From NCBI GenBank assembly GCA_019116025.1, contig DXCM01000060.1:1-64000 (forward strand): a DNA stretch of 64,000 nt, read 5' to 3'. The first letter of the stretch is position 1, and each line of letters begins with the position of its first letter. This document shows, piece after piece, positions 1 to 64,000 of this stretch. The stretch comes from Candidatus Companilactobacillus pullicola (lineage in GTDB: Bacteria; Bacillota; Bacilli; Lactobacillales; Lactobacillaceae). The translations under genes were made by a program, and so were the position numbers. The notes under the pieces are model-generated. The model was given only the letters and a program-made list of their open reading frames with translations. It had not been told where the DNA came from and did no database searches.

Positions 1-60
1 TATTGTGTCAATTATATATGACATTTTTAGTAACCGCTATCATTTAATTCATATTTAAAT

Positions 61-104
61 AAAAAAGTTAGATCCATTTTTACTTCAGGATCTAACTCTT
101 TTAT
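61..104. terminator. Bidirectional terminator-like hairpin at the window edge
   Basis: A 9-bp perfect stem (GTTAGATCC at 67-75, GGATCTAAC at 88-96) is preceded by six A and followed by TCTTTT, so it could stop transcription from either side. It probably belongs to a gene left of the window. Bases 1-60 show no gene. Confidence 0.6.
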
Positions 105-186
105 GTACTCGTTTTATATTTACTTGGTACTTTTATATTAGAACAGAGCGTACTCACAATGTACCTAACTAGCATGCTTAAAAATT

Positions 187-290
187 GAACGCATGTGTTC
201 TCTAAGCGACATAGCCAAAATAATGGAACGTATGTGTTCTCTCGAACACATGCATAATGCTCTCTAAGCGGCATAGCCGCTAAGAGAGCA
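187..290. repeat. Direct repeats and hairpins downstream of rpsR
   Basis: The stretch has two near-identical units: GAACGCATGTGTTCTCT at 187-203 and GAACGTATGTGTTCTCT at 226-242. The first is followed by AAGCGACATAGCC and a later copy (259-278) reads AAGCGGCATAGCC. The last unit forms a 14-bp hairpin (259-289, loop ATA, one mismatch), and 231-252 forms a second hairpin with an 8-bp stem and TCTC loop. It lies beyond the rpsR terminator. No coding potential is seen. The function is unknown. Confidence 0.6.
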
Positions 291-291
291 T

Positions 292-320
292 AAAAAAAAA
301 GACCACCTGAATGTGATCTT
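292..320 (-). terminator. Terminator of the rpsF-ssb-rpsR operon
   Basis: On the minus strand GATCAC and GTGGTC pair (301-318) and are followed by nine U (the A-run at 292-300). It lies 18 bases after the rpsR stop codon. Confidence 0.8.
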
Positions 321-337
321 TAATTATTTGCGAAGAA

Positions 338-574
338 TTAGTCTTCAGCAACGAATGGTAATAGAGCCATGATTCTTGCTCTCTTGATAGCTACAGTAAG
401 CTTACGTTGGTTCTTAGCACTTGTACCTGTAACACGTCTTGGCAAAATCTTACCACGTTCTGAGATAAATCTCTTAAGTAAGTCTGTATCTTTGTAATCG
501 ATGTATTCGATATGGTTAGCAGCGATGAAGTCAACTTTACGTCTTCTACGTCCGCCTCTTCTTTGTTGGGCCAT
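338..574 (-). CDS. rpsR: 30S ribosomal protein S18
   Basis: This 78-aa basic protein of the small ribosomal subunit binds next to S6 on the platform. The N-terminus is an arginine-rich tail (RRGGRRRRK) and the core contains the family-typical stretch ending [20 protein letters not shown]. Length and sequence are normal for S18. The ATG at 572-574 follows a GGAG-type ribosome-binding site 20 bases downstream of ssb. It is the last gene of the rpsF-ssb-rpsR operon, the usual Firmicutes order, and ends at a strong terminator. Identification is secure. Confidence 0.97.
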
Positions 575-594
575 TATAATTGCTCCCTTCTATA

Positions 595-1155
595 TTAAAA
601 TGGTAAATCGTCATCTGATATGTCGATTGGTTTACTGTTGTCAGCAAATGGATCGCTCATATTATTGTTGTTTGAATTGTTAGATTGATTATTGTTATTA
701 CTATTGTTGTTGCTTTGATTATTATTGTTGCCATATGGAGACTGATTTGATTGACTTGGTTGATTGTAGCTAGGTGCTTGATTTGAATTAGCATTGTTGT
801 TCGAACCATTGCCTGAATTTCTCTTTTCAGATTCTGAACGAGATTCAAGTAATGAGAAGTTATCAACAACAACCTCAGTTACATAAACTCTTTGACCTTG
901 TTGGTTTTCATAGTTACGTGTTTGAAGACGTCCATCAATTCCAACAAGAGAACCTTTGTTAGTGAAATTAGCAAAATTCTCGGCAGCTTTTCTCCAAATA
1001 ACACAATTAATAAAATCGGCTTCACGTTCACCTTGTGAATTAGTAAATTGTCTGTTTACAGCAACTGTAAAACTGGCAACCGCTGCCCCATTGGCAGTGT
1101 ATCTTAATTCAGGATCACGTGTCAGGCGTCCAACTAGAACTACTCGATTAATCAT
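595..1155 (-). CDS. ssb: Single-stranded DNA-binding protein
   Basis: SSB coats single-stranded DNA at replication forks and recruits partner proteins. In the 186 aa, residues 1 to about 110 form the OB fold ([19 protein letters not shown] at the start). A flexible Asn/Gln/Ser-rich linker of about 60 residues follows, and the protein ends in the acidic tip DISDDDLPF used to dock repair and replication proteins. The start has AAGGAGG seven bases upstream. It lies between rpsF and rpsR. The intergenic space to rpsF carries a parS site. The long poly-Asn linker comes from AAC/AAT-rich DNA but is normal for lactobacillar SSB. Confidence 0.97.
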
Positions 1156-1173
1156 TTATCTGCCTCCTTAAAT

Positions 1174-1189
1174 TGTTTCACGTGAAACA
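1174..1189. promoter_or_regulatory. parS centromere site (ParB/Spo0J binding)
   Basis: The sequence TGTTTCACGTGAAACA is a perfect 16-bp palindrome that matches the Bacillus subtilis parS consensus TGTTNCACGTGAAACA at every position. It lies in the 37-base space between rpsF and ssb, about 9 kb from oriC, where loading of ParB/SMC would be expected. parA and parB are not in the window. Confidence 0.9.
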
Positions 1190-1192
1190 AAA

Positions 1193-1489
1193 CTAGTCTT
1201 CACGTCTAACGATCATGTGACGAAGAATGTTATCGTCGATTTTTGAAAGACGGTCGAATTCGTTAATTGCTTCATCATTTTCAGCATCTACATTGATAAT
1301 ATGATAGATACCTTCTTTGTAGTTAGCAATTTCATATGCTAAACGTTTCTTTTCCCAGTCTTTTGAGTCGATTACTTTTGAGCCGTTGTCAGCAATAATC
1401 TTATCGTAACGATCGATTAATGTTTTCTTTGCGTCTTCTTCAATATCAGGTTTAATGATATATGTAATTTCGTAATGTGCTTCAGCCAT
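1193..1489 (-). CDS. rpsF: 30S ribosomal protein S6
   Basis: S6 is a small-subunit protein that pairs with S18. The 98 aa match the family ([19 protein letters not shown] at the start, [18 protein letters not shown] at the end). The ATG at 1487-1489 has AAGGAGGTG eight bases upstream. It is the first gene of the rpsF-ssb-rpsR operon. The 200-base space before it holds the gyrA terminator and must also carry the operon promoter, but I could not fix a convincing -35/-10 pair there. Confidence 0.97.
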
Positions 1490-1615
1490 GGACTGTACAC
1501 CTCCTTATGGTCTAATGGTTCTAATTAAAGAACAAGGAGCATAAATTAACTGCAATTTTATACTCACAAGTTATGAGTTTACCATAAATTAGTACCAATT
1601 ACTAGAAAAAATTGT

Positions 1616-1686
1616 AATAAAAAAATCGTTTCTGCCTGACACGTATCTGATTAGGATACATATCTAAATTACGCAGAAACGATTGA
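1616..1686 (-). terminator. Terminator after gyrA
   Basis: A 12-bp stem (AATCGTTTCTGC at 1624-1635, GCAGAAACGATT at 1673-1684) with a 37-base loop is followed on the minus strand by a U-run (1618-1623). The loop contains a second small hairpin (GTATC/GATAC). Confidence 0.75.
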
Positions 1687-1689
1687 TTT

Positions 1690-4194
1690 TTAGTTATTAT
1701 CTGTTTCAGAAGTTTCATCGTCAGTTGGTGTTTCACCATCTGTGGATGAATCAGCACTTTCTTCATCAGAATCGTCAGCAATCTTAGCCATAGTTGATAC
1801 GATTGAATCATCATCAACCTTAATCAATCTAACACCTAAAGTTGCACGACCTGTTTGTGAGACACTTTGAACATCAAAACGAATCATAACACCCTTATCA
1901 GTAATCAACATGATATCTTCATCGCCATCGACTACTGTCAATCCAGCAATTGGACCATTCTTTTCGGTAACGTTGGCAGTTTTAATACCTTTACCACCAC
2001 GTCCCTTAACAGGATACTCGCTAACGGAAGTTCTCTTACCATAACCTTTTTCGGAAATAGTTAGAATTTCTTGTCCTTCTTCAGCGATTGAAGAACCAAC
2101 AACATAATCCTCTTCACGAAGTTTAATACCACGAACACCGGCAGCAGTTCTTCCCATTGGACGAACATCGCTTTCCTTAAATGTCACGGCATAACCTTTA
2201 TGAGTTCCGATGATGATAACTTTTTCACCATCAGTTAAGAAGACGTTAGTCAATTCATCTTCATCCCTAAGAGTGATTGCACGTAACCCAGAGTGTCTGA
2301 TGTTAGCAAAATCAGTTACTGGTGTGCGTTTAACTGTTCCATATTTAGTTACAAAGAACAAATATGAATTATCAACATCGACATCACGGTCAACATTAAT
2401 TACAGTTTCAATCTTCTCACCTTTTTCGATATTCAAGAGGTTAATAACTGGAATTCCCTTAGCCGTACGACCGTATTCAGGAACTTCATAACCCTTGATT
2501 CGATAAACTTTACCAGCATTTGTAAAGAACAAGAGACGATCATGAGTTGATGTATAAATCATTTGTTCAATGAAGTCATCATCATGAATCCCCATACCTT
2601 GAACTCCACGGCCACCACGATTTTGAACACGAAATTCGTCCGCAGACAAACGTTTGATATAGCCGTTATGTGTCAATACGACTAGAATGTTTTCTTCTTC
2701 AATTAGATCTTCATCTTCGATGTTAGCAACTTCGCTAGCACGAATTTCAGTTCTTCTATCGTCACCGAATTTTTCTTGAATTTCCAACAATTCATCGTAA
2801 ATGATCTTATCGACACGTTCTGGTTTAGCCAAAATATCCTCAAAATCAGCAATCTTAACTAACAAGTCTTGATATTCAGCTTCAACCTTTTCACGTTCCA
2901 AGCCTGTCAAACGAACCAAACGCATATCTAGGATAGCTTGTGATTGTTTGTCAGATAGCTTGTACTTATCCATCAAAGTTTGTTTAGCAATGGCTGAAGT
3001 CTGTGAGCCACGGATGATACTGATAATTTCATCAATATGATCCAAAGCAATTCTCAATCCTTCAAGGATATGAGCACGAGCTTTAGCACGTTTTAATTCA
3101 AATTCAGTTCTACGTCTGATAACAACTTCTTGGTGTTTCAAGTATTCAACCAAGATGCCCTTTAATGAGAAGACTTTTGGAGTCTTACCCACGATAGCAA
3201 CCATATTGATACCATATGAAATTTGAAGTTGTGTTAATTTGTAAAGATTATTTAGCACTACAGAAGCACTCATGTCACGACGAATATCAATAACAATACG
3301 CATACCTTCACGGTCTGATTCATCGTTTAAATCAGTGATACCTTCAAGCTTCTTTTCACGAGCCAACTCAGCAATTCTTTCAACAAGTCTAGCCTTATTA
3401 ACCATGTAAGGAAGTTCAGTAACAATAATCTGTTCTGCACCACTCTTTTTAGTAACCACATCAACTTTGGCACGAAGAATAATTGTTCCTTTACCATTTT
3501 CATAGGCTTTTCTGATACCAGAACGACCCATGATGATTCCGCCTGTTGGGAAATCAGGTCCAGGAATAACTTTCATCAAGTCAGCAACCGTAGCATCCTT
3601 ATTTCTCATCAAAATATGGAGTGCATCGATAACTTCTTTTAAGTTGTGTGATGGAATGTTAGTTGTCATACCAACAGCGATACCAGTTGCACCATTAACT
3701 AAAAGGTTAGGGAATCTAGCTGGCAAAACCATTGGTTCTTTTTCTTCACCATCATAGTTAGGAACAAGATCAACAGTATCTTTGTTGATATCACGCAACA
3801 TTTCAACTGCCATCTTGCTCATTCTTGCTTCGGTATAACGCATGGCAGCAGGTGGATCACCATCAATAGATCCAAAGTTACCGTGTCCATCAACTAATGG
3901 ATAACGATAACTGAAATCCTGCGCCATTCTAACCATTGATTCATAAATAGCCGAATCCCCATGGGGGTGATATTTACCCATGATATCCCCAACGAAACGG
4001 GCACTCTTCTTGTATGGTTTGTCAGGAGTTACACCTAACTCATTCATACCATAAAGAATACGGCGATGAACTGGTTTTAGACCATCACGAACGTCAGGTA
4101 ACGCACGTGACACGATAACACTGGCGGCGTAGTCAACAAAGGAATTCTTCATGACTTCTGTCAGGTTAACATTTTCTATTCTATGATCTGCCAT
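1690..4194 (-). CDS. gyrA: DNA gyrase subunit A
   Basis: GyrA is the DNA-cutting and rejoining subunit of gyrase (A2B2), which introduces negative supercoils. In 834 aa the N-terminal breakage-reunion domain carries the catalytic tyrosine in [14 protein letters not shown] near residue 123 and the quinolone-resistance region [18 protein letters not shown] near 80-100. Serine and glutamate are at the usual sensitive positions. The C-terminal half has the beta-pinwheel repeats with GyrA-box-like [11 protein letters not shown]. The tail is acidic ([15 protein letters not shown]). The start has GGGAGG upstream. It lies 16 bases after gyrB and is transcribed with it. Confidence 0.98.
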
Positions 4195-4210
4195 TAAATT
4201 GCCATCCTCC

Positions 4211-6160
4211 CTAATAATCTACTTCAGCATATCGTGCATTTTCTTCAATGAACTCTCTTCTAGGTTCAACTTTATCACCCATCAACATTGAGAAGATTTC
4301 GTTAGCTTCAATGGCGTCATCGAGGTTAACACGATCTAATCTTCTCTTATCAGGGTCCATAGTTGTTTCCCAAAGTTGATCAGCATCCATTTCACCAAGA
4401 CCCTTATAACGTTGGATCTTTGGTTCTGGTTTTGCTGGTAATTGTTCAACAAAATCGTCTTTTTCTTTATCTGTATCAAAGTATTGCATCATCTTACCTT
4501 GACGTACTTGATACAAAGGTGGCTTAGCAATATAAACGTATCCTGCATCAACGACCGGACGCATATATCTGTAAAGCAATGTCAAAAGTAACGTTCTGAT
4601 ATGAGCACCATCGACATCGGCATCGGTCATGATAATGATCTTGTGATATCTAGCTTTAGAAATATCGAAATCTTCTCCAAAACCTGTACCCATAGCTGTG
4701 AATAACGTTCTAATTTCTTCATTAGCTAAAATCTTGTCCATTGAAGCCTTTTCAACGTTCAAAATCTTACCTCTAATAGGCAAAATAGCTTGTGTCAAAC
4801 GTGAACGACCAGTCTTAGCGGAACCACCGGCGGAATCACCCTCGACGATGAACAATTCAGAAATTTCAGGATCTTTGCTGGCATTATCAGCCAACTTACC
4901 TGGCAAATTACTGATTTCCAAACCATTTTGTTTTCTAGTTACTTCACGAGCACGCTTAGCAGCTAAACGTGCCTTAGTTGCAAGAGAACCTTTTTCAACG
5001 ATCTTCTTAGCAATATCGGGATTTTCCATTAAGAACTTGGAGAAGTGTTCACTAAACAATCTATCTGTAATTGTTCGAGCATCACTATTACCAAGTTTTG
5101 TCTTTGTTTGACCTTCAAATTGTGGATCTGGATGCTTGATTGAAACAACCGCAGTCATTCCTTCACGAACATCTTCACCAGACAACTTTTCAGTATCCTT
5201 CATTAACTTGTTTTTATGAGCATAATCGTTAATAACACGTGTCAACGCAGTCTTAAAACCAACTTCGTGTGTACCACCTTCATAGGTATGAATGTTATTA
5301 GCGAAAGTCATCAAATTAGTATGGTATTCATCGGTATATTGCAAAGAAACCTCGACAGTAATTCCGTCTTGAACCCCTTCAAGATAAATTGGTTCATCAA
5401 AAAGAACTTCTTTATCCTTATCCATAAATTCAACGTAACTCTTAATTCCGCCTTCATAATGGAATACTAATTTTTCAGCTGTATCAGCTCTTTTATCTGT
5501 AAATGTAAGTTTGAGTCCTTTATTTAAGAAAGCCAACTCACGAATTCTTGTTGTTAAAACTTTATCATCATAAACTGTAGTTTCTGTAAAAATATCTGGA
5601 TCTGGCACAAAGTGGACTTTGGTACCGTGAGCAAATTCACCAGCATCACCTAAAATGTGCATAGCATGATTTACTTTGCCACGTTTGAAGTCGATACCGT
5701 AGCGCTTACCTGCACGAACGACTTCAACATCCAATTCACTACTCAAGGCGTTAACTACCGAAGCACCAACACCGTGAAGTCCTCCAGACACTTTATATCC
5801 GCCACCGCCGAACTTACCACCGGCGTGCAAAATTGTATAAACTGTTTCAAGAGCTGGCTTACCAGTCTTCTTTTGAATATCAACTGGAATACCACGTCCA
5901 TCATCGGTAACAGTAATGGAGTTATCTGGTTCAACAGTTACTTCGATCTTTGTAGCAAAACCAGCTAGAGCTTCATCAATACCATTATCAATAATTTCCC
6001 AAACAAGATGGTGTAAACCTTGTTTACTAGTAGAACCGATATACATACCGGGACGTTTACGAACAGCCTCTAGCCCTTCAAGGACTTGAATTTGACTTGC
6101 GTCATATTCTTCGACTTTTTCTTCTTTCTTTTCTAGCTCAGCTTTTCTGTCTTCAGCCAT
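4211..6160 (-). CDS. gyrB: DNA gyrase subunit B
   Basis: GyrB is the ATPase subunit of gyrase. The 649 aa contain the GHKL ATP-binding fold ([36 protein letters not shown]) in the first 220 residues, then the transducer domain, and the TOPRIM metal site ([10 protein letters not shown] near 435 and [14 protein letters not shown] near 510). Length is typical. The start ATG overlaps the recF stop by one base (TAATG) and has AGGAGG seven bases upstream, which indicates translational coupling in the yaaA-recF-gyrB-gyrA operon. Confidence 0.98.
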
Positions 6161-7281
6161 TAAATCTCCTCCTGTTGAACTTTGCCATTATTTATATTTA
6201 AAATATTAGGATTTTTCACCAAATCAGGATCCACATCGTCAATCGATGTTGTCGTGATAAATGTTTGAATCCCATGTTTTATCGACGACAGTAAATGGGT
6301 TTGGCGTTTATGATCAAGCTCCGATAAAACATCATCCAATAAGAGAATTGGATAATCGCCAACTTGATCTTTCATTAATTCAACTTCAGCTAACTTTAAA
6401 CTTAGTGCAACCGAACGCTGTTGACCTTGTGAACCAAAATCCTGAGCATTTTTCCCATTAACTAAAAACTTGATATCGTCACGATGAGGCCCAGCAAGGG
6501 TCACACCACGTTGTATCTCACGTTGATAGTTTTTCTTGAAATTCTCTTTGAAAATGTCATATATATTTTCAAGAGATTTTCTATCAGTATTGAAAAATGT
6601 ACTGTAAGTGATTTCTAGTTTTTCATGATCTTCAGTTATATTTGCATGAATCTTTTCAATATAGCCTTGAAGCTTTTTTAAAAATTGTAAGCGTGAAAAA
6701 ACTACTTCAGCACAATAAGCCGCAAATTGATCGGATAAAACATCCAAATAAATCAAATCTTTTGCTTGATGATGCTGAAGTTTCTTCAAGTACGCATTAC
6801 GCTGTTTTAAAACTGAACGAAACTGGCTCATTGTCTTTAAATACTGCGTCGACATTTGACCAAATTCCATATCAATGAATTTTCGTCTGATTCCTGGATT
6901 GCCCTTCACAATTGAAAGATCCTCGGGTGAAAAAAGAACTACATTCAAATTACCAATGTAAGTCGACAATTTACGTTGCTCCAAATTATTCAACTTAGCC
7001 TTTTTTCCAGATTTACTAATCACTAAATCTAATTTCAAGCGACTATTATTATCCTTTATTACGGTTCCAGAAATTCTGGCAAAATCATTGCCCCACTTAA
7101 TTAAATCCTTGTCATTTGATGTTCGATGGCTTCTTGTTAAAGCTAAAAAGTACATAGCCTCTAATAAATTGGTCTTGCCTTGGGCATTTTCACCTAAAAA
7201 TACATTAATATTCGGCGAAAATTCGACCTGCAAGGATTCATAGTTACGGTAATTTTGAAGTTTTAGTTCTTTAACAAACAC
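6160..7281 (-). CDS. recF: DNA replication and repair protein RecF
   Basis: RecF is an SMC-like ATPase that helps load RecA at single-strand gaps. In 373 aa it has the Walker A motif [18 protein letters not shown] near 31, the ABC-type signature [18 protein letters not shown] near 300, and Walker [15 protein letters not shown] near 325. The start codon is GTG (7279-7281) and overlaps the yaaA stop by one base (TAGTG). The stop overlaps the gyrB start in the same way. The coupling and order match the standard Firmicutes origin cluster. Confidence 0.97.
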
Positions 7282-7490
7282 TATTCAATTTCAAAAGTTT
7301 GATCACCGACAACTATTACATCACCGGAGCGCAATTTTTTACCGCGACGATCCTCAGGACTCCCATTAAGTAAGACTGAATTTTCCCTCAAAAACCATTT
7401 GGCTTGGCCACCAGTCTCAATGACACCTTCATCTTTTAAGAGTTGACCTAAAGTAATAAATTCAGTTTCAAGCTTAATTTTTTCAGACAT
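7281..7490 (-). CDS. yaaA: S4-domain RNA-binding protein YaaA
   Basis: This small (69 aa) S4-like RNA-binding protein, of unknown exact role, sits between dnaN and recF in most Firmicutes. The sequence shows the S4 fold pattern ITLGQLLKDEGVIETGGQAKWFL and RRGKKLRSGDVI. I chose the ATG at 7488-7490. AGGG lies eight bases upstream of it, whereas the GTG nine bases further upstream would sit directly against that site. A promoter lies about 50 bases upstream. Its stop overlaps recF. Confidence 0.9.
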   Translation of the reverse strand: MSEKIKLETEFITLGQLLKDEGVIETGGQAKWFLRENSVLLNGSPEDRRGKKLRSGDVIVVGDQTFEIE

Positions 7491-7536
7491 AGTTAACACC
7501 CTATTTATTAGATTTATCCATTAATGACATATTAAT

Positions 7537-7565
7537 ATTATAGTTGTTTTCACAATAAAAAACAA
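7537..7565 (-). promoter_or_regulatory. Promoter for yaaA-recF-gyrB-gyrA
   Basis: On the minus strand the sequence reads TTGTTT, a 17-base spacer, then a perfect TATAAT (the -10 is at 7537-7542 and the -35 at 7560-7565). The inverted repeat GTTGTTT/AAACAAC (7543-7549, 7560-7566) lies in the spacer and -35 and could be an operator or chance. The rest of the 240-base dnaN-yaaA space holds the dnaN terminator. Confidence 0.75.
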
Positions 7566-7680
7566 CTTAGAAAGACATATCAGCCGTTTAGAGCAATTTT
7601 TGCCATAATGAGTATCCACCCACTAAAATCGCTCAAAAAAAGTTTCTACGCAAAATTACGGCATTTAGCTATATAATGCG

Positions 7681-7717
7681 AAAAAAAATAGGCCGAACCG
7701 AAAAGTTCAGCCTATTT
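7681..7717 (-). terminator. Terminator after dnaN
   Basis: On the minus strand AATAGGCTGAAC pairs with GGTTCGGCCTATT around a short loop and is followed by eight U. It lies 15-50 bases after the dnaN stop, so yaaA-recF-gyrBA is transcribed mainly from its own promoter. Confidence 0.85.
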
Positions 7718-7730
7718 AGCTAATTTCACA

Positions 7731-8867
7731 TTAAAATGTACGAACTGGAGTGATAAGTTGCACAAAATTATCACGATCTTCAACAGGTCTCAAAGTAAAT
7801 GGATGCAATGGAGATGTGAAGCTCATTTCGATAGTGACATTACTACCGAATGATCTTAAAGCATCTTTCAAATAATCAGGGTTGAATGAAATTTCCAAAT
7901 CATCGCCTTCAAGATTATCGAAATCTAGAACTTCCTCCACAGTACCAACTTCTGGAGAATTACCGTAAAGTGTGGCTTTTTTATCCACAGCCTTGATTTC
8001 TAATTTAATAACATTATTTCTACTTTCATGGGAAAGCAAAGATGCACGTTCAACAGATGCAAGTAATTTTGAAGAGTCAAAAGTTAGTTTTGTACTTGAT
8101 TCTTGAGGAATTAAGCGATCTGTTTCTGGATATCTTCCGTCCAACAATCTTGAGTAGAACATAATGTTGTCAAAACTGAATAATACTTGATTTTCTGAGA
8201 TCGACATTGAAATTTCTTTAACACTATCACTGATAGTTCTAACTAATTCCGTCAAACTCTTACCAGGAATAATCAAGTTGTAGTCTTCTTCACTAGTAAT
8301 GTTAATTCTTCTTTGAGAAAGTCGATGACTATCTGTAGCAACGGCTGTTAGTCCTTCGTTGCTGATCAAGAAATTAACACCAGTTAAAACAGGGCGACTT
8401 TCTTGAGTTGATACAGCGATAACTGTTTGGTTAACAACTTCTTTAAAGACATCAGTTGGAAGAACCAATTGGTTGTCAGTTTCAACTTCTGGAAGGTGTG
8501 GATAGTTAACAGCATCTAATCCGTTAATAGTAAATTCTGATACACCTGATTTGATTAAAGTTTGATTATTTTCCAAAACTTCAAGTTCAAAATTGTCACC
8601 AGGAAGTTTCTTAATGATTTCGTTGAAAAATCTGGCTGGTAAAACGATTGAACCAGTAGATTCAATTTTCAAATCATTTTCAGAATTTTCTTTAGAGATG
8701 AAAGAAGTAATAGAAATATCTGAATTACTTCCTGTAATTGTTAAGCCGCTTTCAGAAAGATCTAGTTTCATTCCAGTCAAAATTGGAATAGTTGTCTTTG
8801 TTGAAATTGCTCTCTGAACGTTACTTGTTTGGTTTATGAATTTTGATCGATCAATAGAAAATTTCAT
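7731..8867 (-). CDS. dnaN: DNA polymerase III sliding clamp (beta subunit)
   Basis: DnaN forms the ring clamp that tethers the replicative polymerase to DNA and binds many repair proteins. The 378 aa have the three repeated clamp domains (MKFSIDRSKFINQTSNVQRAIS start, EVETDNQLVLPTDVFKEVV near 130) and end with LITPVRTF, typical of the clamp C-terminus. AAGGGAG lies upstream of the ATG. It is downstream of dnaA across the 158-base unwinding region of oriC and has its own terminator. Confidence 0.97.
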   Translation of the reverse strand: MKFSIDRSKFINQTSNVQRAISTKTTIPILTGMKLDLSESGLTITGSNSDISITSFISKENSENDLKIESTGSIVLPARFFNEIIKKLPGDNFELEVLENNQTLIKSGVSEFTINGLDAVNYPHLPEVETDNQLVLPTDVFKEVVNQTVIAVSTQESRPVLTGVNFLISNEGLTAVATDSHRLSQRRINITSEEDYNLIIPGKSLTELVRTISDSVKEISMSISENQVLFSFDNIMFYSRLLDGRYPETDRLIPQESSTKLTFDSSKLLASVERASLLSHESRNNVIKLEIKAVDKKATLYGNSPEVGTVEEVLDFDNLEGDDLEISFNPDYLKDALRSFGSNVTIEMSFTSPLHPFTLRPVEDRDNFVQLITPVRTF

Positions 8868-9025
8868 AGGTAACTCCCTTTTTTAATTAATTAATATAAA
8901 TATAGAAGTAGTAGTAGGGCCTGTTAAAACTGTGGATAAGTCACTAGAACCTAATATTCATTTGCTTTTTGAATGTTATTAACAGGTGTGGATAACTCTG
9001 GGAAAACTCAAAAGTTATGAACATG
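8868..9025. other. oriC unwinding region between dnaA and dnaN
   Basis: Two perfect DnaA boxes (TGTGGATAA at 8931-8939 and 8987-8995) are followed, toward dnaN, by a GC-rich spacer and a run of trinucleotides AAG-TAG-TAG-TAG (8906-8917). Then comes an almost pure A/T stretch (8881-8904). This is the order of the B. subtilis basal unwinding system: DnaA box, GC spacer, DnaA-trios, AT-rich DNA. It is the probable site of strand opening. Confidence 0.88.
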
Positions 9026-10402
9026 TTAATTTCTGAGGTCATCTTTTAATTCGTTGATGGAGCGTTTTAAATCGTCATCTTTTAGAGCCAATTCGGATAT
9101 TTTATCACAAGAATGCATGACAGTTGTATGATCTTTTCCGCCAAATTCCATACCAATTTGTGGAAGTGATCGATCTGTCAGCTCTCGAGCCAAGTACATA
9201 GCGATTTGTCGAGGTACTACGATTGATTTTACACGTTTCTTACCTTTTAAATCTTGAACGGAGACATGATAAAATTTCGCAACTTTACTTTGAATTTTTG
9301 CGATGGATAGACCTTTTTTATCATTAGATAGTTTAAAGGCCTTTAACGCATCAGCAGCGACGGACTTAGTTATATCAGTGTTTTTGGTCGTTGAATAGGC
9401 TTGAACGCGTATCAAAGCACCTTCAAGTTCACGGACATTTGTGTCAATCTGAGCTGCAATGTAAGACAAAGTATCATTAGGAATTTCTAGATGTTCTGCT
9501 TTGGCTTTGTTCCTTAGAATAGCAATTCGAGTTTCAAGGTCAGGAGCGGTGATATCAGCTGATAAACCACTGGTGAAACGAGAAACCAATCTGGCTTGTA
9601 ATTTAGGGATTTCGTTTGGTAAACGGTCAGAAGTCATAACGATTTGCTTGCCGTTTTCGTATAATTCATTGAAAGTATGGAAAAATTCCTCTTGAGTACC
9701 CTCTTTTTCGGCGAAGAATTGAATGTCATCTATTAATAGTAGATCAACGTTGCGATATTCTTGTCGAAAATCATCCTGAGTCCTCATCTGAATGGAATTA
9801 ATGAAGTCATTTGCGAAAGTTTCACTAGTAACGTATTTTACTTTGGCAGTTGGATCGAGCTTGATCATTTGATGTCCAATAGCTTGCATCAGATGCGTCT
9901 TTCCTAAACCAACGCCTCCATAAATAAATAGTGGATTATAGACACCGCCTGGATCTTCAGCTGCGGCAAGTGCTGCAGCGTGGGCCATTTGGTTACCACT
10001 ACCAACGATAAATGATGAAAAAGTATATTTCGGATTCAGATGTGAATTATGAAATATGTGTTTTGGTTGAGCTGACTCGGTAGCAGGCTCAATGTGAGGA
10101 GTAATTTCTTGCTCCTCTTTTTTTGTAGCTTCATCATCATTTTCAATAATTGGGTTGAGTTCAATTCCGTTTAATTCATAAGAGTAAATAGCAATTTTTT
10201 CGGTATAATTTCGTTCCCAATAGTCCTTATGAAGTTTTGTTGGGACTGAAATATAAATGTTATTTCCATCTATGTATAAGGGATTTGCACTTTCAACCCA
10301 AGTTGAATAACTAACGGATGTTAATTGAGATCTAAGTTTACTTGTAAAATAATCCCAAAATTCAGTTAGTTTTGGATCAGTTGAGTTATTTATATTTTGC
10401 AA
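9026..10402 (-). CDS. dnaA: Chromosomal replication initiator DnaA
   Basis: DnaA binds DnaA boxes at oriC and melts the origin. In 458 aa, domain I comprises residues 1 to about 85 (FWDYFTSKLRSQLTSVSYSTW). A Glu-rich linker follows, then AAA+ domain III with Walker A GGVGLGKTHLMQAIG near 165 and Walker B LLLIDDIQFF near 220. The C-terminal domain IV carries the box-binding helix GGKDHTTVMHSC. Translation begins at TTG (10400-10402) behind GGGGGG; no better start fits the family N-terminus. Boxes on both sides suggest autoregulation. Confidence 0.97.
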   Translation of the reverse strand: MQNINNSTDPKLTEFWDYFTSKLRSQLTSVSYSTWVESANPLYIDGNNIYISVPTKLHKDYWERNYTEKIAIYSYELNGIELNPIIENDDEATKKEEQEITPHIEPATESAQPKHIFHNSHLNPKYTFSSFIVGSGNQMAHAAALAAAEDPGGVYNPLFIYGGVGLGKTHLMQAIGHQMIKLDPTAKVKYVTSETFANDFINSIQMRTQDDFRQEYRNVDLLLIDDIQFFAEKEGTQEEFFHTFNELYENGKQIVMTSDRLPNEIPKLQARLVSRFTSGLSADITAPDLETRIAILRNKAKAEHLEIPNDTLSYIAAQIDTNVRELEGALIRVQAYSTTKNTDITKSVAADALKAFKLSNDKKGLSIAKIQSKVAKFYHVSVQDLKGKKRVKSIVVPRQIAMYLARELTDRSLPQIGMEFGGKDHTTVMHSCDKISELALKDDDLKRSINELKDDLRN

Positions 10403-10403
10403 T

Positions 10404-10800
10404 TAGTTCCCCCCAATCTTAAGTTGTGGATAATTTTTTCCCTAAAATGACATTTTATAGTTTATCATTCTATTAAGAAGTTTTCCACAGAACACTTGTT
10501 TAAATTATGAAGAAATAACAGCTGGTATTTTTTTAATCCACAGCCTTGTGGAAAATAAAAATCGTTTTTAGTTATTAACACGGTTATCCACAATTAACAG
10601 GCCAAAAAAGTCCTTATTTACGGTTGTTACAAAGAAAAAACAAGAATTCCACCAAACTTGTGGAAAAGTAAAACACAGTGAAGTTAACAGTTGGAAAACC
10701 CTGTTTATCTATCTGTGGAAAAAATAAGTTATGAATTTTTTAAACAAATTATCCACAGTCGAAAATGCGAAAAACTTTTTTGGAAGAATTCCATTAATAG
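10404..10800. other. oriC DnaA-box cluster upstream of dnaA
   Basis: The 504-base space between dnaA and rpmH contains at least eight DnaA boxes or close variants. Perfect copies are TGTGGATAA at 10425-10433 and TTATCCACA at 10584-10592 and 10749-10757. Near matches are TTTTCCACA (10481-10489), TAATCCACA (10534-10542) and TGTGGAAAA (10547-10555, 10659-10667, 10714-10722). Boxes face both ways. With the dnaA-dnaN space this makes a bipartite origin as in Bacillus. A weak dnaA -10 (minus-strand TATAAA, 10454-10459) lies inside. Confidence 0.92.
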
Positions 10801-10811
10801 GAAATTAGCTG

Positions 10812-10840
10812 TTTAAATTCGAGCTAGAACATGATATTAT
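10812..10840 (+). promoter_or_regulatory. Promoter for rpmH
   Basis: TTTAAA (10812-10817), a 17-base spacer and TATTAT (10835-10840) precede rpmH by about 65 bases. It is a moderate match to the sigma-A consensus. Confidence 0.55.
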
Positions 10841-10906
10841 AGTTAAGCAATTGTCTGAAGAAGTGTTATTTAAAAAAATATTTATTAAGAGTCAGGAGGT
10901 TTACTG

Positions 10907-11047
10907 ATGACTACAAAGAGAACATATCAACCAAAGAAGCGTCACCGTGAACGCGTCCATGGTTTCATGAAGAGAATGAGTACAAGTAATGGTCGCAAAG
11001 TTCTAGCAAGACGCCGTAAAAAGGGTCGTAAAGTATTATCAGCTTAG
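10907..11047 (+). CDS. rpmH: 50S ribosomal protein L34
   Basis: This is a 46-aa, very basic large-subunit protein. The sequence [20 protein letters not shown] through [12 protein letters not shown] is the L34 signature over its full length, with the common two-residue lactobacillar insertion near the start. The ATG at 10907-10909 follows CAGGAGG by eight bases. It is the first gene right of oriC, ahead of rnpA and yidC as in nearly all bacteria. A hairpin with a U-run right after the stop probably lowers read-through into rnpA. Confidence 0.97.
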
Positions 11048-11055
11048 TTTTGAAG

Positions 11056-11086
11056 GATCACTAAACATTTTGGTGGTCTTTTTTTA
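11056..11086 (+). terminator. Terminator or attenuator between rpmH and rnpA
   Basis: GATCAC (11056-11061) pairs with GTGGTC (11073-11078) and eight T follow. The same two arm sequences form the rpsR terminator. rnpA has no clear promoter of its own here, so the hairpin likely reduces rather than abolishes transcription downstream. Confidence 0.75.
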
Positions 11087-11114
11087 TTACAAAACGAGAG
11101 TAGTCTGGTGACAT

Positions 11115-11456
11115 ATGAGAAAAAGCTATCGAATAAAAAAAGAAAATGAGTTTCAATATGTTTATTCAAATGGATATTCAGTCGCTAATCGCAATTTCGT
11201 TCTATATAAGATTGAAAAAAAGGACCAAAAACATTTCCGTGTTGGTTTATCCGTTGGTAAAAAAGTTTCACACACAGCAGTAGGACGTAATCGTATTAAA
11301 AGATACGTTCGTCAATCACTTTTGGAATTGAAGCCTGAAATTCCTGCAGAACTAGATTTCTTGATTATTGCAAGAAAGCCAGCTGTCGATTTGGACATGT
11401 TCGAAACGAAAAAGAATATTGTGCATTTATTAAAATTAGGTAAAATATTACAGTAG
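11115..11456 (+). CDS. rnpA: Ribonuclease P protein component
   Basis: RnpA is the protein subunit of RNase P, which trims the 5' leader of tRNA precursors. The 113 aa contain the RNR signature [15 protein letters not shown] near residue 57 and the N-terminal [13 protein letters not shown] typical of the family. Length is normal. The ribosome-binding site before the ATG is weak (GGTGA), consistent with the low need for this protein. It lies between rpmH and yidC. Confidence 0.95.
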
Positions 11457-11496
11457 GGTATTAAATTTTAATAAATAAAAAATAATGGGTGTAAAA

Positions 11497-12339
11497 GTGA
11501 ATAAAAAAAGCTTAAAGAAGTACATAGGTATTGCACTATTACTTAGTGTTGTATTGGTGCTGACAGGTTGTTCTAACTTGAATGAGCCGATCACAAGCAA
11601 CAGTACTGGATTCTGGGATCACTATATTTTATATAGTTTCTCCCGATTCATTCTTTGGTTAGCATCAATTGTTGGTAATAGTTACGGTTGGGCCATCGTT
11701 CTTTTCACAATTATTGTTCGTGTCATCTTGTTGCCACTTAACTGGCTTCAGATCAGAAGTATGAATAAACAAATGAAGATTCAACCTCAAATGAAGGCTC
11801 TTCAGGACAAATATTCATCAAAAGATGTCGACACTCAACAAAAATTGAGAGAAGAGACACAAAAGTTATATAGTGAAGCAGGAGTAAACCCTGTGGCTGG
11901 TTGTTTGCCATTGGTAATTCAAATGCCAGTTATGTTTGCCTTGTATCAAGCTATTTACAAGACAACACAGTTGCGTAATGGTAGTTTCTTATGGATGCAA
12001 CTAGGAAAAGCTGATCCATATTACATCATGGCCATTTTAGCTGGTGTATTTACTTTCTTGAGTACATACATTTCAAGCTATTCACAACCACAACAAAATG
12101 CAACGACAAAGATCATGACTTATGTCATGCCAATCTTTATCTTTGTTCCAGCGTTGACATTCCCATCAGCTATTACAATTTACTGGGTTGTAACTAATGC
12201 ATTCCAAGTTCTTCAGACATTGGTTTTCCAAAACCCGTTCAAGTATCGTCGTGAACAAAAAGAGGCTGAGGAAGCAGAACGTGAAAAACAACGCCGAATT
12301 AGAAAAGCTAAGAAGCGTGTATATAAAAATCGTAAATAA
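11497..12339 (+). CDS. yidC: Membrane protein insertase YidC/OxaA (lipoprotein)
   Basis: YidC inserts and folds membrane proteins with or without the Sec translocon. The 280 aa have a lipoprotein signal peptide with lipobox LTGC near residue 25. About five membrane segments follow, including IVGNSYGWAIVLFTIIVR and GCLPLVIQMPVMFALYQAI, and the tail is highly basic (EKQRRIRKAKKRVYKNRK) for ribosome contact. I chose the GTG at 11497 (VNKKSLKK), preceded by GGTG. The ATG twelve bases upstream has no ribosome-binding site. The gene jag, often next, is absent here. Confidence 0.93.
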   Translation: MNKKSLKKYIGIALLLSVVLVLTGCSNLNEPITSNSTGFWDHYILYSFSRFILWLASIVGNSYGWAIVLFTIIVRVILLPLNWLQIRSMNKQMKIQPQMKALQDKYSSKDVDTQQKLREETQKLYSEAGVNPVAGCLPLVIQMPVMFALYQAIYKTTQLRNGSFLWMQLGKADPYYIMAILAGVFTFLSTYISSYSQPQQNATTKIMTYVMPIFIFVPALTFPSAITIYWVVTNAFQVLQTLVFQNPFKYRREQKEAEEAEREKQRRIRKAKKRVYKNRK

Positions 12340-12406
12340 TTGACAATCTCTAAAAATCTCGTTAAGATGTTTTAGAAATTTCAATATCGAATATAGAAAA
12401 GTAGTC

Positions 12407-12449
12407 AAGGTGCTTTTCCGTCCAAACGGGCGGATTATGCACTTTTTTT
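12407..12449 (+). terminator. Terminator after yidC
   Basis: A two-part stem (AAGGTGC/GCACTTT and TCCGTCC/GGGCGGA) with a short AAAC loop is followed by seven T. It separates yidC from mnmE. Confidence 0.8.
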
Positions 12450-12479
12450 ATGCTCAAAAATAGAGAAGGGAGCTATATT

Positions 12480-13868
12480 ATGCCAAGTGCAGTAACTGAA
12501 TACGACACAATCGCCGCTATTTCAACACCTCCTGGGGAAGGTGCTATCTCCATCGTTCGTTTGTCAGGAGATCAGGCTGTTTCAGTCGCAAAGAAAATTT
12601 TTAAGGGTCGTGATCTTGCTAAAGTTGCAAGCCATACAATTAATTACGGTCACATTATTGATCCAACAGACGGATCATTAGTGGATGAAGTAATGGTCTC
12701 TGTAATGCGTGCCCCTAAGACTTTCACCTGTGAAGATGTAGTTGAAATAAATACCCACGGGGGTATAGTTGCAACGAATAAAGTGCTTCAACTTTTGATT
12801 GGTTCTGGTGCCAGAATGGCCGAACCTGGTGAATTTACAAAACGGGCCTTTTTAAATGGTCGAATTGATTTAACGCAAGCCGAATCTGTGATGGATCTGA
12901 TCCGTGCGAAAACTGATAAAGCTATGCAAGTGGCTGTCAATCAGTTGGACGGAAACTTACATCATTTGATTGCTAACTTACGTCAAGAGATTTTGGATTC
13001 TTTGGCTCAAGTCGAAGTTAATATTGATTATCCGGAATATGATACTGATCAAATGACAACTAAAATGTTGTTGGAAAAAGCTCGTACTGTAAGTTCAAGT
13101 ATTGATCAATTATTGAAGACCGCTGATAGTGGTGAAATCTTGCAACATGGTTTAGCTACAGCTATTGTCGGAAAACCTAATGTTGGTAAATCTAGTCTTT
13201 TGAATCGTCTTTTGGATGAAGAAAAAGCGATTGTAACTGACGTTGCCGGAACGACCCGTGATGTGGTTGAACAATACGTCAATATTGATGGCGTTCCGCT
13301 TAAATTGATCGATACTGCCGGAATTCGTGATACCGAAGATAAAGTTGAGAAGATTGGTGTTGAACGTTCTAAGAGCGCATTGAAGAGTGCTGACTTGGTA
13401 ATTTTAGTTTTGGACTCCAGTCGTGAGCTAGAAGAAGACGATATTGAACTATTAGATGCAACAACGGACAAGAAACGAATCGTCATTTTCAATAAAAATG
13501 ATTTGATGCCCGTTATAACGCCTAACTCAGTGGTTCAATTAAAAGCTGATGATATTGTTTTACAAACTTCAGCTATCAAAAATGATGGTATTGAAACAAT
13601 CAAACAAACTATTGGTAAAATCTTTAATTCAGGTATTGAAGACAACAGTAGCAACGTCATTATCACAAGTGCTAGACAAGCAGGATTGCTTCGTAAGGCC
13701 AAAAGCAGTCTTAATGACGTTATTTCAGGAATTGAGGCAGGAATGCCTATTGACCTTGTACAAATCGATATGACAGCTTGTTGGAACACTCTCGGCGAAA
13801 TTACCGGTGAAAGTTATCCAGATGAGTTGATTACACAATTGTTCTCACAATTCTGTTTAGGAAAATAG
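12480..13868 (+). CDS. mnmE: tRNA uridine modification GTPase MnmE
   Basis: MnmE works with MnmG to place the carboxymethylaminomethyl group on U34 of certain tRNAs. The 462 aa have the folate-binding N-domain ([17 protein letters not shown]), a helical domain, the G domain with [12 protein letters not shown] near 225, DTAGIRDT near 272 and NKND near 335, and the C-terminal FCLGK, whose cysteine is the family hallmark. The start at 12480 has AGAAGGGAG upstream; a further in-frame ATG at 12450 lies inside the yidC terminator. mnmG follows by 25 bases. Confidence 0.97.
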
Positions 13869-13893
13869 TTAATTTAAGTTAATAGGTGGAAAA

Positions 13894-15801
13894 ATGGAAG
13901 TTAAAGAATTTGATTCAGAAACTTATGATGTTATCGTTGTAGGTGCCGGTCATGCGGGTTCAGAAGCTGCTTTGGCTGCTGCTCGAATGGGCGAAAAGAC
14001 ATTATTGATTACAATTAATTTGGATATGGTAGCTTTCATGCCATGTAATCCTTCAGTTGGTGGACCAGCTAAAGGAATCGTTGTCCGTGAAATCGATGCT
14101 TTAGGTGGCGAAATGGGTCGCAATATCGATAAGACTTATATCCAGATGAGAATGCTTAATACTGGTAAGGGTCCCGCTGTTAGAGCGTTACGTGCCCAAG
14201 CTGATAAGAATATGTACCATCGTGAAATGAAGAATACTTTGGAACAAGAACCTAACTTAACACTTCGCCAAGGTATTGCTGAAAAGTTGATCGTTGAAGA
14301 TGGCGTCTGCAAGGGTATCGTTACAGCTACAGGTGCTAGATATCACGCTAAAACAGTTGTTTTAACAGCTGGTACATCATCCAGAGGTAAGATCATTATT
14401 GGTGAATTGACATATTCATCAGGTCCTAATAACAGTATTCCTTCAATCAAGTTATCTGAGGATCTAGAGAAGCATGGTTTCAAGTTAACAAGATTTAAGA
14501 CAGGTACACCTCCACGTGTTAACAAGGATACGATTGATTTTGATCAAACTATCGAACAACCTGGCGATAAAGAACCAAACCATTTCTCATTTGAGACTCC
14601 AGATTCAAGTTATCTTCAACACCAAATTTCATGTTGGATGACTTATACAAACGCTGATACACACAAGATTATTCGTGAAAATCTTAATCGTGCACCAATG
14701 TTCTCTGGTGTAATCAAGGGTGTTGGTCCTAGATATTGTCCATCAATCGAAGATAAGATCGTCCGTTTTGCTGACAAGCCAAGACATCAAATCTTCCTAG
14801 AACCAGAAGGTAAGGATACTCAAGAATATTATGTTGGTGACTTCTCGACTTCTATGCCTGAGGAAATCCAATTGAAGATGTTGCACTCAGTTGCAGGACT
14901 TCAAAATGCTAAGTTGATGCGTCCAGGCTATGCCATTGAATATGATGTTATCGAACCATGGCAATTGAAGTTGAACCTTGAAACTAAGGTCGTTAAGAAT
15001 CTCTTCACTGCCGGTCAAATGAACGGAACATCTGGTTACGAAGAAGCTGCTGGTCAAGGAATCATGGCTGGTATCAATGCCGCTTTGCGTGCCCAAGGTA
15101 AAGATCCGTTTATCTTACACCGTAACGAAGCTTATATCGGTGTATTGATCGATGACCTTGTAACAAAGGGAACTAATGAACCATATCGTTTATTAACTAG
15201 TCGTGCTGAATATCGTTTGATTTTGCGTCATGACAATGCTGATCTTCGTTTGACTGATAAGGGTTATGCTCTAGGATTAATTAGTGATGACCGTTATAAC
15301 GCATTCAAAGAAAAGCGCCAAACAATCAAGATGGAACTAGATCGTCTTTCACGTAAGATGATTACTCCTAAGCAAGCATTGCCATTCTTAAAGGCACATG
15401 ACTTGAAGCCATTGAAAGATGGTGTTTTAGCTGATCATTTCTTGAGAAGACCAGAAGTTCATTACCAAGATATTATTGATATGGTTGGGGAAGCTGATTT
15501 TCCAGTTGATAACCGAGTTGCTGAACAAGTTGAGATTGCTACGAAGTACGCTGGTTATATCAAGAAGGAACAACTTCAAATTGACCGATTGAAGAAGATG
15601 GAATCAAAGAAGATTCCTGATCGTATTGATTATACAAAGGTTGATAGTTTAGCTACTGAGGCCGTTCAAAAATTGAGTAAGATCAATCCTGAAACAATTG
15701 CTCAAGCAAGTCGTATTAGTGGTGTTAACCCCGCTGATATCGGTATCTTGAGTGTTTATATTGAACAGGGAAAGATTGCTAAGTTACCACAAGCTAATTA
15801 A
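13894..15801 (+). CDS. mnmG: tRNA uridine modification enzyme MnmG (GidA)
   Basis: MnmG is the FAD-dependent partner of MnmE in wobble-uridine modification. The 635 aa begin with the dinucleotide fold [21 protein letters not shown] near residue 14. They contain [20 protein letters not shown] near 50 and the catalytic-cysteine region [12 protein letters not shown] near 290, plus the conserved [17 protein letters not shown]. Length is typical. It has AGGTGG upstream and is in an operon with mnmE. The genes rsmG, noc and parAB that often follow are not here; instead an element shared with the end of cydC directly follows the stop. Confidence 0.97.
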
Positions 15802-15816
15802 TCGTTATAACGCTAC
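15799..15816 (+). repeat. Post-stop palindromic element, copy 1
   Basis: TAATCGTTATAACGCTAC includes the mnmG stop codon and the 10-bp palindrome CGTTATAACG (15803-15812). The identical 18 bases begin at the cydC stop codon (45336-45353, minus strand). Confidence 0.6.
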
Positions 15817-15846
15817 TTTGTAAAAATTAAATGTATGAAAAACCGG

Positions 15847-15881
15847 AAGGGCCATGTCGCAAGCGACATGGCCCTTCTTTT
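15847..15881 (+). terminator. Terminator after mnmG
   Basis: A 14-bp perfect stem (AAGGGCCATGTCGC / GCGACATGGCCCTT) with an AA loop is followed by CTTTT. Confidence 0.9.
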
Positions 15882-15913
15882 AGAATAGAACGAAAATTCC
15901 ACTGTTCCGCCGC

Positions 15914-15933
15914 TATTTATCAATTGATAAATA
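15914..15933. promoter_or_regulatory. 20-bp perfect palindrome upstream of uvrA paralogue
   Basis: TATTTATCAATTGATAAATA reads the same on both strands. It lies 86 bases before the UvrA-like gene and upstream of a probable -10 (TATAAT near 15990), so it could be an operator. No cognate regulator can be named. Confidence 0.5.
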
Positions 15934-16018
15934 ATTGTGAAATATCCCAGATATCGTTATATTTAAGAACTATCTTATGCAATGTTATAATCAACCTGTT
16001 AATTAGACGGAGGAAATT

Positions 16019-18553
16019 ATGACAATTAGACATAAAAACTATATTCCGGACAATATTGAAGTTGTTGGTGCAAATGCAAACAACCTCAAAAATATCGATG
16101 TAGATATCCCTTTGAACTCTTTTGTTGCTATAACAGGAGTTTCAGGTTCAGGGAAATCTTCCTTAGCCATGGATACGATCTATGCTGAAGGGGCTAGAAA
16201 ATATCTCAATGCACTATCAACTTACACCAGAAGAAGAATTACCCAGATGGGACGTTCCGATGTTAAAGACATTAAGAATTTACCCTCTACAATTGCTTTA
16301 AGACAGCGTCCAGTCGTACCTGGTGTTCGTTCAACTGTGGGAACAATGACCGAAAGTTTGAATATTCTACGCCTAATGTTTTCACGTTTGGCATCAGTAG
16401 TCTGTCCCAATGGTCATCGACTAGATCCAACTTTAAAAATTTCTCAGGTCATGGACCTACCAACAAGTGACGAGGCAATGGGAATAATGACCTGTCCTAT
16501 CTGCCACGCTAAATTTATGGCCTTCAGTGCCGAAGATTTCGCCTTCAATTCAGAAGGTGCTTGTCCCACATGTCAGGGAACAGGTTTCTTGAAAGAAATT
16601 GAATTAGATAAGATTATTCCTGACGAAAGTCTCAGTATCGATGAAGGTGCTGTTACATCTTGGAATTTGCCAGGACGAACACTTCAAAAAGAAATAATTA
16701 AAGAACTAGGTGTTCGGACAGATGTTCCATTTAAAGATTTAACGGCTAAAGAAAGAGATATCGTGGTAAATGGTAAAGAACAGAAGAAGGAAATTCTCGT
16801 TCCTACTAAAACAGGCCGTTCATTTAGATTGAATGCCCTTTACGAAAATGCCATTACGGCGGTTAAGAATAGTTTAAAGAGTACTAAAAATGAAAATACT
16901 TTGGCTCGCTTGGAGAGATTCTATACTGAGAAAGTTTGTCCAGCCTGTCATGGCAGTCGCTTTAATCCTAAGTTGTTTACCAATGAATTAGTTGGCAAGA
17001 ATATCGCTGAAGTTTCCCAATTTACGATTTCTGAACTACAAGGATTTTCCCAGAAGATTGTGGATTGGTTACCTCAAGATATGAAGTCTTTGGGTAAAAA
17101 TTTGACTAATGAATTATTGGATTTGCTATCACCCATCGTTGATTTGGGACTTAACTATTTATCCATTTCGCGTGCTGGTAATACCTTATCAACTGGGGAA
17201 TTGCAGAGAATTCAGTTGGCTCGAACAATTAGAAATCAAATGACCGGAGTTTTGTATGTTCTGGATGAACCTAGTGTCGGATTACATCCTGCAAATGTGG
17301 CTGGGTTGATCAAAATCCTGCGGGAATTGGTTCAGTTAGGAAATTCATTAATCGTTGTTGATCACGATACTAGTATCATTGCAGCGGCTGACTATGTGAT
17401 TGAAATTGGTCCTGATTCAGGTGCTGATGGTGGCCGGGTTATTACTCAAGGAACGGTTGATGAAATCAAGAAGCATCCCGATTCAGTAATTCAACCTTAT
17501 TTAACTGGTAAAGCTGATATTATTAAACATCGACCAACTACGAACTTTAAAAAAGGGACTATCACTGTTCAAATCGGTGACCGCTATAATATTCACGACA
17601 TGACGGCTAAGTTCAGCAAGGAATCACTCAATGTTGTTTCAGGGATGTCTGGCTCAGGTAAGACAACATTAATTTTTGACAGTTTATTACCAGCGTTACA
17701 GGCCAAAATTGATGGTGAAAAGTTACCGAAATTCGTTAAATCTGTCGATAATGCTGACATAAAAAATATCGTTAAAGTGGATTCAGTTCCGATTGGAAAA
17801 AATGTTCGTTCAACGGTTGGAACCTATACTAAGATTTTGGATCACATGCGAAAATTATTTGCGCAGACTCCAGAAGCTAAGGCTAAAAAATTCACGCCAA
17901 CCTATTTCTCATATAATAATAAACAAGGTGCTTGTCCAAATTGTGGAGGTACCGGCGTAATTACTTTGGACATTCAGTACTTACCTGATATGGTTCAAAC
18001 CTGTCCTGTCTGCCATGGAAATCGTTATAAGAAGGAAATTCTTGATATCACATGGCACGGCAAAAATATTGCTGAAATTTTAAATATGTCAGTTAAAGAA
18101 GCAACTGAATTTTTCCAAGAGGTTCCTCGAATTAAGAATACTCTGGATGTTTTAGTCAATATCGGATTAAGCTACCTCAAATTAGGCGAGAGTACGCCAA
18201 CTTTATCTGGTGGTGAAGCTCAGAGAATGAAATTAGTCACTTATATGAAGCGAAGCCAAAAGAATCAACTCTTTGTCTTCGATGAACCTAGTGTCGGTTT
18301 GCATCCTAAGGATGTCGGTGTGTTATTAGATGTCTTCAATAAACTGTTGAAGCGTCACGCTACGATCATCGTGATTGAACATGATTTGGATATTATCTCT
18401 AATGCTGACTACATCAACGACTTAGGTCCCGAAGGTGGGATCAATGGTGGTAAAATTGTAGCAACGGGTACACCGAAAACGGTTGCAGATAATGCAGCTA
18501 GTTTAACTGGAAAGTACCTCAAAGAACATTTGCAATTGTTCAATCAAGATTAA
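16019..18553 (+). CDS. UvrA-like ABC ATPase (short, UvrA2/DrrC type)
   Basis: The 844-aa protein has two ABC ATPase modules with Walker A GVSGSGKSSLAMDTIYAEGA near 40 and GMSGSGKTTLIFDSL near 540. The signatures are LSTGELQRIQLAR and LSGGEAQRMKLV, with zinc-binding CPTCQGTG, CPACHGSR, CPNCGGTG and CPVCHGNR pairs. Canonical UvrA is about 940-950 aa; this one is shorter, and the region that binds UvrB appears missing, as in UvrA2 proteins linked to DNA-damage or drug tolerance. GGAGG precedes the ATG. A Gfo/Idh oxidoreductase follows by 12 bases. A substrate cannot be named. Confidence 0.88.
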   Translation: MTIRHKNYIPDNIEVVGANANNLKNIDVDIPLNSFVAITGVSGSGKSSLAMDTIYAEGARKYLNALSTYTRRRITQMGRSDVKDIKNLPSTIALRQRPVVPGVRSTVGTMTESLNILRLMFSRLASVVCPNGHRLDPTLKISQVMDLPTSDEAMGIMTCPICHAKFMAFSAEDFAFNSEGACPTCQGTGFLKEIELDKIIPDESLSIDEGAVTSWNLPGRTLQKEIIKELGVRTDVPFKDLTAKERDIVVNGKEQKKEILVPTKTGRSFRLNALYENAITAVKNSLKSTKNENTLARLERFYTEKVCPACHGSRFNPKLFTNELVGKNIAEVSQFTISELQGFSQKIVDWLPQDMKSLGKNLTNELLDLLSPIVDLGLNYLSISRAGNTLSTGELQRIQLARTIRNQMTGVLYVLDEPSVGLHPANVAGLIKILRELVQLGNSLIVVDHDTSIIAAADYVIEIGPDSGADGGRVITQGTVDEIKKHPDSVIQPYLTGKADIIKHRPTTNFKKGTITVQIGDRYNIHDMTAKFSKESLNVVSGMSGSGKTTLIFDSLLPALQAKIDGEKLPKFVKSVDNADIKNIVKVDSVPIGKNVRSTVGTYTKILDHMRKLFAQTPEAKAKKFTPTYFSYNNKQGACPNCGGTGVITLDIQYLPDMVQTCPVCHGNRYKKEILDITWHGKNIAEILNMSVKEATEFFQEVPRIKNTLDVLVNIGLSYLKLGESTPTLSGGEAQRMKLVTYMKRSQKNQLFVFDEPSVGLHPKDVGVLLDVFNKLLKRHATIIVIEHDLDIISNADYINDLGPEGGINGGKIVATGTPKTVADNAASLTGKYLKEHLQLFNQD

Positions 18554-18565
18554 GAGGTTAAATAT

Positions 18566-19474
18566 ATGGAAAAAATTGGTGTTATTGGACTGGGGAATAT
18601 TGCGCAAAAAGCTTATTTACCAGTGATGGCGACTTTACAAGATAAATACGAATGGCACTTAACGACTAGAAATGAAGCTAAAGGGAAGATGCTAGAACAG
18701 AAATATGGGTTCAAACATTTCCATCAAACTCTAGATCAATTGATAGCTGAAAAACCACTGGCAGTCTTTGTTCATACGCCCACACAAACTCATTATCAGA
18801 TCATCAAGCAATTATTGACATCCGGTATCAACGTTTATGTCGATAAGCCAGTTTCAGAAGATTTAGCCGAAGTAGAAGAACTTTATCATTTAGCAACGAA
18901 AAAAAAATTACTGTTAACTTGTGGCTTCAATCGTCGTTTTGCACCATTTGATCAACAGTTAAAACAAATTGCTGACAAACGGACGATCGTCTCGGAAAAA
19001 ATTCGTGAGGAAGCATTACAACCAACAGCTTTCGCCATTTTTGATTTGATGATCCATTCAGTTGATACGGCCGTTTATTTGATGGATGAACCTGTCCAAA
19101 AAGTAGACAACTTCTTAGTTACTAATGACGGTAATTTAGAACAAGGCTATATTACTTTGACTGGAGCAAAGAGTCACGTTCAAATTATTACGAATATGAT
19201 TGGTGGTAGTAACCTGGAAATGACTACCGTTCAGGGTTTGAAAACACGGCGGGTAGTTACTAACTTAAATCTCTTACAGACGTATCAGACAGGTGCAGTT
19301 ACACAAACTTCACGCCCTGATTGGGAGAATACGTTAGTAACAAGAGGATTTGATCCTATTATTAGAGCTTTTCTTGAGGCAGTTTCTAACAATAGTGAAA
19401 ATCCAGTTAGTCCAGATTCAGCTATTCTTAGTCATAAACTTTGTTTTGATTTAGTTAAAACAATCAAAAGATAA
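18566..19474 (+). CDS. Gfo/Idh/MocA family NAD(P)-dependent oxidoreductase
   Basis: This 302-aa protein has an N-terminal Rossmann fold (IGVIGLGNIAQKAYLPVM from residue 3), the family motif VYVDKPVSEDLAEVEELY near 91 with the EKP-like lysine (here DKP), and a C-terminal sheet domain. Members oxidise or epimerise sugars and related polyols; the substrate here is unknown. It follows the UvrA-like gene by 12 bases with AGAGG upstream of the ATG, so the two are likely co-transcribed. It ends before a strong terminator. Confidence 0.85.
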   Translation: MEKIGVIGLGNIAQKAYLPVMATLQDKYEWHLTTRNEAKGKMLEQKYGFKHFHQTLDQLIAEKPLAVFVHTPTQTHYQIIKQLLTSGINVYVDKPVSEDLAEVEELYHLATKKKLLLTCGFNRRFAPFDQQLKQIADKRTIVSEKIREEALQPTAFAIFDLMIHSVDTAVYLMDEPVQKVDNFLVTNDGNLEQGYITLTGAKSHVQIITNMIGGSNLEMTTVQGLKTRRVVTNLNLLQTYQTGAVTQTSRPDWENTLVTRGFDPIIRAFLEAVSNNSENPVSPDSAILSHKLCFDLVKTIKR

Positions 19475-19527
19475 TGGATTAAAATCTACCACAATATATG
19501 GTGGCGAACATATGTCTTTATACAATA

Positions 19528-19543
19528 TGTTCCATGTGAAACA
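19528..19543. promoter_or_regulatory. Near-parS site
   Basis: TGTTCCATGTGAAACA differs from the parS consensus TGTTNCACGTGAAACA at one position (C to T at position 8). It lies between a gene end and its terminator, about 9 kb right of oriC, roughly mirroring the perfect site at 1174. Confidence 0.55.
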
Positions 19544-19553
19544 ATAAATGCCA

Positions 19554-19589
19554 AACGGCTGAAATCATTGCGATTTCAGCCGTTTTTTT
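19554..19589 (+). terminator. Terminator after the Gfo/Idh gene
   Basis: AACGGCTGAAATC pairs perfectly with GATTTCAGCCGTT across a 5-base loop and is followed by seven T in all. Confidence 0.9.
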
Positions 19590-19624
19590 AATAAAAATAA
19601 TATATTTTATAAGAGATGTTATTA

Positions 19625-19792
19625 CTATTTCGAAGACCAATTTATGGGTGAGTAAATATTACCAGAATTTTTAATGAATTCGCTTATGTCGAATCCAAAG
19701 CAGGCAAAAATCATTATACAGAGGACTATTCCCATTAACATAAGACCTAAACCTAGTAGTATGAATTTTTTATTAAAATTAAACACATTCAT
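19625..19792 (-). CDS. Small membrane protein (55 aa) of the PadR cassette
   Basis: A 55-codon gene begins with ATG at 19790-19792, two bases after the stop of the HAAS-domain gene. GAGG lies in the end of that gene, six bases before the ATG. The product MNVFNFNKKFILLGLGLMLM continues with one hydrophobic helix of about 22 residues (ILLGLGLMLMGIVLCIMIFACF) and a short polar C-terminus ending INWSSK. The family is not recognised. Tight spacing to padR and the HAAS gene suggests a three-gene operon. Confidence 0.6.
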   Translation of the reverse strand: MNVFNFNKKFILLGLGLMLMGIVLCIMIFACFGFDISEFIKNSGNIYSPINWSSK

Positions 19793-19794
19793 GA

Positions 19795-20334
19795 TTAAAC
19801 CTCACTTTCAGTAAAATTATGGAACATGATTTTAACTAGACCATAGGCTTTTTGGAAACTAAATAAAAATAATTGCCAAAAAATTATACCCATTCCCCCA
19901 AAAATAAGGGCAGTTCCCAATTGAAATAGAAAATTTAAAATACCTGTTTTAAATAGTACTATCAAACTCCCCAATAGTAGCCAGATTCCTGAAAAAGAGA
20001 AAGCTATACTACAAATCATTACAGCAAATACTAATGCTAGTAGGATAATATATCCCGCAGCTATGATGGGACCCCAAATAGGAATCCCCATTAATAATAA
20101 TGCACTTTTAATTTTACTTTTAGCTCTTGGTATTTGGACATCTTCATCGGACAAGATGGATAAAATGATCTTATTCGGTTCACCAATTTTTTTTATTGCT
20201 TCTTTTTCTGAATAGCCATCTTCAATTAGATCTTCTAAAAATTCAGAATAATAACTGATATATTGATCACTATTAGTGATTCCGTATTTTTTTAATTGAA
20301 TTTTTAATTCAACTAAAAATTCTTCTTTATTCAT
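19795..20334 (-). CDS. HAAS/DUF1700-domain membrane protein
   Basis: The 179 aa begin with a cytoplasmic helical domain (MNKEEFLVELKIQLKKYG, YYSEFLEDLIEDGYSEKEAI, KKIGEPNKI), the HAAS/DUF1700 pattern found beside PadR regulators. About three or four membrane helices follow (LLMGIPIWGPIIAAGYIILL, VMICSIAFSFSGIWLLLG, FLFQLGTALIFGGMGIIF). I chose the ATG at 20332-20334: GAGGGGGAG precedes it and it overlaps the padR end by eight bases. PadR/HAAS pairs are usually envelope-stress or drug-response modules; the exact role here is unknown. Confidence 0.8.
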   Translation of the reverse strand: MNKEEFLVELKIQLKKYGITNSDQYISYYSEFLEDLIEDGYSEKEAIKKIGEPNKIILSILSDEDVQIPRAKSKIKSALLLMGIPIWGPIIAAGYIILLALVFAVMICSIAFSFSGIWLLLGSLIVLFKTGILNFLFQLGTALIFGGMGIIFWQLFLFSFQKAYGLVKIMFHNFTESEV

Positions 20335-20644
20335 TGATATCTCCCCCTCGAACATAATCAACAATTTTCTCTACATGATGCCAATCGTTAAGAAATTCTG
20401 TAATTTCATTTTCACCAATGTCTGTGATTTTATAATATTTTCTGATTCGATTATTATGTATTCTTTTTGTTACCGTGATTGCTTTCTTTGCTAGCAAACG
20501 TTTGAGTATTGGATACAAAGTAGATTCAGAGATTTCAATCATTGGTTCCAAATCACGAATAATGGCATAACCGTACGATTCAGAATTACGGAGTTCAGCA
20601 AGAACGCAAACGTCTAATAATCCTTTTTTTAGTTGTGAGTTCAT
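20327..20644 (-). CDS. PadR family transcriptional regulator
   Basis: This 105-aa winged-helix repressor of the small PadR type (PadR-s2) contains KGLLDVCVLAELRNSESYGYAIIRDLEP, then SESTLYPILKRLLAKKAIT as the recognition helix region, and a C-terminal helix for dimer formation. AAAGGAGG lies eight bases before the ATG. It is the first gene of the padR-HAAS-55-aa operon and probably represses it. The 90 bases upstream are AT-rich with an imperfect ATCGT/ACGAT dyad (20728-20742) that may be its operator. Confidence 0.88.
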   Translation of the reverse strand: MNSQLKKGLLDVCVLAELRNSESYGYAIIRDLEPMIEISESTLYPILKRLLAKKAITVTKRIHNNRIRKYYKITDIGENEITEFLNDWHHVEKIVDYVRGGDINE

Positions 20645-20749
20645 GTAATACCTCCTTTAACATCATATTATGTATAACGAGGTATTGATTGTCAAGAATA
20701 GCTTGAAATTATTTGGATATAAAGGATATCGTTTAATACGATTTAGATT

Positions 20750-20890
20750 GACGGGGATGACCTGAACGTGCGATACTACATCTTGGTGCCAAACCGAGGT
20801 AAGGGTACGTGGTTGGCGCGCAAGCGTTTGGAAAATCACCGCACCTTACCACCGAAAGGGTTCTGCAGACATGCAGGACTCTTTTTTTTT
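20750..20890 (+). ncRNA. Candidate structured RNA with its own terminator
   Basis: About 140 GC-richer bases form nested pairs: GGTAAGG with CCTTACC (20798-20850), inside it GTGGTT with AATCAC, and at the tip CGC-GCAA-GCG with a GNRA tetraloop. A separate hairpin is CTTGG/CCGAG (20782-20797). The stretch ends in a strong terminator (GTTCTGCA-GACA-TGCAGGAC, then nine T; 20860-20890). The next gene has an extended -10 after this terminator, which favours an independent RNA, though a leader that terminates early is possible. It does not match the SRP, 6S, tmRNA, fluoride, TPP, SAM or preQ1 sequences I know. Confidence 0.55.
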
Positions 20891-20903
20891 ATCCAAATTT
20901 CAA

Positions 20904-20912
20904 TGCTATAAT
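20904..20912 (+). promoter_or_regulatory. Extended -10 promoter for the CLC-like gene
   Basis: TGCTATAAT (extended -10, perfect hexamer at 20907-20912) lies between the RNA terminator and the ribosome-binding site of the next gene. No clear -35 is seen. Confidence 0.5.
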
Positions 20913-20933
20913 TTTGTTAATTTGTGGGAGTGG

Positions 20934-22136
20934 GTGAAGGCTATCAAAAAAGTTTTATTTGTCAGTTATGGATTATTATTGAGCGCTATTATTGGTCTTA
21001 TTGCAGCAGTCTTTCTAGTTGTTGAGGGCTTTCTAACTAAGGTAGCTTGGATAAGCAATAATCAAATTGTTCAGACACTCTTAATTATCATTGGGAGTTT
21101 CATACTCTACTTTTTACTTAAACGTTGGCCTACATTACCCAAAACTACCAAGGACTCGCTGATGGAATTAAAACAGAATCAAACGATTGATTATCAGGAC
21201 GTATTTTTGAACTTATTGGTTACGCTGGTTATCCTGAGTTTTGGAAGTGGGGTCGGTCCTGAAGCCGCCTTATTGAGTGCCATTATTTCATTATCAATTT
21301 GGCAAGCTGATAATCTACGTTACTTTTATTTCCAATATGACGAATTGAAACAGTTACCGTTTAGGTCTTCGTTGAAACGTCTTTTGAATCCTTTTAAATA
21401 TCGTCAAAAGTATGATGAGAAGATCGCACCGAAAACGCCCAAACTTTTAAAATGGAAAAAATTACTCTATGTGGTTTTTTCAATCAACGGATTATTGGCA
21501 TTTATGTTATTGATCAAACAAACAGATCAACCATCGTTCATTACAAAATTAGGGCGTTCACACTGGCAACTGAGTGAATTGTGGATCGTGCCGCTTTTGA
21601 TGATTGTGGGTATCGCTGTTGGAATGATCTTAAAACAATTGAATCACCTATTTGAGAAGACGATTAAACATTTGAATTTAAACCTGGCTATGAGAGTTAC
21701 TTTAGGAGCGTTAGGCATCATTGTCATTTCGTACTTGGAACCTAATTTGCTGTTTTCCGGTCAGCATAGCCTTCATTTATTGACTGGAGCATGGAATAAT
21801 CAGTCAGCAACATATCTGTTTTCGATGGCACTGTTAAAACTAGTCTTTCTAGTCTGGTGTTTAACATTTAATTGGCGTGGAGGAGATATTTTTCCTATCA
21901 CTTTTGCCACTATGACAGCTGGATTTGCGACGGCCGCACTCTTACCAAATTTTGATACTTTACTGGTAGTGGCTGTTTTAGCAACGACACTGATGAGTGA
22001 ATTATTGTCACCGATTATTGCTGGAATCTTTATCATGCTATTTTTCCCAATAACACTCACCCCTATTATTATTTTGGTCGCAGGTGTACTATTTTTGAAA
22101 AACAAGTATCTGCAAAAAGTAAGGGGGAAGGTTTAA
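20934..22136 (+). CDS. CLC-like chloride channel family membrane protein
   Basis: About 400 aa with roughly ten hydrophobic segments. The piece LSFGSGVGPEAALLSAI near 95 resembles the conserved GxEGP selectivity loop of CLC channels and exchangers, and the C-terminal half (LELNxL-like WRGGDIFPITFATMTAGFA) resembles the GGxFxP loop. Both are degenerate and the classic GSGIP loop is not evident, so ion and mechanism are uncertain. I took the GTG at 20934 (VKAIKKVLF) behind GGGAG; earlier in-frame starts lie within the upstream terminator. The stop overlaps the next start (TAATG). Confidence 0.6.
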   Translation: MKAIKKVLFVSYGLLLSAIIGLIAAVFLVVEGFLTKVAWISNNQIVQTLLIIIGSFILYFLLKRWPTLPKTTKDSLMELKQNQTIDYQDVFLNLLVTLVILSFGSGVGPEAALLSAIISLSIWQADNLRYFYFQYDELKQLPFRSSLKRLLNPFKYRQKYDEKIAPKTPKLLKWKKLLYVVFSINGLLAFMLLIKQTDQPSFITKLGRSHWQLSELWIVPLLMIVGIAVGMILKQLNHLFEKTIKHLNLNLAMRVTLGALGIIVISYLEPNLLFSGQHSLHLLTGAWNNQSATYLFSMALLKLVFLVWCLTFNWRGGDIFPITFATMTAGFATAALLPNFDTLLVVAVLATTLMSELLSPIIAGIFIMLFFPITLTPIIILVAGVLFLKNKYLQKVRGKV

Positions 22137-23212
22137 TGATTAAACCATATGCTTTAAAAAAGGGAGATCACGTCGCTATTGTCAGTCTATCGGCTGGCGT
22201 ATTAGGTGAGAAGTTTGCTAAACATGAATTGAATCGTGGCAAGCAACGAATTGAAGAACTAGGTTTGATTCCGGAATTTATGCCAAATAGTTTGAAGGGA
22301 ATTGAATTCATTAAAAATCATCCCAAAAAACGTGCTGAGGACTTGAAACGGGCTTTTGCTGACGACCAAATTAAGGGGATTTTCTGTGCAATCGGTGGGG
22401 AAGACACTTATCGTTTAGCACCTTACCTGTTAGATGATCCTGAATTCGTTCAAAATGTGCGACAACATCCGAAATTATTCACCGGCTTTTCGGATACGAC
22501 CGTCAATCATTTAATGTTATATCAATTAGGATTGACGACTTTCTATGGTCCCAATGTGATCAATGATTTGGCTGAGTTAGATACTGAATTATTACCATAT
22601 ACCAAAAAAACTTTGGAACATTACTTCCAAAATCCGGCTACAACTGAAATTCTCAGCAGTCCCACTTGGTATGAAGAACGAACTGATTTTTCAGAGGAAG
22701 CTCTGGATACACCTCGTGTCAGTCATCCTGAAACTAAAGGCTATCAAGTTCAGCGAGGAACAGGAGTCGTTGAAGGACAACTATTAGGTGGCTGCATAGA
22801 CAGCATCAATAGTTTACTTACCGATAAACGTTATACCGATGAACCGCAGATTGCTGAAAAGTATCATTTGATTCCCGATGTTAAAGAATTCGAGGGCAAA
22901 ATTTTATTCTTGGAAACTAGTGAAGAGAAGCCGACACCTGAGGAATATCGCAAGATGTTGAAGAGATTGAAATCTCGTGGAATCTTGCAAGCAGTTGCTG
23001 CTATTATCACCGGTAAGCCACAGAACGAAGTTTATTATGAAGAATACTGCCAAGTTCTAAAAGAAGAGACAGAGGACACCAAGACACCTCTGATGACAAA
23101 TTTTAACTTTGGACACGCTTATCCTAGAACCGCTTTACCATATGGCTTAAAAGCTAGACTAGATTTAGATAATAAGAAATTAGAAATTATGGAACCTTAC
23201 TTTGCTGAATAA
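22136..23212 (+). CDS. S66 family peptidase (LD-carboxypeptidase/MccF-like)
   Basis: The 358-aa cytoplasmic serine peptidase of family S66 either trims L,D-peptides in cell-wall recycling or detoxifies microcin C-like compounds. The nucleophile is expected in FTGFSDTTVNHLMLYQ near residue 117. The catalytic glutamate and histidine are expected in ILFLETSEEKPTPEEY near 260 and NFGHAYPRTALPYG near 328. VEGQLLGGCIDSINSLL is also typical. The length and the S-loop fit MccF-like members slightly better than LdcA. GGGGGAAGG precedes the ATG, which overlaps the upstream stop, so it is co-translated with the CLC-like gene. Confidence 0.85.
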   Translation: MIKPYALKKGDHVAIVSLSAGVLGEKFAKHELNRGKQRIEELGLIPEFMPNSLKGIEFIKNHPKKRAEDLKRAFADDQIKGIFCAIGGEDTYRLAPYLLDDPEFVQNVRQHPKLFTGFSDTTVNHLMLYQLGLTTFYGPNVINDLAELDTELLPYTKKTLEHYFQNPATTEILSSPTWYEERTDFSEEALDTPRVSHPETKGYQVQRGTGVVEGQLLGGCIDSINSLLTDKRYTDEPQIAEKYHLIPDVKEFEGKILFLETSEEKPTPEEYRKMLKRLKSRGILQAVAAIITGKPQNEVYYEEYCQVLKEETEDTKTPLMTNFNFGHAYPRTALPYGLKARLDLDNKKLEIMEPYFAE

Positions 23213-23254
23213 AAAATGCTATAAAACACATCGCGTGTTTTATAGCATTTTTTT
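23211..23254. terminator. Bidirectional terminator between convergent genes
   Basis: AATGCTATAAAACAC pairs perfectly with GTGTTTTATAGCATT and is flanked by A-runs and T-runs on both sides. Confidence 0.9.
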
Positions 23255-24626
23255 AATCGTTCTTTTTATAACCGTAAGCGAAGTAAATACCTACACCAAT
23301 CAGAATCCAGAAGATAAAGGTGATCCAAGAATTGATGCTGACTTGAGTCATCAAAATGATACAAGAAATAGCGGAAATTATTGGTAACCACGGATATAGA
23401 GGAACCTTGAATTCACTATTTGGTAAATCTTCACGATGTCTCAATTTGATAATACCTAAAGCTACGAAGACAAAGGATATCAGTGTTCCGATATTGACCA
23501 AACTGGTTAATTCTTTCAAAGAAACGAAGCCACCTAAGAGGATAGCTAAAATTGAAATGGCATTAAGTGAAAGCATTGGCATTTTTGCTTTGGGATGAAT
23601 TCTTCCGAATGCTTCAGGGATCATGCCGTCACGTCCGAGGGCGTAAATTAAACGAGAGCCACCGTAAACGGTATTGAGCATCATCGTAAACATTCCGGCT
23701 AAAGCACCGATACTGATTAAGAAGGTTACTTTGTTTAAACCGACTCTTTGGAGTGCAAAGACAACGGGATCAGAAACGTTTAAGTCTTTATAGCTGACCA
23801 TTCCAGTTAGAACGGCGGATAAAATAACATAAAGGATTGCACAGACAGCTAAAGAACTCATGATACTGATAGGAATATTTTTTTGTGGATTCTTAACCTC
23901 TGGGGCTGAAGATGGGATAACGTCAAATCCTAGATAGGCAAAGAAAACTAAAGCCGTTCCTTTGACGACTCCCATGCCGCCCATTGGGAAATAGGGATGA
24001 TAATTGGCTGGTTTGATGTAGAACAAACCAATAATAATGAAAGCTAAAACGACAGAGATTTTTACGAAGACCATCACGGTATTCATTCTGGCTGAAGCCA
24101 AAACACCACGACGAAGTAATAAGTAAATTAAGACTAAAACGATAACGGCAGGCAAATTAATAAAAGTTCCGTTAGAAGGCTCAAATGGACCTGTGACTGC
24201 TTTTGGCAAAGCCACGCCTAATCCTTTGAAGAGGCTGACAAAATAAGCTGAAAAGCCTGAGGATACAGCTGAGACACCTAAAACGTATTCCAGACATAAT
24301 GCCCAACCAATCAACCAACCAGGAAATTGTCCAAAAATAATACTTCCGTATGAGTAAGTACTACCAGCAACGGGAAAGGTTGAAGACAATTCCGCAAAAC
24401 ACATGGCTGTCATGACACAAACAATGGCCGATAAAACAAAGGAAATAGTAATACCAGGACCAGCTGTCTCAGAAGCGACGATTCCGGGTAGAATGAAGAT
24501 TCCTGTACCGATGATAGCGCCAATTCCCATTGAAATTAGGTTTCCACGAGTTAGCACCTTTTCAAAATGGGCGTCGCCGGCTACAAATTTTTTGTAATCT
24601 GCTTTTTTAAATAATTTTTCTTTCAT
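23253..24626 (-). CDS. APC superfamily amino-acid permease (CAT-like)
   Basis: The 457-aa membrane protein has about twelve helices. The N-terminal GIGAIIGTGIFILPGIVA near 35 is the substrate-binding G-[AS]-I-I-G-T-G motif of APC transporters, and CFAELSSTFPVAGSTYSYG follows. The layout (VFFAYLGFDVIPSSAPEVKNPQKNIP) is that of the cationic amino-acid transporter branch, so an amino-acid/proton symporter is likely; the substrate is unknown. I chose the ATG at 24624-24626, five bases after AGGTGG; the GTG nine bases upstream sits inside that site. Confidence 0.88.
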   Translation of the reverse strand: MKEKLFKKADYKKFVAGDAHFEKVLTRGNLISMGIGAIIGTGIFILPGIVASETAGPGITISFVLSAIVCVMTAMCFAELSSTFPVAGSTYSYGSIIFGQFPGWLIGWALCLEYVLGVSAVSSGFSAYFVSLFKGLGVALPKAVTGPFEPSNGTFINLPAVIVLVLIYLLLRRGVLASARMNTVMVFVKISVVLAFIIIGLFYIKPANYHPYFPMGGMGVVKGTALVFFAYLGFDVIPSSAPEVKNPQKNIPISIMSSLAVCAILYVILSAVLTGMVSYKDLNVSDPVVFALQRVGLNKVTFLISIGALAGMFTMMLNTVYGGSRLIYALGRDGMIPEAFGRIHPKAKMPMLSLNAISILAILLGGFVSLKELTSLVNIGTLISFVFVALGIIKLRHREDLPNSEFKVPLYPWLPIISAISCIILMTQVSINSWITFIFWILIGVGIYFAYGYKKND

Positions 24627-24748
24627 ATTAACCACCTATTAAAAATACAACCTCATTAGGTTACTGGTTTTTTGAATCCTTTGTCAACAAAAATTCGTGA
24701 TGGGGATTAATCAATTTAAAAATAAATCAATTTTTTTGATAAATGTTC

Positions 24749-24779
24749 TTGACCTAAAGGTAACTCTAAGTCTTAGTAT
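24749..24779 (+). promoter_or_regulatory. MerR-type promoter of the DXS-like gene
   Basis: TTGACC (24749-24754) and TAGTAT (24774-24779) are separated by 19 bases, the long spacer typical of MerR-activated promoters. The spacer holds the dyad GACCTAAAG-GTAA-CTCTAAGTC (24751-24772), with 7 of 9 positions matching. No MerR gene is adjacent; two occur at 56.0 and 62.8 kb. Confidence 0.65.
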
Positions 24780-24821
24780 GGAATCATCGATAAAAAATTG
24801 AGGAAAGTAGGAAACAAATAT

Positions 24822-26567
24822 ATGGATACACCAATTTTAAATACAATTGATCAACCTGCTGATTTGAAGAAGTTGGATTTGGCTCAATTAACACAACTAG
24901 CAACTGAAATCCGCAAGGTATTACTTAATAAAGTCAGCCAAACTGGAGGTCACGTTGGCCCAAATTTGGGTGCAGTGGAATTAACAATCGCTTTTCACAC
25001 GATCTTTAACTCACCCGTTGATAAGGTTGTTTGGGATGTTTCGCACCAATCTTACACCCATAAGATTCTAACTGGGCGTAAACAGGCTTGGCTAGATCCA
25101 AAACATTTTGACGACGTTAGTGGTTATACGGCACCAGAAGAAAGTCCACACGATTATTTCAATATTGGACATACTTCAACTTCAATTGCTTTAGCAACTG
25201 GTATGGCTTCAGCTCGTGATCTACAAGGCAAGTCTGGCAATGTGATGGCCGTTATTGGTGATGGTTCACTTTCAGGTGGTTTAGCTTTAGAAGGCTTGAA
25301 TATTGCTGCTACTTTGAAATCTAATTTGATCATCTTAGTTAATGATAATGCGATGGCTATTGCTGAAGATCACGGTGGTTTGTACGAAGGTCTCAAAGAA
25401 TTGCGTGAAACTAACGGCCAAAGTTCTCATAACTTATTTAAAGCTATGGGGTTAGACTATCGTTATGTAGCGGATGGAAATGATATGCAGTCGATGTTGG
25501 ATGCATTCAAAGCAGTTAAAGACATTGATCACCCAATTGTTTTACACGTTCATACGGAGAAGGGTCACGGTTATCAACCAGCAATTGATCACAAGGAAGC
25601 CTTTCACTGGCATGTACCTTTTGATTTAAAGACTGGTAAGACACTACACCCAGTTACAGAAGAAACTTATAACGACGTTATACATGCAGAGTTAGAAAAA
25701 GAGATCACGGAAGACAAGACACCAATTACGGCTATCACAGCCGCAATCCCTGGATCTTACGATTTGAAGAGATTCGGTCGTAAACACCCAGATCGTTATT
25801 TTGATGTTGGTATTGCTGAACAAGAGTCAATCACTTTTGCAGCTGGACAATCTCAACAAGGCATGAGACCAATTGTCTTTCATTCAGGTACATTCTTGCA
25901 AAGAGCTTACGACCAATTATCACACGACTTAGGTATCAATAAATTGCCAGTAACGATCATGGTTTCAGGTGGCAGTATCAGTGAAGGTGATCCAACTCAT
26001 CAAGGTATCTTTGATATTGCGATGTTAAGTAATATCCCTGGTTTAACTTATTTGGCACCAACGACTAAAGAAGAATTAACTGCTATGATGCACTGGGCTC
26101 TTCATCAAAACGTTGGTCCCGTGGCTATCAGAGTTCCAAGTAACGGTGTTCATTCTGCTAAGTTAAATGATTTCGATGCACATAAGATGAATGTTTTACA
26201 TGCTGGTAAGAAAGTTGCTGTTTTAGGCGTTGGTAGTTTATTACCATTAGCCGAGGAAGTTCAACAACAATTGAGTAAACAAGATCTTGATGTAACTGTT
26301 ATTGATCCTCGTGATATCTCTGAACTTGATGGTGAAACATTGAGTAATTTGGAAAAGGATCATCAATTAGTTGTTACTTTGGAAGAAGCCAGTTTAAGTG
26401 GTGGCTTTGGTGAAAAAGTCAGCCGTTTCTATGGTGATACTGACATGCACGTACTCAATTTTGGAGCTGCAAAACGATTCAATGACCGTGAAACTACAGC
26501 TGAATTGTGGCGTGAATTCAAATTGACTCCGGAACAAATCGTAGCTGAAATTAAAGCTGCTTTATAA
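24822..26567 (+). CDS. DXS-like thiamine-diphosphate transketolase-family enzyme
   Basis: The 581-aa protein resembles 1-deoxy-D-xylulose-5-phosphate synthase. The TPP motif runs from GDGSLSGGLALEGLN near 145 to VNDNAMAIAEDHGG near 172. GGHVGPNLGAVELTIAFH near 40 and the pyrimidine-binding DVGIAEQESITFAAG with its glutamate near 320 are present, as is LEEASLSGGFGEKV near the end. Lactobacilli usually make isoprenoids by the mevalonate route, and this window shows no dxr, so the product may serve another use. The ATG at 24822 follows AGGAAA. Its promoter is of the MerR type. It ends before repeat A1. Confidence 0.75.
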   Translation: MDTPILNTIDQPADLKKLDLAQLTQLATEIRKVLLNKVSQTGGHVGPNLGAVELTIAFHTIFNSPVDKVVWDVSHQSYTHKILTGRKQAWLDPKHFDDVSGYTAPEESPHDYFNIGHTSTSIALATGMASARDLQGKSGNVMAVIGDGSLSGGLALEGLNIAATLKSNLIILVNDNAMAIAEDHGGLYEGLKELRETNGQSSHNLFKAMGLDYRYVADGNDMQSMLDAFKAVKDIDHPIVLHVHTEKGHGYQPAIDHKEAFHWHVPFDLKTGKTLHPVTEETYNDVIHAELEKEITEDKTPITAITAAIPGSYDLKRFGRKHPDRYFDVGIAEQESITFAAGQSQQGMRPIVFHSGTFLQRAYDQLSHDLGINKLPVTIMVSGGSISEGDPTHQGIFDIAMLSNIPGLTYLAPTTKEELTAMMHWALHQNVGPVAIRVPSNGVHSAKLNDFDAHKMNVLHAGKKVAVLGVGSLLPLAEEVQQQLSKQDLDVTVIDPRDISELDGETLSNLEKDHQLVVTLEEASLSGGFGEKVSRFYGDTDMHVLNFGAAKRFNDRETTAELWREFKLTPEQIVAEIKAAL

Positions 26568-26595
26568 AGTTGAAAAGGGAATAGGAGCTAAACTC

Positions 26596-26774
26596 CCGTC
26601 CTCCGTGAAAATTGGGAATGCTGTTGGAACGCTATGGGCACGATTTGGAGCTAATTATTTTACACTTCGTGCAAAATAATGGATCTTCAAAGTCGGCCTC
26701 ATTGTAATCGGCAAAGCAGATAACAATGATCTCATAGCTGAACGCATTCCCAATTTTCACTCCGGACTAAATAG
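26596..26774 (+). repeat. Palindromic element family A, copy A1
   Basis: This element of about 179 bases begins 29 bases after the upstream stop. The outer stem pairs GTGAAAATTGGGAATGC with GCATTCCCAATTTTCAC. Inside are one long hairpin capped by ACAC-TTCG-TGC with arms ATTATTTT/AAAATAAT, and a second hairpin CATTGT...ACAATG. GCTATG and CATAGC can add an inner junction stem. It is about 90 percent identical by eye to A2 and A3. No open reading frame is apparent. Confidence 0.9.
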
Positions 26775-26850
26775 CATGTTGATTTTTAGTTTGAAGTAAA
26801 TTATCTAATTCAATATATTTCACTTCTAAAAATATTTTTAAATCAAGAAG

Positions 26851-26892
26851 GCCTTCATATCAACCAGTTTGGTCAATATGAAGGCTTTTTTA
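26851..26892 (+). terminator. Terminator after element A1
   Basis: GCCTTCATAT pairs with ATATGAAGGC (loop 15) and is followed by six T. It is about 285 bases after the DXS-like stop, so the transcript would include A1. The rest of the 410-base space shows no gene. Confidence 0.8.
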
Positions 26893-26927
26893 GTACCAAT
26901 AATTCTAAATAGAGAATTAATTTTTTA

Positions 26928-26960
26928 CAAAAAAATAGCCCTAAATTTAATTAGGACTAT
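26928..26960 (-). terminator. Terminator after nagB
   Basis: On the minus strand ATAGTCCTAA pairs with TTAGGGCTAT (one G-U pair) and seven U follow. Confidence 0.8.
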
Positions 26961-26976
26961 CGGTTAAATTAATCAA

Positions 26977-27681
26977 TTACTTTAACTTTGATGCAGCAGC
27001 TTCATCAATGATAAGTGTTACATCTGGGTGGTTTTGTAGGGCACTTGCTGGGCAGTCTTCTGTAACAGGACCGTCAACAGTAGCGGCAATAGCATCAGCT
27101 TTAGCTTCACCATAAGCTAGAAGGATGATCTTCTTAGCTTTCATGATTGAACCAATACCCATTGAGTAAGCAAAACGTGGAACGTCTTTTTCATCTTCGA
27201 AGAAACGTGTGTTAGCTTCGATTGTTGATTCTGTCAAACCAACTTTTCTAGTTGTTCCGTCAAGTGGTGAACCTGGTTCGTTGAAACCAATGTGACCATT
27301 TCTACCAATACCAAGAATTTGAAGATCGATAGGATTTTCTTCGATGATCTTGTCGTAAGCTTTTGTAGCAGCTTCGGCATCAGGATTTGAACCATCAGGA
27401 ACGTATGAGTTCTTGAAAGGTTTCTTGCTAAATAGATGTTCTTTCATGAAGTAATGGTAACTTTGTTCGTTATCAGCTTTCAATCCAACATATTCATCCA
27501 AGTTAACTGAAGTCATGTTAGAAAAATCAAGGTCACTGCTTGTCATTTCATTGTAAAGTGTAATTGGGCTACTACCTGTTGCTAAACCAAGAACCTTAGC
27601 ACCGTTTTCGATGTCGGCTTTCATAAGTTTAAAGGCTTCTTTACCGCCCATTTCTGTATCTTTAACTTTAATTATGTTCAT
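26977..27681 (-). CDS. nagB: Glucosamine-6-phosphate deaminase
   Basis: NagB converts glucosamine-6-phosphate to fructose-6-phosphate and ammonia, feeding amino sugars into glycolysis. The 234 aa include [15 protein letters not shown] near 34 for phosphate binding, the catalytic NLDEYVGL near 62, and [19 protein letters not shown] near 125 with the active histidine. The length matches the short Gram-positive NagB. I chose the ATG at 27679-27681; a TTG two codons upstream is nearer to GGGAG and cannot be excluded. The gene stands alone between terminators. Confidence 0.95.
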
Positions 27682-27860
27682 CTTCAAAAATCTCCCATCT
27701 CTATTTATCTGGTCTAGTCCAATCTAATGCATTTTCTGTAAATTGTCAATAAAATAAATCAATTAAATAAAAATAAGTTAAAATCCCGATAATCAATGCA
27801 AAATCTTCACATTTTAGGTATATTTTGTAGTAAGAGATAAAACTAAAGAGGCAGAATAAT

Positions 27861-28712
27861 TTGGAAAAAATATTATCTACATCCGAAGGCAGTGTAAACA
27901 CAAATTTGATTGGATCAATTCACAGTGACAAGATCATTATCTTGGTTCCCGGAATTGATGGTTCAATCAGCTATTTTGATGAAATGATTCCTTATTTGAA
28001 GGATAAATATACCGTTGTTGCACTTGATTTACTTGGACAAGGCAAGTCTAGTAAAGTCAAAAGCGACAACTATACAATTGATTCTGAAGCTTGGAATATG
28101 TTAGAAGCAATTGCCCGCTTAAAGATAGTTAAACAGCTGATTATTTTTGGTTATGGCGTCGGTGGTTTGGTGGCCGTTAATATGGCTGAATTACGTGGTT
28201 TCACCATATCAAAATTAATTCTGTTAAATACTCCTGCAACTGATAAATATGCCGATATGGACGCATCGTCTTCTATGGCGGCTATTCCATTGCTCGGAAA
28301 ATTAGCTAAGTCACCGGTTAAAGCTGGTCTTTACTTTGATAAAAATTTTGACCGTAAGAGTCTTTCTAATCCTAAAATCGTTGATGAAGCTGCTAATATG
28401 GTCGACCATAAGGTTTCCAAGAAACTTCAAAAGATGCCAGTCGATTATTTGAGTGAAAAATTCTTAAATAAACGCCTGCGTACAATTAAGATTCCAACTT
28501 TGGCTATGTATTCAGATGGCGATCAAATTTTAGGTGAAAAGGGTATTAAAGATGCTAAGGCCACAATTGGTCGTGTACCTGGTTTGCAACTAGCTGATAT
28601 CAAGGGTGCAGGACACTTAGCAATGTTGGAAAAGCCTAAAGAAATCGTTGATAAAATTATTGCTTTTGACGAAGAAAAGGTTGAAAGACAACAAGTTGAT
28701 ATTGAAGAATAG
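27861..28712 (+). CDS. Alpha/beta-hydrolase fold protein lacking the serine nucleophile
   Basis: The 283-aa single-domain alpha/beta hydrolase shows LVPGIDGSISYFDEMIPYLK (oxyanion region near 31), VALDLLGQGKS near 54, the nucleophile elbow as FGYGVGGLVAV near 95, the acid SDGDQILGE near 220 and the histidine GAGHLAMLEKP near 250. In the elbow the usual Ser of GxSxG is Gly, so ordinary esterase chemistry is not expected. Acid and histidine are kept. The start is TTG at 27861 behind AGAGG. It stands alone before a terminator. It could be a non-catalytic member or one with another mechanism. Confidence 0.75.
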   Translation: MEKILSTSEGSVNTNLIGSIHSDKIIILVPGIDGSISYFDEMIPYLKDKYTVVALDLLGQGKSSKVKSDNYTIDSEAWNMLEAIARLKIVKQLIIFGYGVGGLVAVNMAELRGFTISKLILLNTPATDKYADMDASSSMAAIPLLGKLAKSPVKAGLYFDKNFDRKSLSNPKIVDEAANMVDHKVSKKLQKMPVDYLSEKFLNKRLRTIKIPTLAMYSDGDQILGEKGIKDAKATIGRVPGLQLADIKGAGHLAMLEKPKEIVDKIIAFDEEKVERQQVDIEE

Positions 28713-28738
28713 TACTCCTTTTAGGGGGTGCTTTTTTA
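28711..28738 (+). terminator. Terminator after the alpha/beta-hydrolase gene
   Basis: AGTACTCC pairs with GGGGTGCT (two G-U pairs), followed by a T-run. The stem begins within the stop codon. Confidence 0.65.
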
Positions 28739-28821
28739 GTCTTTACTAGTTTTAAAAAAGTGCCGAATTCTGGTTATAGGAGCCCACTTATTGATATATT
28801 GGTTTTACTACAATGCCGACT

Positions 28822-28870
28822 AAAAAAGAGATACGATCTGTCCAGATTGAACAGGTGGTATCTCTTTTTA
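28822..28870. terminator. Bidirectional terminator
   Basis: AAAAAGAGATAC pairs with GTATCTCTTTTT around an inner CTGT/ACAG stem. On the minus strand it overlaps the stop codon of the next gene. Confidence 0.85.
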
Positions 28871-29386
28871 ATTGGAAACCTTTACTGGTTTAATTAGATT
28901 ACGGTGTTTTTGAGAACTGGCAACAAGAATATATTTCTTGCCATCTTTATAGACGAATTGAATGACATCATCATTATTGTGTAATTTCTTTGCCTCATCA
29001 GAAATGATTTTTTGAATTGAAGCAATGTAGAGTTGTTGATCACGAGAAGATTTATCGTTTTGAACCGCTTCGTAAGTTGTTTTGAGATATTTCTGAGTTT
29101 GCGTGTCAGTCAAAATAACTAGAATGACTGTATGTGGATTCTTGCCATTCTTATCATTGATATTGTCCTCTTGTTTAATTGTGGCAATCTTGCCATTACC
29201 GTTGAATTTTTGATCCAGATTTTTTTTGAGCTGAGTATATTCGACTTTAGGTTTAGTCTGACTGGAAGTGGATTTGTTAGAAGTTCTGAGTGTGAAAAAA
29301 GAAAGTACAGCAGCAAAAATCACGACACCGATAATAGCAATAACCAGGTATTTGATTTTTATGGGTTCACGATAATTTTTATGCAT
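28868..29386 (-). CDS. Membrane-anchored protein of unknown function
   Basis: The 172 aa start with a short basic cytoplasmic end (MHKNYREPIKIK), one membrane helix (YLVIAIIGVVIFAAVLSFF), and an outside Ser/Thr/Lys linker. The soluble domain of about 115 residues has alternating strands (PHTVILVILTDTQTQKYLKT, VIQFVYKDGKKYILVASSQK). I do not recognise a family. AGGGG lies seven bases before the ATG. It faces the nicotinamidase-like gene divergently, with about 150 bases between. Confidence 0.65.
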   Translation of the reverse strand: MHKNYREPIKIKYLVIAIIGVVIFAAVLSFFTLRTSNKSTSSQTKPKVEYTQLKKNLDQKFNGNGKIATIKQEDNINDKNGKNPHTVILVILTDTQTQKYLKTTYEAVQNDKSSRDQQLYIASIQKIISDEAKKLHNNDDVIQFVYKDGKKYILVASSQKHRNLIKPVKVSN

Positions 29387-29536
29387 ATTAAGACCCCTAA
29401 TTCTTTGATTAGGGAAATTATACCATGATTACGATGATCGGTTTTTATAATCAAGGAGCGAATGAATTGACTTAATCAAAAAGATTTTGAATAATCGCAG
29501 TGTACACAAATAACAAGAGGAAAGTAGGAGAATGTG

Positions 29537-30094
29537 ATGTCTTCACACCAAGCTTTATTAGTTATTGACTATACAAACGATTTTGTCGCTGACAAAGGAG
29601 CTTTGACCACGGGTAAGCCAGGACAGAAAATTGAATCTGCAATCGTTGATTTAGCGGATAAAATGTATCAAGAGGGTGACTGGGTTTGGTTCCCAACCGA
29701 TGTTCATAAGCCTAATGATATTTATCATCCTGAAACCAAGTTATTCCCAACTCATAATGTTCGTGGGACTTGGGGACGTGAACTATACGGTGGTGTAAAA
29801 GACTGGTATGAACAGTTTAATGATGGTGAGAAAGTTAAACTATTCGATAAGACCCGTTATAGCGCCTTTGCTGGAACAGATTTGGATCTTCGATTACGAG
29901 AAAGAAAGATTGATACATTGCATTTAGTTGGTGTTTGTACAGATATTTGTGTCTTACATACAGCAGTTGATGCTTATAATTTAAATTACAAAATAGTTGT
30001 TCATGAAAAAGGAGTAGCTTCATTCGACCAAGCGGGGCATGAATGGGCATTGAATCATTTTAAAACCTGCTTAGGAGCAGAAGTTATAGATTAG
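29537..30094 (+). CDS. Isochorismatase-fold cysteine hydrolase (nicotinamidase-like)
   Basis: The 185 aa carry the catalytic triad of the family: Asp in VIDYTNDFVADKGAL near 10, Lys in LFDKTRYSAFAGT near 107, and Cys in GVCTDICVLHTAVDAYN near 140. FPTDVHKPND with its metal-site-like Asp/His near 54 supports nicotinamidase (nicotinamide to nicotinate, NAD salvage) over isochorismatase. I chose the ATG at 29537, six bases after AGGAG; a GTG directly before it is possible. It stands alone and ends near a terminator shared with kup. Confidence 0.85.
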   Translation: MSSHQALLVIDYTNDFVADKGALTTGKPGQKIESAIVDLADKMYQEGDWVWFPTDVHKPNDIYHPETKLFPTHNVRGTWGRELYGGVKDWYEQFNDGEKVKLFDKTRYSAFAGTDLDLRLRERKIDTLHLVGVCTDICVLHTAVDAYNLNYKIVVHEKGVASFDQAGHEWALNHFKTCLGAEVID

Positions 30095-30111
30095 AGAGCA
30101 ATTGTATAGAA

Positions 30112-30156
30112 ATAAAAAACGGGCAGTTATTCCAATAATGGAGTCACTGCCTGTTT
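30112..30156. terminator. Terminator between convergent genes (kup side strongest)
   Basis: AAACGGGCAGT pairs with ACTGCCTGTTT, with an inner ATTCC/GGAGT stem. The U-run is on the minus strand, directly after the kup stop. Confidence 0.85.
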
Positions 30157-30161
30157 GCGTA

Positions 30162-32189
30162 TTACAGCTTTATCTTGATGCTATTTTTAAGCTTTTTTTC
30201 AGTTAAATATTGGTCTGTTTGAATACCTAAGAATAGAGGAACTTTCTCTTCTACCACATCACTGAACTCCAATCCGTACCAAAGTGAAGGCGAAATTGTA
30301 ATGTTCTGCAATAGTAGTCGTCCACCAATCAAGAATCGGTCAAGGCTGTTCATTTGTTCCTGAGCACCTAAATCTTGGAATTGCTGGTTTTGAATGATGA
30401 ATTTGAAAGAACCGACATGACGGTCAGGAACCATGGAATATGTTGGAGTCTGATCATCGATGATGTCGCGTTCTATTAAGGCATTGATGATTTGTCTGAT
30501 GTAAATATTAACGTGTTGAGATTTTTTAAATCCAAGATTTAATTTAACGTTAACGACATTTCTAGTATGCATCATATCAACGCTGTAATTACATTCATAA
30601 GGAGCATTAGTTTGATCAACGGTAACAAACCAATAAACTTTGGCTCGTTTTGGAGTTTGATCCAAAATTGAATAAATTGCAGATCGTTTGATATTATAGT
30701 CGTCACCCATCTTAACCATATAAACAAGATTGGTTGCGTAATATGGAATTGATGAATCGGTGCAAAGTTTTTCCAACTGAGGAATATAGTCAAGCAAGGA
30801 GACGTTCTCACTCTCAGCTAGGTGTGCGTCACGACGTCTGTTTCCGTAATACCAAACAACCATAACGGCAAGGATTACGCAGGTGATAATAACCGTTACG
30901 TAACCGCCATGGACAAATTTAATTAAACTTGAAAGTAGGAATAAACCCTCTAGAGCAATGAAGAAAATCATAAAGATATTTGCAAAACTACGATGATTCT
31001 TCATGATCAAGAATTGATGTAGTAGGACAGTTGTCATTAGCATTGTCAATGTAATAGCTAAACCATAGGCTGCTTCCATGTGTTGTGAAGAACGGAAACA
31101 CCAAACAATAGCTATCGTTACAACGCATAATATCCAGTTTATTGTTCCAATATATAATTGGCTTTCAAATTTACCAGGAAATTTTACTCTTAAACGAGGC
31201 AAAATTTTTAAACCAATGGCTTCTTGAACTAGAGTGAATGAACCAGTTATTAAAGCTTGTGAAGCTATAATTGCGGCCAAAGTTGCAATTATGATAGCAA
31301 AGACTTTAAAGTCTTCGGGCAGCATTTCATAAAATGGATTGATATTGGACATATGACTATAAGCACTGTTTTGGTAATTATTCATGATCCAGGCTGCTTG
31401 TCCAAAATAGTTTAGGATCAGCATGCTATAAACGAATGGCCAAGTAGCGTAGATATTGTGTTTTCCGACTTGCCCCATATCAGCGTATAACGCCTCAGCA
31501 CCGGTAGTTGCCAAGAAGACACTACCTAAGATAAAGATACCGACTTTATTGACAGGACTGAAGAGAACTTCGATCGCATAGACGGGTGATAGTGCTCTTA
31601 GAACCGAAAGATCATTAGACAAATTGAATAGTCCAGCAATCCCGATAAAGCCAAACCAAACGAACATGATAGGTCCAAATGAGCGTCCGATACGATCAGT
31701 TCCCGATTTTTGAATGACAAAAAGTGTTAATAGAATAACGGTAACAATGATTAGAACGGATGATTGTTTATTTGAGAAAACCCAATTTCCAAGCTGTTGA
31801 CCTTTAATACCTTCAATCGCTGAAGTAACTGTAACGGCAGGGGTCAAGGTTCCATCTGCTAAAAGAGCGGAACCACCAATTAGAGCAGGTATAATTAACC
31901 ATTTTCCTCTTGAACGGACTAAAGCATAGAGGGCGAAGATGCCGCCTTCTTTGTTGTTGTCAGCTTTCATGGCAATCAAAACATACTTGATAGTGGTGAT
32001 GAGCATTAGTGTCCAGAAAATTAATGAGACACAACCCAAAATATACTCAGGCTTGGCGTCAGCCATTGTACCTGCATCGTGTATGATGGAATTCATAACA
32101 TAAAGAGGTGAAGTTCCAATGTCACCATAAACAATACCAAGAGTGATTACCATACCTAATAAAGAAAATGGTGTCTTTCTCTTCTTCAT
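30162..32189 (-). CDS. kup: Kup family potassium transporter
   Basis: The 675-aa K+ uptake protein of the KUP/HAK/KT type has the N-terminal signature [20 protein letters not shown] near 18. About twelve membrane helices fill residues 10-440, and the C-terminal cytoplasmic domain is about 200 residues. Lactic acid bacteria KupA/KupB are inhibited by cyclic di-AMP; that is knowledge of relatives, not seen here. AAAGGAG precedes the ATG. It is monocistronic. A TATAAT (minus strand, near 32260) upstream is a probable -10. Confidence 0.95.
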
Positions 32190-32395
32190 GGTATTCTCCT
32201 TTTTAATTAAACAAATCTTTATATAATTTATAAATTATTCATTGATTAATACGCCCCTATTATAATTGTTCAAATAATAATTAAAAATTTTAACGCTTAT
32301 TTTAAAATGTAAATTGGTATACATGAAATTAAAATCGTAATATAATACGTCAAAAATAGATAGAGACCCTATCGAATGTAAAGAATGTGATAATT

Positions 32396-33571
32396 ATGAC
32401 ACTTGATTTTATGGTTTTATCAATCATGCTAGTTTGGATAATGGTTCCAGGTATCGCGGTGTTTTATAGCGGCTTTGTACCAGAAAAAGATGTAAACAGG
32501 ATTCTCTTTAATAGCTTTTTAATGTTTGGTATAGCTGGACTTTTATGGGTGGCGATTGGATTTTCAGCTTCATTTGAAGGTAATCACCTAGGTATCATTG
32601 GTAATTTTCATCATTTATTCTTGTCGGGATTAGACTTATCGTCTACTTTTGGTGCTACGGGATTACCAACATCGGTTTATCTATTGTTTCAAATGATGTT
32701 TGCCATTTTAACGCCAGCACTTTTCCTTGGTGCAGTCGCAAGTAGAGCACGAATTAAGTTTATTGCTTTGTTTGTCATTTGTTGGTCATTATTGATTTAT
32801 TATCCATTGGCACATATCGTTTGGTCACCAAGTGGATTCCTAGCACAGTTGGGCGTTTTGGATTTTGCTGGTGGAACGGTTATTCATATCGATGCTGGAA
32901 TTACAGCGATGATTCTAGCTATTATGTTGCGTGAACCTTACAAGTACAATAACGAACATGCAAAAGGGAACACGATGTGGATTTTGATGGGCACGGTCTT
33001 ATTATGGATCGGCTGGTATGGATTCAATGCTGGTAGTGCTTTACAGCTAAATAATCAAGCACTTAATGCCTTCTTTACAACAACAATAGCTGCTTGTTCA
33101 GCTTTGGTAATGTGGGTTATCTTGGAAAATAAATATAAATCTCACGTTACGGTCAATGGTATTTGTACAGGTAGTATCTGTGGACTAGTTGGTGTCACTC
33201 CAGGAACGGGTTACGTCACTATTTTGGGAGCATTTATCATTGGAATTATTTCGGCAATTGGCAGTTTTTACTTTATGAATTATCTTAAGTACAAATTACA
33301 TTTAAACGATTATCTGGATATTTTCGGATGTCACGGTATTAGTGGGATTATTGGCTCAATTGCTGTAGGATTATTCGCCACGAAAACAGTTAACCATAAC
33401 GTTATAACCAATGGTTTATTCTATGGTGGTGGAATGAAACTATTAGGTATTCAAGTATTGGGTGCAGTCTTTACAATTATTTTTGTATCGATCATGGCTA
33501 CAGTAATCATTATCGTTCTAAAGAAATTATTTAAAAATAATATTGGAATTAATAGAACAATTGATAATTAA
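32396..33571 (+). CDS. amtB: Ammonium transporter (Amt)
   Basis: The 391-aa membrane channel for ammonium has about eleven helices. The conserved pore histidines appear in VIHIDAGITAMILAI near 165 and FGCHGISGIIGSIAVGLF near 310, and WSLLIYYPLAHIVWSPSG near 140 is the family signature. I chose the ATG at 32396 (MTLDFMVLSIML); a GTG nine bases upstream is equally possible, as neither has a strong ribosome-binding site. The PII partner glnK, which usually follows amtB, is not adjacent; a shared terminator comes directly after. Confidence 0.92.
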   Translation: MTLDFMVLSIMLVWIMVPGIAVFYSGFVPEKDVNRILFNSFLMFGIAGLLWVAIGFSASFEGNHLGIIGNFHHLFLSGLDLSSTFGATGLPTSVYLLFQMMFAILTPALFLGAVASRARIKFIALFVICWSLLIYYPLAHIVWSPSGFLAQLGVLDFAGGTVIHIDAGITAMILAIMLREPYKYNNEHAKGNTMWILMGTVLLWIGWYGFNAGSALQLNNQALNAFFTTTIAACSALVMWVILENKYKSHVTVNGICTGSICGLVGVTPGTGYVTILGAFIIGIISAIGSFYFMNYLKYKLHLNDYLDIFGCHGISGIIGSIAVGLFATKTVNHNVITNGLFYGGGMKLLGIQVLGAVFTIIFVSIMATVIIIVLKKLFKNNIGINRTIDN

Positions 33572-33620
33572 AAAATAAGTGTTGAATAGGATGCAAAATC
33601 CGTTTCAACACTTATTTTTA
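33570..33620. terminator. Bidirectional terminator between amtB and the DUF1003 gene
   Basis: AAATAAGTGTTGAA pairs with TTCAACACTTATTT around GGAT/ATCC, with A and T runs on both sides. Confidence 0.9.
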
Positions 33621-34376
33621 TTTGTGGGGATGTCTAGTAGAACGGTCCGGTTGTGGTTTGTTTTCTGATTTCAACGATTGAATTTCATTTTCAATTTCAC
33701 TCAAGACTTCGATTTGCATCTTTTGAATATCCAAAATATGTGGCCACTGAACTTCATTGAGTTGATCTATCTTTTCATGAAGAATCCGAATTTCCATTTC
33801 GGATTTAGTATTAGTACGATAATCATTTTCAGAATCGAAACGGTCACGATCTGCTTGTCTGTTTTGACTCATCATGATGATAGGAGCCTGTATGGCAGCC
33901 ACACAGCTCAAAAATAGATTAAGGAGTATAAATGGATAGGGATCGAAGTTAACGCCGAAGAGGTGCACGACGTTGATTGTCATCCAAATAACAATAATAG
34001 CAGTAAAGGTGATAATAAATTGCCAGCTACCACCAAATTTTGCTACGGCATCAGCCATTTTTTGACCACGTGTTCGTTTACCGTAGACAGTGTCATTGAT
34101 ATTTTTGATAACGTAAGTATCTTTCTCGAGTTCCTTTTGGAGTTGGTCGGTCATTTGGTGATCGATTTTCAAATCTTGATCGATGGTAGTTTGCATTTTT
34201 GCGATACGTAATTTTTGCATGTCTTTGAGACAAATGAAAGAGGAGTCTTTGGCGTATTTATTAGTTTGTAGAACTTGTGCTTTTAACAGGTCGCTGAGGT
34301 CTCTTAAAAATAATCCTTCTGTAATTGTGAAACGATTGCCGCAAATGGCGCATATTTGATTTTTTTTGATTGCCAT
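33618..34376 (-). CDS. DUF1003 family membrane protein
   Basis: The 252 aa open with a likely zinc knuckle (ICAICGNRFTITEG near 8). A central DUF1003 region has two membrane helices (WQFIITFTAIIVIWMTINVV, YPFILLNLFLSCVAAIQAPI) followed by the family motif MMSQNRQADRDRFDSENDY near 170. The helical C-terminus continues NTKSEMEIRILHEKIDQL. DUF1003 proteins have no established function. The gene is alone, with repeat B1 and a terminator on its upstream side. Confidence 0.85.
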   Translation of the reverse strand: MAIKKNQICAICGNRFTITEGLFLRDLSDLLKAQVLQTNKYAKDSSFICLKDMQKLRIAKMQTTIDQDLKIDHQMTDQLQKELEKDTYVIKNINDTVYGKRTRGQKMADAVAKFGGSWQFIITFTAIIVIWMTINVVHLFGVNFDPYPFILLNLFLSCVAAIQAPIIMMSQNRQADRDRFDSENDYRTNTKSEMEIRILHEKIDQLNEVQWPHILDIQKMQIEVLSEIENEIQSLKSENKPQPDRSTRHPHK

Positions 34377-34448
34377 AGTTTACACATCCCTTGGAGTTAT
34401 TCAGGGTCAGTATATTATTTGCATGTGTGTAAAGCAATTTGTAGGTAT

Positions 34449-34491
34449 AAAAATAAGCTGGTTCCTCTTTTTCGGGGAAGCAGCTTATTTT
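34449..34491 (-). terminator. Terminator downstream of ndh and element B1
   Basis: AAAATAAGCTG and CAGCTTATTTT pair, with TTCC/GGGAA inside; the minus-strand side has five U. Transcripts of ndh would therefore carry element B1 before this stop. Confidence 0.8.
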
Positions 34492-34517
34492 GGATTACAG
34501 TATTAGTTCTATTTTTA

Positions 34518-34656
34518 AATAACCATAGTTCTATGCAATATAGTGGAAATGAGCAACTCCTTCCGGTTAAGTCAACTAATCTCTGCCGGCACTTCGTTGC
34601 CGACTGAGATTAGTAGTCTTAATCCTCGGGAGCTGAGCGCCCTTGCTTCGCTCTCT
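34518..34656 (-). repeat. Palindromic element family B, copy B1
   Basis: Read on the minus strand it begins AGAGAGCGAAGC three bases after the ndh stop. It holds a long hairpin (CTCC, ATTAAG, ACTAATCTC, GTCGGCA and their complements, tip loop ACGAAG) and ends in the family tail TTTCCACTATATTGCATAG with GAACTATGGTTATTT. Compared with B4, the stem ACTAATCTC/GAGATTAGT is ACTTTCTC/GAGAAAGT, a paired change. The rest of the 34377-34659 space holds only the terminator. Confidence 0.88.
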
Positions 34657-34659
34657 GAT

Positions 34660-35844
34660 TTAGATCGTTCCTTTTTTAATAGCTGTCTTCAATCCGGCTA
34701 TTTCCATAATTCCTCTATCTGCTGATACGTGTTTCAATAATGAAGCAATTGTACCTTTGAATTTGAGGTTCTTACTGATTTCAGCGATACCATGGTTTTG
34801 ACCTAATGATGCGACTGTACCTAATGATGTGTAAGTATATGGTTTCAAGTCTTTGCCATTTAGAGCGGCCGCAATGTTAAAGGCTGCTCCTGTTCCTTCG
34901 GATGTTGCTAATTGTCCTGTTGTTGGATATGGACGTTCTTCACCCTTAGGGATAATTGCAGAATCATCACCGATAAAGTAGGCTTCTGGATGTGCTTCTA
35001 GATTTAGGAATTCGGTTGTCATAACACGATTTCTTCTAGCTTCAATACCTGAATTTGCGATAACGTCACTACCACTTACTCCGACTGTCCAGATAATTGT
35101 GCTTCCTTCAACACTCTTTTCAGTGTCGCCATCCATGTAGACAACGGCTTGTTTGTCGATTCTCTTGATTTTGGCACCAGTCAATAGCTTGATACCGTTC
35201 TTATCTAGATAATCAACGGCGTAGCTAGCAAGGTTTTCATCAAACATTGGTAGAATTCTTGTTGCCATTTCTACACAAGTTACTTTGATTTCTGGAACAT
35301 CGTATTTTGCTTTGAGAATCTTAACGGTATCAACTAATTCACCAAGAATTTCAACTCCAGTGAATCCGGCACCACAGACGATAATACTTAAGTCTTTAGG
35401 ATCTTGTGATTCTTTATAGTTAGCAATATTTTTGTTAATTGTCTTATAAATATTTTGTGCTGTTTCCAAATCTTGAAGGATCAAGGCATTTTCACTAGCA
35501 CCTTCAAGTCCGAAGTCCTCTGAACGAAAGCCCAAAGAAACTACGATATAGTCATAAGTAATAGCCTCATGATCTGTAAATTCAACTGTTTTGTTATCTA
35601 AGTCGAGCTTAGAAACAGTTGCCTTGATGAAGTTAACATTTGAAGGTAGAACTGAACGGATATCAAAACTTACTGCATCAGCACGGTTGGTGCCGGCTGC
35701 AATAGTATGTAAAGCAGTTTTTTCTACATGCTTTTCATTTTTATCGATTAAATCAATTTGTGTTCCTGCTGGAGTGCTCTTGGCCAAATCACGAGCAGCT
35801 CTCAAGCCACCGTAACCAGCGCCTAGTACTAAAATGTGTGCCAT
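34660..35844 (-). CDS. ndh: Type II NADH dehydrogenase (NDH-2)
   Basis: The 394-aa non-proton-pumping NADH:quinone oxidoreductase passes electrons from NADH to menaquinone. The FAD fold is HILVLGAGYGGLRAARDL from residue 3 and the NADH fold is LSIIVCGAGFTGVEILGEL near 155. YFIGDDSAIIP near 290 and YPTTGQLATSEGTGAAFNIA are also conserved. The C-terminus is a membrane-binding segment. AAGGAG precedes the ATG. With menA, the polyprenyl synthase and cydABCD in this window it would form a minimal aerobic chain. Element B1 starts three bases after its stop. Confidence 0.9.
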   Translation of the reverse strand: MAHILVLGAGYGGLRAARDLAKSTPAGTQIDLIDKNEKHVEKTALHTIAAGTNRADAVSFDIRSVLPSNVNFIKATVSKLDLDNKTVEFTDHEAITYDYIVVSLGFRSEDFGLEGASENALILQDLETAQNIYKTINKNIANYKESQDPKDLSIIVCGAGFTGVEILGELVDTVKILKAKYDVPEIKVTCVEMATRILPMFDENLASYAVDYLDKNGIKLLTGAKIKRIDKQAVVYMDGDTEKSVEGSTIIWTVGVSGSDVIANSGIEARRNRVMTTEFLNLEAHPEAYFIGDDSAIIPKGEERPYPTTGQLATSEGTGAAFNIAAALNGKDLKPYTYTSLGTVASLGQNHGIAEISKNLKFKGTIASLLKHVSADRGIMEIAGLKTAIKKGTI

Positions 35845-35926
35845 AATTAACCTTCTCCTTCTGTTTCGAAATTAAATGTTTACGTTATCATTATATCTCG
35901 TACATTGATTTAGTGGTAACTATAAG

Positions 35927-37075
35927 CTACAGAGGATTCCTACTAATAGAGTGTTTTAGGAAAAATGGTGAAATAATTGTAATCAGGATAACACTGATGA
36001 TTACAGCAGAGTAATATTCTTCGGATAACAGTTTGGCACTAAACCCTATTTGACCAATGATTAGCGCCATTTCACCACGTGAAATCATTCCAGAACCAAT
36101 GACATAAGAATCCTTTAAATCAAATCCTGACAATCTAGCTCCAAAGCCGGCACCAATTAATTTTCCGAGGATACCAGTAATTGTGAAGACTAAAATTAGC
36201 CAGAAATCTTTGAGGAAACTAGTGAATTCAAGATTGAGACCAATACTGATGAAGAAAACGGGAATAAAAAGGCTATAACCAATAGCTTCAATATTGCTTC
36301 CTATTTTTTCTGTATAGTATTTAGAATTAGAGACTGCAATTCCGGCCACAAAAGCACCTAAAACAGCATCTAGTTGAACTAAATCAGCAATATAAGCCAT
36401 CACGAAACAAATTACTAATGCAAAAATAGTTTGTGCATGCGTCGCTTCAATATAATCTGCCAGGTGGATTATCTGGGGGATGATCCATTTGTGCAAAACG
36501 ACAACAAAACTACCAAAGAGAACCCAGAGTACTAGTAACATAACGATCTTTTGTACCGAAAAGTCGCCAGTTAGAGTTCCTGACATAATACTTAAAATAG
36601 AAATCGCCAAAATATCATCGACGACCGCCGCTCCTAAAATTACCGTTCCAGAGGCACTAGAAAGGTAATTGAGACTCTTAAGAACCTCAACAGAGATAGA
36701 AACAGATGTTGCCGCAAAAACGACTGAAATAAAAATACTTTCCTTGAAATTAATGCCGAATAACAGTGACGTTCCCAGTGTTAAAGCAACAGGTAGGATA
36801 ACGCCAAAAATAGCTACGGTAACGCTGGGTATGAGGTGTTTTCTGAGTAATTTTAGGTTACTTTCCAAACCAGCTAAAAACATCAATAAAATTACGCCGA
36901 TCTCAGCAAATAAGTTAACATCATTATCGGCTTTAACGATATTCAAAACACCTTTACCTAAAATAACGCCCAAAATCAATTGCCCGATAACGGCTGGCAA
37001 ATTTAGACGATTGAACACGTGACTAACAACGATTGTTAGAAATAACATCAATGCAAGCAGAGTTATAAATTCCAT
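35927..37075 (-). CDS. CPA2-type cation/proton antiporter
   Basis: The 382-aa membrane protein has about twelve to thirteen helices. NLPAVIGQLILGVILGKGVL near 27 and GVILLMFLAGLESNLKLL near 60 are typical of the monovalent cation:proton antiporter-2 family (NapA/KefB-like). AAVVDDILAISILSIM near 150 carries the paired aspartates of the ion-binding site, favouring an electrogenic Na+/H+ type. There is no regulatory TrkA-N domain. A TetR gene lies eight bases upstream in the same operon and probably controls it. Confidence 0.88.
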   Translation of the reverse strand: MEFITLLALMLFLTIVVSHVFNRLNLPAVIGQLILGVILGKGVLNIVKADNDVNLFAEIGVILLMFLAGLESNLKLLRKHLIPSVTVAIFGVILPVALTLGTSLLFGINFKESIFISVVFAATSVSISVEVLKSLNYLSSASGTVILGAAVVDDILAISILSIMSGTLTGDFSVQKIVMLLVLWVLFGSFVVVLHKWIIPQIIHLADYIEATHAQTIFALVICFVMAYIADLVQLDAVLGAFVAGIAVSNSKYYTEKIGSNIEAIGYSLFIPVFFISIGLNLEFTSFLKDFWLILVFTITGILGKLIGAGFGARLSGFDLKDSYVIGSGMISRGEMALIIGQIGFSAKLLSEEYYSAVIISVILITIISPFFLKHSISRNPL

Positions 37076-37083
37076 ATCGACCC

Positions 37084-37671
37084 CTATTCTTTTTTGATGC
37101 CATTGATGAAAATATTGATAACAGTGTTGAGGTTAGCAATATTACGCTTCCTTTTGGCATCGTTATATTCAATGTAAGGCAGTAACATTGTTAGAAAAGT
37201 TCCGACTTGAACGGGAATGGCTAAATCAGAACGTAGTTCACTTTTATGCGATTGGAAAATGTTGAATAGAACCTTGTAATAACCGCCATCCCAGTTATTG
37301 TTAAGGCTAGTTCTTTCTTCAACAGTAAAGAAATTCTCAATATCATTGCGCATAACAAAGTAATTGATTCTGAAGTTCTCTATCATGTATTTTGACATAT
37401 GATTCAGTAGTTCTTCAAATGGCAAGTCTTTAGTTTTACTATATTCTTCCAACAAATTCTTACTAAAGTTGTTGACAGAATACTCGATAGCCTTGATATA
37501 GAGCACTTTCTTATTCTTGTAGTAATGATACATATTTGGTTGAGTAATATTTAATTCTTGAGCAATCTTACGCGTAGATGTAGCTTGATATCCTTGTGAA
37601 AGGAACATTTTGGCAGCAACTTGTAAAATCGCGTTCTTAGTATTCTCAGCTTGTTGATCACGTACATTCAT
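37084..37671 (-). CDS. TetR family transcriptional regulator
   Basis: The 195 aa start with the TetR helix-turn-helix (NAILQVAAKMFLSQGYQATS, then TRKIAQELNITQPNMYHYYKNK) and continue with a helical ligand and dimer domain of no recognised subtype. Only eight bases separate it from the antiporter gene. Autoregulation of this operon is likely, but no clear inverted repeat stands out in the 90 bases before the start. Confidence 0.9.
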   Translation of the reverse strand: MNVRDQQAENTKNAILQVAAKMFLSQGYQATSTRKIAQELNITQPNMYHYYKNKKVLYIKAIEYSVNNFSKNLLEEYSKTKDLPFEELLNHMSKYMIENFRINYFVMRNDIENFFTVEERTSLNNNWDGGYYKVLFNIFQSHKSELRSDLAIPVQVGTFLTMLLPYIEYNDAKRKRNIANLNTVINIFINGIKKE

Positions 37672-37762
37672 TTTATTAACCCATCCCTTGATCTATTCGT
37701 TTAACATTATATCTTAATATTTGTCGCTTATCATGTGATAACGGTTGAAGTTTTACTGATTG

Positions 37763-37809
37763 AAAAAGACCAGTTCGGCAAGTGATTTTAGTTGCCTTAC
37801 TGGTCTTTT
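37763..37809. terminator. Terminator downstream of the GT2 gene and elements A2/A4
   Basis: AAAAGACCAGT pairs with ACTGGTCTTTT, with GGCAA/TTGCC inside. The minus-strand side has the longer U-run. The glycosyltransferase stop is about 570 bases away, so the transcript would span both A elements. Confidence 0.85.
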
Positions 37810-37857
37810 GGAGGTTGATTCACTAAATTTGATTTACAGACATGGTTAATGTATGCC

Positions 37858-38029
37858 GTCGGTAGTAGAAAATCTGTGGGCCACTGGAACGTGGTGGACA
37901 CGACTTGAAGCTAATAATTTTACACTTCGTGCAAAATTATGGATCTCCAAGTTCGGTCTTCTGGTAACCTTGCTGCGCAAGCCAACCAGAATTTCACCAC
38001 TGAGGGCCCACAGATTTTCTACTACCGAC
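37858..38029 (+). repeat. Palindromic element family A, divergent copy A4
   Basis: Its core (GACACGA, TTGAAGCTAAT, ATTTTACACTTCGTGCAAAAT, GGATCTCCAA) matches A1-A3. The outer stem is a different sequence: GTCGGTAGTAGAAAATCTG plus TGGGCC at 37858-37882 pairs perfectly over 25 bp with 38005-38029. The second hairpin is also different (TTCTGGTAACCTTGC with GCAAGCCAACCAGAA). The fold is thus kept while the sequence changed. Confidence 0.88.
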
Positions 38030-38167
38030 TATATCCTGATCCTAATATTACTGACTAAATTCACAGTGTTTGACTATTTAAATACCTATTTTTGAATTAA
38101 AAGTAATTTTTAAAATAGAAAGGATAGTGAATTAAATAATTCATATCAAAATAAATAAGTAAAGTGC

Positions 38168-38345
38168 TGTTTAGTCCGGAGCAAAAATTGGGAATGCGTT
38201 CAGCTATGAGATCATTGTTACCGGCTTTGCCGGTTACAATGAGGCCGACTTTGGAAATCCATTATTTTGCACGAAGTGTAAAATAATTAGTTCCAAATCG
38301 TGCCCATAGCGTTCTAACAGCATTCTCAATTTTTGCGGAGGACGG
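38168..38345 (-). repeat. Palindromic element family A, copy A2
   Basis: On the minus strand it reads like A1 and A3: CCGTCCTCCGCAAAAATTG to TTTTTGCTCCGGACTAAACAG. It starts 31 bases after the glycosyltransferase stop. It has the same outer stem, TTCG-capped hairpin and CATTGTAACCGGC/GCCGGTAACAATG hairpin, the latter perfectly paired here. It lies about 140 bases from A4, in opposite orientation. The 700-base space from the TetR start to the glycosyltransferase end holds only these elements and a terminator. Confidence 0.9.
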
Positions 38346-38375
38346 CAAGGATACACTATAACCGATTTTTGCTCT

Positions 38376-39308
38376 CTATTTTTTGTCCTTAACGATATAG
38401 ATAGGGCGTTTTTTAACTTCAAGAAAAATTTTGCCGATGTATTCTCCAAGAATACCGATACTTAATAGTTGTATCCCACCTATGAGAAGTACGATGGAAA
38501 CTATTGAGGCCCAGCCATTTACGCTACTTAATGGACTAACTATTTTTCTAATGATAATTGCAATAATAGCGACTATTGAGGTAATTGAAAAGAGTGTTCC
38601 CATCCAAGTGGCGAACATCAGAGGTCCTTCTGAGAAATCAACGATACCTGTAACGGCGTACTTGAATAGTTTCCAGAAATTCCAAGACGTACTACCAGCT
38701 ACTCGTTCACGATTCTTGTATGGTAAGTACTTGGTCTTGAATCCAACCCAACTGAAAATTCCCTTTGAGAAACGGTTATACTCGGTCATTGATTTGATGG
38801 CTTCTACCATTTGACGGGTCATTAAACGATAGTCTCTGGCGCCAGGGATGATTTTAGTTTGCGACATTTTGTTGATGACTTTGTAAAAGCTATTGGAGAA
38901 GAAAGAGATGATCTTGTTTTCACCTTCACGGTCCATTCTAGCTGTACCGACGCAGTCATATTCCTTTTCTTCAAGGATATCGAACATCTCCGGCAACATT
39001 TCTGGTGGGTCTTGTAGATCGACATCCATAACGGCGACATACTCACCAGTGACTTCATTAAGGCCAGCATAAAGGGCAGCTTCTTTACCAAAGTTTCTGG
39101 AGAAGGAGATGAAATGCACTTCATCGCTATGATCTTTTTGAAGGTCTTTCAAAATAGAGTAAGTCTTGTCTTTTGAACCATCATCGATAAACCAATATTC
39201 TAAATTGAACTTATTGGTTTGTTCTTTGATTTTAGTCATTGCGTCATAATAAATATTAATAGATTCTTGTTCGTTGAAACACGGAACGATAATAGATATA
39301 GTTTTCAT
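38376..39308 (-). CDS. Family 2 glycosyltransferase (polyprenyl-phosphate type)
   Basis: The 310-aa enzyme of the GtrB/DPM1-like type moves a sugar from a nucleotide donor to polyprenyl phosphate at the inner membrane face. The catalytic domain has IIVPCFNEQESINIYY near 5, DDGSKDKTY near 42, the DxD-like VMDVDLQDPPEM near 94, and two C-terminal membrane helices (MFATWMGTLFSITSIVAIIA, VSIVLLIGGIQLLSIGILGE). I chose the ATG at 39306-39308 because the conserved fold starts there; the ribosome-binding site (GGAAAAA) is weak. Elements A2 and A4 follow. Confidence 0.88.
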   Translation of the reverse strand: MKTISIIVPCFNEQESINIYYDAMTKIKEQTNKFNLEYWFIDDGSKDKTYSILKDLQKDHSDEVHFISFSRNFGKEAALYAGLNEVTGEYVAVMDVDLQDPPEMLPEMFDILEEKEYDCVGTARMDREGENKIISFFSNSFYKVINKMSQTKIIPGARDYRLMTRQMVEAIKSMTEYNRFSKGIFSWVGFKTKYLPYKNRERVAGSTSWNFWKLFKYAVTGIVDFSEGPLMFATWMGTLFSITSIVAIIAIIIRKIVSPLSSVNGWASIVSIVLLIGGIQLLSIGILGEYIGKIFLEVKKRPIYIVKDKK

Positions 39309-39458
39309 ATTTTTTTCCACTTTCGCCAAATTATAAAGATATGTGATCATAACAAAAAGATCAAATCCATTTAGTATGAACTTGGTCTTTTCACAATTAA
39401 ATGGAGAGATTGTGTCTATATCACACATTCATACTGTAGTTACAGTCCCCCAAAAATA

Positions 39459-41375
39459 TTAAATTTTAAGTGATTCAGGAAGTGATAAAGTACCATTGCT
39501 TGCAGTGTTGATCACACTAACACTGATATCACGGTTTGTTTTGCTTTCAATGGCGTGTAGGTCATCTTCAGTTTGTACAAGAAGTTCGGTGATATTCTCT
39601 TGTTCATCTAACAACTTGATAACATCGTCGATCCTCTTGGCGACATTTTGAAGAAGCAGAATAGTATTCTTGCTGTCAATTTCGTTAACACTGACAATTA
39701 ATTGATATAAGAGATCAGCGTGGTTACCAACGAAAACGGCATTTTCAGTATTAGGTTCAATACTCTTCAACCACCAAGTGATCAATTCAGATTTTTCATT
39801 GAAGTCATGTTCAAGTAAGCCATTCTTATCGAATAATTGGTAACTGACAGGTTTATTTTTATCGAAAATAACTGTTAGAACAATGGAGCCATCAGTACGG
39901 TAGAAGTTCTGTTCTGACAATTCCTTATTCTTGTTAAAGTTTTGCATTGAAGATAATTGACCCTTGCTGTTGTAAATATTAGTCTTCACAATTTGATCAT
40001 TCTTGTAGTAGTTAATACGGTCGATCATCTTGTCGAAGTATTCAGCAGTCATCAATAAGTTTTGGTTCTTATCGTAGATAAAGGTATCTTGTGTTTCGAC
40101 ATCAGTTCTAGTTACCCAATCAGGATTTTCAGGAATAGCAACACGCTTGCCATCGGGATTAGGACTTGTCTGTAATTGGTCAAATAGGTTAACAACATTT
40201 GGAATTGAAATGTGTTGATCTTTAGCTTTTTTATCAATGATTTCATGAATATGATTGTCGTAGAAAGTTGATACGACAGTGACTGGTTTTTGTAATTTGG
40301 ATTCAAGATAGTTGATCATTCCAAATAGATCGTTTTTGGCTGTATCAGAACCAAAATCATCGGCCGTTACGTAATATTCTTTGTCCTTATCAAGATAAAC
40401 ATCACGTACTAGATAAGCTGAATGGAAGACATCCTTGATGTATTTAGTTAAGTAATCAATATTGTTGTTAACTTCACCCAATTCATCATCGATCTTCTTG
40501 TGTTCTTCGCCAAGACTTTGAATGTGACGTTCTAGACCGGCAATAGTTTCGATACGATAATTGTGATCGCTCTTCATTTGGTCATCGATGTTACGAGCTT
40601 TTTGTTGCAAGTTAGCAATTTGTTTATTAATGTCGCTGATCTTGTTATTCAAATCAGCAGCCTTGCTGTTTAAGTTAGCGATATCTTCTTGAGAAGAATT
40701 GATTTGTTCCTTGAGGTCCTTACGTTCATCGTAAAGAGTGTTGATAGATTTCTTTTGCTTTTCCATCAAGACCATCATCTTTTGAAGGTCTTTTTCTTCC
40801 TTGATGGAAGTGGACATATCAGTTTCAGATTGTTCATTTTTTGCAAGATTTGTTTGAAGCGTTTCCAAACTTGCTGTCTTTGTGTTAATCTCGGAGTTAA
40901 GGTCGTTTAACTGTTCTTGTAATTCACTGAGTTTTTGCTCTTGTTCTTTGCGATCAGCGTTCACAACGGCTAAATGTTCTTTAGCAGCGTCATCGTTTTG
41001 TGCTTTTGTATCAGCTAGTTTGTCGGCTGATTCTTTTTCATCACGTTTTAAAGTTTTAAGATAATTATCTAGGGTTTCCTTCTTAGCTTCAAAATCGTCT
41101 TTTTCAGAGAAAAGGTTCGTTTTTAAATCATTTCTTAATTGAGCATATTGATGAGAAAGGTCATTCATTTGCTCTTCGATATTTACGCGCTTGTCATGAA
41201 CTGACATGGGAAGTTGTTCCTCTTTTTGTTCGTTTTCAGTAGCAACCTCAGTTGATTCGCTGTCGTTAGATGCTTGAGATTGAGCGGAACTTTGGTCACT
41301 TTTAGGAGAATCTGGAACCGATTTGTCGGCCTCTGGTTTCTCATCAATTTTGCGTAGCATGTCTAAAAATTTCAC
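39459..41375 (-). CDS. Large coiled-coil protein with a C-terminal beta-rich domain
   Basis: The 638-aa acidic protein has no signal peptide. Residues 15-60 are Ser/Glu/Gln-rich and disordered. Residues 65-300 are a long coiled coil (heptads such as LKTLKRDEKESADKLADT and DLNNKISDINKQIANLQQ). The C-terminal 330 residues contain strand repeats (NFYRTDGSIVLTVIFDK, YQLFDKNGLLEHDFNEK, ELITWWLKSI) like the add-on sheet domain of GtfA/GtfB/TarM glycosyltransferases. No GT-B catalytic half is recognised. The start is GTG (41373-41375) behind GGGGG. It lies next to a GT2 gene; the function is unknown. Confidence 0.6.
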   Translation of the reverse strand: MKFLDMLRKIDEKPEADKSVPDSPKSDQSSAQSQASNDSESTEVATENEQKEEQLPMSVHDKRVNIEEQMNDLSHQYAQLRNDLKTNLFSEKDDFEAKKETLDNYLKTLKRDEKESADKLADTKAQNDDAAKEHLAVVNADRKEQEQKLSELQEQLNDLNSEINTKTASLETLQTNLAKNEQSETDMSTSIKEEKDLQKMMVLMEKQKKSINTLYDERKDLKEQINSSQEDIANLNSKAADLNNKISDINKQIANLQQKARNIDDQMKSDHNYRIETIAGLERHIQSLGEEHKKIDDELGEVNNNIDYLTKYIKDVFHSAYLVRDVYLDKDKEYYVTADDFGSDTAKNDLFGMINYLESKLQKPVTVVSTFYDNHIHEIIDKKAKDQHISIPNVVNLFDQLQTSPNPDGKRVAIPENPDWVTRTDVETQDTFIYDKNQNLLMTAEYFDKMIDRINYYKNDQIVKTNIYNSKGQLSSMQNFNKNKELSEQNFYRTDGSIVLTVIFDKNKPVSYQLFDKNGLLEHDFNEKSELITWWLKSIEPNTENAVFVGNHADLLYQLIVSVNEIDSKNTILLLQNVAKRIDDVIKLLDEQENITELLVQTEDDLHAIESKTNRDISVSVINTASNGTLSLPESLKI

Positions 41376-41501
41376 GAATGAATTCCCCCATAAAAAGACT
41401 TATAATAGTTACTAAAGAGTAGCATTTTTTTATATCGGTGTAAAGTTTGATATAAAGCTATTTGTAGAGAATACCTAGACCCAAAAAAGGAGAGTTTTTG
41501 T

Positions 41502-42695
41502 ATGAAGATCATGGCTATAAACGCAGGTAGTTCAACCTTGAAATGGAAACTTTTTGAAATGCCTGAGAAAAAAACAATTGCTTCTGGAATGATTGATCGT
41601 TTGGGAACACCCAAATCAATTTTTAAATTGAAGTATAACGGTCAAAAAATTGAACGTGAAGAAGCTATTAAGTCTAACGACATTGCGGTTTTATCTATTC
41701 TAGATGCTCTAAAAGATATGAATATCATTGAAAAATTCAGCGATATCGTTGCTTTTGGTCATCGTGTCGTTGCCGGTGGAGAGTACTTTAAAAAGTCAGA
41801 GATTATTACCAATGCTAACTTAGAAAAGATTGAAGAGTTGGCAGAATATGCTCCACTACATAACAAAATTGAAGCCTACTACATTGACGTCTTCAAAAAA
41901 TTAGTTCCTAAAGCCATTCAAGTAGCTGTCTTTGATACATCATTCTTTGTCGATATTCCCGAAACAAATTACTTATACAGTATTGATCTAGAAGATTATA
42001 AAAAATACCATGTACGCCGTTACGGAGCACATGGTACAAGTCACCGTTATATCGCCCAACGGTTAAATGAAATCGTTGATGGTGGTATTGAGGATAAAAA
42101 TGTTATCGTTCTTCATCTAGGTAGTGGTGCATCAATTAGTGCTATCAAGAATGGTAAAGCTTTTGATATCTCAATGGGCTTCACACCACTAACTGGTATT
42201 ATGATGAGTTCAAGAAGTGGGGATATTGATTTTTCAGTGGTTTCATACTTGATGAAGAAATTAGGTCTCAGTGATATTTCAGATATGATCGATATTTTCA
42301 ATCACAAGTCTGGATTGTTGGGAATTTCCGGAGTATCACCTGATATGCGTGATATTGAAGCCGTTGAAGACACTAACGAACGTGCTGAGTTGGCTCTACA
42401 AATGTATCGTAATCGTATTCTTAAATTTATCGGTTCTTACACAGCTGAAATGGGTGGCCTCGATGTCATCGCCTTTACAGCGGGTGTAGGTGAAAATTCT
42501 GCCGAGGTTCGTGAAGATATTATGTCAGGTCTTGGATATATGGGACTTAAGATCGATAAAGAAAACAATAAGGTAAGAGGTTCTGAAATTAAGATTTCAA
42601 CCGACGATTCTAAAGTTGCTGCATATACGATTCCAACTAATGAGGAATTAATGATAGCCCAAGATACTTATGGATTTGCGAAATTATTGAATTAA
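41502..42695 (+). CDS. ackA: Acetate kinase
   Basis: AckA interconverts acetyl phosphate plus ADP with acetate plus ATP. The 397 aa begin MKIMAINAGSSTLKWKLFEM with the conserved N-A-G-S-S-S-L-K type loop (a Thr replaces one Ser). They contain FGHRVVAGGEYF near 83, FDTSFFVDIP near 146, RRYGAHGTSHRYIA near 172, LHLGSGASISAIKNGKAFD near 203 and FTAGVGENSAEVRE near 325. AAGGAG lies upstream. The stop overlaps the menA stop by four bases on the opposite strand, leaving no room for a terminator between them. Confidence 0.97.
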   Translation: MKIMAINAGSSTLKWKLFEMPEKKTIASGMIDRLGTPKSIFKLKYNGQKIEREEAIKSNDIAVLSILDALKDMNIIEKFSDIVAFGHRVVAGGEYFKKSEIITNANLEKIEELAEYAPLHNKIEAYYIDVFKKLVPKAIQVAVFDTSFFVDIPETNYLYSIDLEDYKKYHVRRYGAHGTSHRYIAQRLNEIVDGGIEDKNVIVLHLGSGASISAIKNGKAFDISMGFTPLTGIMMSSRSGDIDFSVVSYLMKKLGLSDISDMIDIFNHKSGLLGISGVSPDMRDIEAVEDTNERAELALQMYRNRILKFIGSYTAEMGGLDVIAFTAGVGENSAEVREDIMSGLGYMGLKIDKENNKVRGSEIKISTDDSKVAAYTIPTNEELMIAQDTYGFAKLLN

Positions 42696-43606
42696 AAATT
42701 AAAGATTACACCGAGAATGAATGTAACAGTTTCTGCCAAAGTGATCAGTAACAGATTCTTAATAATTAGAGGGAAAGTCTTCTTTTTGATAGGATTCTGG
42801 CTGAATGCTTTGGCATTTTTATATACGATGGGTGTTATCAAAAATGTAAGAAGCATCAATTTTGGCAATAGGCCTAAGATTACGGAACAAACTAAGGCTA
42901 GATATCCGAGAACATAAAGTGATTTGAGAATAAAGATCGAATTATCTTTGCCTAGATAATAAACCAGTGTTTTCCGTCCTAAATTGATATCTTCTTTTTG
43001 ATCGGCAATGTTATTAGCAAGTAATAGGTTAGAAATTGCAAAGACGGTTAACAATGATGAAAGCAAGGCATCTCCGTAAAATTTAAAATCTAAAATGACA
43101 TAAGGATTGTGTACGACGTTGATGTAGATGGCTATCAGATAAATAACGTATCCCATGGTAAATCCTGAGAAAAATTCTCCTAAAGGTCCACGGTTAATAG
43201 GCCAAGGACCACCAGCATAACAGAAGCCGACGGCAAAAGAGAATAGTCCTAAATAAAGTAAAGGTAAGCCGGTGCGATAAACAATAAAGAGACCGATAAT
43301 GGCAGCGATAGCACTAAATGAAAAGTCTAACCAACCGACTAAATGTATATTAAGGTGGTTAACGCCGATGACATTAGTTTTTCTACGAAAACTTTCATCA
43401 CCAGTGGCGTTTTTATAGTCCCAATAATTGTCATTGATATCAACGGCCATATTGAAAAGAAACATAGCGATAAAAAATAGAATCAAATCAAGAGCGTTAA
43501 TAGAATGCCAGTGATAATATGAATACAAAGTTCCCATCAAGAAGGGGAAAATACTAGCAGTCTTGGCTTTTATTTCAACAAGCTCGAAAAATACTGAAGG
43601 TTTCAC
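42692..43606 (-). CDS. menA: UbiA-type prenyltransferase, probable MenA
   Basis: The 304-aa membrane enzyme attaches the polyprenyl chain to 1,4-dihydroxy-2-naphthoate in menaquinone synthesis. The first prenyl-diphosphate site is NMAVDINDNYWDYKNATGD near 55 and the second is NNIADQKEDINLGRKTL near 195; about eight or nine helices are present. I chose the GTG at 43604-43606, nine bases after AAAGGA; the ATG three codons upstream touches that site. It is divergent from the polyprenyl synthase gene, and the pair would make the lipoquinone tail and join it to the ring. Confidence 0.9.
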   Translation of the reverse strand: MKPSVFFELVEIKAKTASIFPFLMGTLYSYYHWHSINALDLILFFIAMFLFNMAVDINDNYWDYKNATGDESFRRKTNVIGVNHLNIHLVGWLDFSFSAIAAIIGLFIVYRTGLPLLYLGLFSFAVGFCYAGGPWPINRGPLGEFFSGFTMGYVIYLIAIYINVVHNPYVILDFKFYGDALLSSLLTVFAISNLLLANNIADQKEDINLGRKTLVYYLGKDNSIFILKSLYVLGYLALVCSVILGLLPKLMLLTFLITPIVYKNAKAFSQNPIKKKTFPLIIKNLLLITLAETVTFILGVIFNF

Positions 43607-43691
43607 AGAAATCATTCCTTTGGATTTGATAGGTTCTATTATAGAATTATTTTGGAATACAACAAAGTGATACAGGGGTAATAAATATTTT

Positions 43692-44663
43692 ATGGCGAAC
43701 TCAATTTGGAAAAGCTATCCTCAACTAGGGGAGAAATTGGATTTAACGACGGATTATATTCATCAAATGGTGAAGATCAATAATCTCGATATCAGTTCAA
43801 TGATTATAGATTTAACTTCGGGTGGCAAAATGTTGCGTCCAGCCTTCTTCTTATTGTTCAGTGAATTTGGCAATGAGAAGAAATCAACAAAAGAATTAGT
43901 TCCTTTGGCAGCATCTTTAGAAATTCTACATGTAGCGACTTTGATCCATGACGATGTCATTGACGATTCGCCAATGCGTAGATCTCAACCCACTATCCAT
44001 ACTAAATACGGCCGTAGAAATGCTATTTATGCTGGCGATTATTTGTTTACGGTTTATTTTGAATTGATCTCTAAACACTTGGAGCGCAATACTGATATTT
44101 TGCGTAACGCTTTAAGTATGAAGCATATTTTGATTGGTGAACTGGATCAAATGTGCATTAATTTTAACGTTAAAGCAACAACCGATATGTATTTAAACGA
44201 GATATCTGGCAAGACGGCGGAATTGTTCAGTTTAAGTGCTACTATGGGTGCTATTGTTAGTGGCGGCAATCAGGAATTAATTGAGCGTTGTAAAGAAATC
44301 GGTCATGATATAGGGATGGCCTTTCAAATTATCGACGACATTCTTGATTTCAGTAACTCCTCAGAAACGGGAAAGCCAGTTCATGAAGATTTGCGTAACG
44401 GTGTTTACTCGTTGCCATATATTTTAGGATTAGAGGCTGGGAATAAAAATCTAATTGCAATTCTATCTAAAGAGGTGTTAACTGATTCCGACGACGAGCA
44501 GGCCACTAACATCGTTATTGACGACGGCTATTTAAATCGTGCTAAGGAAATTGCCCAGGGATTTACGCAACATGCTTTAGACGAGATTGCTAAGTTACCT
44601 AAAAATACTAGTCGTCGCGTTTTAACGGAAGTAGTTAAACGCTTGGTAAATCGGATTAAGTAG
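43692..44663 (+). CDS. Polyprenyl (heptaprenyl-type) diphosphate synthase
   Basis: The 323-aa trans-prenyltransferase lengthens isoprenoid chains, probably for menaquinone. The two aspartate-rich sites are LIHDDVIDDSPMRRSQPTIH near 88 and AFQIIDDILDFSNSSETGKP near 212. GGKMLRPAFFLLFSE near 43 is also conserved. Similarity to HepT (component II) suggests a small partner may be needed; none is adjacent. AGGGG lies about twelve bases before the ATG. It is divergent from menA across 85 bases. A small gene follows after 20 bases. Confidence 0.9.
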   Translation: MANSIWKSYPQLGEKLDLTTDYIHQMVKINNLDISSMIIDLTSGGKMLRPAFFLLFSEFGNEKKSTKELVPLAASLEILHVATLIHDDVIDDSPMRRSQPTIHTKYGRRNAIYAGDYLFTVYFELISKHLERNTDILRNALSMKHILIGELDQMCINFNVKATTDMYLNEISGKTAELFSLSATMGAIVSGGNQELIERCKEIGHDIGMAFQIIDDILDFSNSSETGKPVHEDLRNGVYSLPYILGLEAGNKNLIAILSKEVLTDSDDEQATNIVIDDGYLNRAKEIAQGFTQHALDEIAKLPKNTSRRVLTEVVKRLVNRIK

Positions 44664-44682
44664 TTTCGGGGAGAATTAACAA

Positions 44683-45009
44683 ATGAATCAAGATAAGAAA
44701 TTGGCTTTAATTGAAGATGTAAATGATCTTTTAGGAAAAATGAATAAAACAGTTGATACTGATGGTGAAGTGAAGGCTCTCATCCAGACGGCCTATAACA
44801 CTATTAATAAGCCAGAAAAGACAACACAAAAGTACAATCAAATCTCAGACGCTATTAGGGAAATGAACGGTACTTTTCAAGAGTTGGCTGTAGCAAAAAA
44901 GTATCACTTTAGTGCAGAACAAAATGAGATTATTAATAAATTAAGAACTCTTTCACGTGAGCCAATGTCACAAAAGGGAATCGGAACTATCAATGGAGCA
45001 GTTTGGTAA
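44683..45009 (+). CDS. Small helical protein, possibly a bacteriocin-immunity-like fold
   Basis: The 108-aa, all-helical, highly charged protein has no signal peptide or membrane segment (MNQDKKLALIEDVNDLLGKM, VKALIQTAYNTINK, EQNEIINKLRTLSRE). Size and helix spacing recall the four-helix EntA-immunity family common in lactobacilli, but I see no diagnostic motif and no bacteriocin gene nearby. GGGGAG lies nine bases before the ATG. It follows the polyprenyl synthase gene by 20 bases, so it is likely co-transcribed. Element A3 begins 16 bases after its stop. Confidence 0.5.
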   Translation: MNQDKKLALIEDVNDLLGKMNKTVDTDGEVKALIQTAYNTINKPEKTTQKYNQISDAIREMNGTFQELAVAKKYHFSAEQNEIINKLRTLSREPMSQKGIGTINGAVW

Positions 45010-45024
45010 AATATGCTTAAGTTT

Positions 45025-45203
45025 CCGTCCTCCACAAAAATTGGGAATGCTGTTGGAACGCTATGGACACGATTTGAAACTAATTATTTTACACTTCGTG
45101 TAAAATAATGGATTTCCAAAGTCGGCCTCATTGTAACCGGCAAAGCCGGTAACAATGATCTCATAGCTGAACGCATTCCCAATTTTTGCTCCGGACTAAA
45201 TAG
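45025..45203 (+). repeat. Palindromic element family A, copy A3
   Basis: This 179-base copy is nearly identical to A1. Differences in the outer stem are paired: GTGAAAATTGGG with CCCAATTTTCAC in A1 becomes AAAAATTGGG with CCCAATTTTT here. The CATTGTAACCGGC/GCCGGTAACAATG hairpin is perfect. It lies between the stop of the 108-aa gene and the next terminator. The rest of the 45010-45350 space shows no gene. Confidence 0.9.
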
Positions 45204-45263
45204 AGCTCTGATTGTTTGGTTGAAGATAAATTGATTTTAGTTCATTATTTTTCATTCAAAAAA

Positions 45264-45317
45264 TAAAAAAAGGTGTTCATATCAGCCATTGATCTAGCCA
45301 ATATGAACACCTTTTTA
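45264..45317. terminator. Bidirectional terminator between element A3 and cydC
   Basis: AGGTGTTCATAT pairs with ATATGAACACCT, with an A-run before and five T after. It can end both the plus-strand transcript through A3 and the cyd operon. Confidence 0.85.
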
Positions 45318-45335
45318 GTATTCTTAAATATTTTT

Positions 45336-45353
45336 GTAGCGTTATAACGATTA
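45336..45353 (-). repeat. Post-stop palindromic element, copy 2
   Basis: On the minus strand TAATCGTTATAACGCTAC starts with the cydC stop codon and is identical to 15799-15816 after mnmG. Confidence 0.6.
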
Positions 45354-47090
45354 TAATCCCTGATCCATTTGATAAAGTTCACGGAAATGTTGATTATTTT
45401 TATAGAGATCGGTTGGCGAGCCTTGCATCTCAATCTCCTTACTATTGATAAAGACAATTTGATCAACATGATTAACACCTTGTAAGTGGTGTGTTACCCA
45501 GATAATAGTTTTGTCGGCTAGTACGTCGAAAATGGTCTTTAATAAATCATTTTCAGTGATTGGATCTAGTCCAACGGTTGGTTCATCTAGCAAAACAATA
45601 GGAGCGTCTTGTAATAGGATACGTGCTAAGGCAATTCTTTCTTGTTCACCACCGGAGAAGTGGGAGCCATTTTCACCAACGATTGTATTGTATTTATCTG
45701 GTAAGGATTCAACTAAATCTTTTAGTCCTACACGTTCTAGGGCTTTTTTAACTTCAGCATCGGAACGGTTCTCATTTCCTAAACGAACGTTGTTCATCAA
45801 AGTAGTATTGAACAAAAATGGTTTTTGATTAAGAACAGAGAAAATCTTTTCTCGATTCTTTTGAACTTTATTAACGTCTATTCCGTTAAGAGTGATATGT
45901 CCTTTTTGTGGGGATAGATCGCCAAGAATCAATTGTAAAATGGTTGTTTTTCCGATGCCACTAGGTCCTAACAGAGCTAGCTTTTCTCCACGAGTGATTG
46001 TTTGTGAAAAGTTTTTGATCAGAATTGGCGAATCGGTATCGTATTCAAAATTTACATTGTCTAACTGCAATTCTTGAAAGTCTTCTGGATTCAAGTTTAC
46101 TTGTTCAGGTAGATTATTCTTGATGGGTTTAAGCGTATTTAGACGGACAATGGAGTCTTTATACAGAGGCCACTCTTCGAATCCTTGGCTGACCGGAATA
46201 ATAGCATCTGACAGTGGGAAAATGGCTAGAACAACGGCCGAAACAAAGTTAGCTTGTTCTTGGTTGTTAGTCATTGTCAGATTAGTAAAGATCAAGAAGC
46301 AAATAGCTAAAGCGACAAAGAATAACTGCAAAGCAAAATCACGATTACGTCTGAAAGCTTTGGATTTATTCTTGGATTTGTCTAAGTCGCCGATATTTTT
46401 AGCGGTTAGATTTTGAAAATCATTTTTACGGCCAGAAATAATCCAATCATCAACGCCCATGATGTTGTCAGTTAATTGAACATAGAGATCACTCTTAACC
46501 TGTTTTTGGTAAGCTCTTCTAGCACTTTCAATTGTTACCGAGAATAGTGGAACTAGGAAGACTTCAACAAATAGTAATAAGAAAACGAAGAAACCAAAGG
46601 ACGGATTAAAAATTCCCAGGGCGACTGAAGCGATGATCGTAACTAAATAAGCGATAACGGAAGGGAAAATAGTTCTTAAATATAAATTTTGTAAATGACT
46701 GATATCCTCGGATAATAATCCCATGATATCACCAGTTTTGTGATGTTCATTAAAGAATGAAGCGTCACTTTCGAGGGTCTTGTAAAGTCTGGTTCGCAAA
46801 TCCGAGGTAACGCGTAGAACCCAATTATGGCTCTTTAATCTTTCAACATATTTGAAGACTGGACGTCCGATACCAAAGGCTCTAGTCAAAAGAATTGGTA
46901 CATAGATCAAGAGAATGTTGACTGGATGAGTTGCGGCCTTATCAATGGTGTATCCAGAAGTGAACATTAGAGCGGCAGCACAGAAAGAGGTCAGTAATCC
47001 TAAAAGTAAGGCAGTAATCAAAAGGCCTTTGTATTGCTTAATGTAAGGTTTGACCCAAGTATCATGTTTGAATGTTTTGAAGAAATTCAT
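45351..47090 (-). CDS. cydC: ABC transporter CydC, cytochrome bd assembly
   Basis: The 579-aa half-transporter has a six-helix membrane domain followed by an ATPase. Walker A is ALLGPSGIGKTTILQLIL near 365, the signature is FSGGEQERIALARILL near 475, and Walker B is APIVLLDEPTVGLD. With CydD it forms the heterodimer needed for cytochrome bd maturation (heme/thiol handling in the envelope). The start overlaps the cydD stop by four bases (ATGA). It is the last gene of cydABDC in transcription order. Confidence 0.93.
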   Translation of the reverse strand: MNFFKTFKHDTWVKPYIKQYKGLLITALLLGLLTSFCAAALMFTSGYTIDKAATHPVNILLIYVPILLTRAFGIGRPVFKYVERLKSHNWVLRVTSDLRTRLYKTLESDASFFNEHHKTGDIMGLLSEDISHLQNLYLRTIFPSVIAYLVTIIASVALGIFNPSFGFFVFLLLFVEVFLVPLFSVTIESARRAYQKQVKSDLYVQLTDNIMGVDDWIISGRKNDFQNLTAKNIGDLDKSKNKSKAFRRNRDFALQLFFVALAICFLIFTNLTMTNNQEQANFVSAVVLAIFPLSDAIIPVSQGFEEWPLYKDSIVRLNTLKPIKNNLPEQVNLNPEDFQELQLDNVNFEYDTDSPILIKNFSQTITRGEKLALLGPSGIGKTTILQLILGDLSPQKGHITLNGIDVNKVQKNREKIFSVLNQKPFLFNTTLMNNVRLGNENRSDAEVKKALERVGLKDLVESLPDKYNTIVGENGSHFSGGEQERIALARILLQDAPIVLLDEPTVGLDPITENDLLKTIFDVLADKTIIWVTHHLQGVNHVDQIVFINSKEIEMQGSPTDLYKNNQHFRELYQMDQGL

Positions 47091-48820
47091 AGTTGGTCAC
47101 CTCGCATATTCTTAATTAGTTGTGAATAGGCACCGTTATGATTACTTAACTCGTCAGGAGTACCTTGTTCAGCAATTGTTCCGTCATCCATAACGACGAC
47201 ATAATCCATTTCTTTGATCCAGTGTAGTCGGTGAGTAGCGAAAATGACTAAGTGATTCTGGAATAATTTTTCCATTGGTTGCTTAAGGGCGTACTCAGTT
47301 TCAATATCCAAGTGAGCAGTAGGTTCATCAAAAATTAAAACATGACGATTATTAGCTAAAAAGGCACGAGCCAGCATGATCCGTTGTTGTTGACCACCAG
47401 AGATACCACGACCGCCTTCACCAATGAGCGTTTCATAGCCATCATTTAAAGTGGCGATAAACTCGTCCAGACCAGCAGCTGAGGCAGCTTTTTCTATCTC
47501 CTCTTGTGAAGCTTCAGGGCGATAAAAAGCAATGTTCTTAGCAATAGAACCGGCAAATAAATATGGATCTTGTGGTAGAAAGGTTAATTTGTTCTGCCAA
47601 TTAGCTTGTTTGAAATTAGTGACTTCTGCTTGATTTATTTTAATATCGGCCTTTTCAGGAGTGATGAAACCACCAATCGTGCGGATTAAAGTAGTTTTAC
47701 CGGAACCTGATTTACCGATGACACCGATTTTTTGATAACCGTGTAAGCTTAATTTATCAATATCGAGGCTGACTTCATTCTGACCAGTTCCGTTATATGA
47801 AAATTGTAAATTATTGATATCAATTTGTGAGTCCTGATTCCAATCAAAAGCCTTGAGTTCAGTACTTTCGGATTTGCTAGGACGTTCTAAAATTTCAAAA
47901 ATAGAGTTTAAAGCATTTTTACCATTTAAGGTAGCGTGATAGTCTCCCGAGAAATCGCGTAATGGTAAAAAGTATTCAGGTGCCAAGATCAAAGTAACCA
48001 AGGCAGGGAAAAGTGGAAAACTGTTGTTAATCAGTCCTAAGCCTAGGAAGACGGCCAAAATAGCGATACCTAATGTGGTTAGCCAATCGAGGGCGAAAGT
48101 TGATAAGATGGCAATTCTAAGGGTATTCATAGTTCGACGACGATATTCGTCACTGACGGTATAAATGTTCTTAGCATAGCGTTTACTTAGACCCAACATT
48201 TTTAACGTTGGTAGACCTCTTAAGGCATCTAAAAAGTGATTGGAAAGAATTGTATATTGCTTGTATTGGGAGTCAGCTTTGGCCTGAGCAGCCAGTCCTA
48301 AAATAATCATGAACAGAATTACTAGAGGTACGATAATTGTTAGCGTAATTCCCGAAGCAATATTTTGCATATAAATATAGACCAGTAAAACTGGCGGAAT
48401 GATACACATATTCATCATTTTTGTAAAAATCAATTTGAAGTAGTTTTCGACTAAGTCGATCCCATCAAGAGATGAAGTAACTAAGTTGCCAGTACCCTCA
48501 TCAGAAATCATTTCAGGTCCGGACTCATAGACCTTCTCAAGTAATTGGGAACGGATATTTTCAGAAGTTTTACTGGCATAGCTTTCAACGATTTTAGTAT
48601 TAATCAATGTAAAGAGATGTCGCAAAATAAAGGCAATAGCAAACAAGATCATCGGATTAACGATGGTTTGCAAAGCTTTTTGTTCCCACGAATTAACTAG
48701 TGCTTCTGCTAAATACTTACCTTGGAATAAAACAACAAATGCTTGCAAGAGAGTTAATCCTGCAAGCATCAATAGAAGTTTTTTTGTTCCTGGTAAGCGA
48801 AATAAACGCTTATCAATCAT
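47087..48820 (-). CDS. cydD: ABC transporter CydD, cytochrome bd assembly
   Basis: The 577-aa half-transporter is the partner of CydC. Six membrane helices lie in the first 310 residues. The ATPase has Walker A GVIGKSGSGKTTLIRTIGG near 360, signature GISGGQQQRIMLARAFLA near 468 and Walker B HVLIFDEPTAHLD. I chose the ATG at 48818-48820 (MIDKRLFRLPGTKK), which overlaps the cydB stop by one base and has GGTGA upstream. A longer reading into cydB has no family support. Confidence 0.93.
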   Translation of the reverse strand: MIDKRLFRLPGTKKLLLMLAGLTLLQAFVVLFQGKYLAEALVNSWEQKALQTIVNPMILFAIAFILRHLFTLINTKIVESYASKTSENIRSQLLEKVYESGPEMISDEGTGNLVTSSLDGIDLVENYFKLIFTKMMNMCIIPPVLLVYIYMQNIASGITLTIIVPLVILFMIILGLAAQAKADSQYKQYTILSNHFLDALRGLPTLKMLGLSKRYAKNIYTVSDEYRRRTMNTLRIAILSTFALDWLTTLGIAILAVFLGLGLINNSFPLFPALVTLILAPEYFLPLRDFSGDYHATLNGKNALNSIFEILERPSKSESTELKAFDWNQDSQIDINNLQFSYNGTGQNEVSLDIDKLSLHGYQKIGVIGKSGSGKTTLIRTIGGFITPEKADIKINQAEVTNFKQANWQNKLTFLPQDPYLFAGSIAKNIAFYRPEASQEEIEKAASAAGLDEFIATLNDGYETLIGEGGRGISGGQQQRIMLARAFLANNRHVLIFDEPTAHLDIETEYALKQPMEKLFQNHLVIFATHRLHWIKEMDYVVVMDDGTIAEQGTPDELSNHNGAYSQLIKNMRGDQL

Positions 48821-49833
48821 TAATATTTCACCGCATTTTCCCTTGGATTTATTCTCTTTGTAAATAGAGAGTATGACCAGATGAAGTATATAGCCACAAT
48901 TGGAACCAAGATACATGCGACAATCGTCATAATTGTTAACGTGTATTGTGAGTTAGCGGCATTTTTAATCAATATACTGTGTGCTGGATTTGTAGCAATC
49001 ATGACACGTGGGAATAGTCCGTTGAATAATAAGACGATGACCATGCTGAGTGATAAACCACTACCAACAAAGCTCCAGCCCTCTCTATCCTTTAGGACTC
49101 CATAGTAACCTAATAATGAGAACAAAACAATTAGAGCTGTAATGAGAAGAGATGATCCAAATCTCTTAGTAAAGAAGTCTGTTTGTAGAAATACAAGTAC
49201 AGCAAAGACAACTTCACCCAAGAAAAGAATTGGATATAGAATTTTATTTAATTTACGAGCACGTTCACGTAATGGTCCTTCGATTCTAAGTCTGATAAAG
49301 TTCAAACCATGTACGAGTGAAAGAAGTGTTCCGGCAACACCACCGACAATTGAAAGTAGGTTAACTACTTGGAAAAATGATGGTGTAGCGTTACCTTGAG
49401 CATCAATTGGAATACCTTGAACCATGCTCAAAAGGATCATACAGAGGAAGAATGGAGCCATGAGACTTCCACAGAAGAAAGTCCACATCCAAAGATTCTT
49501 TTCTGTTTTCGATTCGGCATGCTTGTGGAATTCAAATGATACTCCACGAAGAATCAAGCCAACTAAAACTAAAAGGAACAAGATGTAATAACCAGAGAAC
49601 AATGATGCATACCACAATGGTAAAGAAGCAAACATTGCACCACCGGCAGTAACTAACCATGTTTCATTACCGTCCCAGTGAGGTCCGATCGTTGACATGA
49701 TTGCGGCTCTTTCTTCATCGTCTTTGGCAAGGAATCTGGTTGACATTCCGACACCAAAGTCAAAGCCTTCAAGAAAGAGGAAGATTGAAAATAGAAGCCC
49801 AATTACGATAAACCAAAGTGTGCTGAGTGTCAT
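48820..49833 (-). CDS. cydB: Cytochrome bd ubiquinol/menaquinol oxidase subunit II
   Basis: The 337-aa membrane subunit has about eight or nine helices. It begins LSTLWFIVIGLLFSIFLFLEGFDFGVGMS, with the family motif EGFDFGVG near 24, followed by GPHWDGNETWLVTAGGAMFA near 50, both hallmarks of CydB. With CydA it reduces oxygen to water using menaquinol. It overlaps cydA by four bases at the start and cydD by one at the end, showing a tightly coupled operon. Confidence 0.97.
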   Translation of the reverse strand: MTLSTLWFIVIGLLFSIFLFLEGFDFGVGMSTRFLAKDDEERAAIMSTIGPHWDGNETWLVTAGGAMFASLPLWYASLFSGYYILFLLVLVGLILRGVSFEFHKHAESKTEKNLWMWTFFCGSLMAPFFLCMILLSMVQGIPIDAQGNATPSFFQVVNLLSIVGGVAGTLLSLVHGLNFIRLRIEGPLRERARKLNKILYPILFLGEVVFAVLVFLQTDFFTKRFGSSLLITALIVLFSLLGYYGVLKDREGWSFVGSGLSLSMVIVLLFNGLFPRVMIATNPAHSILIKNAANSQYTLTIMTIVACILVPIVAIYFIWSYSLFTKRINPRENAVKY

Positions 49834-51272
49834 TTTCCAAAGGCCTCCTTTGCAAATGGATCAACGTTTTGTTTAGAGTCAACTTCTTCATAGTAGGGAC
49901 CATGATGAAGGGTACGACGACAGTAAGCAACCATAACGCCACCCAATAGTGTGAAGAGCAAGAAGTAAACAATATTACTGAATAATAGACTAGCCACAGT
50001 TGAAGTTGGTGAAACAGCTTGGGCGATTGTGAAGAGACCATAAACGATCCAAGGGTAACGACCAAATTCAGTGATGAACCAACCAGCGGAGTTAGCGATA
50101 AATGGAACCCAGATGCAGATTCCTAAGACAACTAACATCCACTTGTGACTCTCGATGGTATCTTTTCTCTTTCTTGAGAAAATCAAACCAACGATCGAAG
50201 TTAACATGATCAAAGCGTCAAAGCCGGTCATAACTCTAAAGCTCCAGAAGAGAGTCTTAGGTGGGACATAGTAGTTCATATCCTTGCCAAACTTTTTATC
50301 ATATTTAGCATGTAATTCTTTGTTGATAGTGTTCATACCTTTAACAGAACCACTGAGTTTGTGGTAAGCCAAGATACTCAAGACACCAGGTACGTCAACT
50401 TGAGCGGAAGCTTTATGATTCTTAGCATCAATCAATTCAACAACTGTCCAAGGAGCTGGATCCTTAGTGTCTTTATAGATACCTTCAGTAGCAGCAAATT
50501 TCATTGGTTGATCTTTGATGATTTGTTGTGTTTGAAGATCTCCGGCACCGGCAGAAAGAATTGCAAAAATTAAACTAGCCCAAAGGCCAAAACGAAGTGA
50601 TGTCTTGAAGAAGTGATTTTCATCCTTCTTCTTACGTAGTAGTCCCCAAGCACTCATACCTGTAATAACAACTCCAGCTGTCATAAAGGCAGCCAAGATG
50701 ACATGTGGAAAGGCTCTCCAGAGTTGAGGGTTACTAATAACAGCCCCGAAGTCAGTCAATTGAATCCGACCGGTAGCATTGTTGATCTTGAATCCTGTAG
50801 GAGCTTGCATGAAACTATTAGCAGCCAAGATCCAAATAGCAGAAAGCATGGTACCTATAGAAGTCATCCAAATCATGAATGCATGAACGCCTGGTTTGAA
50901 ACGATCCCAAGTGAACATCCAAATTCCGATAAAGACTGATTCAATAAAGAAAGCAAGAAGAGCTTCAATAGCAAGTGGAGCACCAAATACATCACCCATG
51001 AAACGTGAGTATTCCGACCAATTCATACCGAATTGGAACTCTTGAATAATACCGGTAACTATACCAACGGCAAAACTTAGAAGAAAAATCTTTCCCCAGA
51101 ACTTTGCCATATCTAAATAAACTTTGTCTTTTTTAACGGCGTAAATTGTTTCCATGATAGCAACTAAAAAGCCCATTCCGATTGAAAATGGAACGAAGAA
51201 GAAATGGAATACAGTTGTCATTGCGAACTGAAAACGAGCCAAAGAGACAATGCTTAAACCCATAGTAAGCAT
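49830..51272 (-). CDS. cydA: Cytochrome bd oxidase subunit I
   Basis: The 480-aa heme-bearing subunit has a heme ligand His in TTVFHFFFVPFSIGMGF near 22 and another in WRAFPHVILAAFMTAG near 187, and the quinol/heme region is GWFITEFGRYPWIVYGL near 405. The Q-loop is of the short type usual for Firmicutes. It needs heme, which most lactobacilli take from outside; no heme synthesis genes are in the window. AGGAGG lies eight bases before the ATG. It is the first gene of the operon. Confidence 0.97.
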   Translation of the reverse strand: MLTMGLSIVSLARFQFAMTTVFHFFFVPFSIGMGFLVAIMETIYAVKKDKVYLDMAKFWGKIFLLSFAVGIVTGIIQEFQFGMNWSEYSRFMGDVFGAPLAIEALLAFFIESVFIGIWMFTWDRFKPGVHAFMIWMTSIGTMLSAIWILAANSFMQAPTGFKINNATGRIQLTDFGAVISNPQLWRAFPHVILAAFMTAGVVITGMSAWGLLRKKKDENHFFKTSLRFGLWASLIFAILSAGAGDLQTQQIIKDQPMKFAATEGIYKDTKDPAPWTVVELIDAKNHKASAQVDVPGVLSILAYHKLSGSVKGMNTINKELHAKYDKKFGKDMNYYVPPKTLFWSFRVMTGFDALIMLTSIVGLIFSRKRKDTIESHKWMLVVLGICIWVPFIANSAGWFITEFGRYPWIVYGLFTIAQAVSPTSTVASLLFSNIVYFLLFTLLGGVMVAYCRRTLHHGPYYEEVDSKQNVDPFAKEAFGK

Positions 51273-51649
51273 GGTAAAAACCTCCTTAGAACATATAATA
51301 AAAACCCTAATATATACAGATTTATCATATGATTAATTAATATTATAAGCAACAAAAGTGACTTGTGAAAAAACCGTTTCCATTGTTGAAAACAGTGACA
51401 TAAATTAAACTTTAACAAGCGATTATTACTTAAATAAAAATCCACATATCGGATAATATCCTAATTAAAATATAGTCCTTTGAAATCGTTTTTATCATCA
51501 TTATTGGCAAGATTTTTTTACAAAAAAGAAAGTGATTTGGTCAATTACCGTTATAACGATGTGATGAATAAAAAATTTTGGAATTAGAAAGACATTGGAT
51601 GTATTTTGGGAGCAACAATTGTTAGTTTTGAGGAAAGAAAGGGGAAACA
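51273..51649. other. Divergent control region between cydA and the XRE gene
   Basis: The 377 bases are AT-rich and hold promoters for both directions; no single -35/-10 pair is convincing. TGAAAACAGTGACA (51387-51400) resembles a CcpA cre site but lacks the central CG. CGTTATAACG (51549-51558) is another copy of the palindrome found after mnmG and cydC. No gene is seen. Confidence 0.5.
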
Positions 51650-52174
51650 ATGGCATTAAATCAAATCTTACGTAAGAAACGCAAAGAATATCAATTTACT
51701 CAAGAACAATTGGCGGAGAAATTATTGGTTTCACCAAAAACAGTTTCTAACTGGGAAACAGGTAAAACTTTTCCTGATATTGAGAGCTTGATCAGAATTG
51801 CAAAATTGTATCACCTTTCTTTAGATAACCTATTGGTGGAAGGATCTGATGTTGTGAAGGATATTGAAAAAAAGACACGTTTAGCAACTTTAAAAAAGTA
51901 TGTGTGGTTACCAAGTATTTTGAATATAATTTTGGTACTGGTGGTTTCGCAGCAAAGAATTTTTGGAAAATTATCGAACATAACGACTGGATTAATTCTT
52001 GTTAGTATAGTTTTGAATGGGGCCGTTATACTTTATTTTTCTAATGAGGTCAGTAATGAAAAAGATGAGAAGCCTGATTTTAGAAATAAACAGCAAGTAA
52101 AGGGCTTGCTTGTCTTTGCCATTTTATTCATCGCATCGGTAATTGCCGGATACATAATGAAATATGGAATTTAA
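51650..52174 (+). CDS. XRE family regulator with membrane helices
   Basis: The 174 aa begin with a Cro/C1 helix-turn-helix (RKEYQFTQEQLAEKLLV, then SPKTVSNWETGKTFPDIESL) covering residues 5-60. Three membrane helices follow (VWLPSILNIILVLVVS, ITTGLILVSIVLNGAVILYF, LLVFAILFIASVIAGYIM). Such membrane-tethered XRE proteins are common in lactobacilli, with unknown signals. AAAGGGG precedes the ATG. It is divergent from cydA and could control it, but nothing proves this. Confidence 0.85.
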   Translation: MALNQILRKKRKEYQFTQEQLAEKLLVSPKTVSNWETGKTFPDIESLIRIAKLYHLSLDNLLVEGSDVVKDIEKKTRLATLKKYVWLPSILNIILVLVVSQQRIFGKLSNITTGLILVSIVLNGAVILYFSNEVSNEKDEKPDFRNKQQVKGLLVFAILFIASVIAGYIMKYGI

Positions 52175-52222
52175 AAAGAGGTGTTCATATTGATTATCAG
52201 TCAATTATGGACATCTCTTTTA
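52173..52222. terminator. Bidirectional terminator
   Basis: AAAGAGGTGTTCATA pairs with TATGGACATCTCTTT with one G-U pair, and TTGATT/AGTCAA continues the stem inside. Confidence 0.85.
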
Positions 52223-53116
52223 TTTTTTATCTATAAATGTTTTGCTAGCATCAATAGCGAACTTCCAAAATAACTCAACTATTTTGGAGGTATTATCATG
52301 TTGCTTCATAAATACTAGCTGGCTGTTGATTTTTGGTACGAGTGGGACGACTTTAATGTTGTCAAAGCCGGTGAGATCAAACGACTTATTCATTACTATT
52401 GAAATTCCAGTACCTTGGTTAAGCATCTCAAGAATTAAATCAATTCTTTGGCCGTTGTAAGTAACACGTGGTTGTAATTGCATGCTTTGAAAGGTCGAAT
52501 AGAGAGGATTGCTCTTACTTATCGTGTTACTCAATAGTAATAAGGATTCTTTCTTGAGCATATCGGGAGTGACATAATCTCGGTTTGCTAAATGATTACT
52601 TTTGGGTACTAACACAACGAATCTGTCAGTTTCATTGACGATTACATCATAAGAAGGAAAATCATTATCAAAGATTCTTGTGAATACTATATCCACATTT
52701 TTTTGATCGAGTGAATGTTCTAGTTTATCAACATTTTCTTCACTAAATTGTAATCTTATTTTAGGGTAGCATTTTGCAAAAGCCGTTATGATATGAAAGG
52801 CTTCGTATTGGGATAAGGAAGGCAATCCTTGAATAACTAAAGGACGTTCTTCTAACCAAGCCTCATCGGCTATTAGTTGATTCAATTCAGCTTCTTTTTC
52901 TAAGACGTCTTTTACTTTAGGCAGGATTAATTTTCCGACTCTAGTTAACTTGATTTGACGATGGGCCCGAACAAATAATTGAACTTTCCAGCTTTTTTCC
53001 AATTCCATAATATATTTTGAAATTGTTGATTGTGATAAAAACATTCTTTGAGCTGTTAGACTATAATTTTGCGTCTTTGCTAGGTCTAGAAAAACTGCTA
53101 ATTTTTTAGTGTCCAC
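52220..53116 (-). CDS. LysR family transcriptional regulator
   Basis: The 298 aa have an N-terminal LysR helix-turn-helix (LAVFLDLAKTQNYSLTAQRM, FLSQSTISKYIMELEKSW). The periplasmic-binding-like effector domain starts with RPLVIQGLPSLSQYEAFHII near 91. The start is GTG (53114-53116) behind AGGAG. It is divergent from the DUF554 gene across 120 bases, the classic layout for a LysR regulator and its target. The effector is unknown. Confidence 0.9.
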   Translation of the reverse strand: MDTKKLAVFLDLAKTQNYSLTAQRMFLSQSTISKYIMELEKSWKVQLFVRAHRQIKLTRVGKLILPKVKDVLEKEAELNQLIADEAWLEERPLVIQGLPSLSQYEAFHIITAFAKCYPKIRLQFSEENVDKLEHSLDQKNVDIVFTRIFDNDFPSYDVIVNETDRFVVLVPKSNHLANRDYVTPDMLKKESLLLLSNTISKSNPLYSTFQSMQLQPRVTYNGQRIDLILEMLNQGTGISIVMNKSFDLTGFDNIKVVPLVPKINSQLVFMKQHDNTSKIVELFWKFAIDASKTFIDKK

Positions 53117-53236
53117 CGTATACTCCTAACTATTATTATTCTGAATAGTTTAACACTAAAACAGAATTGTTCTTTATCTTACCAGTTACTAGACTTTTAC
53201 TTGTGAGTAATTTTATTCAATACAAGGAGTCTTTTT

Positions 53237-53965
53237 ATGCCAATTGGAATTATAACGAATGTATGTGCCATTCTTTTCGGTGGAATTGTTGGTGCACTTG
53301 GCGGTGAAGTAATGTCCGATAACTTCAAAGAAGGTCTTAATATGACTTTCAGTATCTGTTCTATCTGTATGGGAATCTACGCTATTGCTCCCATGAAAAA
53401 TTTAGCTGCGTTTGTTTTTGCTGTAATACTTGGAACCAGTCTTGGAATTATTCTTCATGTAGGAAAAGCCATTAACCGCGGTGCCAAAGATATGCAGCAT
53501 TTTATTTCGAAATTTATTAAAGCACCATCTAAAATGGATGAGCAAGCTTTTGAAACCACGTTAGTGACCGTGATCGTACTTTTTTGTGCTAGTGGGACTG
53601 GAATTTACGGCACGCTTACTGAGGGTATTAATGGCGATGCAACAATCTTAATATCAAAATCAATACTCGATTTTTTTGCTGCAGTCATCTTTGGCGCTAA
53701 TCTGGGGGCAGTTGTTTCACTGATTGCCGTCCCACAAATTGTTATTTTAATGATAATATTTTCTCTTGCTAACTTTATCGTTCCTTTAACGACACCAAAT
53801 ATGATTCTTGATTTTAAGGCGGCTGGTGGCGTTTTAATGTTAGCTAGTGGTTTTAGAATTACAAAAATAAAAATGTTTCCGACTGCGGATATGATTCCTA
53901 TCATGGTTGTTATCATGCCAATTTCGTGGTTATGGACTAATATGTTATTACCGTTAATACATTAA
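53237..53965 (+). CDS. DUF554 family membrane protein
   Basis: The 242 aa have about seven membrane helices and the family-typical start MPIGIITNVCAILFGGIVGA. GVTLxFCxGT-like features are seen in VIVLFCASGTGIYGTLTEG near 118, and ILDFFAAVIFGANLGAVVSL near 140. DUF554 proteins are thought to be small-solute transporters but no substrate is proven. AAGGAG lies upstream. It is probably regulated by the divergent LysR gene. Confidence 0.88.
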   Translation: MPIGIITNVCAILFGGIVGALGGEVMSDNFKEGLNMTFSICSICMGIYAIAPMKNLAAFVFAVILGTSLGIILHVGKAINRGAKDMQHFISKFIKAPSKMDEQAFETTLVTVIVLFCASGTGIYGTLTEGINGDATILISKSILDFFAAVIFGANLGAVVSLIAVPQIVILMIIFSLANFIVPLTTPNMILDFKAAGGVLMLASGFRITKIKMFPTADMIPIMVVIMPISWLWTNMLLPLIH

Positions 53966-54002
53966 AAAACACCAATTCTATATTCAGAATTGGTGTTTTT
54001 TA
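53963..54002. terminator. Bidirectional terminator between convergent genes
   Basis: AAAAAACACCAATTCT pairs perfectly with AGAATTGGTGTTTTTT across a six-base loop. Confidence 0.93.
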
Positions 54003-55046
54003 ATTGTGACGATTGCTACGACTTCTTGAACCAACGTTGCCATTATTCTCTGGTCTTTGACCATAAGGATTTTGTGGTTGACCTAATTGCTGTTGTGGAT
54101 TGGAATTTTGGTTTTGACCCTGATTCCCGTATCTCTGTTGCAAAGTAGGTCTAGGTTGATTGAAGTTTTGATTATTTTGTGGAGCAGAATTTTGACCATT
54201 GAATTGACGATTGCCATTCATTGGCTGTTGATTTGGAGTTTGTCCAAAATTATTTTGTGGTTGTTGGAAATTGCCACGACCATTTTGATTCATTGGTCTA
54301 TTAGGCATTTGACTATTATTCATTGGTTGATTTGGAAATTGTTGTTGATTGTTATAACCGTTACCCATTGGTTGTTGTTGATTGTAACGACCATTGAAAT
54401 TACCATTTGGATTTTGGTTCATTTGATTTGGAGCTTGCGGACCGTATCCTGGTTGATTCATAGGTTGTTGGTTATATTGTCCTTGATATTGATTAGGATT
54501 AGGTTGTTGATTAAAGTTTTGATTATTTTGACCTTGATAAGGATTATAACCATAGTTTTGTTGATTAAAATTGTTCGGTTGTGCATTATATTGCCCTTGG
54601 TTCATTTGATTCATAGGATTCTGATCATATGGATTATTTCCATATTGATTCTGATTGTCCTCAGGTTCATCTTCAGGTATTGGATGAATGATCGTATCGA
54701 CGATAACGATGATCAAATCAATAGCACCAATAATAATACCAACCCAAGCCCAAATTTTTAGAAAACCTGCACCAGGCATGTTGGCATTGAAGAGTCCCAT
54801 AAGTCCACCCAGAATTAAGATGATGAAACCTACGATATCAGGAACCATACTATAAGTACGGTTAGTTAGGATATAGATTGCAGCCGAGATAATATAAGTT
54901 ATTGCCATAAGAATACCAGCAGCACCACCAATGGCACCTGTACCAACTAGAGCGGCAATAAAGCCTTCAAATCCGGACTTAACCATTAGGATAATAGATA
55001 GTATAAGCAATAAAATACCGGCAGAAATTTTTGTTATTCTTACCAT
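54000..55046 (-). CDS. Membrane protein with a long Gln/Asn-rich tail
   Basis: The 348-aa protein has a hydrophobic N-terminal part of about 130 residues with four helices (ISAGILLLILSIILMVKSGF, AGILMAITYIISAAIYIL, MVPDIVGFIILILGGLMGLF, IWAWVGIIIGAIDLIIVIVD). An acidic stretch (PIPEDEPEDNQ) and about 200 residues of low complexity follow, almost all Q, N, P, G and Y in short motifs such as NQQPMN and YNQQ, with a basic end (RSRSNRHN). Composition is prion-like. Small DUF4064-like proteins are a possible relative. GGAGG precedes the ATG. The function is unknown. Confidence 0.7.
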   Translation of the reverse strand: MVRITKISAGILLLILSIILMVKSGFEGFIAALVGTGAIGGAAGILMAITYIISAAIYILTNRTYSMVPDIVGFIILILGGLMGLFNANMPGAGFLKIWAWVGIIIGAIDLIIVIVDTIIHPIPEDEPEDNQNQYGNNPYDQNPMNQMNQGQYNAQPNNFNQQNYGYNPYQGQNNQNFNQQPNPNQYQGQYNQQPMNQPGYGPQAPNQMNQNPNGNFNGRYNQQQPMGNGYNNQQQFPNQPMNNSQMPNRPMNQNGRGNFQQPQNNFGQTPNQQPMNGNRQFNGQNSAPQNNQNFNQPRPTLQQRYGNQGQNQNSNPQQQLGQPQNPYGQRPENNGNVGSRSRSNRHN

Positions 55047-55075
55047 AAAGAAACCTCCGATTTTACTAACAAATA

Positions 55076-55885
55076 CTATTGTATCTCATCCTTTATAAAA
55101 TGGTTAATAGGACCATATTTATGTCCGACATCAATTTCATTCTTGATAGCATTGTAAGTAAATGTTTTAGCGATTCTAATGGCATCTTCCATGCTCTTGC
55201 CCTTAGCAAGTTCAGCTACGATACATGATGACAATGTGTCACCAGTTCCGTTAACATGATCAGTTTTTACAAAGGGTTCAGAGATCCAGAAAGATTCGCC
55301 ATCTTCTAGTAGAACATAGTCTTCAACTTCACTGATGGAGTCGTCACTATGTTCACCCTTTATCATAATATTTTTTGGACCTAAATTGCGTAATTTATGC
55401 GCAGCCTTAACAATTTCTTCTTTATTGTTTAGTTCTAACCCAGAAAGTTTTTGAGCCTCGTAAAAATTAGGCGTGATCAAGTCAGCCAATGGGAACAATT
55501 CATCGATCAAAGTTTGATAAGCTTCAGTTTCTAGAAGCATGGCACCATGCTTAGTAATGATGACAGGATCAAGAACAAAGTAGCCAAAAGGTTTGTCCTT
55601 AATAGCTTCTGCAATGGTATGAATAATTTCGGAATCAGAGAGCATTCCGGTTTTGAAAGCAGAAACTTTAAAATCGTCTTTGATATCTTTGATTTCACTG
55701 TTGATAAATGAAGCTGGCATGTTGATACTGTCATGAATACCGTAAGAATTACCAGCAACGGCTGCAGTTAAAACTGACATACCGTAAACTCCACGAGACA
55801 TAAATGTCTTTAAATCAGCTTGTGCGCCGGCACTCCCATCAGAATCAGAACCAGCAATAGTTAGTACTTGAATAAACTTATTCAA
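55076..55885 (-). CDS. ThiD/PdxK-type kinase (pyridoxine or HMP kinase)
   Basis: The 269-aa ribokinase-fold enzyme shows VLTIAGSDSDGSAGAQADLK near 7 and MLSDSEIIHTIAEAI near 80. VLDPVIITKHGAMLL near 103 and LITPNFYEAQKLSG near 133 follow, with HVNGTGDTLSSCIVAEL near 208. The base at the last motif is Asp (GTGD), as in pyridoxal kinases, where ThiD enzymes usually have Cys, while the rest follows ThiD. Pyridoxine/pyridoxal phosphorylation is slightly favoured. The start is TTG (55883-55885) behind GGGTGA. Divergent from a MerR gene. Confidence 0.82.
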   Translation of the reverse strand: MNKFIQVLTIAGSDSDGSAGAQADLKTFMSRGVYGMSVLTAAVAGNSYGIHDSINMPASFINSEIKDIKDDFKVSAFKTGMLSDSEIIHTIAEAIKDKPFGYFVLDPVIITKHGAMLLETEAYQTLIDELFPLADLITPNFYEAQKLSGLELNNKEEIVKAAHKLRNLGPKNIMIKGEHSDDSISEVEDYVLLEDGESFWISEPFVKTDHVNGTGDTLSSCIVAELAKGKSMEDAIRIAKTFTYNAIKNEIDVGHKYGPINHFIKDEIQ

Positions 55886-55966
55886 TTTTAGTCACCCACC
55901 CATTCATTGTTTCCTTTATAGTAACAGAAAACCCTGAATTTATGAGGAAGAATTAGCATATTTTAC

Positions 55967-55997
55967 TTGACCTTAACGTTGCGTAATCCTTTAGAAT
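55967..55997 (+). promoter_or_regulatory. MerR-type promoter and operator
   Basis: TTGACC (55967-55972) and TAGAAT (55992-55997) are 19 bases apart. The spacer CCTTAACGTTGCGTAATCC is a dyad of the MerR/TipA kind. It immediately precedes the MerR gene, so autoactivation is likely. Confidence 0.8.
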
Positions 55998-56020
55998 CAA
56001 AATTGTTAGGAGATCAATTT

Positions 56021-56779
56021 ATGAAATATACAATAAAAAAATTAGCGGATTTGGCTGGAGTTAGTACGCGTACACTAAGATATTATGATCAAATTGGCTT
56101 GTTGAAACCGAGTGAAATTAATGATAGTAATTATAGAATTTATAATGAAAAAAACGTAAATAAATTGCAACAAATCATGTTTTATCGAGCTTTAGATTTT
56201 CCGTTAAATCGAATCAAACAATTGGTCAATGATCCTGGTATATCTCGTTTAGAGGCATTAAAAGAGCAACAAAGATTGTTAAAAATCAAACGGGATGAAC
56301 TCGATGGTCTTCTAACAAACATTGATGTAACAATTAAGGATTTTCAAGGAGAAATAAAGATGACAGATAGTGAGAAATTCCAAGCTTTTAAACAAGAAAA
56401 ATTAGAAGAAAATGAACGTAAATTTGGACAAGAAATTCGTGAAAATTATGGTGAAAGAACTGTCCGTGATGCAAACAATAAATTTGCCAACTTAACTGAA
56501 GAGAAGTATCAAGAAATGAATGATTTGGAAGCACAATTGATTCAAAACTTAGTAGAATTAAAAAAACATCCTGATTTAGATTCAGATTTAGCGAGAACAA
56601 TATTTGAAGAACACAAGCAGTGGTTAACTTATACTTGGTCTAAATATGATAAAAATATGCATCGTGGTTTGGCAGATATGTATTTGCAAGATGAGCGCTT
56701 TGCCAAATATTATGATGATAAGGCTAAGACAAAGGTAGTAAAACTTTTGAGAGACGTGATTTATCAATATACTAAATAA
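56021..56779 (+). CDS. MerR family regulator with TipAS-like effector domain
   Basis: The 252 aa have an N-terminal MerR winged helix (YTIKKLADLAGVSTRTLRYY through DQIGLLKPSEINDSNYRIY) and a coiled-coil dimer helix near 80-110. The C-terminal helical domain of about 130 residues resembles TipAS/Mta drug-binding domains (EEHKQWLTYTWSKYDKNMHR). These bind peptide antibiotics or other drugs and activate their own promoter. I chose the ATG at 56021 behind AGGAG. The upstream promoter has the 19-base spacer expected. Confidence 0.88.
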   Translation: MKYTIKKLADLAGVSTRTLRYYDQIGLLKPSEINDSNYRIYNEKNVNKLQQIMFYRALDFPLNRIKQLVNDPGISRLEALKEQQRLLKIKRDELDGLLTNIDVTIKDFQGEIKMTDSEKFQAFKQEKLEENERKFGQEIRENYGERTVRDANNKFANLTEEKYQEMNDLEAQLIQNLVELKKHPDLDSDLARTIFEEHKQWLTYTWSKYDKNMHRGLADMYLQDERFAKYYDDKAKTKVVKLLRDVIYQYTK

Positions 56780-56794
56780 TATATAACGCCGTTA

Positions 56795-56835
56795 CAAAAA
56801 AGGAGCGAATCATTTACTGATTTGCTCCTTTTATA
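56795..56835. terminator. Bidirectional terminator between convergent genes
   Basis: AAAAGGAGCGAATCA pairs with TGATTTGCTCCTTTT (one G-U). ATATAACGCCGTTACA, a dyad variant seen again before the 62.8-kb MerR gene, lies just upstream (56781-56796). Confidence 0.88.
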
Positions 56836-56838
56836 TTT

Positions 56839-57549
56839 CTAAGCGTTATTAGCTTCTTTTTTATCAACTAAATCTTGATAGAAATTAGCCATAGTCAATT
56901 TGTAGTATGGATAGATCCAGATGAACCCAATTCCTAAAGTAATACTACCAAGAATCCACCAACCAATAAAACTCAATTGTAGTACGAAATAACGGCCTTT
57001 ATTGCCAACCATCAATTCACGACTACGAGTAATGTAATCAGTTAAAGAGTAGTTATCAGCTTCACCACGATCGTTAAGATCTTTGTATACGAAGTAGGTT
57101 TGAGAATAAGCCATCAATTTGATGATTCCAGGTACAACTAGTAACAACATCCAGAGGAATGAGAAAATTCCCATAATGATGTAGATTAAAATTAATTTCC
57201 ACCAATCAGGACTACGGAAATAAGTAAAGTTGCTCTTGAAAGGTTCAAAATCTAATTTTGGATCCTCAATCCAATCAAGTCCTCTAAATGATGCAGACAG
57301 TGTAACTAGTAGGATGATTAAGCTGACGATGTAAGAAATCAAGCCAGATGATAATAAGTTCGAGAAAATATTTCCGTTTCCATAAACAGCATCTTTCATG
57401 GCGTCAGTCGAATTGGAACGGTTCACGTTAATATTAATGATCATTACAATTACAGGGATCAAATAAAGTTGAATAGCTTTGCCCCAATTTCCCCGTAAGA
57501 GTGATTTTACTTCTGTTTTTAATTCAAGCCTTGATTTATAACCTTGCAT
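56839..57549 (-). CDS. DUF975 family membrane protein
   Basis: The 236 aa have about five or six membrane helices. The start (MQGYKSRLELKTEVKSLLRGNWGKAI, here in two parts) and the motif LIIYIIMGIFSFLWMLLLVVPGI fit DUF975. Also typical are the aromatic SYSQTYFVYKD stretch near 133 and the end GFIWIYPYYKLTMANFYQDL. Function is not established for the family. AGGAGGG lies upstream of the ATG. It stands alone, convergent with the MerR gene. Confidence 0.85.
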   Translation of the reverse strand: MQGYKSRLELKTEVKSLLRGNWGKAIQLYLIPVIVMIININVNRSNSTDAMKDAVYGNGNIFSNLLSSGLISYIVSLIILLVTLSASFRGLDWIEDPKLDFEPFKSNFTYFRSPDWWKLILIYIIMGIFSFLWMLLLVVPGIIKLMAYSQTYFVYKDLNDRGEADNYSLTDYITRSRELMVGNKGRYFVLQLSFIGWWILGSITLGIGFIWIYPYYKLTMANFYQDLVDKKEANNA

Positions 57550-57688
57550 AATATTAATTCCCTCCTAAAAAATTAATCATACATTAATTATGAAAATTTC
57601 GAAACTAATTAAGAATGGATATTGTTACTATTATAAATTGATTTTCGTTTATAATGAAAACAATAGACCTACAAAGGAGAAGATTTTT

Positions 57689-58453
57689 ATGATTGGATTT
57701 ATCGGAGCTGGTAGTATCGGTGGAGCCGTTATAACGGGTTTAATCAAAAATGGCTTTAACGCAGATGAAATAATTGTTAAGGGTGGTCATTCTAATCATG
57801 CAGCACTTTTAGGCGATCAACTTGGATTTAAAGTAGTCAAAAAAGTTAAGCAATTAGAAGACGCCGATGTTATCTTTATTGCAGTTGGTGCCAATGCCTT
57901 GGATGGTGTCTTAAAAGAATTAAAAGAGATTGCTGCTGGAAAATTGGTTGTGGCATTTACAGGTAGTGCAACAATCACACATTTGAAGCAAATATTGGGC
58001 GATGTTAAAGTGGCACATGCTATTCCTAACACACCAGTTAAAGTTGGAGCTGGTTTCACAGGAATCACTTATTCAAGTGACTTTGAAGATGCTGACAAGA
58101 AGAAAGTGGCTTCAATCATGGGTTACACTGGTCAAATTGTTGAAGTTCCTGAGAACCAATTAGGAATTCTTGGTACAGTCGCTGGCTGTTCTCCTGCCTT
58201 TTTAGATGTCTTCATCGAAGCTTTGAGTGATGCAGGTGTAAAGCACGGCTTGAATCGTAAATTGGCTTATGATGCTGCAATTGGTATGGCTATTGGAGCA
58301 AGTAAATTGGCTAAACAATCAGAATTGAATGTTTCTGCTTTGAAAGATGAAGTTACTTCACCAGGTGGTTCAACAATTCGTGGCGTGGCCGCTTTGGAAG
58401 AACATGGTTTTAGAAATGCTGTTATTAAAGCAGTTGACGCAGCAGAAGAATAG
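57689..58453 (+). CDS. proC: Pyrroline-5-carboxylate reductase
   Basis: ProC makes the last step of proline synthesis (pyrroline-5-carboxylate plus NAD(P)H to proline). The 254 aa begin with the dinucleotide fold MIGFIGAGSIGGAVITGLI. They contain HAIPNTPVKVGAGFTGI near 110 and the conserved C-terminal EVTSPGGSTIRGVAALEEHG near 222, the ProC signature. The ATG at 57689 follows GGAGA; upstream in-frame codons lie in the promoter (TATAAT near 57650). No proA or proB nearby. Confidence 0.95.
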   Translation: MIGFIGAGSIGGAVITGLIKNGFNADEIIVKGGHSNHAALLGDQLGFKVVKKVKQLEDADVIFIAVGANALDGVLKELKEIAAGKLVVAFTGSATITHLKQILGDVKVAHAIPNTPVKVGAGFTGITYSSDFEDADKKKVASIMGYTGQIVEVPENQLGILGTVAGCSPAFLDVFIEALSDAGVKHGLNRKLAYDAAIGMAIGASKLAKQSELNVSALKDEVTSPGGSTIRGVAALEEHGFRNAVIKAVDAAEE

Positions 58454-58472
58454 GAAAAAACTAAATAAATTT

Positions 58473-58520
58473 AAAAATAGAGATAGTAATCACACATTGA
58501 TTATTATCTCTATTTTCTTT
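58473..58520 (+). terminator. Terminator after proC
   Basis: AAAATAGAGATAGTAATCA pairs with TGATTATTATCTCTATTTT (one mismatch) and a T-rich stretch follows. Confidence 0.88.
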
Positions 58521-58592
58521 TATAGTTATTGTTTTGTTCTTTTATGATTAATCGGGTAAAATTAAGAAAATTGAATTAGGATGTGAAGACAA

Positions 58593-59183
58593 TTGCAAAA
58601 AAGAAATGCTTATCGCACAGCAATTTTAGGAATTCTGATGGCGATTATTCTTGTGCAATCAATGGTGCCATTTTTAGGCTTTATTCCAACAGGTTTTATT
58701 AATATAACAATTATCCACATTACCGTTATCGTAGCGGCAATTGTGCTTGGACCTAAGAATGGAGCTATCGTTGGATTAGTCTGGGGAATTGGAACAATAA
58801 TCCGTGCCTTCACCAGTCCAACATCAATTATTGATACAACGGTATTTACCAACCCTGTTGTAGCAGTTTTACCCAGAGTAGCAGTAGGATTGATTGCTGG
58901 TTGGATCTACTTGTGGTTTAAAAATCATACAAACAAAAAAGTGCTAGGAATGGCAGTGGCGTCAGGCGTTGGTTCACTAGTTAATACCGGATTGGTTCTA
59001 GGATTGATGCGTATGATGTATGCCAGCACAATGGCACAGGCATATGCCACACAAACGGATCTTTTAAATAAATTATTGTTAGTAATTGTAGGAACCAACG
59101 GAGTTCCCGAAATGATAGCGGCCATCATTATAGCGCCAGCAATTTCCAGTGCTATTTTGAAGACTAATAAGTTTTTGGATTAG
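58593..59183 (+). CDS. ECF transporter substrate-binding (S) component
   Basis: The 196-aa membrane protein has six helices. The N-terminal motif YRTAILGILMAIILVQSMVP is typical of ECF S components, which capture vitamins and deliver them to the shared EcfAAT module. The loop GPKNGAIVGLVWGIGTIIRA near 50 is common to several S families. I cannot assign a substrate; the shape is nearest to PanT/folate-like S components. No riboswitch is seen in the 139-base upstream space. The start is TTG (58593) behind AGGATG. Element B2 starts within its stop codon. Confidence 0.82.
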   Translation: MQKRNAYRTAILGILMAIILVQSMVPFLGFIPTGFINITIIHITVIVAAIVLGPKNGAIVGLVWGIGTIIRAFTSPTSIIDTTVFTNPVVAVLPRVAVGLIAGWIYLWFKNHTNKKVLGMAVASGVGSLVNTGLVLGLMRMMYASTMAQAYATQTDLLNKLLLVIVGTNGVPEMIAAIIIAPAISSAILKTNKFLD

Positions 59184-59335
59184 AGAGCGTAACAGGGGCG
59201 GTCAGCCCACGAGGATTTGCCTAAGTCTTGGAATCGCACGCGTACTTTGCGGGCAATTTCAAGACTGTAGCAAACCGCAATAGGTTACCCCTGTGTAGCT
59301 CGTTTCCACTATAAAAAATAGAACAATGGTTATTT
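59182..59335 (+). repeat. Palindromic element family B, copy B2
   Basis: It begins AGAGAGCGTAACAGGGGCGG inside the stop codon of the S-component gene. A 3' arm (GGTTACCCCTGTGTAGCTC) pairs with that start. The inner hairpin joins AGTCTTG with CAAGACT and GATTTGC with GCAAAC. It ends in the family tail TCGTTTCCACTATAAAAAAT plus AGAACAATGGTTATTT. Confidence 0.87.
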
Positions 59336-59355
59336 TGTTGAAGAAAAGCCACAAT

Positions 59356-59398
59356 AAAAAAGCAGTGAGAGAACTTTGTAGTTTTCTCACTGCTTTTC
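59356..59398. terminator. Bidirectional terminator between elements B2 and B3
   Basis: AAAAGCAGTGAGA pairs with TCTCACTGCTTTT (inner GAAC/GTTT), with A and T runs at both ends. It ends both convergent transcripts after their B elements. Confidence 0.9.
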
Positions 59399-59410
59399 TG
59401 TATTCTAGTT

Positions 59411-59514
59411 TTTATAACCATGGTTCTCTGCAATATAGTCAAAATGAGTTCCGTAGGCCAGATTCCAGTACTTAGGCAAATGCTCGGAATCTAAGCGGGC
59501 CTGCGCCACTCTCT
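59411..59514 (-). repeat. Palindromic element family B, short copy B3
   Basis: On the minus strand it begins AGAGAGTGGCGCAGGCC, overlapping the stop codon of the GatD-like gene. It forms a stem AGATTCC/GGAATCT with GGCC/GGCC outside and ends in the tail TATATTGCAGAGAACCATGG plus TTAT. It is like B5 but lacks the inner 50-base hairpin. Confidence 0.85.
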
Positions 59515-60187
59515 ATTTGGTAACTGCAGCCATGCGTTCTTTATGAGATTGGATAATTTTGTCGGCGATAGCACGAGCAACATTTTCATTCTTCAAAATG
59601 GGACCGTGAGAATAACTTCCAATAACGTTCTTGTAACGCATACCTTCTTGCTTTTCATCAGGGTTGTTACCGTAGCCTTCAATCATTGTACCGAAAGGTT
59701 TAAGCATCTTTTTATCATCAAAGTAAGTACGGCCACTGTGGTTCTCAAAGGCTCTTACAGTACCCCATTCAGTCTTATATTCTGTATCGCCGATCATACG
59801 ACTATCGGCCTTGAAAACGGTGTGTAATGGAAGAATATCGAGGCATTGGATAGTTTCACCACCACTTGTTTGGTAATACTTGCCAAGAAATTGATAACCA
59901 CCACAGATGCAAAGCATAGGTTTGTCGGCTTCGATATAATCTTTAATAGTTTGACGGTGTTTTTGAATATCAGTTGCGACAACTGATTGTTCGAAATCTT
60001 GACCACCACCGAAGAATAGGAAATCGTAGTCAAAGGCATTGAAGTCCATATCTAGACTGATGTTATCGACTTGAGTGTCATAACCTTGTTCTTTGAGAAG
60101 AAAGCTTAGGATTTTAACATCGCCGCTGTCTCCATATGTATTCATTAAATCTTCGTATAAGTAAGCAATTTTAATAGTATCAGACAT
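59513..60187 (-). CDS. gatD: GatD-like type 1 glutamine amidotransferase
   Basis: The 224 aa belong to the CobB/CobQ-like class I amidotransferases: FFGGGQDFEQSVVATDI near 57, nucleophile Cys in PMLCICGGYQFLGKYY near 93, and His in IGSYSHGPILKNE near 188. The size and YLYEDLMNTYGDSGDV start match GatD, which with MurT amidates lipid II glutamate (D-isoglutamine in peptidoglycan). murT normally sits directly upstream; here the upstream neighbour is divergent pepC and no murT is in the window. TGGAG precedes the ATG. Element B3 overlaps its stop. Confidence 0.85.
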   Translation of the reverse strand: MSDTIKIAYLYEDLMNTYGDSGDVKILSFLLKEQGYDTQVDNISLDMDFNAFDYDFLFFGGGQDFEQSVVATDIQKHRQTIKDYIEADKPMLCICGGYQFLGKYYQTSGGETIQCLDILPLHTVFKADSRMIGDTEYKTEWGTVRAFENHSGRTYFDDKKMLKPFGTMIEGYGNNPDEKQEGMRYKNVIGSYSHGPILKNENVARAIADKIIQSHKERMAAVTK

Positions 60188-60265
60188 AATTTCTCCAATT
60201 TTATATTAGAAACATTGTAATTTAGTTAAATAATTGTAATATAGTTTAATAACGAGGTGATGGAA

Positions 60266-61588
60266 TTGACAAAAGAAATCAATAAAGAAATTTTAGCAGA
60301 TTTTAACAAGAACTTAAATCAAGATGCAAGTAATAATGTTTTGAAGAATGCTGTAGCACAAAACGGTATTTACAAAGCTTCAGAAGATCCAGAGGTAAAA
60401 ACTAAGTTGAACCCATCATTCAACATTATGGTTAACACCGGAAAAGTCTCCAACCAGAAGCAATCTGGACGTTGTTGGCTATTCTCAGCACTCAATACTT
60501 TGAGAACTGAATTTGCTTTGAGAAATAATATGAAAGATTTTGAATTATCTCAAAATTATTTATCATTTTGGGATCGTCTAGAAAAATCTAATGCCTTTTA
60601 CCAACAAGTTTTAGAAACCGCTGATTTACCAATTGAAGATCGTAAGGTAAATGACTCTTTCAGTAGTCCTAATGGTGATGGTGGTTTCTGGAGTTCTGCC
60701 GTTAACTTGATCAACAAGTACGGAGTTGTTCCTAACTATGTAATGCCAGAAACATCTGCTTCTGAAAATACACGAGAATTCGATGCTGTTCTAAATAAAT
60801 TATTACGTAAAAACGGAATTGAATTGCGTCAATTAGTTAAGGATGGAGCTGCTCAAGCAGATATTGATAAACGCGTCAACGAAATGTTGTCAGAAGTTTA
60901 TAAAATTTGTGTCTACTCATTCGGCTTGCCACCAAAGAACTTTGAATTGTCATTACAAACAGATAATGACAAGTTAATTGAGGAAGCAAGTATTACACCA
61001 AAGGATTTTCTCAAGAACTACTTTACAACTAATGTGAATGATTTTGTAACAATTGAGAATTCTCCACAAAAGAGTAAGAAATATCATCAAGTCTATTCTA
61101 TCAAGAATGCGAATAACGTTATCGGTGGGGAAGAACATAAATTCTTGAATCTACCAATGGAACGTCTTGAAGAATTAACAATCCAACAATTGAAGAACAA
61201 TCAACTAGTTTGGTTCGGTAATGATGTTTTGAAACAATCAGATCGCAAGAAAGGCTACTTGTTAGGTGACCTTTATCAATATGACGAACTATTTGGTATT
61301 GATAGCCAAATTGAAAAAGGCCTTGCTCTAGATTATGGTGAAGCTGAAGTTTCTCATGCAATGACAATTACTGGAGTTAATTTATTGAACGGACAACCTA
61401 ATCGTTGGAAAGTCGAAAACTCTTGGGGCGAAGATAACGGCGTTAACGGTTACTACATGATGGACGAAAAGTGGTTCAAAGATAACACCTATGAAGTTAT
61501 TATCAATAAGAAATACTTAACTGATGAAGAATTGGCCGAGTTCAACCAAGAACCAGTCGTACTACCAGCTTGGGATGCCTTAGCATAA
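60266..61588 (+). CDS. pepC: Aminopeptidase C (bleomycin hydrolase family)
   Basis: The 440-aa papain-like cytoplasmic aminopeptidase helps lactobacilli use casein-type peptides. Catalytic Cys is in NQKQSGRCWLFSALNTLR near 70, His in GEAEVSHAMTITGVNLL near 362 and Asn in WKVENSWGEDNGVNGYYMM near 383. The C-terminal arm (EPVVLPAWDALA) is present. I chose the TTG at 60266, six bases after AGGTG; the GTG and ATG just upstream lie inside that site. Divergent from gatD; elements B4 and B5 follow its stop. Confidence 0.94.
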   Translation: MTKEINKEILADFNKNLNQDASNNVLKNAVAQNGIYKASEDPEVKTKLNPSFNIMVNTGKVSNQKQSGRCWLFSALNTLRTEFALRNNMKDFELSQNYLSFWDRLEKSNAFYQQVLETADLPIEDRKVNDSFSSPNGDGGFWSSAVNLINKYGVVPNYVMPETSASENTREFDAVLNKLLRKNGIELRQLVKDGAAQADIDKRVNEMLSEVYKICVYSFGLPPKNFELSLQTDNDKLIEEASITPKDFLKNYFTTNVNDFVTIENSPQKSKKYHQVYSIKNANNVIGGEEHKFLNLPMERLEELTIQQLKNNQLVWFGNDVLKQSDRKKGYLLGDLYQYDELFGIDSQIEKGLALDYGEAEVSHAMTITGVNLLNGQPNRWKVENSWGEDNGVNGYYMMDEKWFKDNTYEVIINKKYLTDEELAEFNQEPVVLPAWDALA

Positions 61589-61592
61589 AAAT

Positions 61593-61716
61593 AGAGAGCG
61601 AAGCAGGGGCGGTCAGCTCCCGAGGATTAAGACTACTTTCTCAGTCGGCAACGAAGTGCCGGCAGAGAAAGTTGACTTAACCGGAAGGAGTTGCCCCTGC
61701 GTAGCTCGTTTCGGAT
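61593..61716 (+). repeat. Palindromic element family B, copy B4
   Basis: It begins AGAGAGCGAAGCAGGGGCGG five bases after the pepC stop. The inner hairpin (ATTAAGACTACTTTCTC, GTCGGCAACGAAGTGCCGGC, GAGAAAGTTGACTTAA) closely matches B1 with paired differences. The outer arm GCCCCTGCGTAGCTC pairs back. It stops at CTCGTTTC without the tail, where B5 begins. Confidence 0.88.
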
Positions 61717-61865
61717 AGAGAGTGGAACAGGCCCGCTTAGATTCTGAGCATTTGCAGGACTTTGCGAATTGACTGCGTAGCAGGCGGTTTGCGAAGTCAG
61801 GCAAAGCACAGGAATCTGGCCTGTGGAACTCGTTTCCACTATAAAGCATAGAACAATGGTTATTT
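61717..61865 (+). repeat. Palindromic element family B, copy B5
   Basis: It begins AGAGAGTGGAACAGGCC directly at the end of B4. The hairpins are AGATTC/GAATCT, GACTTTGCGAA/TTTGCGAAGTC and ACTGC-GTA-GCAG. It ends with the family tail TCGTTTCCACTATAAAGCAT plus AGAACAATGGTTATTT. B4 and B5 thus sit in tandem and share one tail. Confidence 0.88.
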
Positions 61866-61877
61866 AACAATAAATAA

Positions 61878-61921
61878 AGCAGGTAACAACTCAAAACAAG
61901 AGCTGCTACCTGCTATTTTTA
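61878..61921 (+). terminator. Terminator after elements B4/B5
   Basis: AGCAGGTAACAACTC pairs with GAGCTGCTACCTGCT (two mismatches) and five T follow; it may also serve the convergent EAL gene. Confidence 0.82.
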
Positions 61922-61922
61922 T

Positions 61923-62582
61923 CTAAACCAAAGCGGGTTTGCCATAAAGATATCCTTGTTGAATATCGATACCATATTTCTTAGCTAATACCTGATCCTT
62001 ATAATCTTCGACACCTTCAATTACCATATCTAAACAGTATTTTTCAGCTTGATCGACCCAAAAGGAAAGGTATCTGGGAATTAATTCTGCATGACCACTC
62101 ATACGAAAATTTTGCATGGCAAACTTGATTCGATCAACATAGGGTAGAGACTTTTTAATATTCTCGTAAGTATTAGACCCAGTTCCTACATCATCGATAA
62201 CTAAAGAGATATTATTTTGATGGAGTAGGACGCTTAGCTCTTTAACTTTATCTAAAGAAACTGCTTCAGTTAATTCAATAGTGAGAGATACAGGAGCAAT
62301 TCGTTTTTTTAAAGAGATAATCTCACTAAGTGTGGTTGGATCATTGGCCTGATCACAATTGAGATTGAAGGAAATCATACGATCATCTTTACCAGTGTTT
62401 TTTTCCAAAGATTTTACAGTTTTTTCGAGCAGTTGAACTTGTTCTTCAATAGAAAGTTCTGTAAAGTCATCTGGCAAGTGCCAAGAACCATTGTCTTCCC
62501 TACGTAAAAGAACCTCATAACCGAAAATTGAATCATTATTTTTATTAATTTGGGGTTGAACAAAAAAACTATATCTCGTAAT
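61923..62582 (-). CDS. EAL-domain c-di-GMP phosphodiesterase with a non-canonical start
   Basis: The 219-aa product, read from ATT at 62580-62582, is one complete EAL domain. It has FFVQPQINKNNDSIFGYEVLLRR (in two parts) at the start, FNLNC, ELTEAV, IDDVGTGSNTYENI, DRIKFAMQ, MVIEGVED and IQQGYLYGKP, so all metal and catalytic residues are present. AAAGGAGG lies five bases before ATT. No ATG, GTG or TTG occurs in frame until codon 36, which would cut off the EVL motif; a stop (TAA) lies upstream. The next codon, ACG, is the other candidate. No GGDEF partner is in the window. Confidence 0.8.
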   Translation of the reverse strand: MTRYSFFVQPQINKNNDSIFGYEVLLRREDNGSWHLPDDFTELSIEEQVQLLEKTVKSLEKNTGKDDRMISFNLNCDQANDPTTLSEIISLKKRIAPVSLTIELTEAVSLDKVKELSVLLHQNNISLVIDDVGTGSNTYENIKKSLPYVDRIKFAMQNFRMSGHAELIPRYLSFWVDQAEKYCLDMVIEGVEDYKDQVLAKKYGIDIQQGYLYGKPALV

Positions 62583-62714
62583 TCTTTCCTCCTTTATGTA
62601 TATTTACGCGATGTATTACCTATCGACCTATTTTATGACTCTTTGAAAAATATGGCAATTAATCAGCAATTTAAAAAATATAACGGCGTTACAGAAAGAA
62701 AAAAGAAGAAATGC

Positions 62715-62745
62715 TTGCTAATAACCTTACGTAATAAGGTAAAAA
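62715..62745 (+). promoter_or_regulatory. MerR-type promoter and operator
   Basis: TTGCTA (62715-62720) and TAAAAA (62740-62745) are 19 bases apart, with the dyad ACCTTACGTAATAAGGT (62724-62740) between them. ATATAACGGCGTTACA (62677-62692), a variant of the dyad at 56781, lies upstream. Autoregulation by the following MerR gene is likely. Confidence 0.65.
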
Positions 62746-62771
62746 GTAATTACAGAAAGAGGTGATAATCT

Positions 62772-63506
62772 ATGTCAGAATATACAACTGGTGAATTGGC
62801 CAAATTAGCATCAGTATCTGTCCGGACACTACAATATTACGATAAAAAAGGTTTATTAAGACCCAGTAAAATCGTGGAAAGTGGTCGGAGAATATATACC
62901 GATATAGATTTGAGTAGGTTAAAGCTGATTCTTTTATTAAAAAAGTTAGGTTTGTCGTTAAAAGCAATCGATGAAATTCTTGATAGTAAGAATTCTATTA
63001 CTGTTTTAAATTTACTCTTAGAACAGCAACAAAAAGCCATTAAAGATACATTGAAAGATTCACGTGAACAATTAAAAACAATAGAAGAGTTGAGAAAAAA
63101 CCTACCTCAGATCAATCAAGTATCGCTTAAGACAATTGATGACATAGAGGATATTATGAAAAATAAAAAAGAATTGCGTAAAGTTCACTTGAGAATGGTT
63201 TTATATGGGATTCCATTCAATATTTTAGAATACGGCACATTAGCTTGGGGAATCATTAAAGGTCAATGGATACCATTTATCGTTGCAATCTTTATTCTGA
63301 TTATTGTTGCAACATTAGTGACAAGATATTATTTTCATAAGACTAATTATATTTGCCCAAACTGTGGAGCTGAATTTAAGCCACGTATGAAAGATGCCTT
63401 CTGGGCCAAACATAACATCAGAGCTCGTAAGTTAACTTGTCCAGTATGCGGTCAAACGAATTACTGTGTTGAAGTTTATGACGATGGGCAACTAAAGAAC
63501 TCTTAA
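62772..63506 (+). CDS. Membrane-anchored MerR regulator with C-terminal zinc ribbon
   Basis: The 244 aa have a MerR winged helix at the N-terminus (YTTGELAKLASVSVRTLQYY, DKKGLLRPSKIVESGRRIY) and a long helix near 85-140. Two membrane helices follow (LYGIPFNILEYGTLAWGII, WIPFIVAIFILIIVATLVT), then a zinc ribbon with two pairs of cysteines (CPNCGAEFKPRM and CPVCGQTNYC). The start ATG follows AAGAGGTGAT. A membrane-tethered DNA-binding protein with a cysteine metal site suggests sensing of envelope or metal stress; that is inference. Confidence 0.85.
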   Translation: MSEYTTGELAKLASVSVRTLQYYDKKGLLRPSKIVESGRRIYTDIDLSRLKLILLLKKLGLSLKAIDEILDSKNSITVLNLLLEQQQKAIKDTLKDSREQLKTIEELRKNLPQINQVSLKTIDDIEDIMKNKKELRKVHLRMVLYGIPFNILEYGTLAWGIIKGQWIPFIVAIFILIIVATLVTRYYFHKTNYICPNCGAEFKPRMKDAFWAKHNIRARKLTCPVCGQTNYCVEVYDDGQLKNS

Positions 63507-63576
63507 GAGGATATGGATAGTGCTAGAATTGTCCACAACAAAACCGATTTTTAAGGAAGAAGCCAAAAGTATTCAC

Positions 63577-63609
63577 AAACTAATCAAAGTTATGTTATAT
63601 AATTAGTTT
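63577..63609. promoter_or_regulatory. Possible operator before the CopY-type gene
   Basis: The inverted repeat AAACTAAT (63577-63584) / ATTAGTTT (63602-63609) spans a -10-like TATAAT (63598-63603). It is not the usual cop box TACANNTGTA. Confidence 0.4.
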
Positions 63610-63629
63610 ATCAAGAGAGGAAGATTTTG

Positions 63630-64000
63630 ATGGATACTGTGGCAGTAAAGAAAGAACAGAAAAAAGTTGAAATTTCTTCAGCGGAATGGCAAATTATGCG
63701 AATCGTGTGGACTTTAAAACACGTAACTAGTACAGAAATAATCAATTTAATGCAACAAAAACAAGATTGGTCAGACTCAACGATTAAGACGCTAATAACT
63801 AGATTGACAAAGAAGCAATTTCTCAGTCGTAAAAAGAAAAATGGGCGTTACATCTATTCAGCAACGGTCTCCGAACAGGACACGATGGATGAATATGCTA
63901 ACAGTTTGTTCAACGACTTTTGCGCACACAAGACGGGGTCAGTTTTGAATGAATTGATCAATTCGTTAGACATTAGTAAGAGCGATATAGAGTCGTTACA
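63630..64000 (+). CDS. BlaI/CopY-type repressor (cut by window end)
   Basis: The first 123 codons of a penicillinase-repressor-family regulator are present. The winged helix reads ISSAEWQIMRIVWTLKHVTS, TEIINLMQQKQDWSDSTIKT and LITRLTKKQFLSRKKKNGRY. The part FNDFCAHKTGSVLNELI fits the CopY copper-repressor branch better than BlaI, but the diagnostic CxC motifs would lie past the window end, so the ligand is open. GAGAGG precedes the ATG at 63630. A copper-export or similar operon probably follows. Confidence 0.8.
   Translation, partial: MDTVAVKKEQKKVEISSAEWQIMRIVWTLKHVTSTEIINLMQQKQDWSDSTIKTLITRLTKKQFLSRKKKNGRYIYSATVSEQDTMDEYANSLFNDFCAHKTGSVLNELINSLDISKSDIESL

Follow-up and report, generated by a model that had tools for sequence, protein, structure and literature searches.

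Results

Two facing palindromes between GT2 and TetR

What are the two long palindromes that face each other between a GT2 gene and a TetR gene of Candidatus Companilactobacillus pullicola, and what keeps their stems paired? The window, the whole stretch of DNA analysed here, comprises 64,000 nucleotides (positions 1 to 64,000 of contig DXCM01000060.1). A first-pass annotation had described one of these palindromes, A4, as a diverged copy of a repeat family A (A1 to A3) whose structure, not sequence, is maintained in the 3' region of the GT2 gene, which implied a role in RNA.

A4 gave a full covariance-model match at 37846–38048 on the minus strand (cmsearch, 187.7 bits, model positions 1–195). 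Its 25-bp outer stem was recovered exactly as annotated, the two arms of 25 nt (37858–37882 and 38005–38029) being 100% complementary. The stem encloses a hairpin with a conserved base, the core common to A1–A3, and a variable tip (37897–37958, approximate limits drawn from the fold and the family folds), followed by a second hairpin (37959–37991, from the fold and the B family fold). The outer stem and the second hairpin indeed differ in sequence from those of A1–A3 and keep their pairing in the predicted fold, the energy of which is −89.2 kcal/mol as written and −99.2 kcal/mol for the complement. A4 had been said to share only the central hairpin core with A1–A3; the core is shared, but the junction motifs are common too, as the A-family profile detected A4 across 37880–38051 (E 9e-23). 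Alignment of A4 with A1 and A3 gave an 85-nt block with 81–82% identity.

The partner of A4, A2, is an A unit at 38155–38355 on the plus strand (186.6 bits; 38138–38348, opposite strand, in the first-pass annotation). Sequence and fold place the arms of its outer stem at 38174–38198 and 38320–38343, and their pairing is imperfect. The two units do face each other, across a spacer (38049–38154) of 106 bases between the model matches, or 144 bases between the outer stems. They lie near GT2, although not specifically in its 3' region: the location is the entire GT2–TetR intergenic region. On the A side, the outer end of the element probably lies at 38356–38376 and reaches the GT2 stop codon, as does the corresponding end at another site of the genome, C96:88614; the alignment with the empty site of a related genome, G019, resumes 27 nt beyond A2. 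On the B side, the end is expected within 37773–37845, about 37 nt outside A4 by analogy with two clean sites (37–38 nt), the G019 alignment stopping 76 nt outside the unit. The other two A units of the window, A1 (26586–26786, 186.6 bits; previously 26589–26796) and A3 (45015–45215, 185.6 bits; previously 45018–45232), are solo units on the minus strand. A1, A2, and A3 are 88–91% identical to each other.

Two other kinds of repeat were observed in the same sequence. A second large family of palindromic intergenic repeats, with ends GAGAGCG...AGCTCGTTTCC, also occurs in inverted arrangement (34510–34661, 59181–59516, and 61588–61872). A recurrent ATATCAACC...GGTTGATAT stem characterises terminator-like hairpins found within or beside many spacers and also at 26700–26900 and 45240–45330 of the window; letters similar to this stem are found in the B outer ends.

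A4 represents a separate family

We searched the source genome (2.93 Mb, 99 contigs) with both units. The A2 query returned 172 first-look candidates and the A4 query 205; 40 copies of each type, the query itself included, were scored, near full length and, with the query omitted, at 88–97% and 89–96% identity, respectively. These searches (205 candidates and 40 scored copies for A4) rule out A4 as a one-off divergent copy, and the copy number excludes chance pairing at this locus. A4 is a member of its own family, which we named B, each type having many copies; what had been taken for a diverged A copy is a different type of unit and the partner of A.

A sample of 809 kb of the source genome (the window and seven contigs, 28% of the assembly) contained 85 A/B matches with the sequence profiles, fragments included, and 80 matches at E ≤ 0.1 with a covariance model trained on 54 copies from this genome and other genomes of the genus. 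Extrapolation to the whole genome gives some 290 units. Each unit is a palindrome of 175–200 nt with a three-way junction, a conserved junction core and stems that vary freely.

Covariation of the stems

The covariation test that the first-pass annotation had proposed was performed on the 54 copies with shuffled and slid controls, and the signal was overwhelming. In this alignment, which spans subfamilies and counts inherited changes many times, 94.8% of the cells were paired against 74.0% after shuffling, changes had occurred on both sides of 41 of the 48 consensus pairs, and cells with double changes numbered 575 against 182.7. The covariation score was 0.584; shuffling reduced it to 0.208, and slid partners reached no more than 0.140. 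The number of further pair types was a weaker measure (95 against 89.4, a value reached by 12 of 500 shuffles). A set of 28 further matches, including 21 from other genera, scored 0.686 against 0.174, in an alignment fitted to the covariance model and with one row also present in the model. Stem sequences turn over without loss of pairing, which upholds one half of the statement that structure and not sequence is maintained; the other half does not hold for the junction core, whose sequence is conserved across genera.

Double changes were also visible in single copies. Among 51 copies of family A, we counted 18 double-sided changes confined to one copy, against a mean of 3.8 after shuffling, along with 32 one-sided single-copy types. 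The copy A11_L003 exhibits two of them in its outer stem (A-U to C-G and U-A to A-U) and four further differences among the 141 enclosed positions, and some of these double changes, including those of A11_L003, cannot pass through G-U. Family B provided 15 single-copy double changes against 6.2, partly from two divergent copies, and 47 one-sided ones.

Wobble pairs and strand polarity

In RNA, G-U is a common pair and a common intermediate. Here G-U accounted for about 2% of the cells in columns with a Watson–Crick majority, and for 3.6% and 4.0% when all columns were included, a few of these being mostly G-U. The raw excess of G-U over A-C (126 vs. 24 and 124 vs. 35) seemed to indicate an RNA strand; as proof it was weakened by a control restricted to the pairs predicted on both strands, in which G-U and A-C types numbered 20 and 13 in family A and 24 and 26 in family B, and the corresponding cells 60 and 23 in A and 47 and 35 in B. 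When the other strand was folded, a matching number of A-C cells appeared (121 and 123). Rfam gave no match at gathering scores in the 64-kb window, which rules out a described Rfam family, and only two chance-level matches over 37780–38400 (E 3.1 and 3.4).

A nearly wobble-free covariation without clear strand polarity fits better with a DNA palindrome and arm-templated copying than with selection on a 3'-UTR RNA. The RNA or 3'-UTR role implied at the outset finds no support: G-U is rare, its types do not clearly outnumber A-C mismatches, double changes occur in single copies, and gap types are near background (see below). Template switching, in which one hairpin arm is copied from the other, predicts both double changes and perfect stems (PMC8794818). 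A similar pattern would be expected under strong selection on a DNA hairpin. Some selection on one strand may also act, given the excess of G-U over A-C cells and the few columns in which G-U prevails.

Paired architecture and genomic context

In the source genome, B nearly always adjoins an inverted A or A-like unit. We examined 47 multi-unit clusters from the 809-kb sample and 31 further loci of this genome, after dropping clusters near sequence ends: 39 were "−+" (both units read outwards on the modelled strand), one was "−−", none was "+−", and seven held three or four units, so that 39 of the 40 two-unit clusters had the same outward orientation. All 23 neighbouring two-unit pairs read from the table of named records (within 900 bases) were likewise "−+". 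Among loci from other genera we found five "−+" and one "++", and one "−+" in the genome G011. Spacers measure between about 35 and about 500 bases, and in the source genome their conservation lies mainly near the units. Those between paired units had no gene-size cargo in the loci read; one three-unit cluster encloses a mechanically called ORF of 100 aa. At the GT2–TetR locus, A4 forms one end and A2, inverted relative to it, the other end of a single composite miniature element, B–spacer–A.

The elements are mainly intergenic. Among 48 clusters, 28 lay between co-directional, nine between divergent and nine between convergent genes, with two undetermined, against a background of 258, 113, and 99; the ORFs used were called mechanically, and five clusters overlap one. 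These proportions, divergent gaps included, are about those of the background and rule out a 3'-UTR-specific element. Solo A units exist as well. Between co-directional genes, 12 were sense and three antisense for the modelled strand, in a small sample from the source genome. One of them, C5:45735, keeps the apparent collapsed remains of a B end.

Empty sites, remnants, and target duplications

At the GT2 3' site of the three nearest relatives (G019, G028, and G001), a terminator is followed by the TetR gene and no units are present. We compared more broadly 29 sites of the source genome with both flanks present in 873 kb of G019. Six carried units by profile, five clear collapsed remnants and two the other palindrome family, and 16 were without clear trace, two of these being doubtful by eye. 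The 17 multi-unit sites comprised two with units, three with remnants (C5:1131, L045, and L021), two doubtful (C5:32353 and C96:94214) and ten traceless. The 12 single-unit sites comprised four with units, two with remnants (C34:45018 and C5:8738), four traceless and two occupied by the second, GAGAGCG...AGCTCGTTTCC family (C5:25175 and L003). The profile alone would have scored absence at 15 of the 17 multi-unit sites and 23 of the 29 in total; the more sensitive look lowered both figures. The remnants show that some absences in G019 are losses there and not gains in the source genome (C5:1131, L045, L021, C34:45018, and C5:8738). Remnants and traceless sites together thus indicate that gain and decay are both at work.

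Base-by-base alignment of 20 sites yielded two clean pair sites, C96:88614 and L020, with 8-bp direct repeats. In both, the element ends 37–39 nt outside the units, and 7 bp of the 8-bp repeat are readable in the empty site. The duplication at the solo site C49:30168 is suggestive and less clear, and the remaining aligned sites gave no readable duplication. A positive overlap was obtained in four of the 20 sites; that of L003 (41 bases) is uninterpretable, with the other palindrome family present there in G019. Direct repeats around 41 pairs numbered 84, against 63 in shuffled flanks (sd 7.8); this excess being only modest, the claim of target duplication rests on the empty sites.

At the A1 site we found a diverged copy in G019, a partly deleted one in G028, and none was seen in G001. 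The A3 site retains stem-only remnants of another subtype in G019 (E 8e-5) and G028. Stem-only remnants at L114:2919–3025, L100:16621–16708, and L166:7047–7139 have lost the core and have a nearly perfect outer stem. Folds of 13 remnants favoured neither selection nor templating.

Candidate movers

Reverse transcriptase (PF00078) gave no hit in the source genome and was present in four of the ten genomes searched; on its absence from the source genome, a reverse-transcriptase driver was set aside. A weak A match (14.5 bits) was observed near a reverse-transcriptase locus of another species (L189).

The Y1 transposase family (PF01797) had hits in six of the ten genomes searched, those of the source genome, G019, and G028 being partial or broken, and none in G004 and G023, both of them rich in units. 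The A and B profiles found no unit in the Y1 loci of the six genomes. With genes that are broken, absent or without an adjoining A/B unit, a Y1 driver was discarded. One broken Y1-type fragment, L194 (G000:C67:26328–26618), was read in its context and no A/B unit was found beside it.

The ISL3 transposase (PF01610) was detected in nine of 12 genomes, with no hit in the source genome, G028, and G011, although draft assemblies may lack copies of insertion sequences. An ISL3-type insertion sequence adjoins GT2 at the GT2 3' site of G027 (L144). The outer ends of the A/B elements carry a loose terminal repeat, with tips that are not uniform, and this repeat resembles, by eye, one end of the L144 ISL3-like element. 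An automatic search for terminal repeats on the ISL3 loci recovered unrelated repeats only. The sampled sequence contained no gene or insertion sequence flanked by these ends; for the A end, the profile was too weak as a test. The B-end profile gave weak matches elsewhere, three in the source genome and one in G019 (E 0.58 or worse), one of them being the far end of a solo element.

Distribution among lactobacilli

DNA similarity to A4 was detected in 17 of 36 genomes of the genus. Of 201 Lactobacillaceae genomes, 49 matched the covariance model at E ≤ 0.001, and these came from 11 of the 40 genera covered; 12 candidates were scored per genome, so that copy numbers there are lower bounds. With stricter filters, eight of 246 genomes of an order-wide sample matched at E ≤ 1e-4, all eight being Lactobacillaceae, and one of 299 genomes of a phylum-wide sample matched, the source genome itself. 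An exact 21-base pattern was found in 34 stretches: 26 from Companilactobacillus, three from Lactiplantibacillus, two from Levilactobacillus, two from Pediococcus argentinicus, and one from an uncultured Lactobacillus. Across genera the core is conserved and the outer stem is not.

The GT2 3' site of four other species (L135, L138, L141, and L143) is occupied by palindromes of the same plan and unlike sequence, with weaker model matches (E 2e-7 to 3e-11), and is a hot spot or a permissive site. Relatives in phages (A query) and plasmids (B query) were set aside, as no match was obtained at blastn sensitivity.

Discussion

A probable mobile element with palindromic ends

We consider it probable that A4 and A2 are the inverted ends of a composite non-autonomous DNA mobile element, inserted between GT2 and TetR in the Companilactobacillus chromosome and moved in trans, with arms templated on each other. 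A putative transposase would act in trans on the paired palindromic ends, and at least some solo A units may be old pairs whose other end has collapsed. The arms would be kept complementary chiefly by arm-to-arm copying in replication and/or by the need for a DNA hairpin or cruciform in movement, rather than by selection on a 3'-UTR RNA. A bolder version, which we regard as decidedly unlikely, makes this a new type of mobile element: the large three-way-junction palindromes would themselves be the transposition ends, and movement or replication would proceed via a folded hairpin or cruciform, one arm serving as template for the other. Stem sequences would then be free to drift, with complementarity restored in each round.

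Among the alternatives, a possible if doubtful one is that a specific DDE insertion sequence, for instance of ISL3 or IS6 type, gave rise to the elements as miniature derivatives, with the palindromes as passengers or helpers of movement. Both types make 8-bp duplications, the length seen at the clean sites, and the likeness of the terminal repeat to the ISL3-like end beside GT2 in G027 points the same way. However, this likeness was judged by eye only, no insertion sequence with the same ends occurs in the sampled sequence, and PF01610 is missing from three genomes, the source genome included, as far as drafts can tell. We hold it unlikely that the units are structured RNAs, transcribed in a 3' UTR or as small RNAs, with compensatory changes driven by selection on the RNA fold. 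The three-way junction, junction motifs conserved across genera and very strong covariation would be expected of such RNAs; the consensus folds are lower on one strand (−135.6 vs. −125.5 and −153.0 vs. −137.3), G-U cells exceed A-C cells, and solo A units are mostly sense to co-directional genes. Against this stand the low G-U frequency and the balance of G-U and A-C types, the A-C cells gained on folding the other strand, the position of the two units of a pair on opposite strands, gap contexts that follow the background, divergent ones included, and the lack of an Rfam match.

The elements could also be old, vertically inherited repeats that persist by gene conversion, decay by collapse and are no longer mobile. 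This finds some support in the six of 29 sites that carry units in G019, the five more with collapsed remnants, and the presence of A1 in both G019 and G028, but 14–16 of the 29 sites are traceless in G019, two of them with clean target duplications, which makes it very unlikely. Single-strand transposition of the REP/REPIN kind, by a Y1 (HUH) enzyme that recognises hairpins, is in our view the least probable of these readings. Target duplications of 8 bp such as those seen here are not expected of Y1 enzymes; moreover, Y1 hits are partial or broken in the source genome, G019, and G028 and lacking in unit-rich G004 and G023, and the A and B profiles are blank in Y1 loci. In its favour are the PF01797 hits in six of ten genomes and the arrangement itself, in which two palindromes lie inverted across a short spacer, like those of REP dimers (PMC3733652).

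Double compensatory changes usually count as the strongest argument that an RNA is functional. The extreme and nearly wobble-free covariation of the A/B elements, with little strand polarity, visible in single copies and spread over several genera, is therefore a warning to RNA-discovery pipelines. It also offers a natural setting in which to ask whether DNA template switching, and not selection, can keep long stems perfect. With these elements, the mobile repertoire of commonly used food bacteria gains a widespread class.

Comparison with known systems

We found no earlier description of the A/B elements in the literature searched, subscription papers being outside its scope. In Enterococcus faecalis, which belongs to a related family, the EFAR repeats are foldable miniature insertion sequences of about 170 bp and in this respect resemble the A/B elements; their folds, L-shaped and of variable assembly, set them apart. 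REPINs are REP palindromes paired in inverted orientation across a short spacer. REP dimers are multi-copy, non-coding inverted palindrome pairs with a short spacer, mainly intergenic, and REPs of CGTC type have no known transposase (PMC3733652). The A/B elements share the intergenic, multi-copy, non-coding and paired arrangement with REP dimers and REPINs. However, their units measure 175–200 nt and have three helices, against palindromes of 20–40 nt, and they show 8-bp target duplications at clean sites; neither the Y1 loci of six genomes nor the broken copy of the source genome linked a RAYT/Y1 gene to the repeats.

With MITEs the A/B elements have in common that they are short, multi-copy (80 units in 809 kb), and devoid of a transposase gene, and that recent insertion is accompanied by target duplication (8 bp at two clean sites and a suggestive third among the 20 aligned). 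The bacterial folding elements RUP, NEMIS/Correia, YPAL, and QMITE2 are likewise short and non-autonomous, fold and duplicate their target (PMC2229807, PMC10969869). Unlike these, the A/B element has two large palindromic ends of different type, and across a bacterial family its stems vary in sequence while remaining almost perfectly complementary. Template-switch maintenance of hairpins makes the same prediction of double changes and perfect stems, but it was proposed for RNA genes (PMC8794818), whereas the present hairpins lie in multi-copy mobile DNA. By kind, then, the A/B element is MITE-like and REPIN-like, being non-autonomous, palindromic and paired, and both its unit and the scale of its covariation are new.
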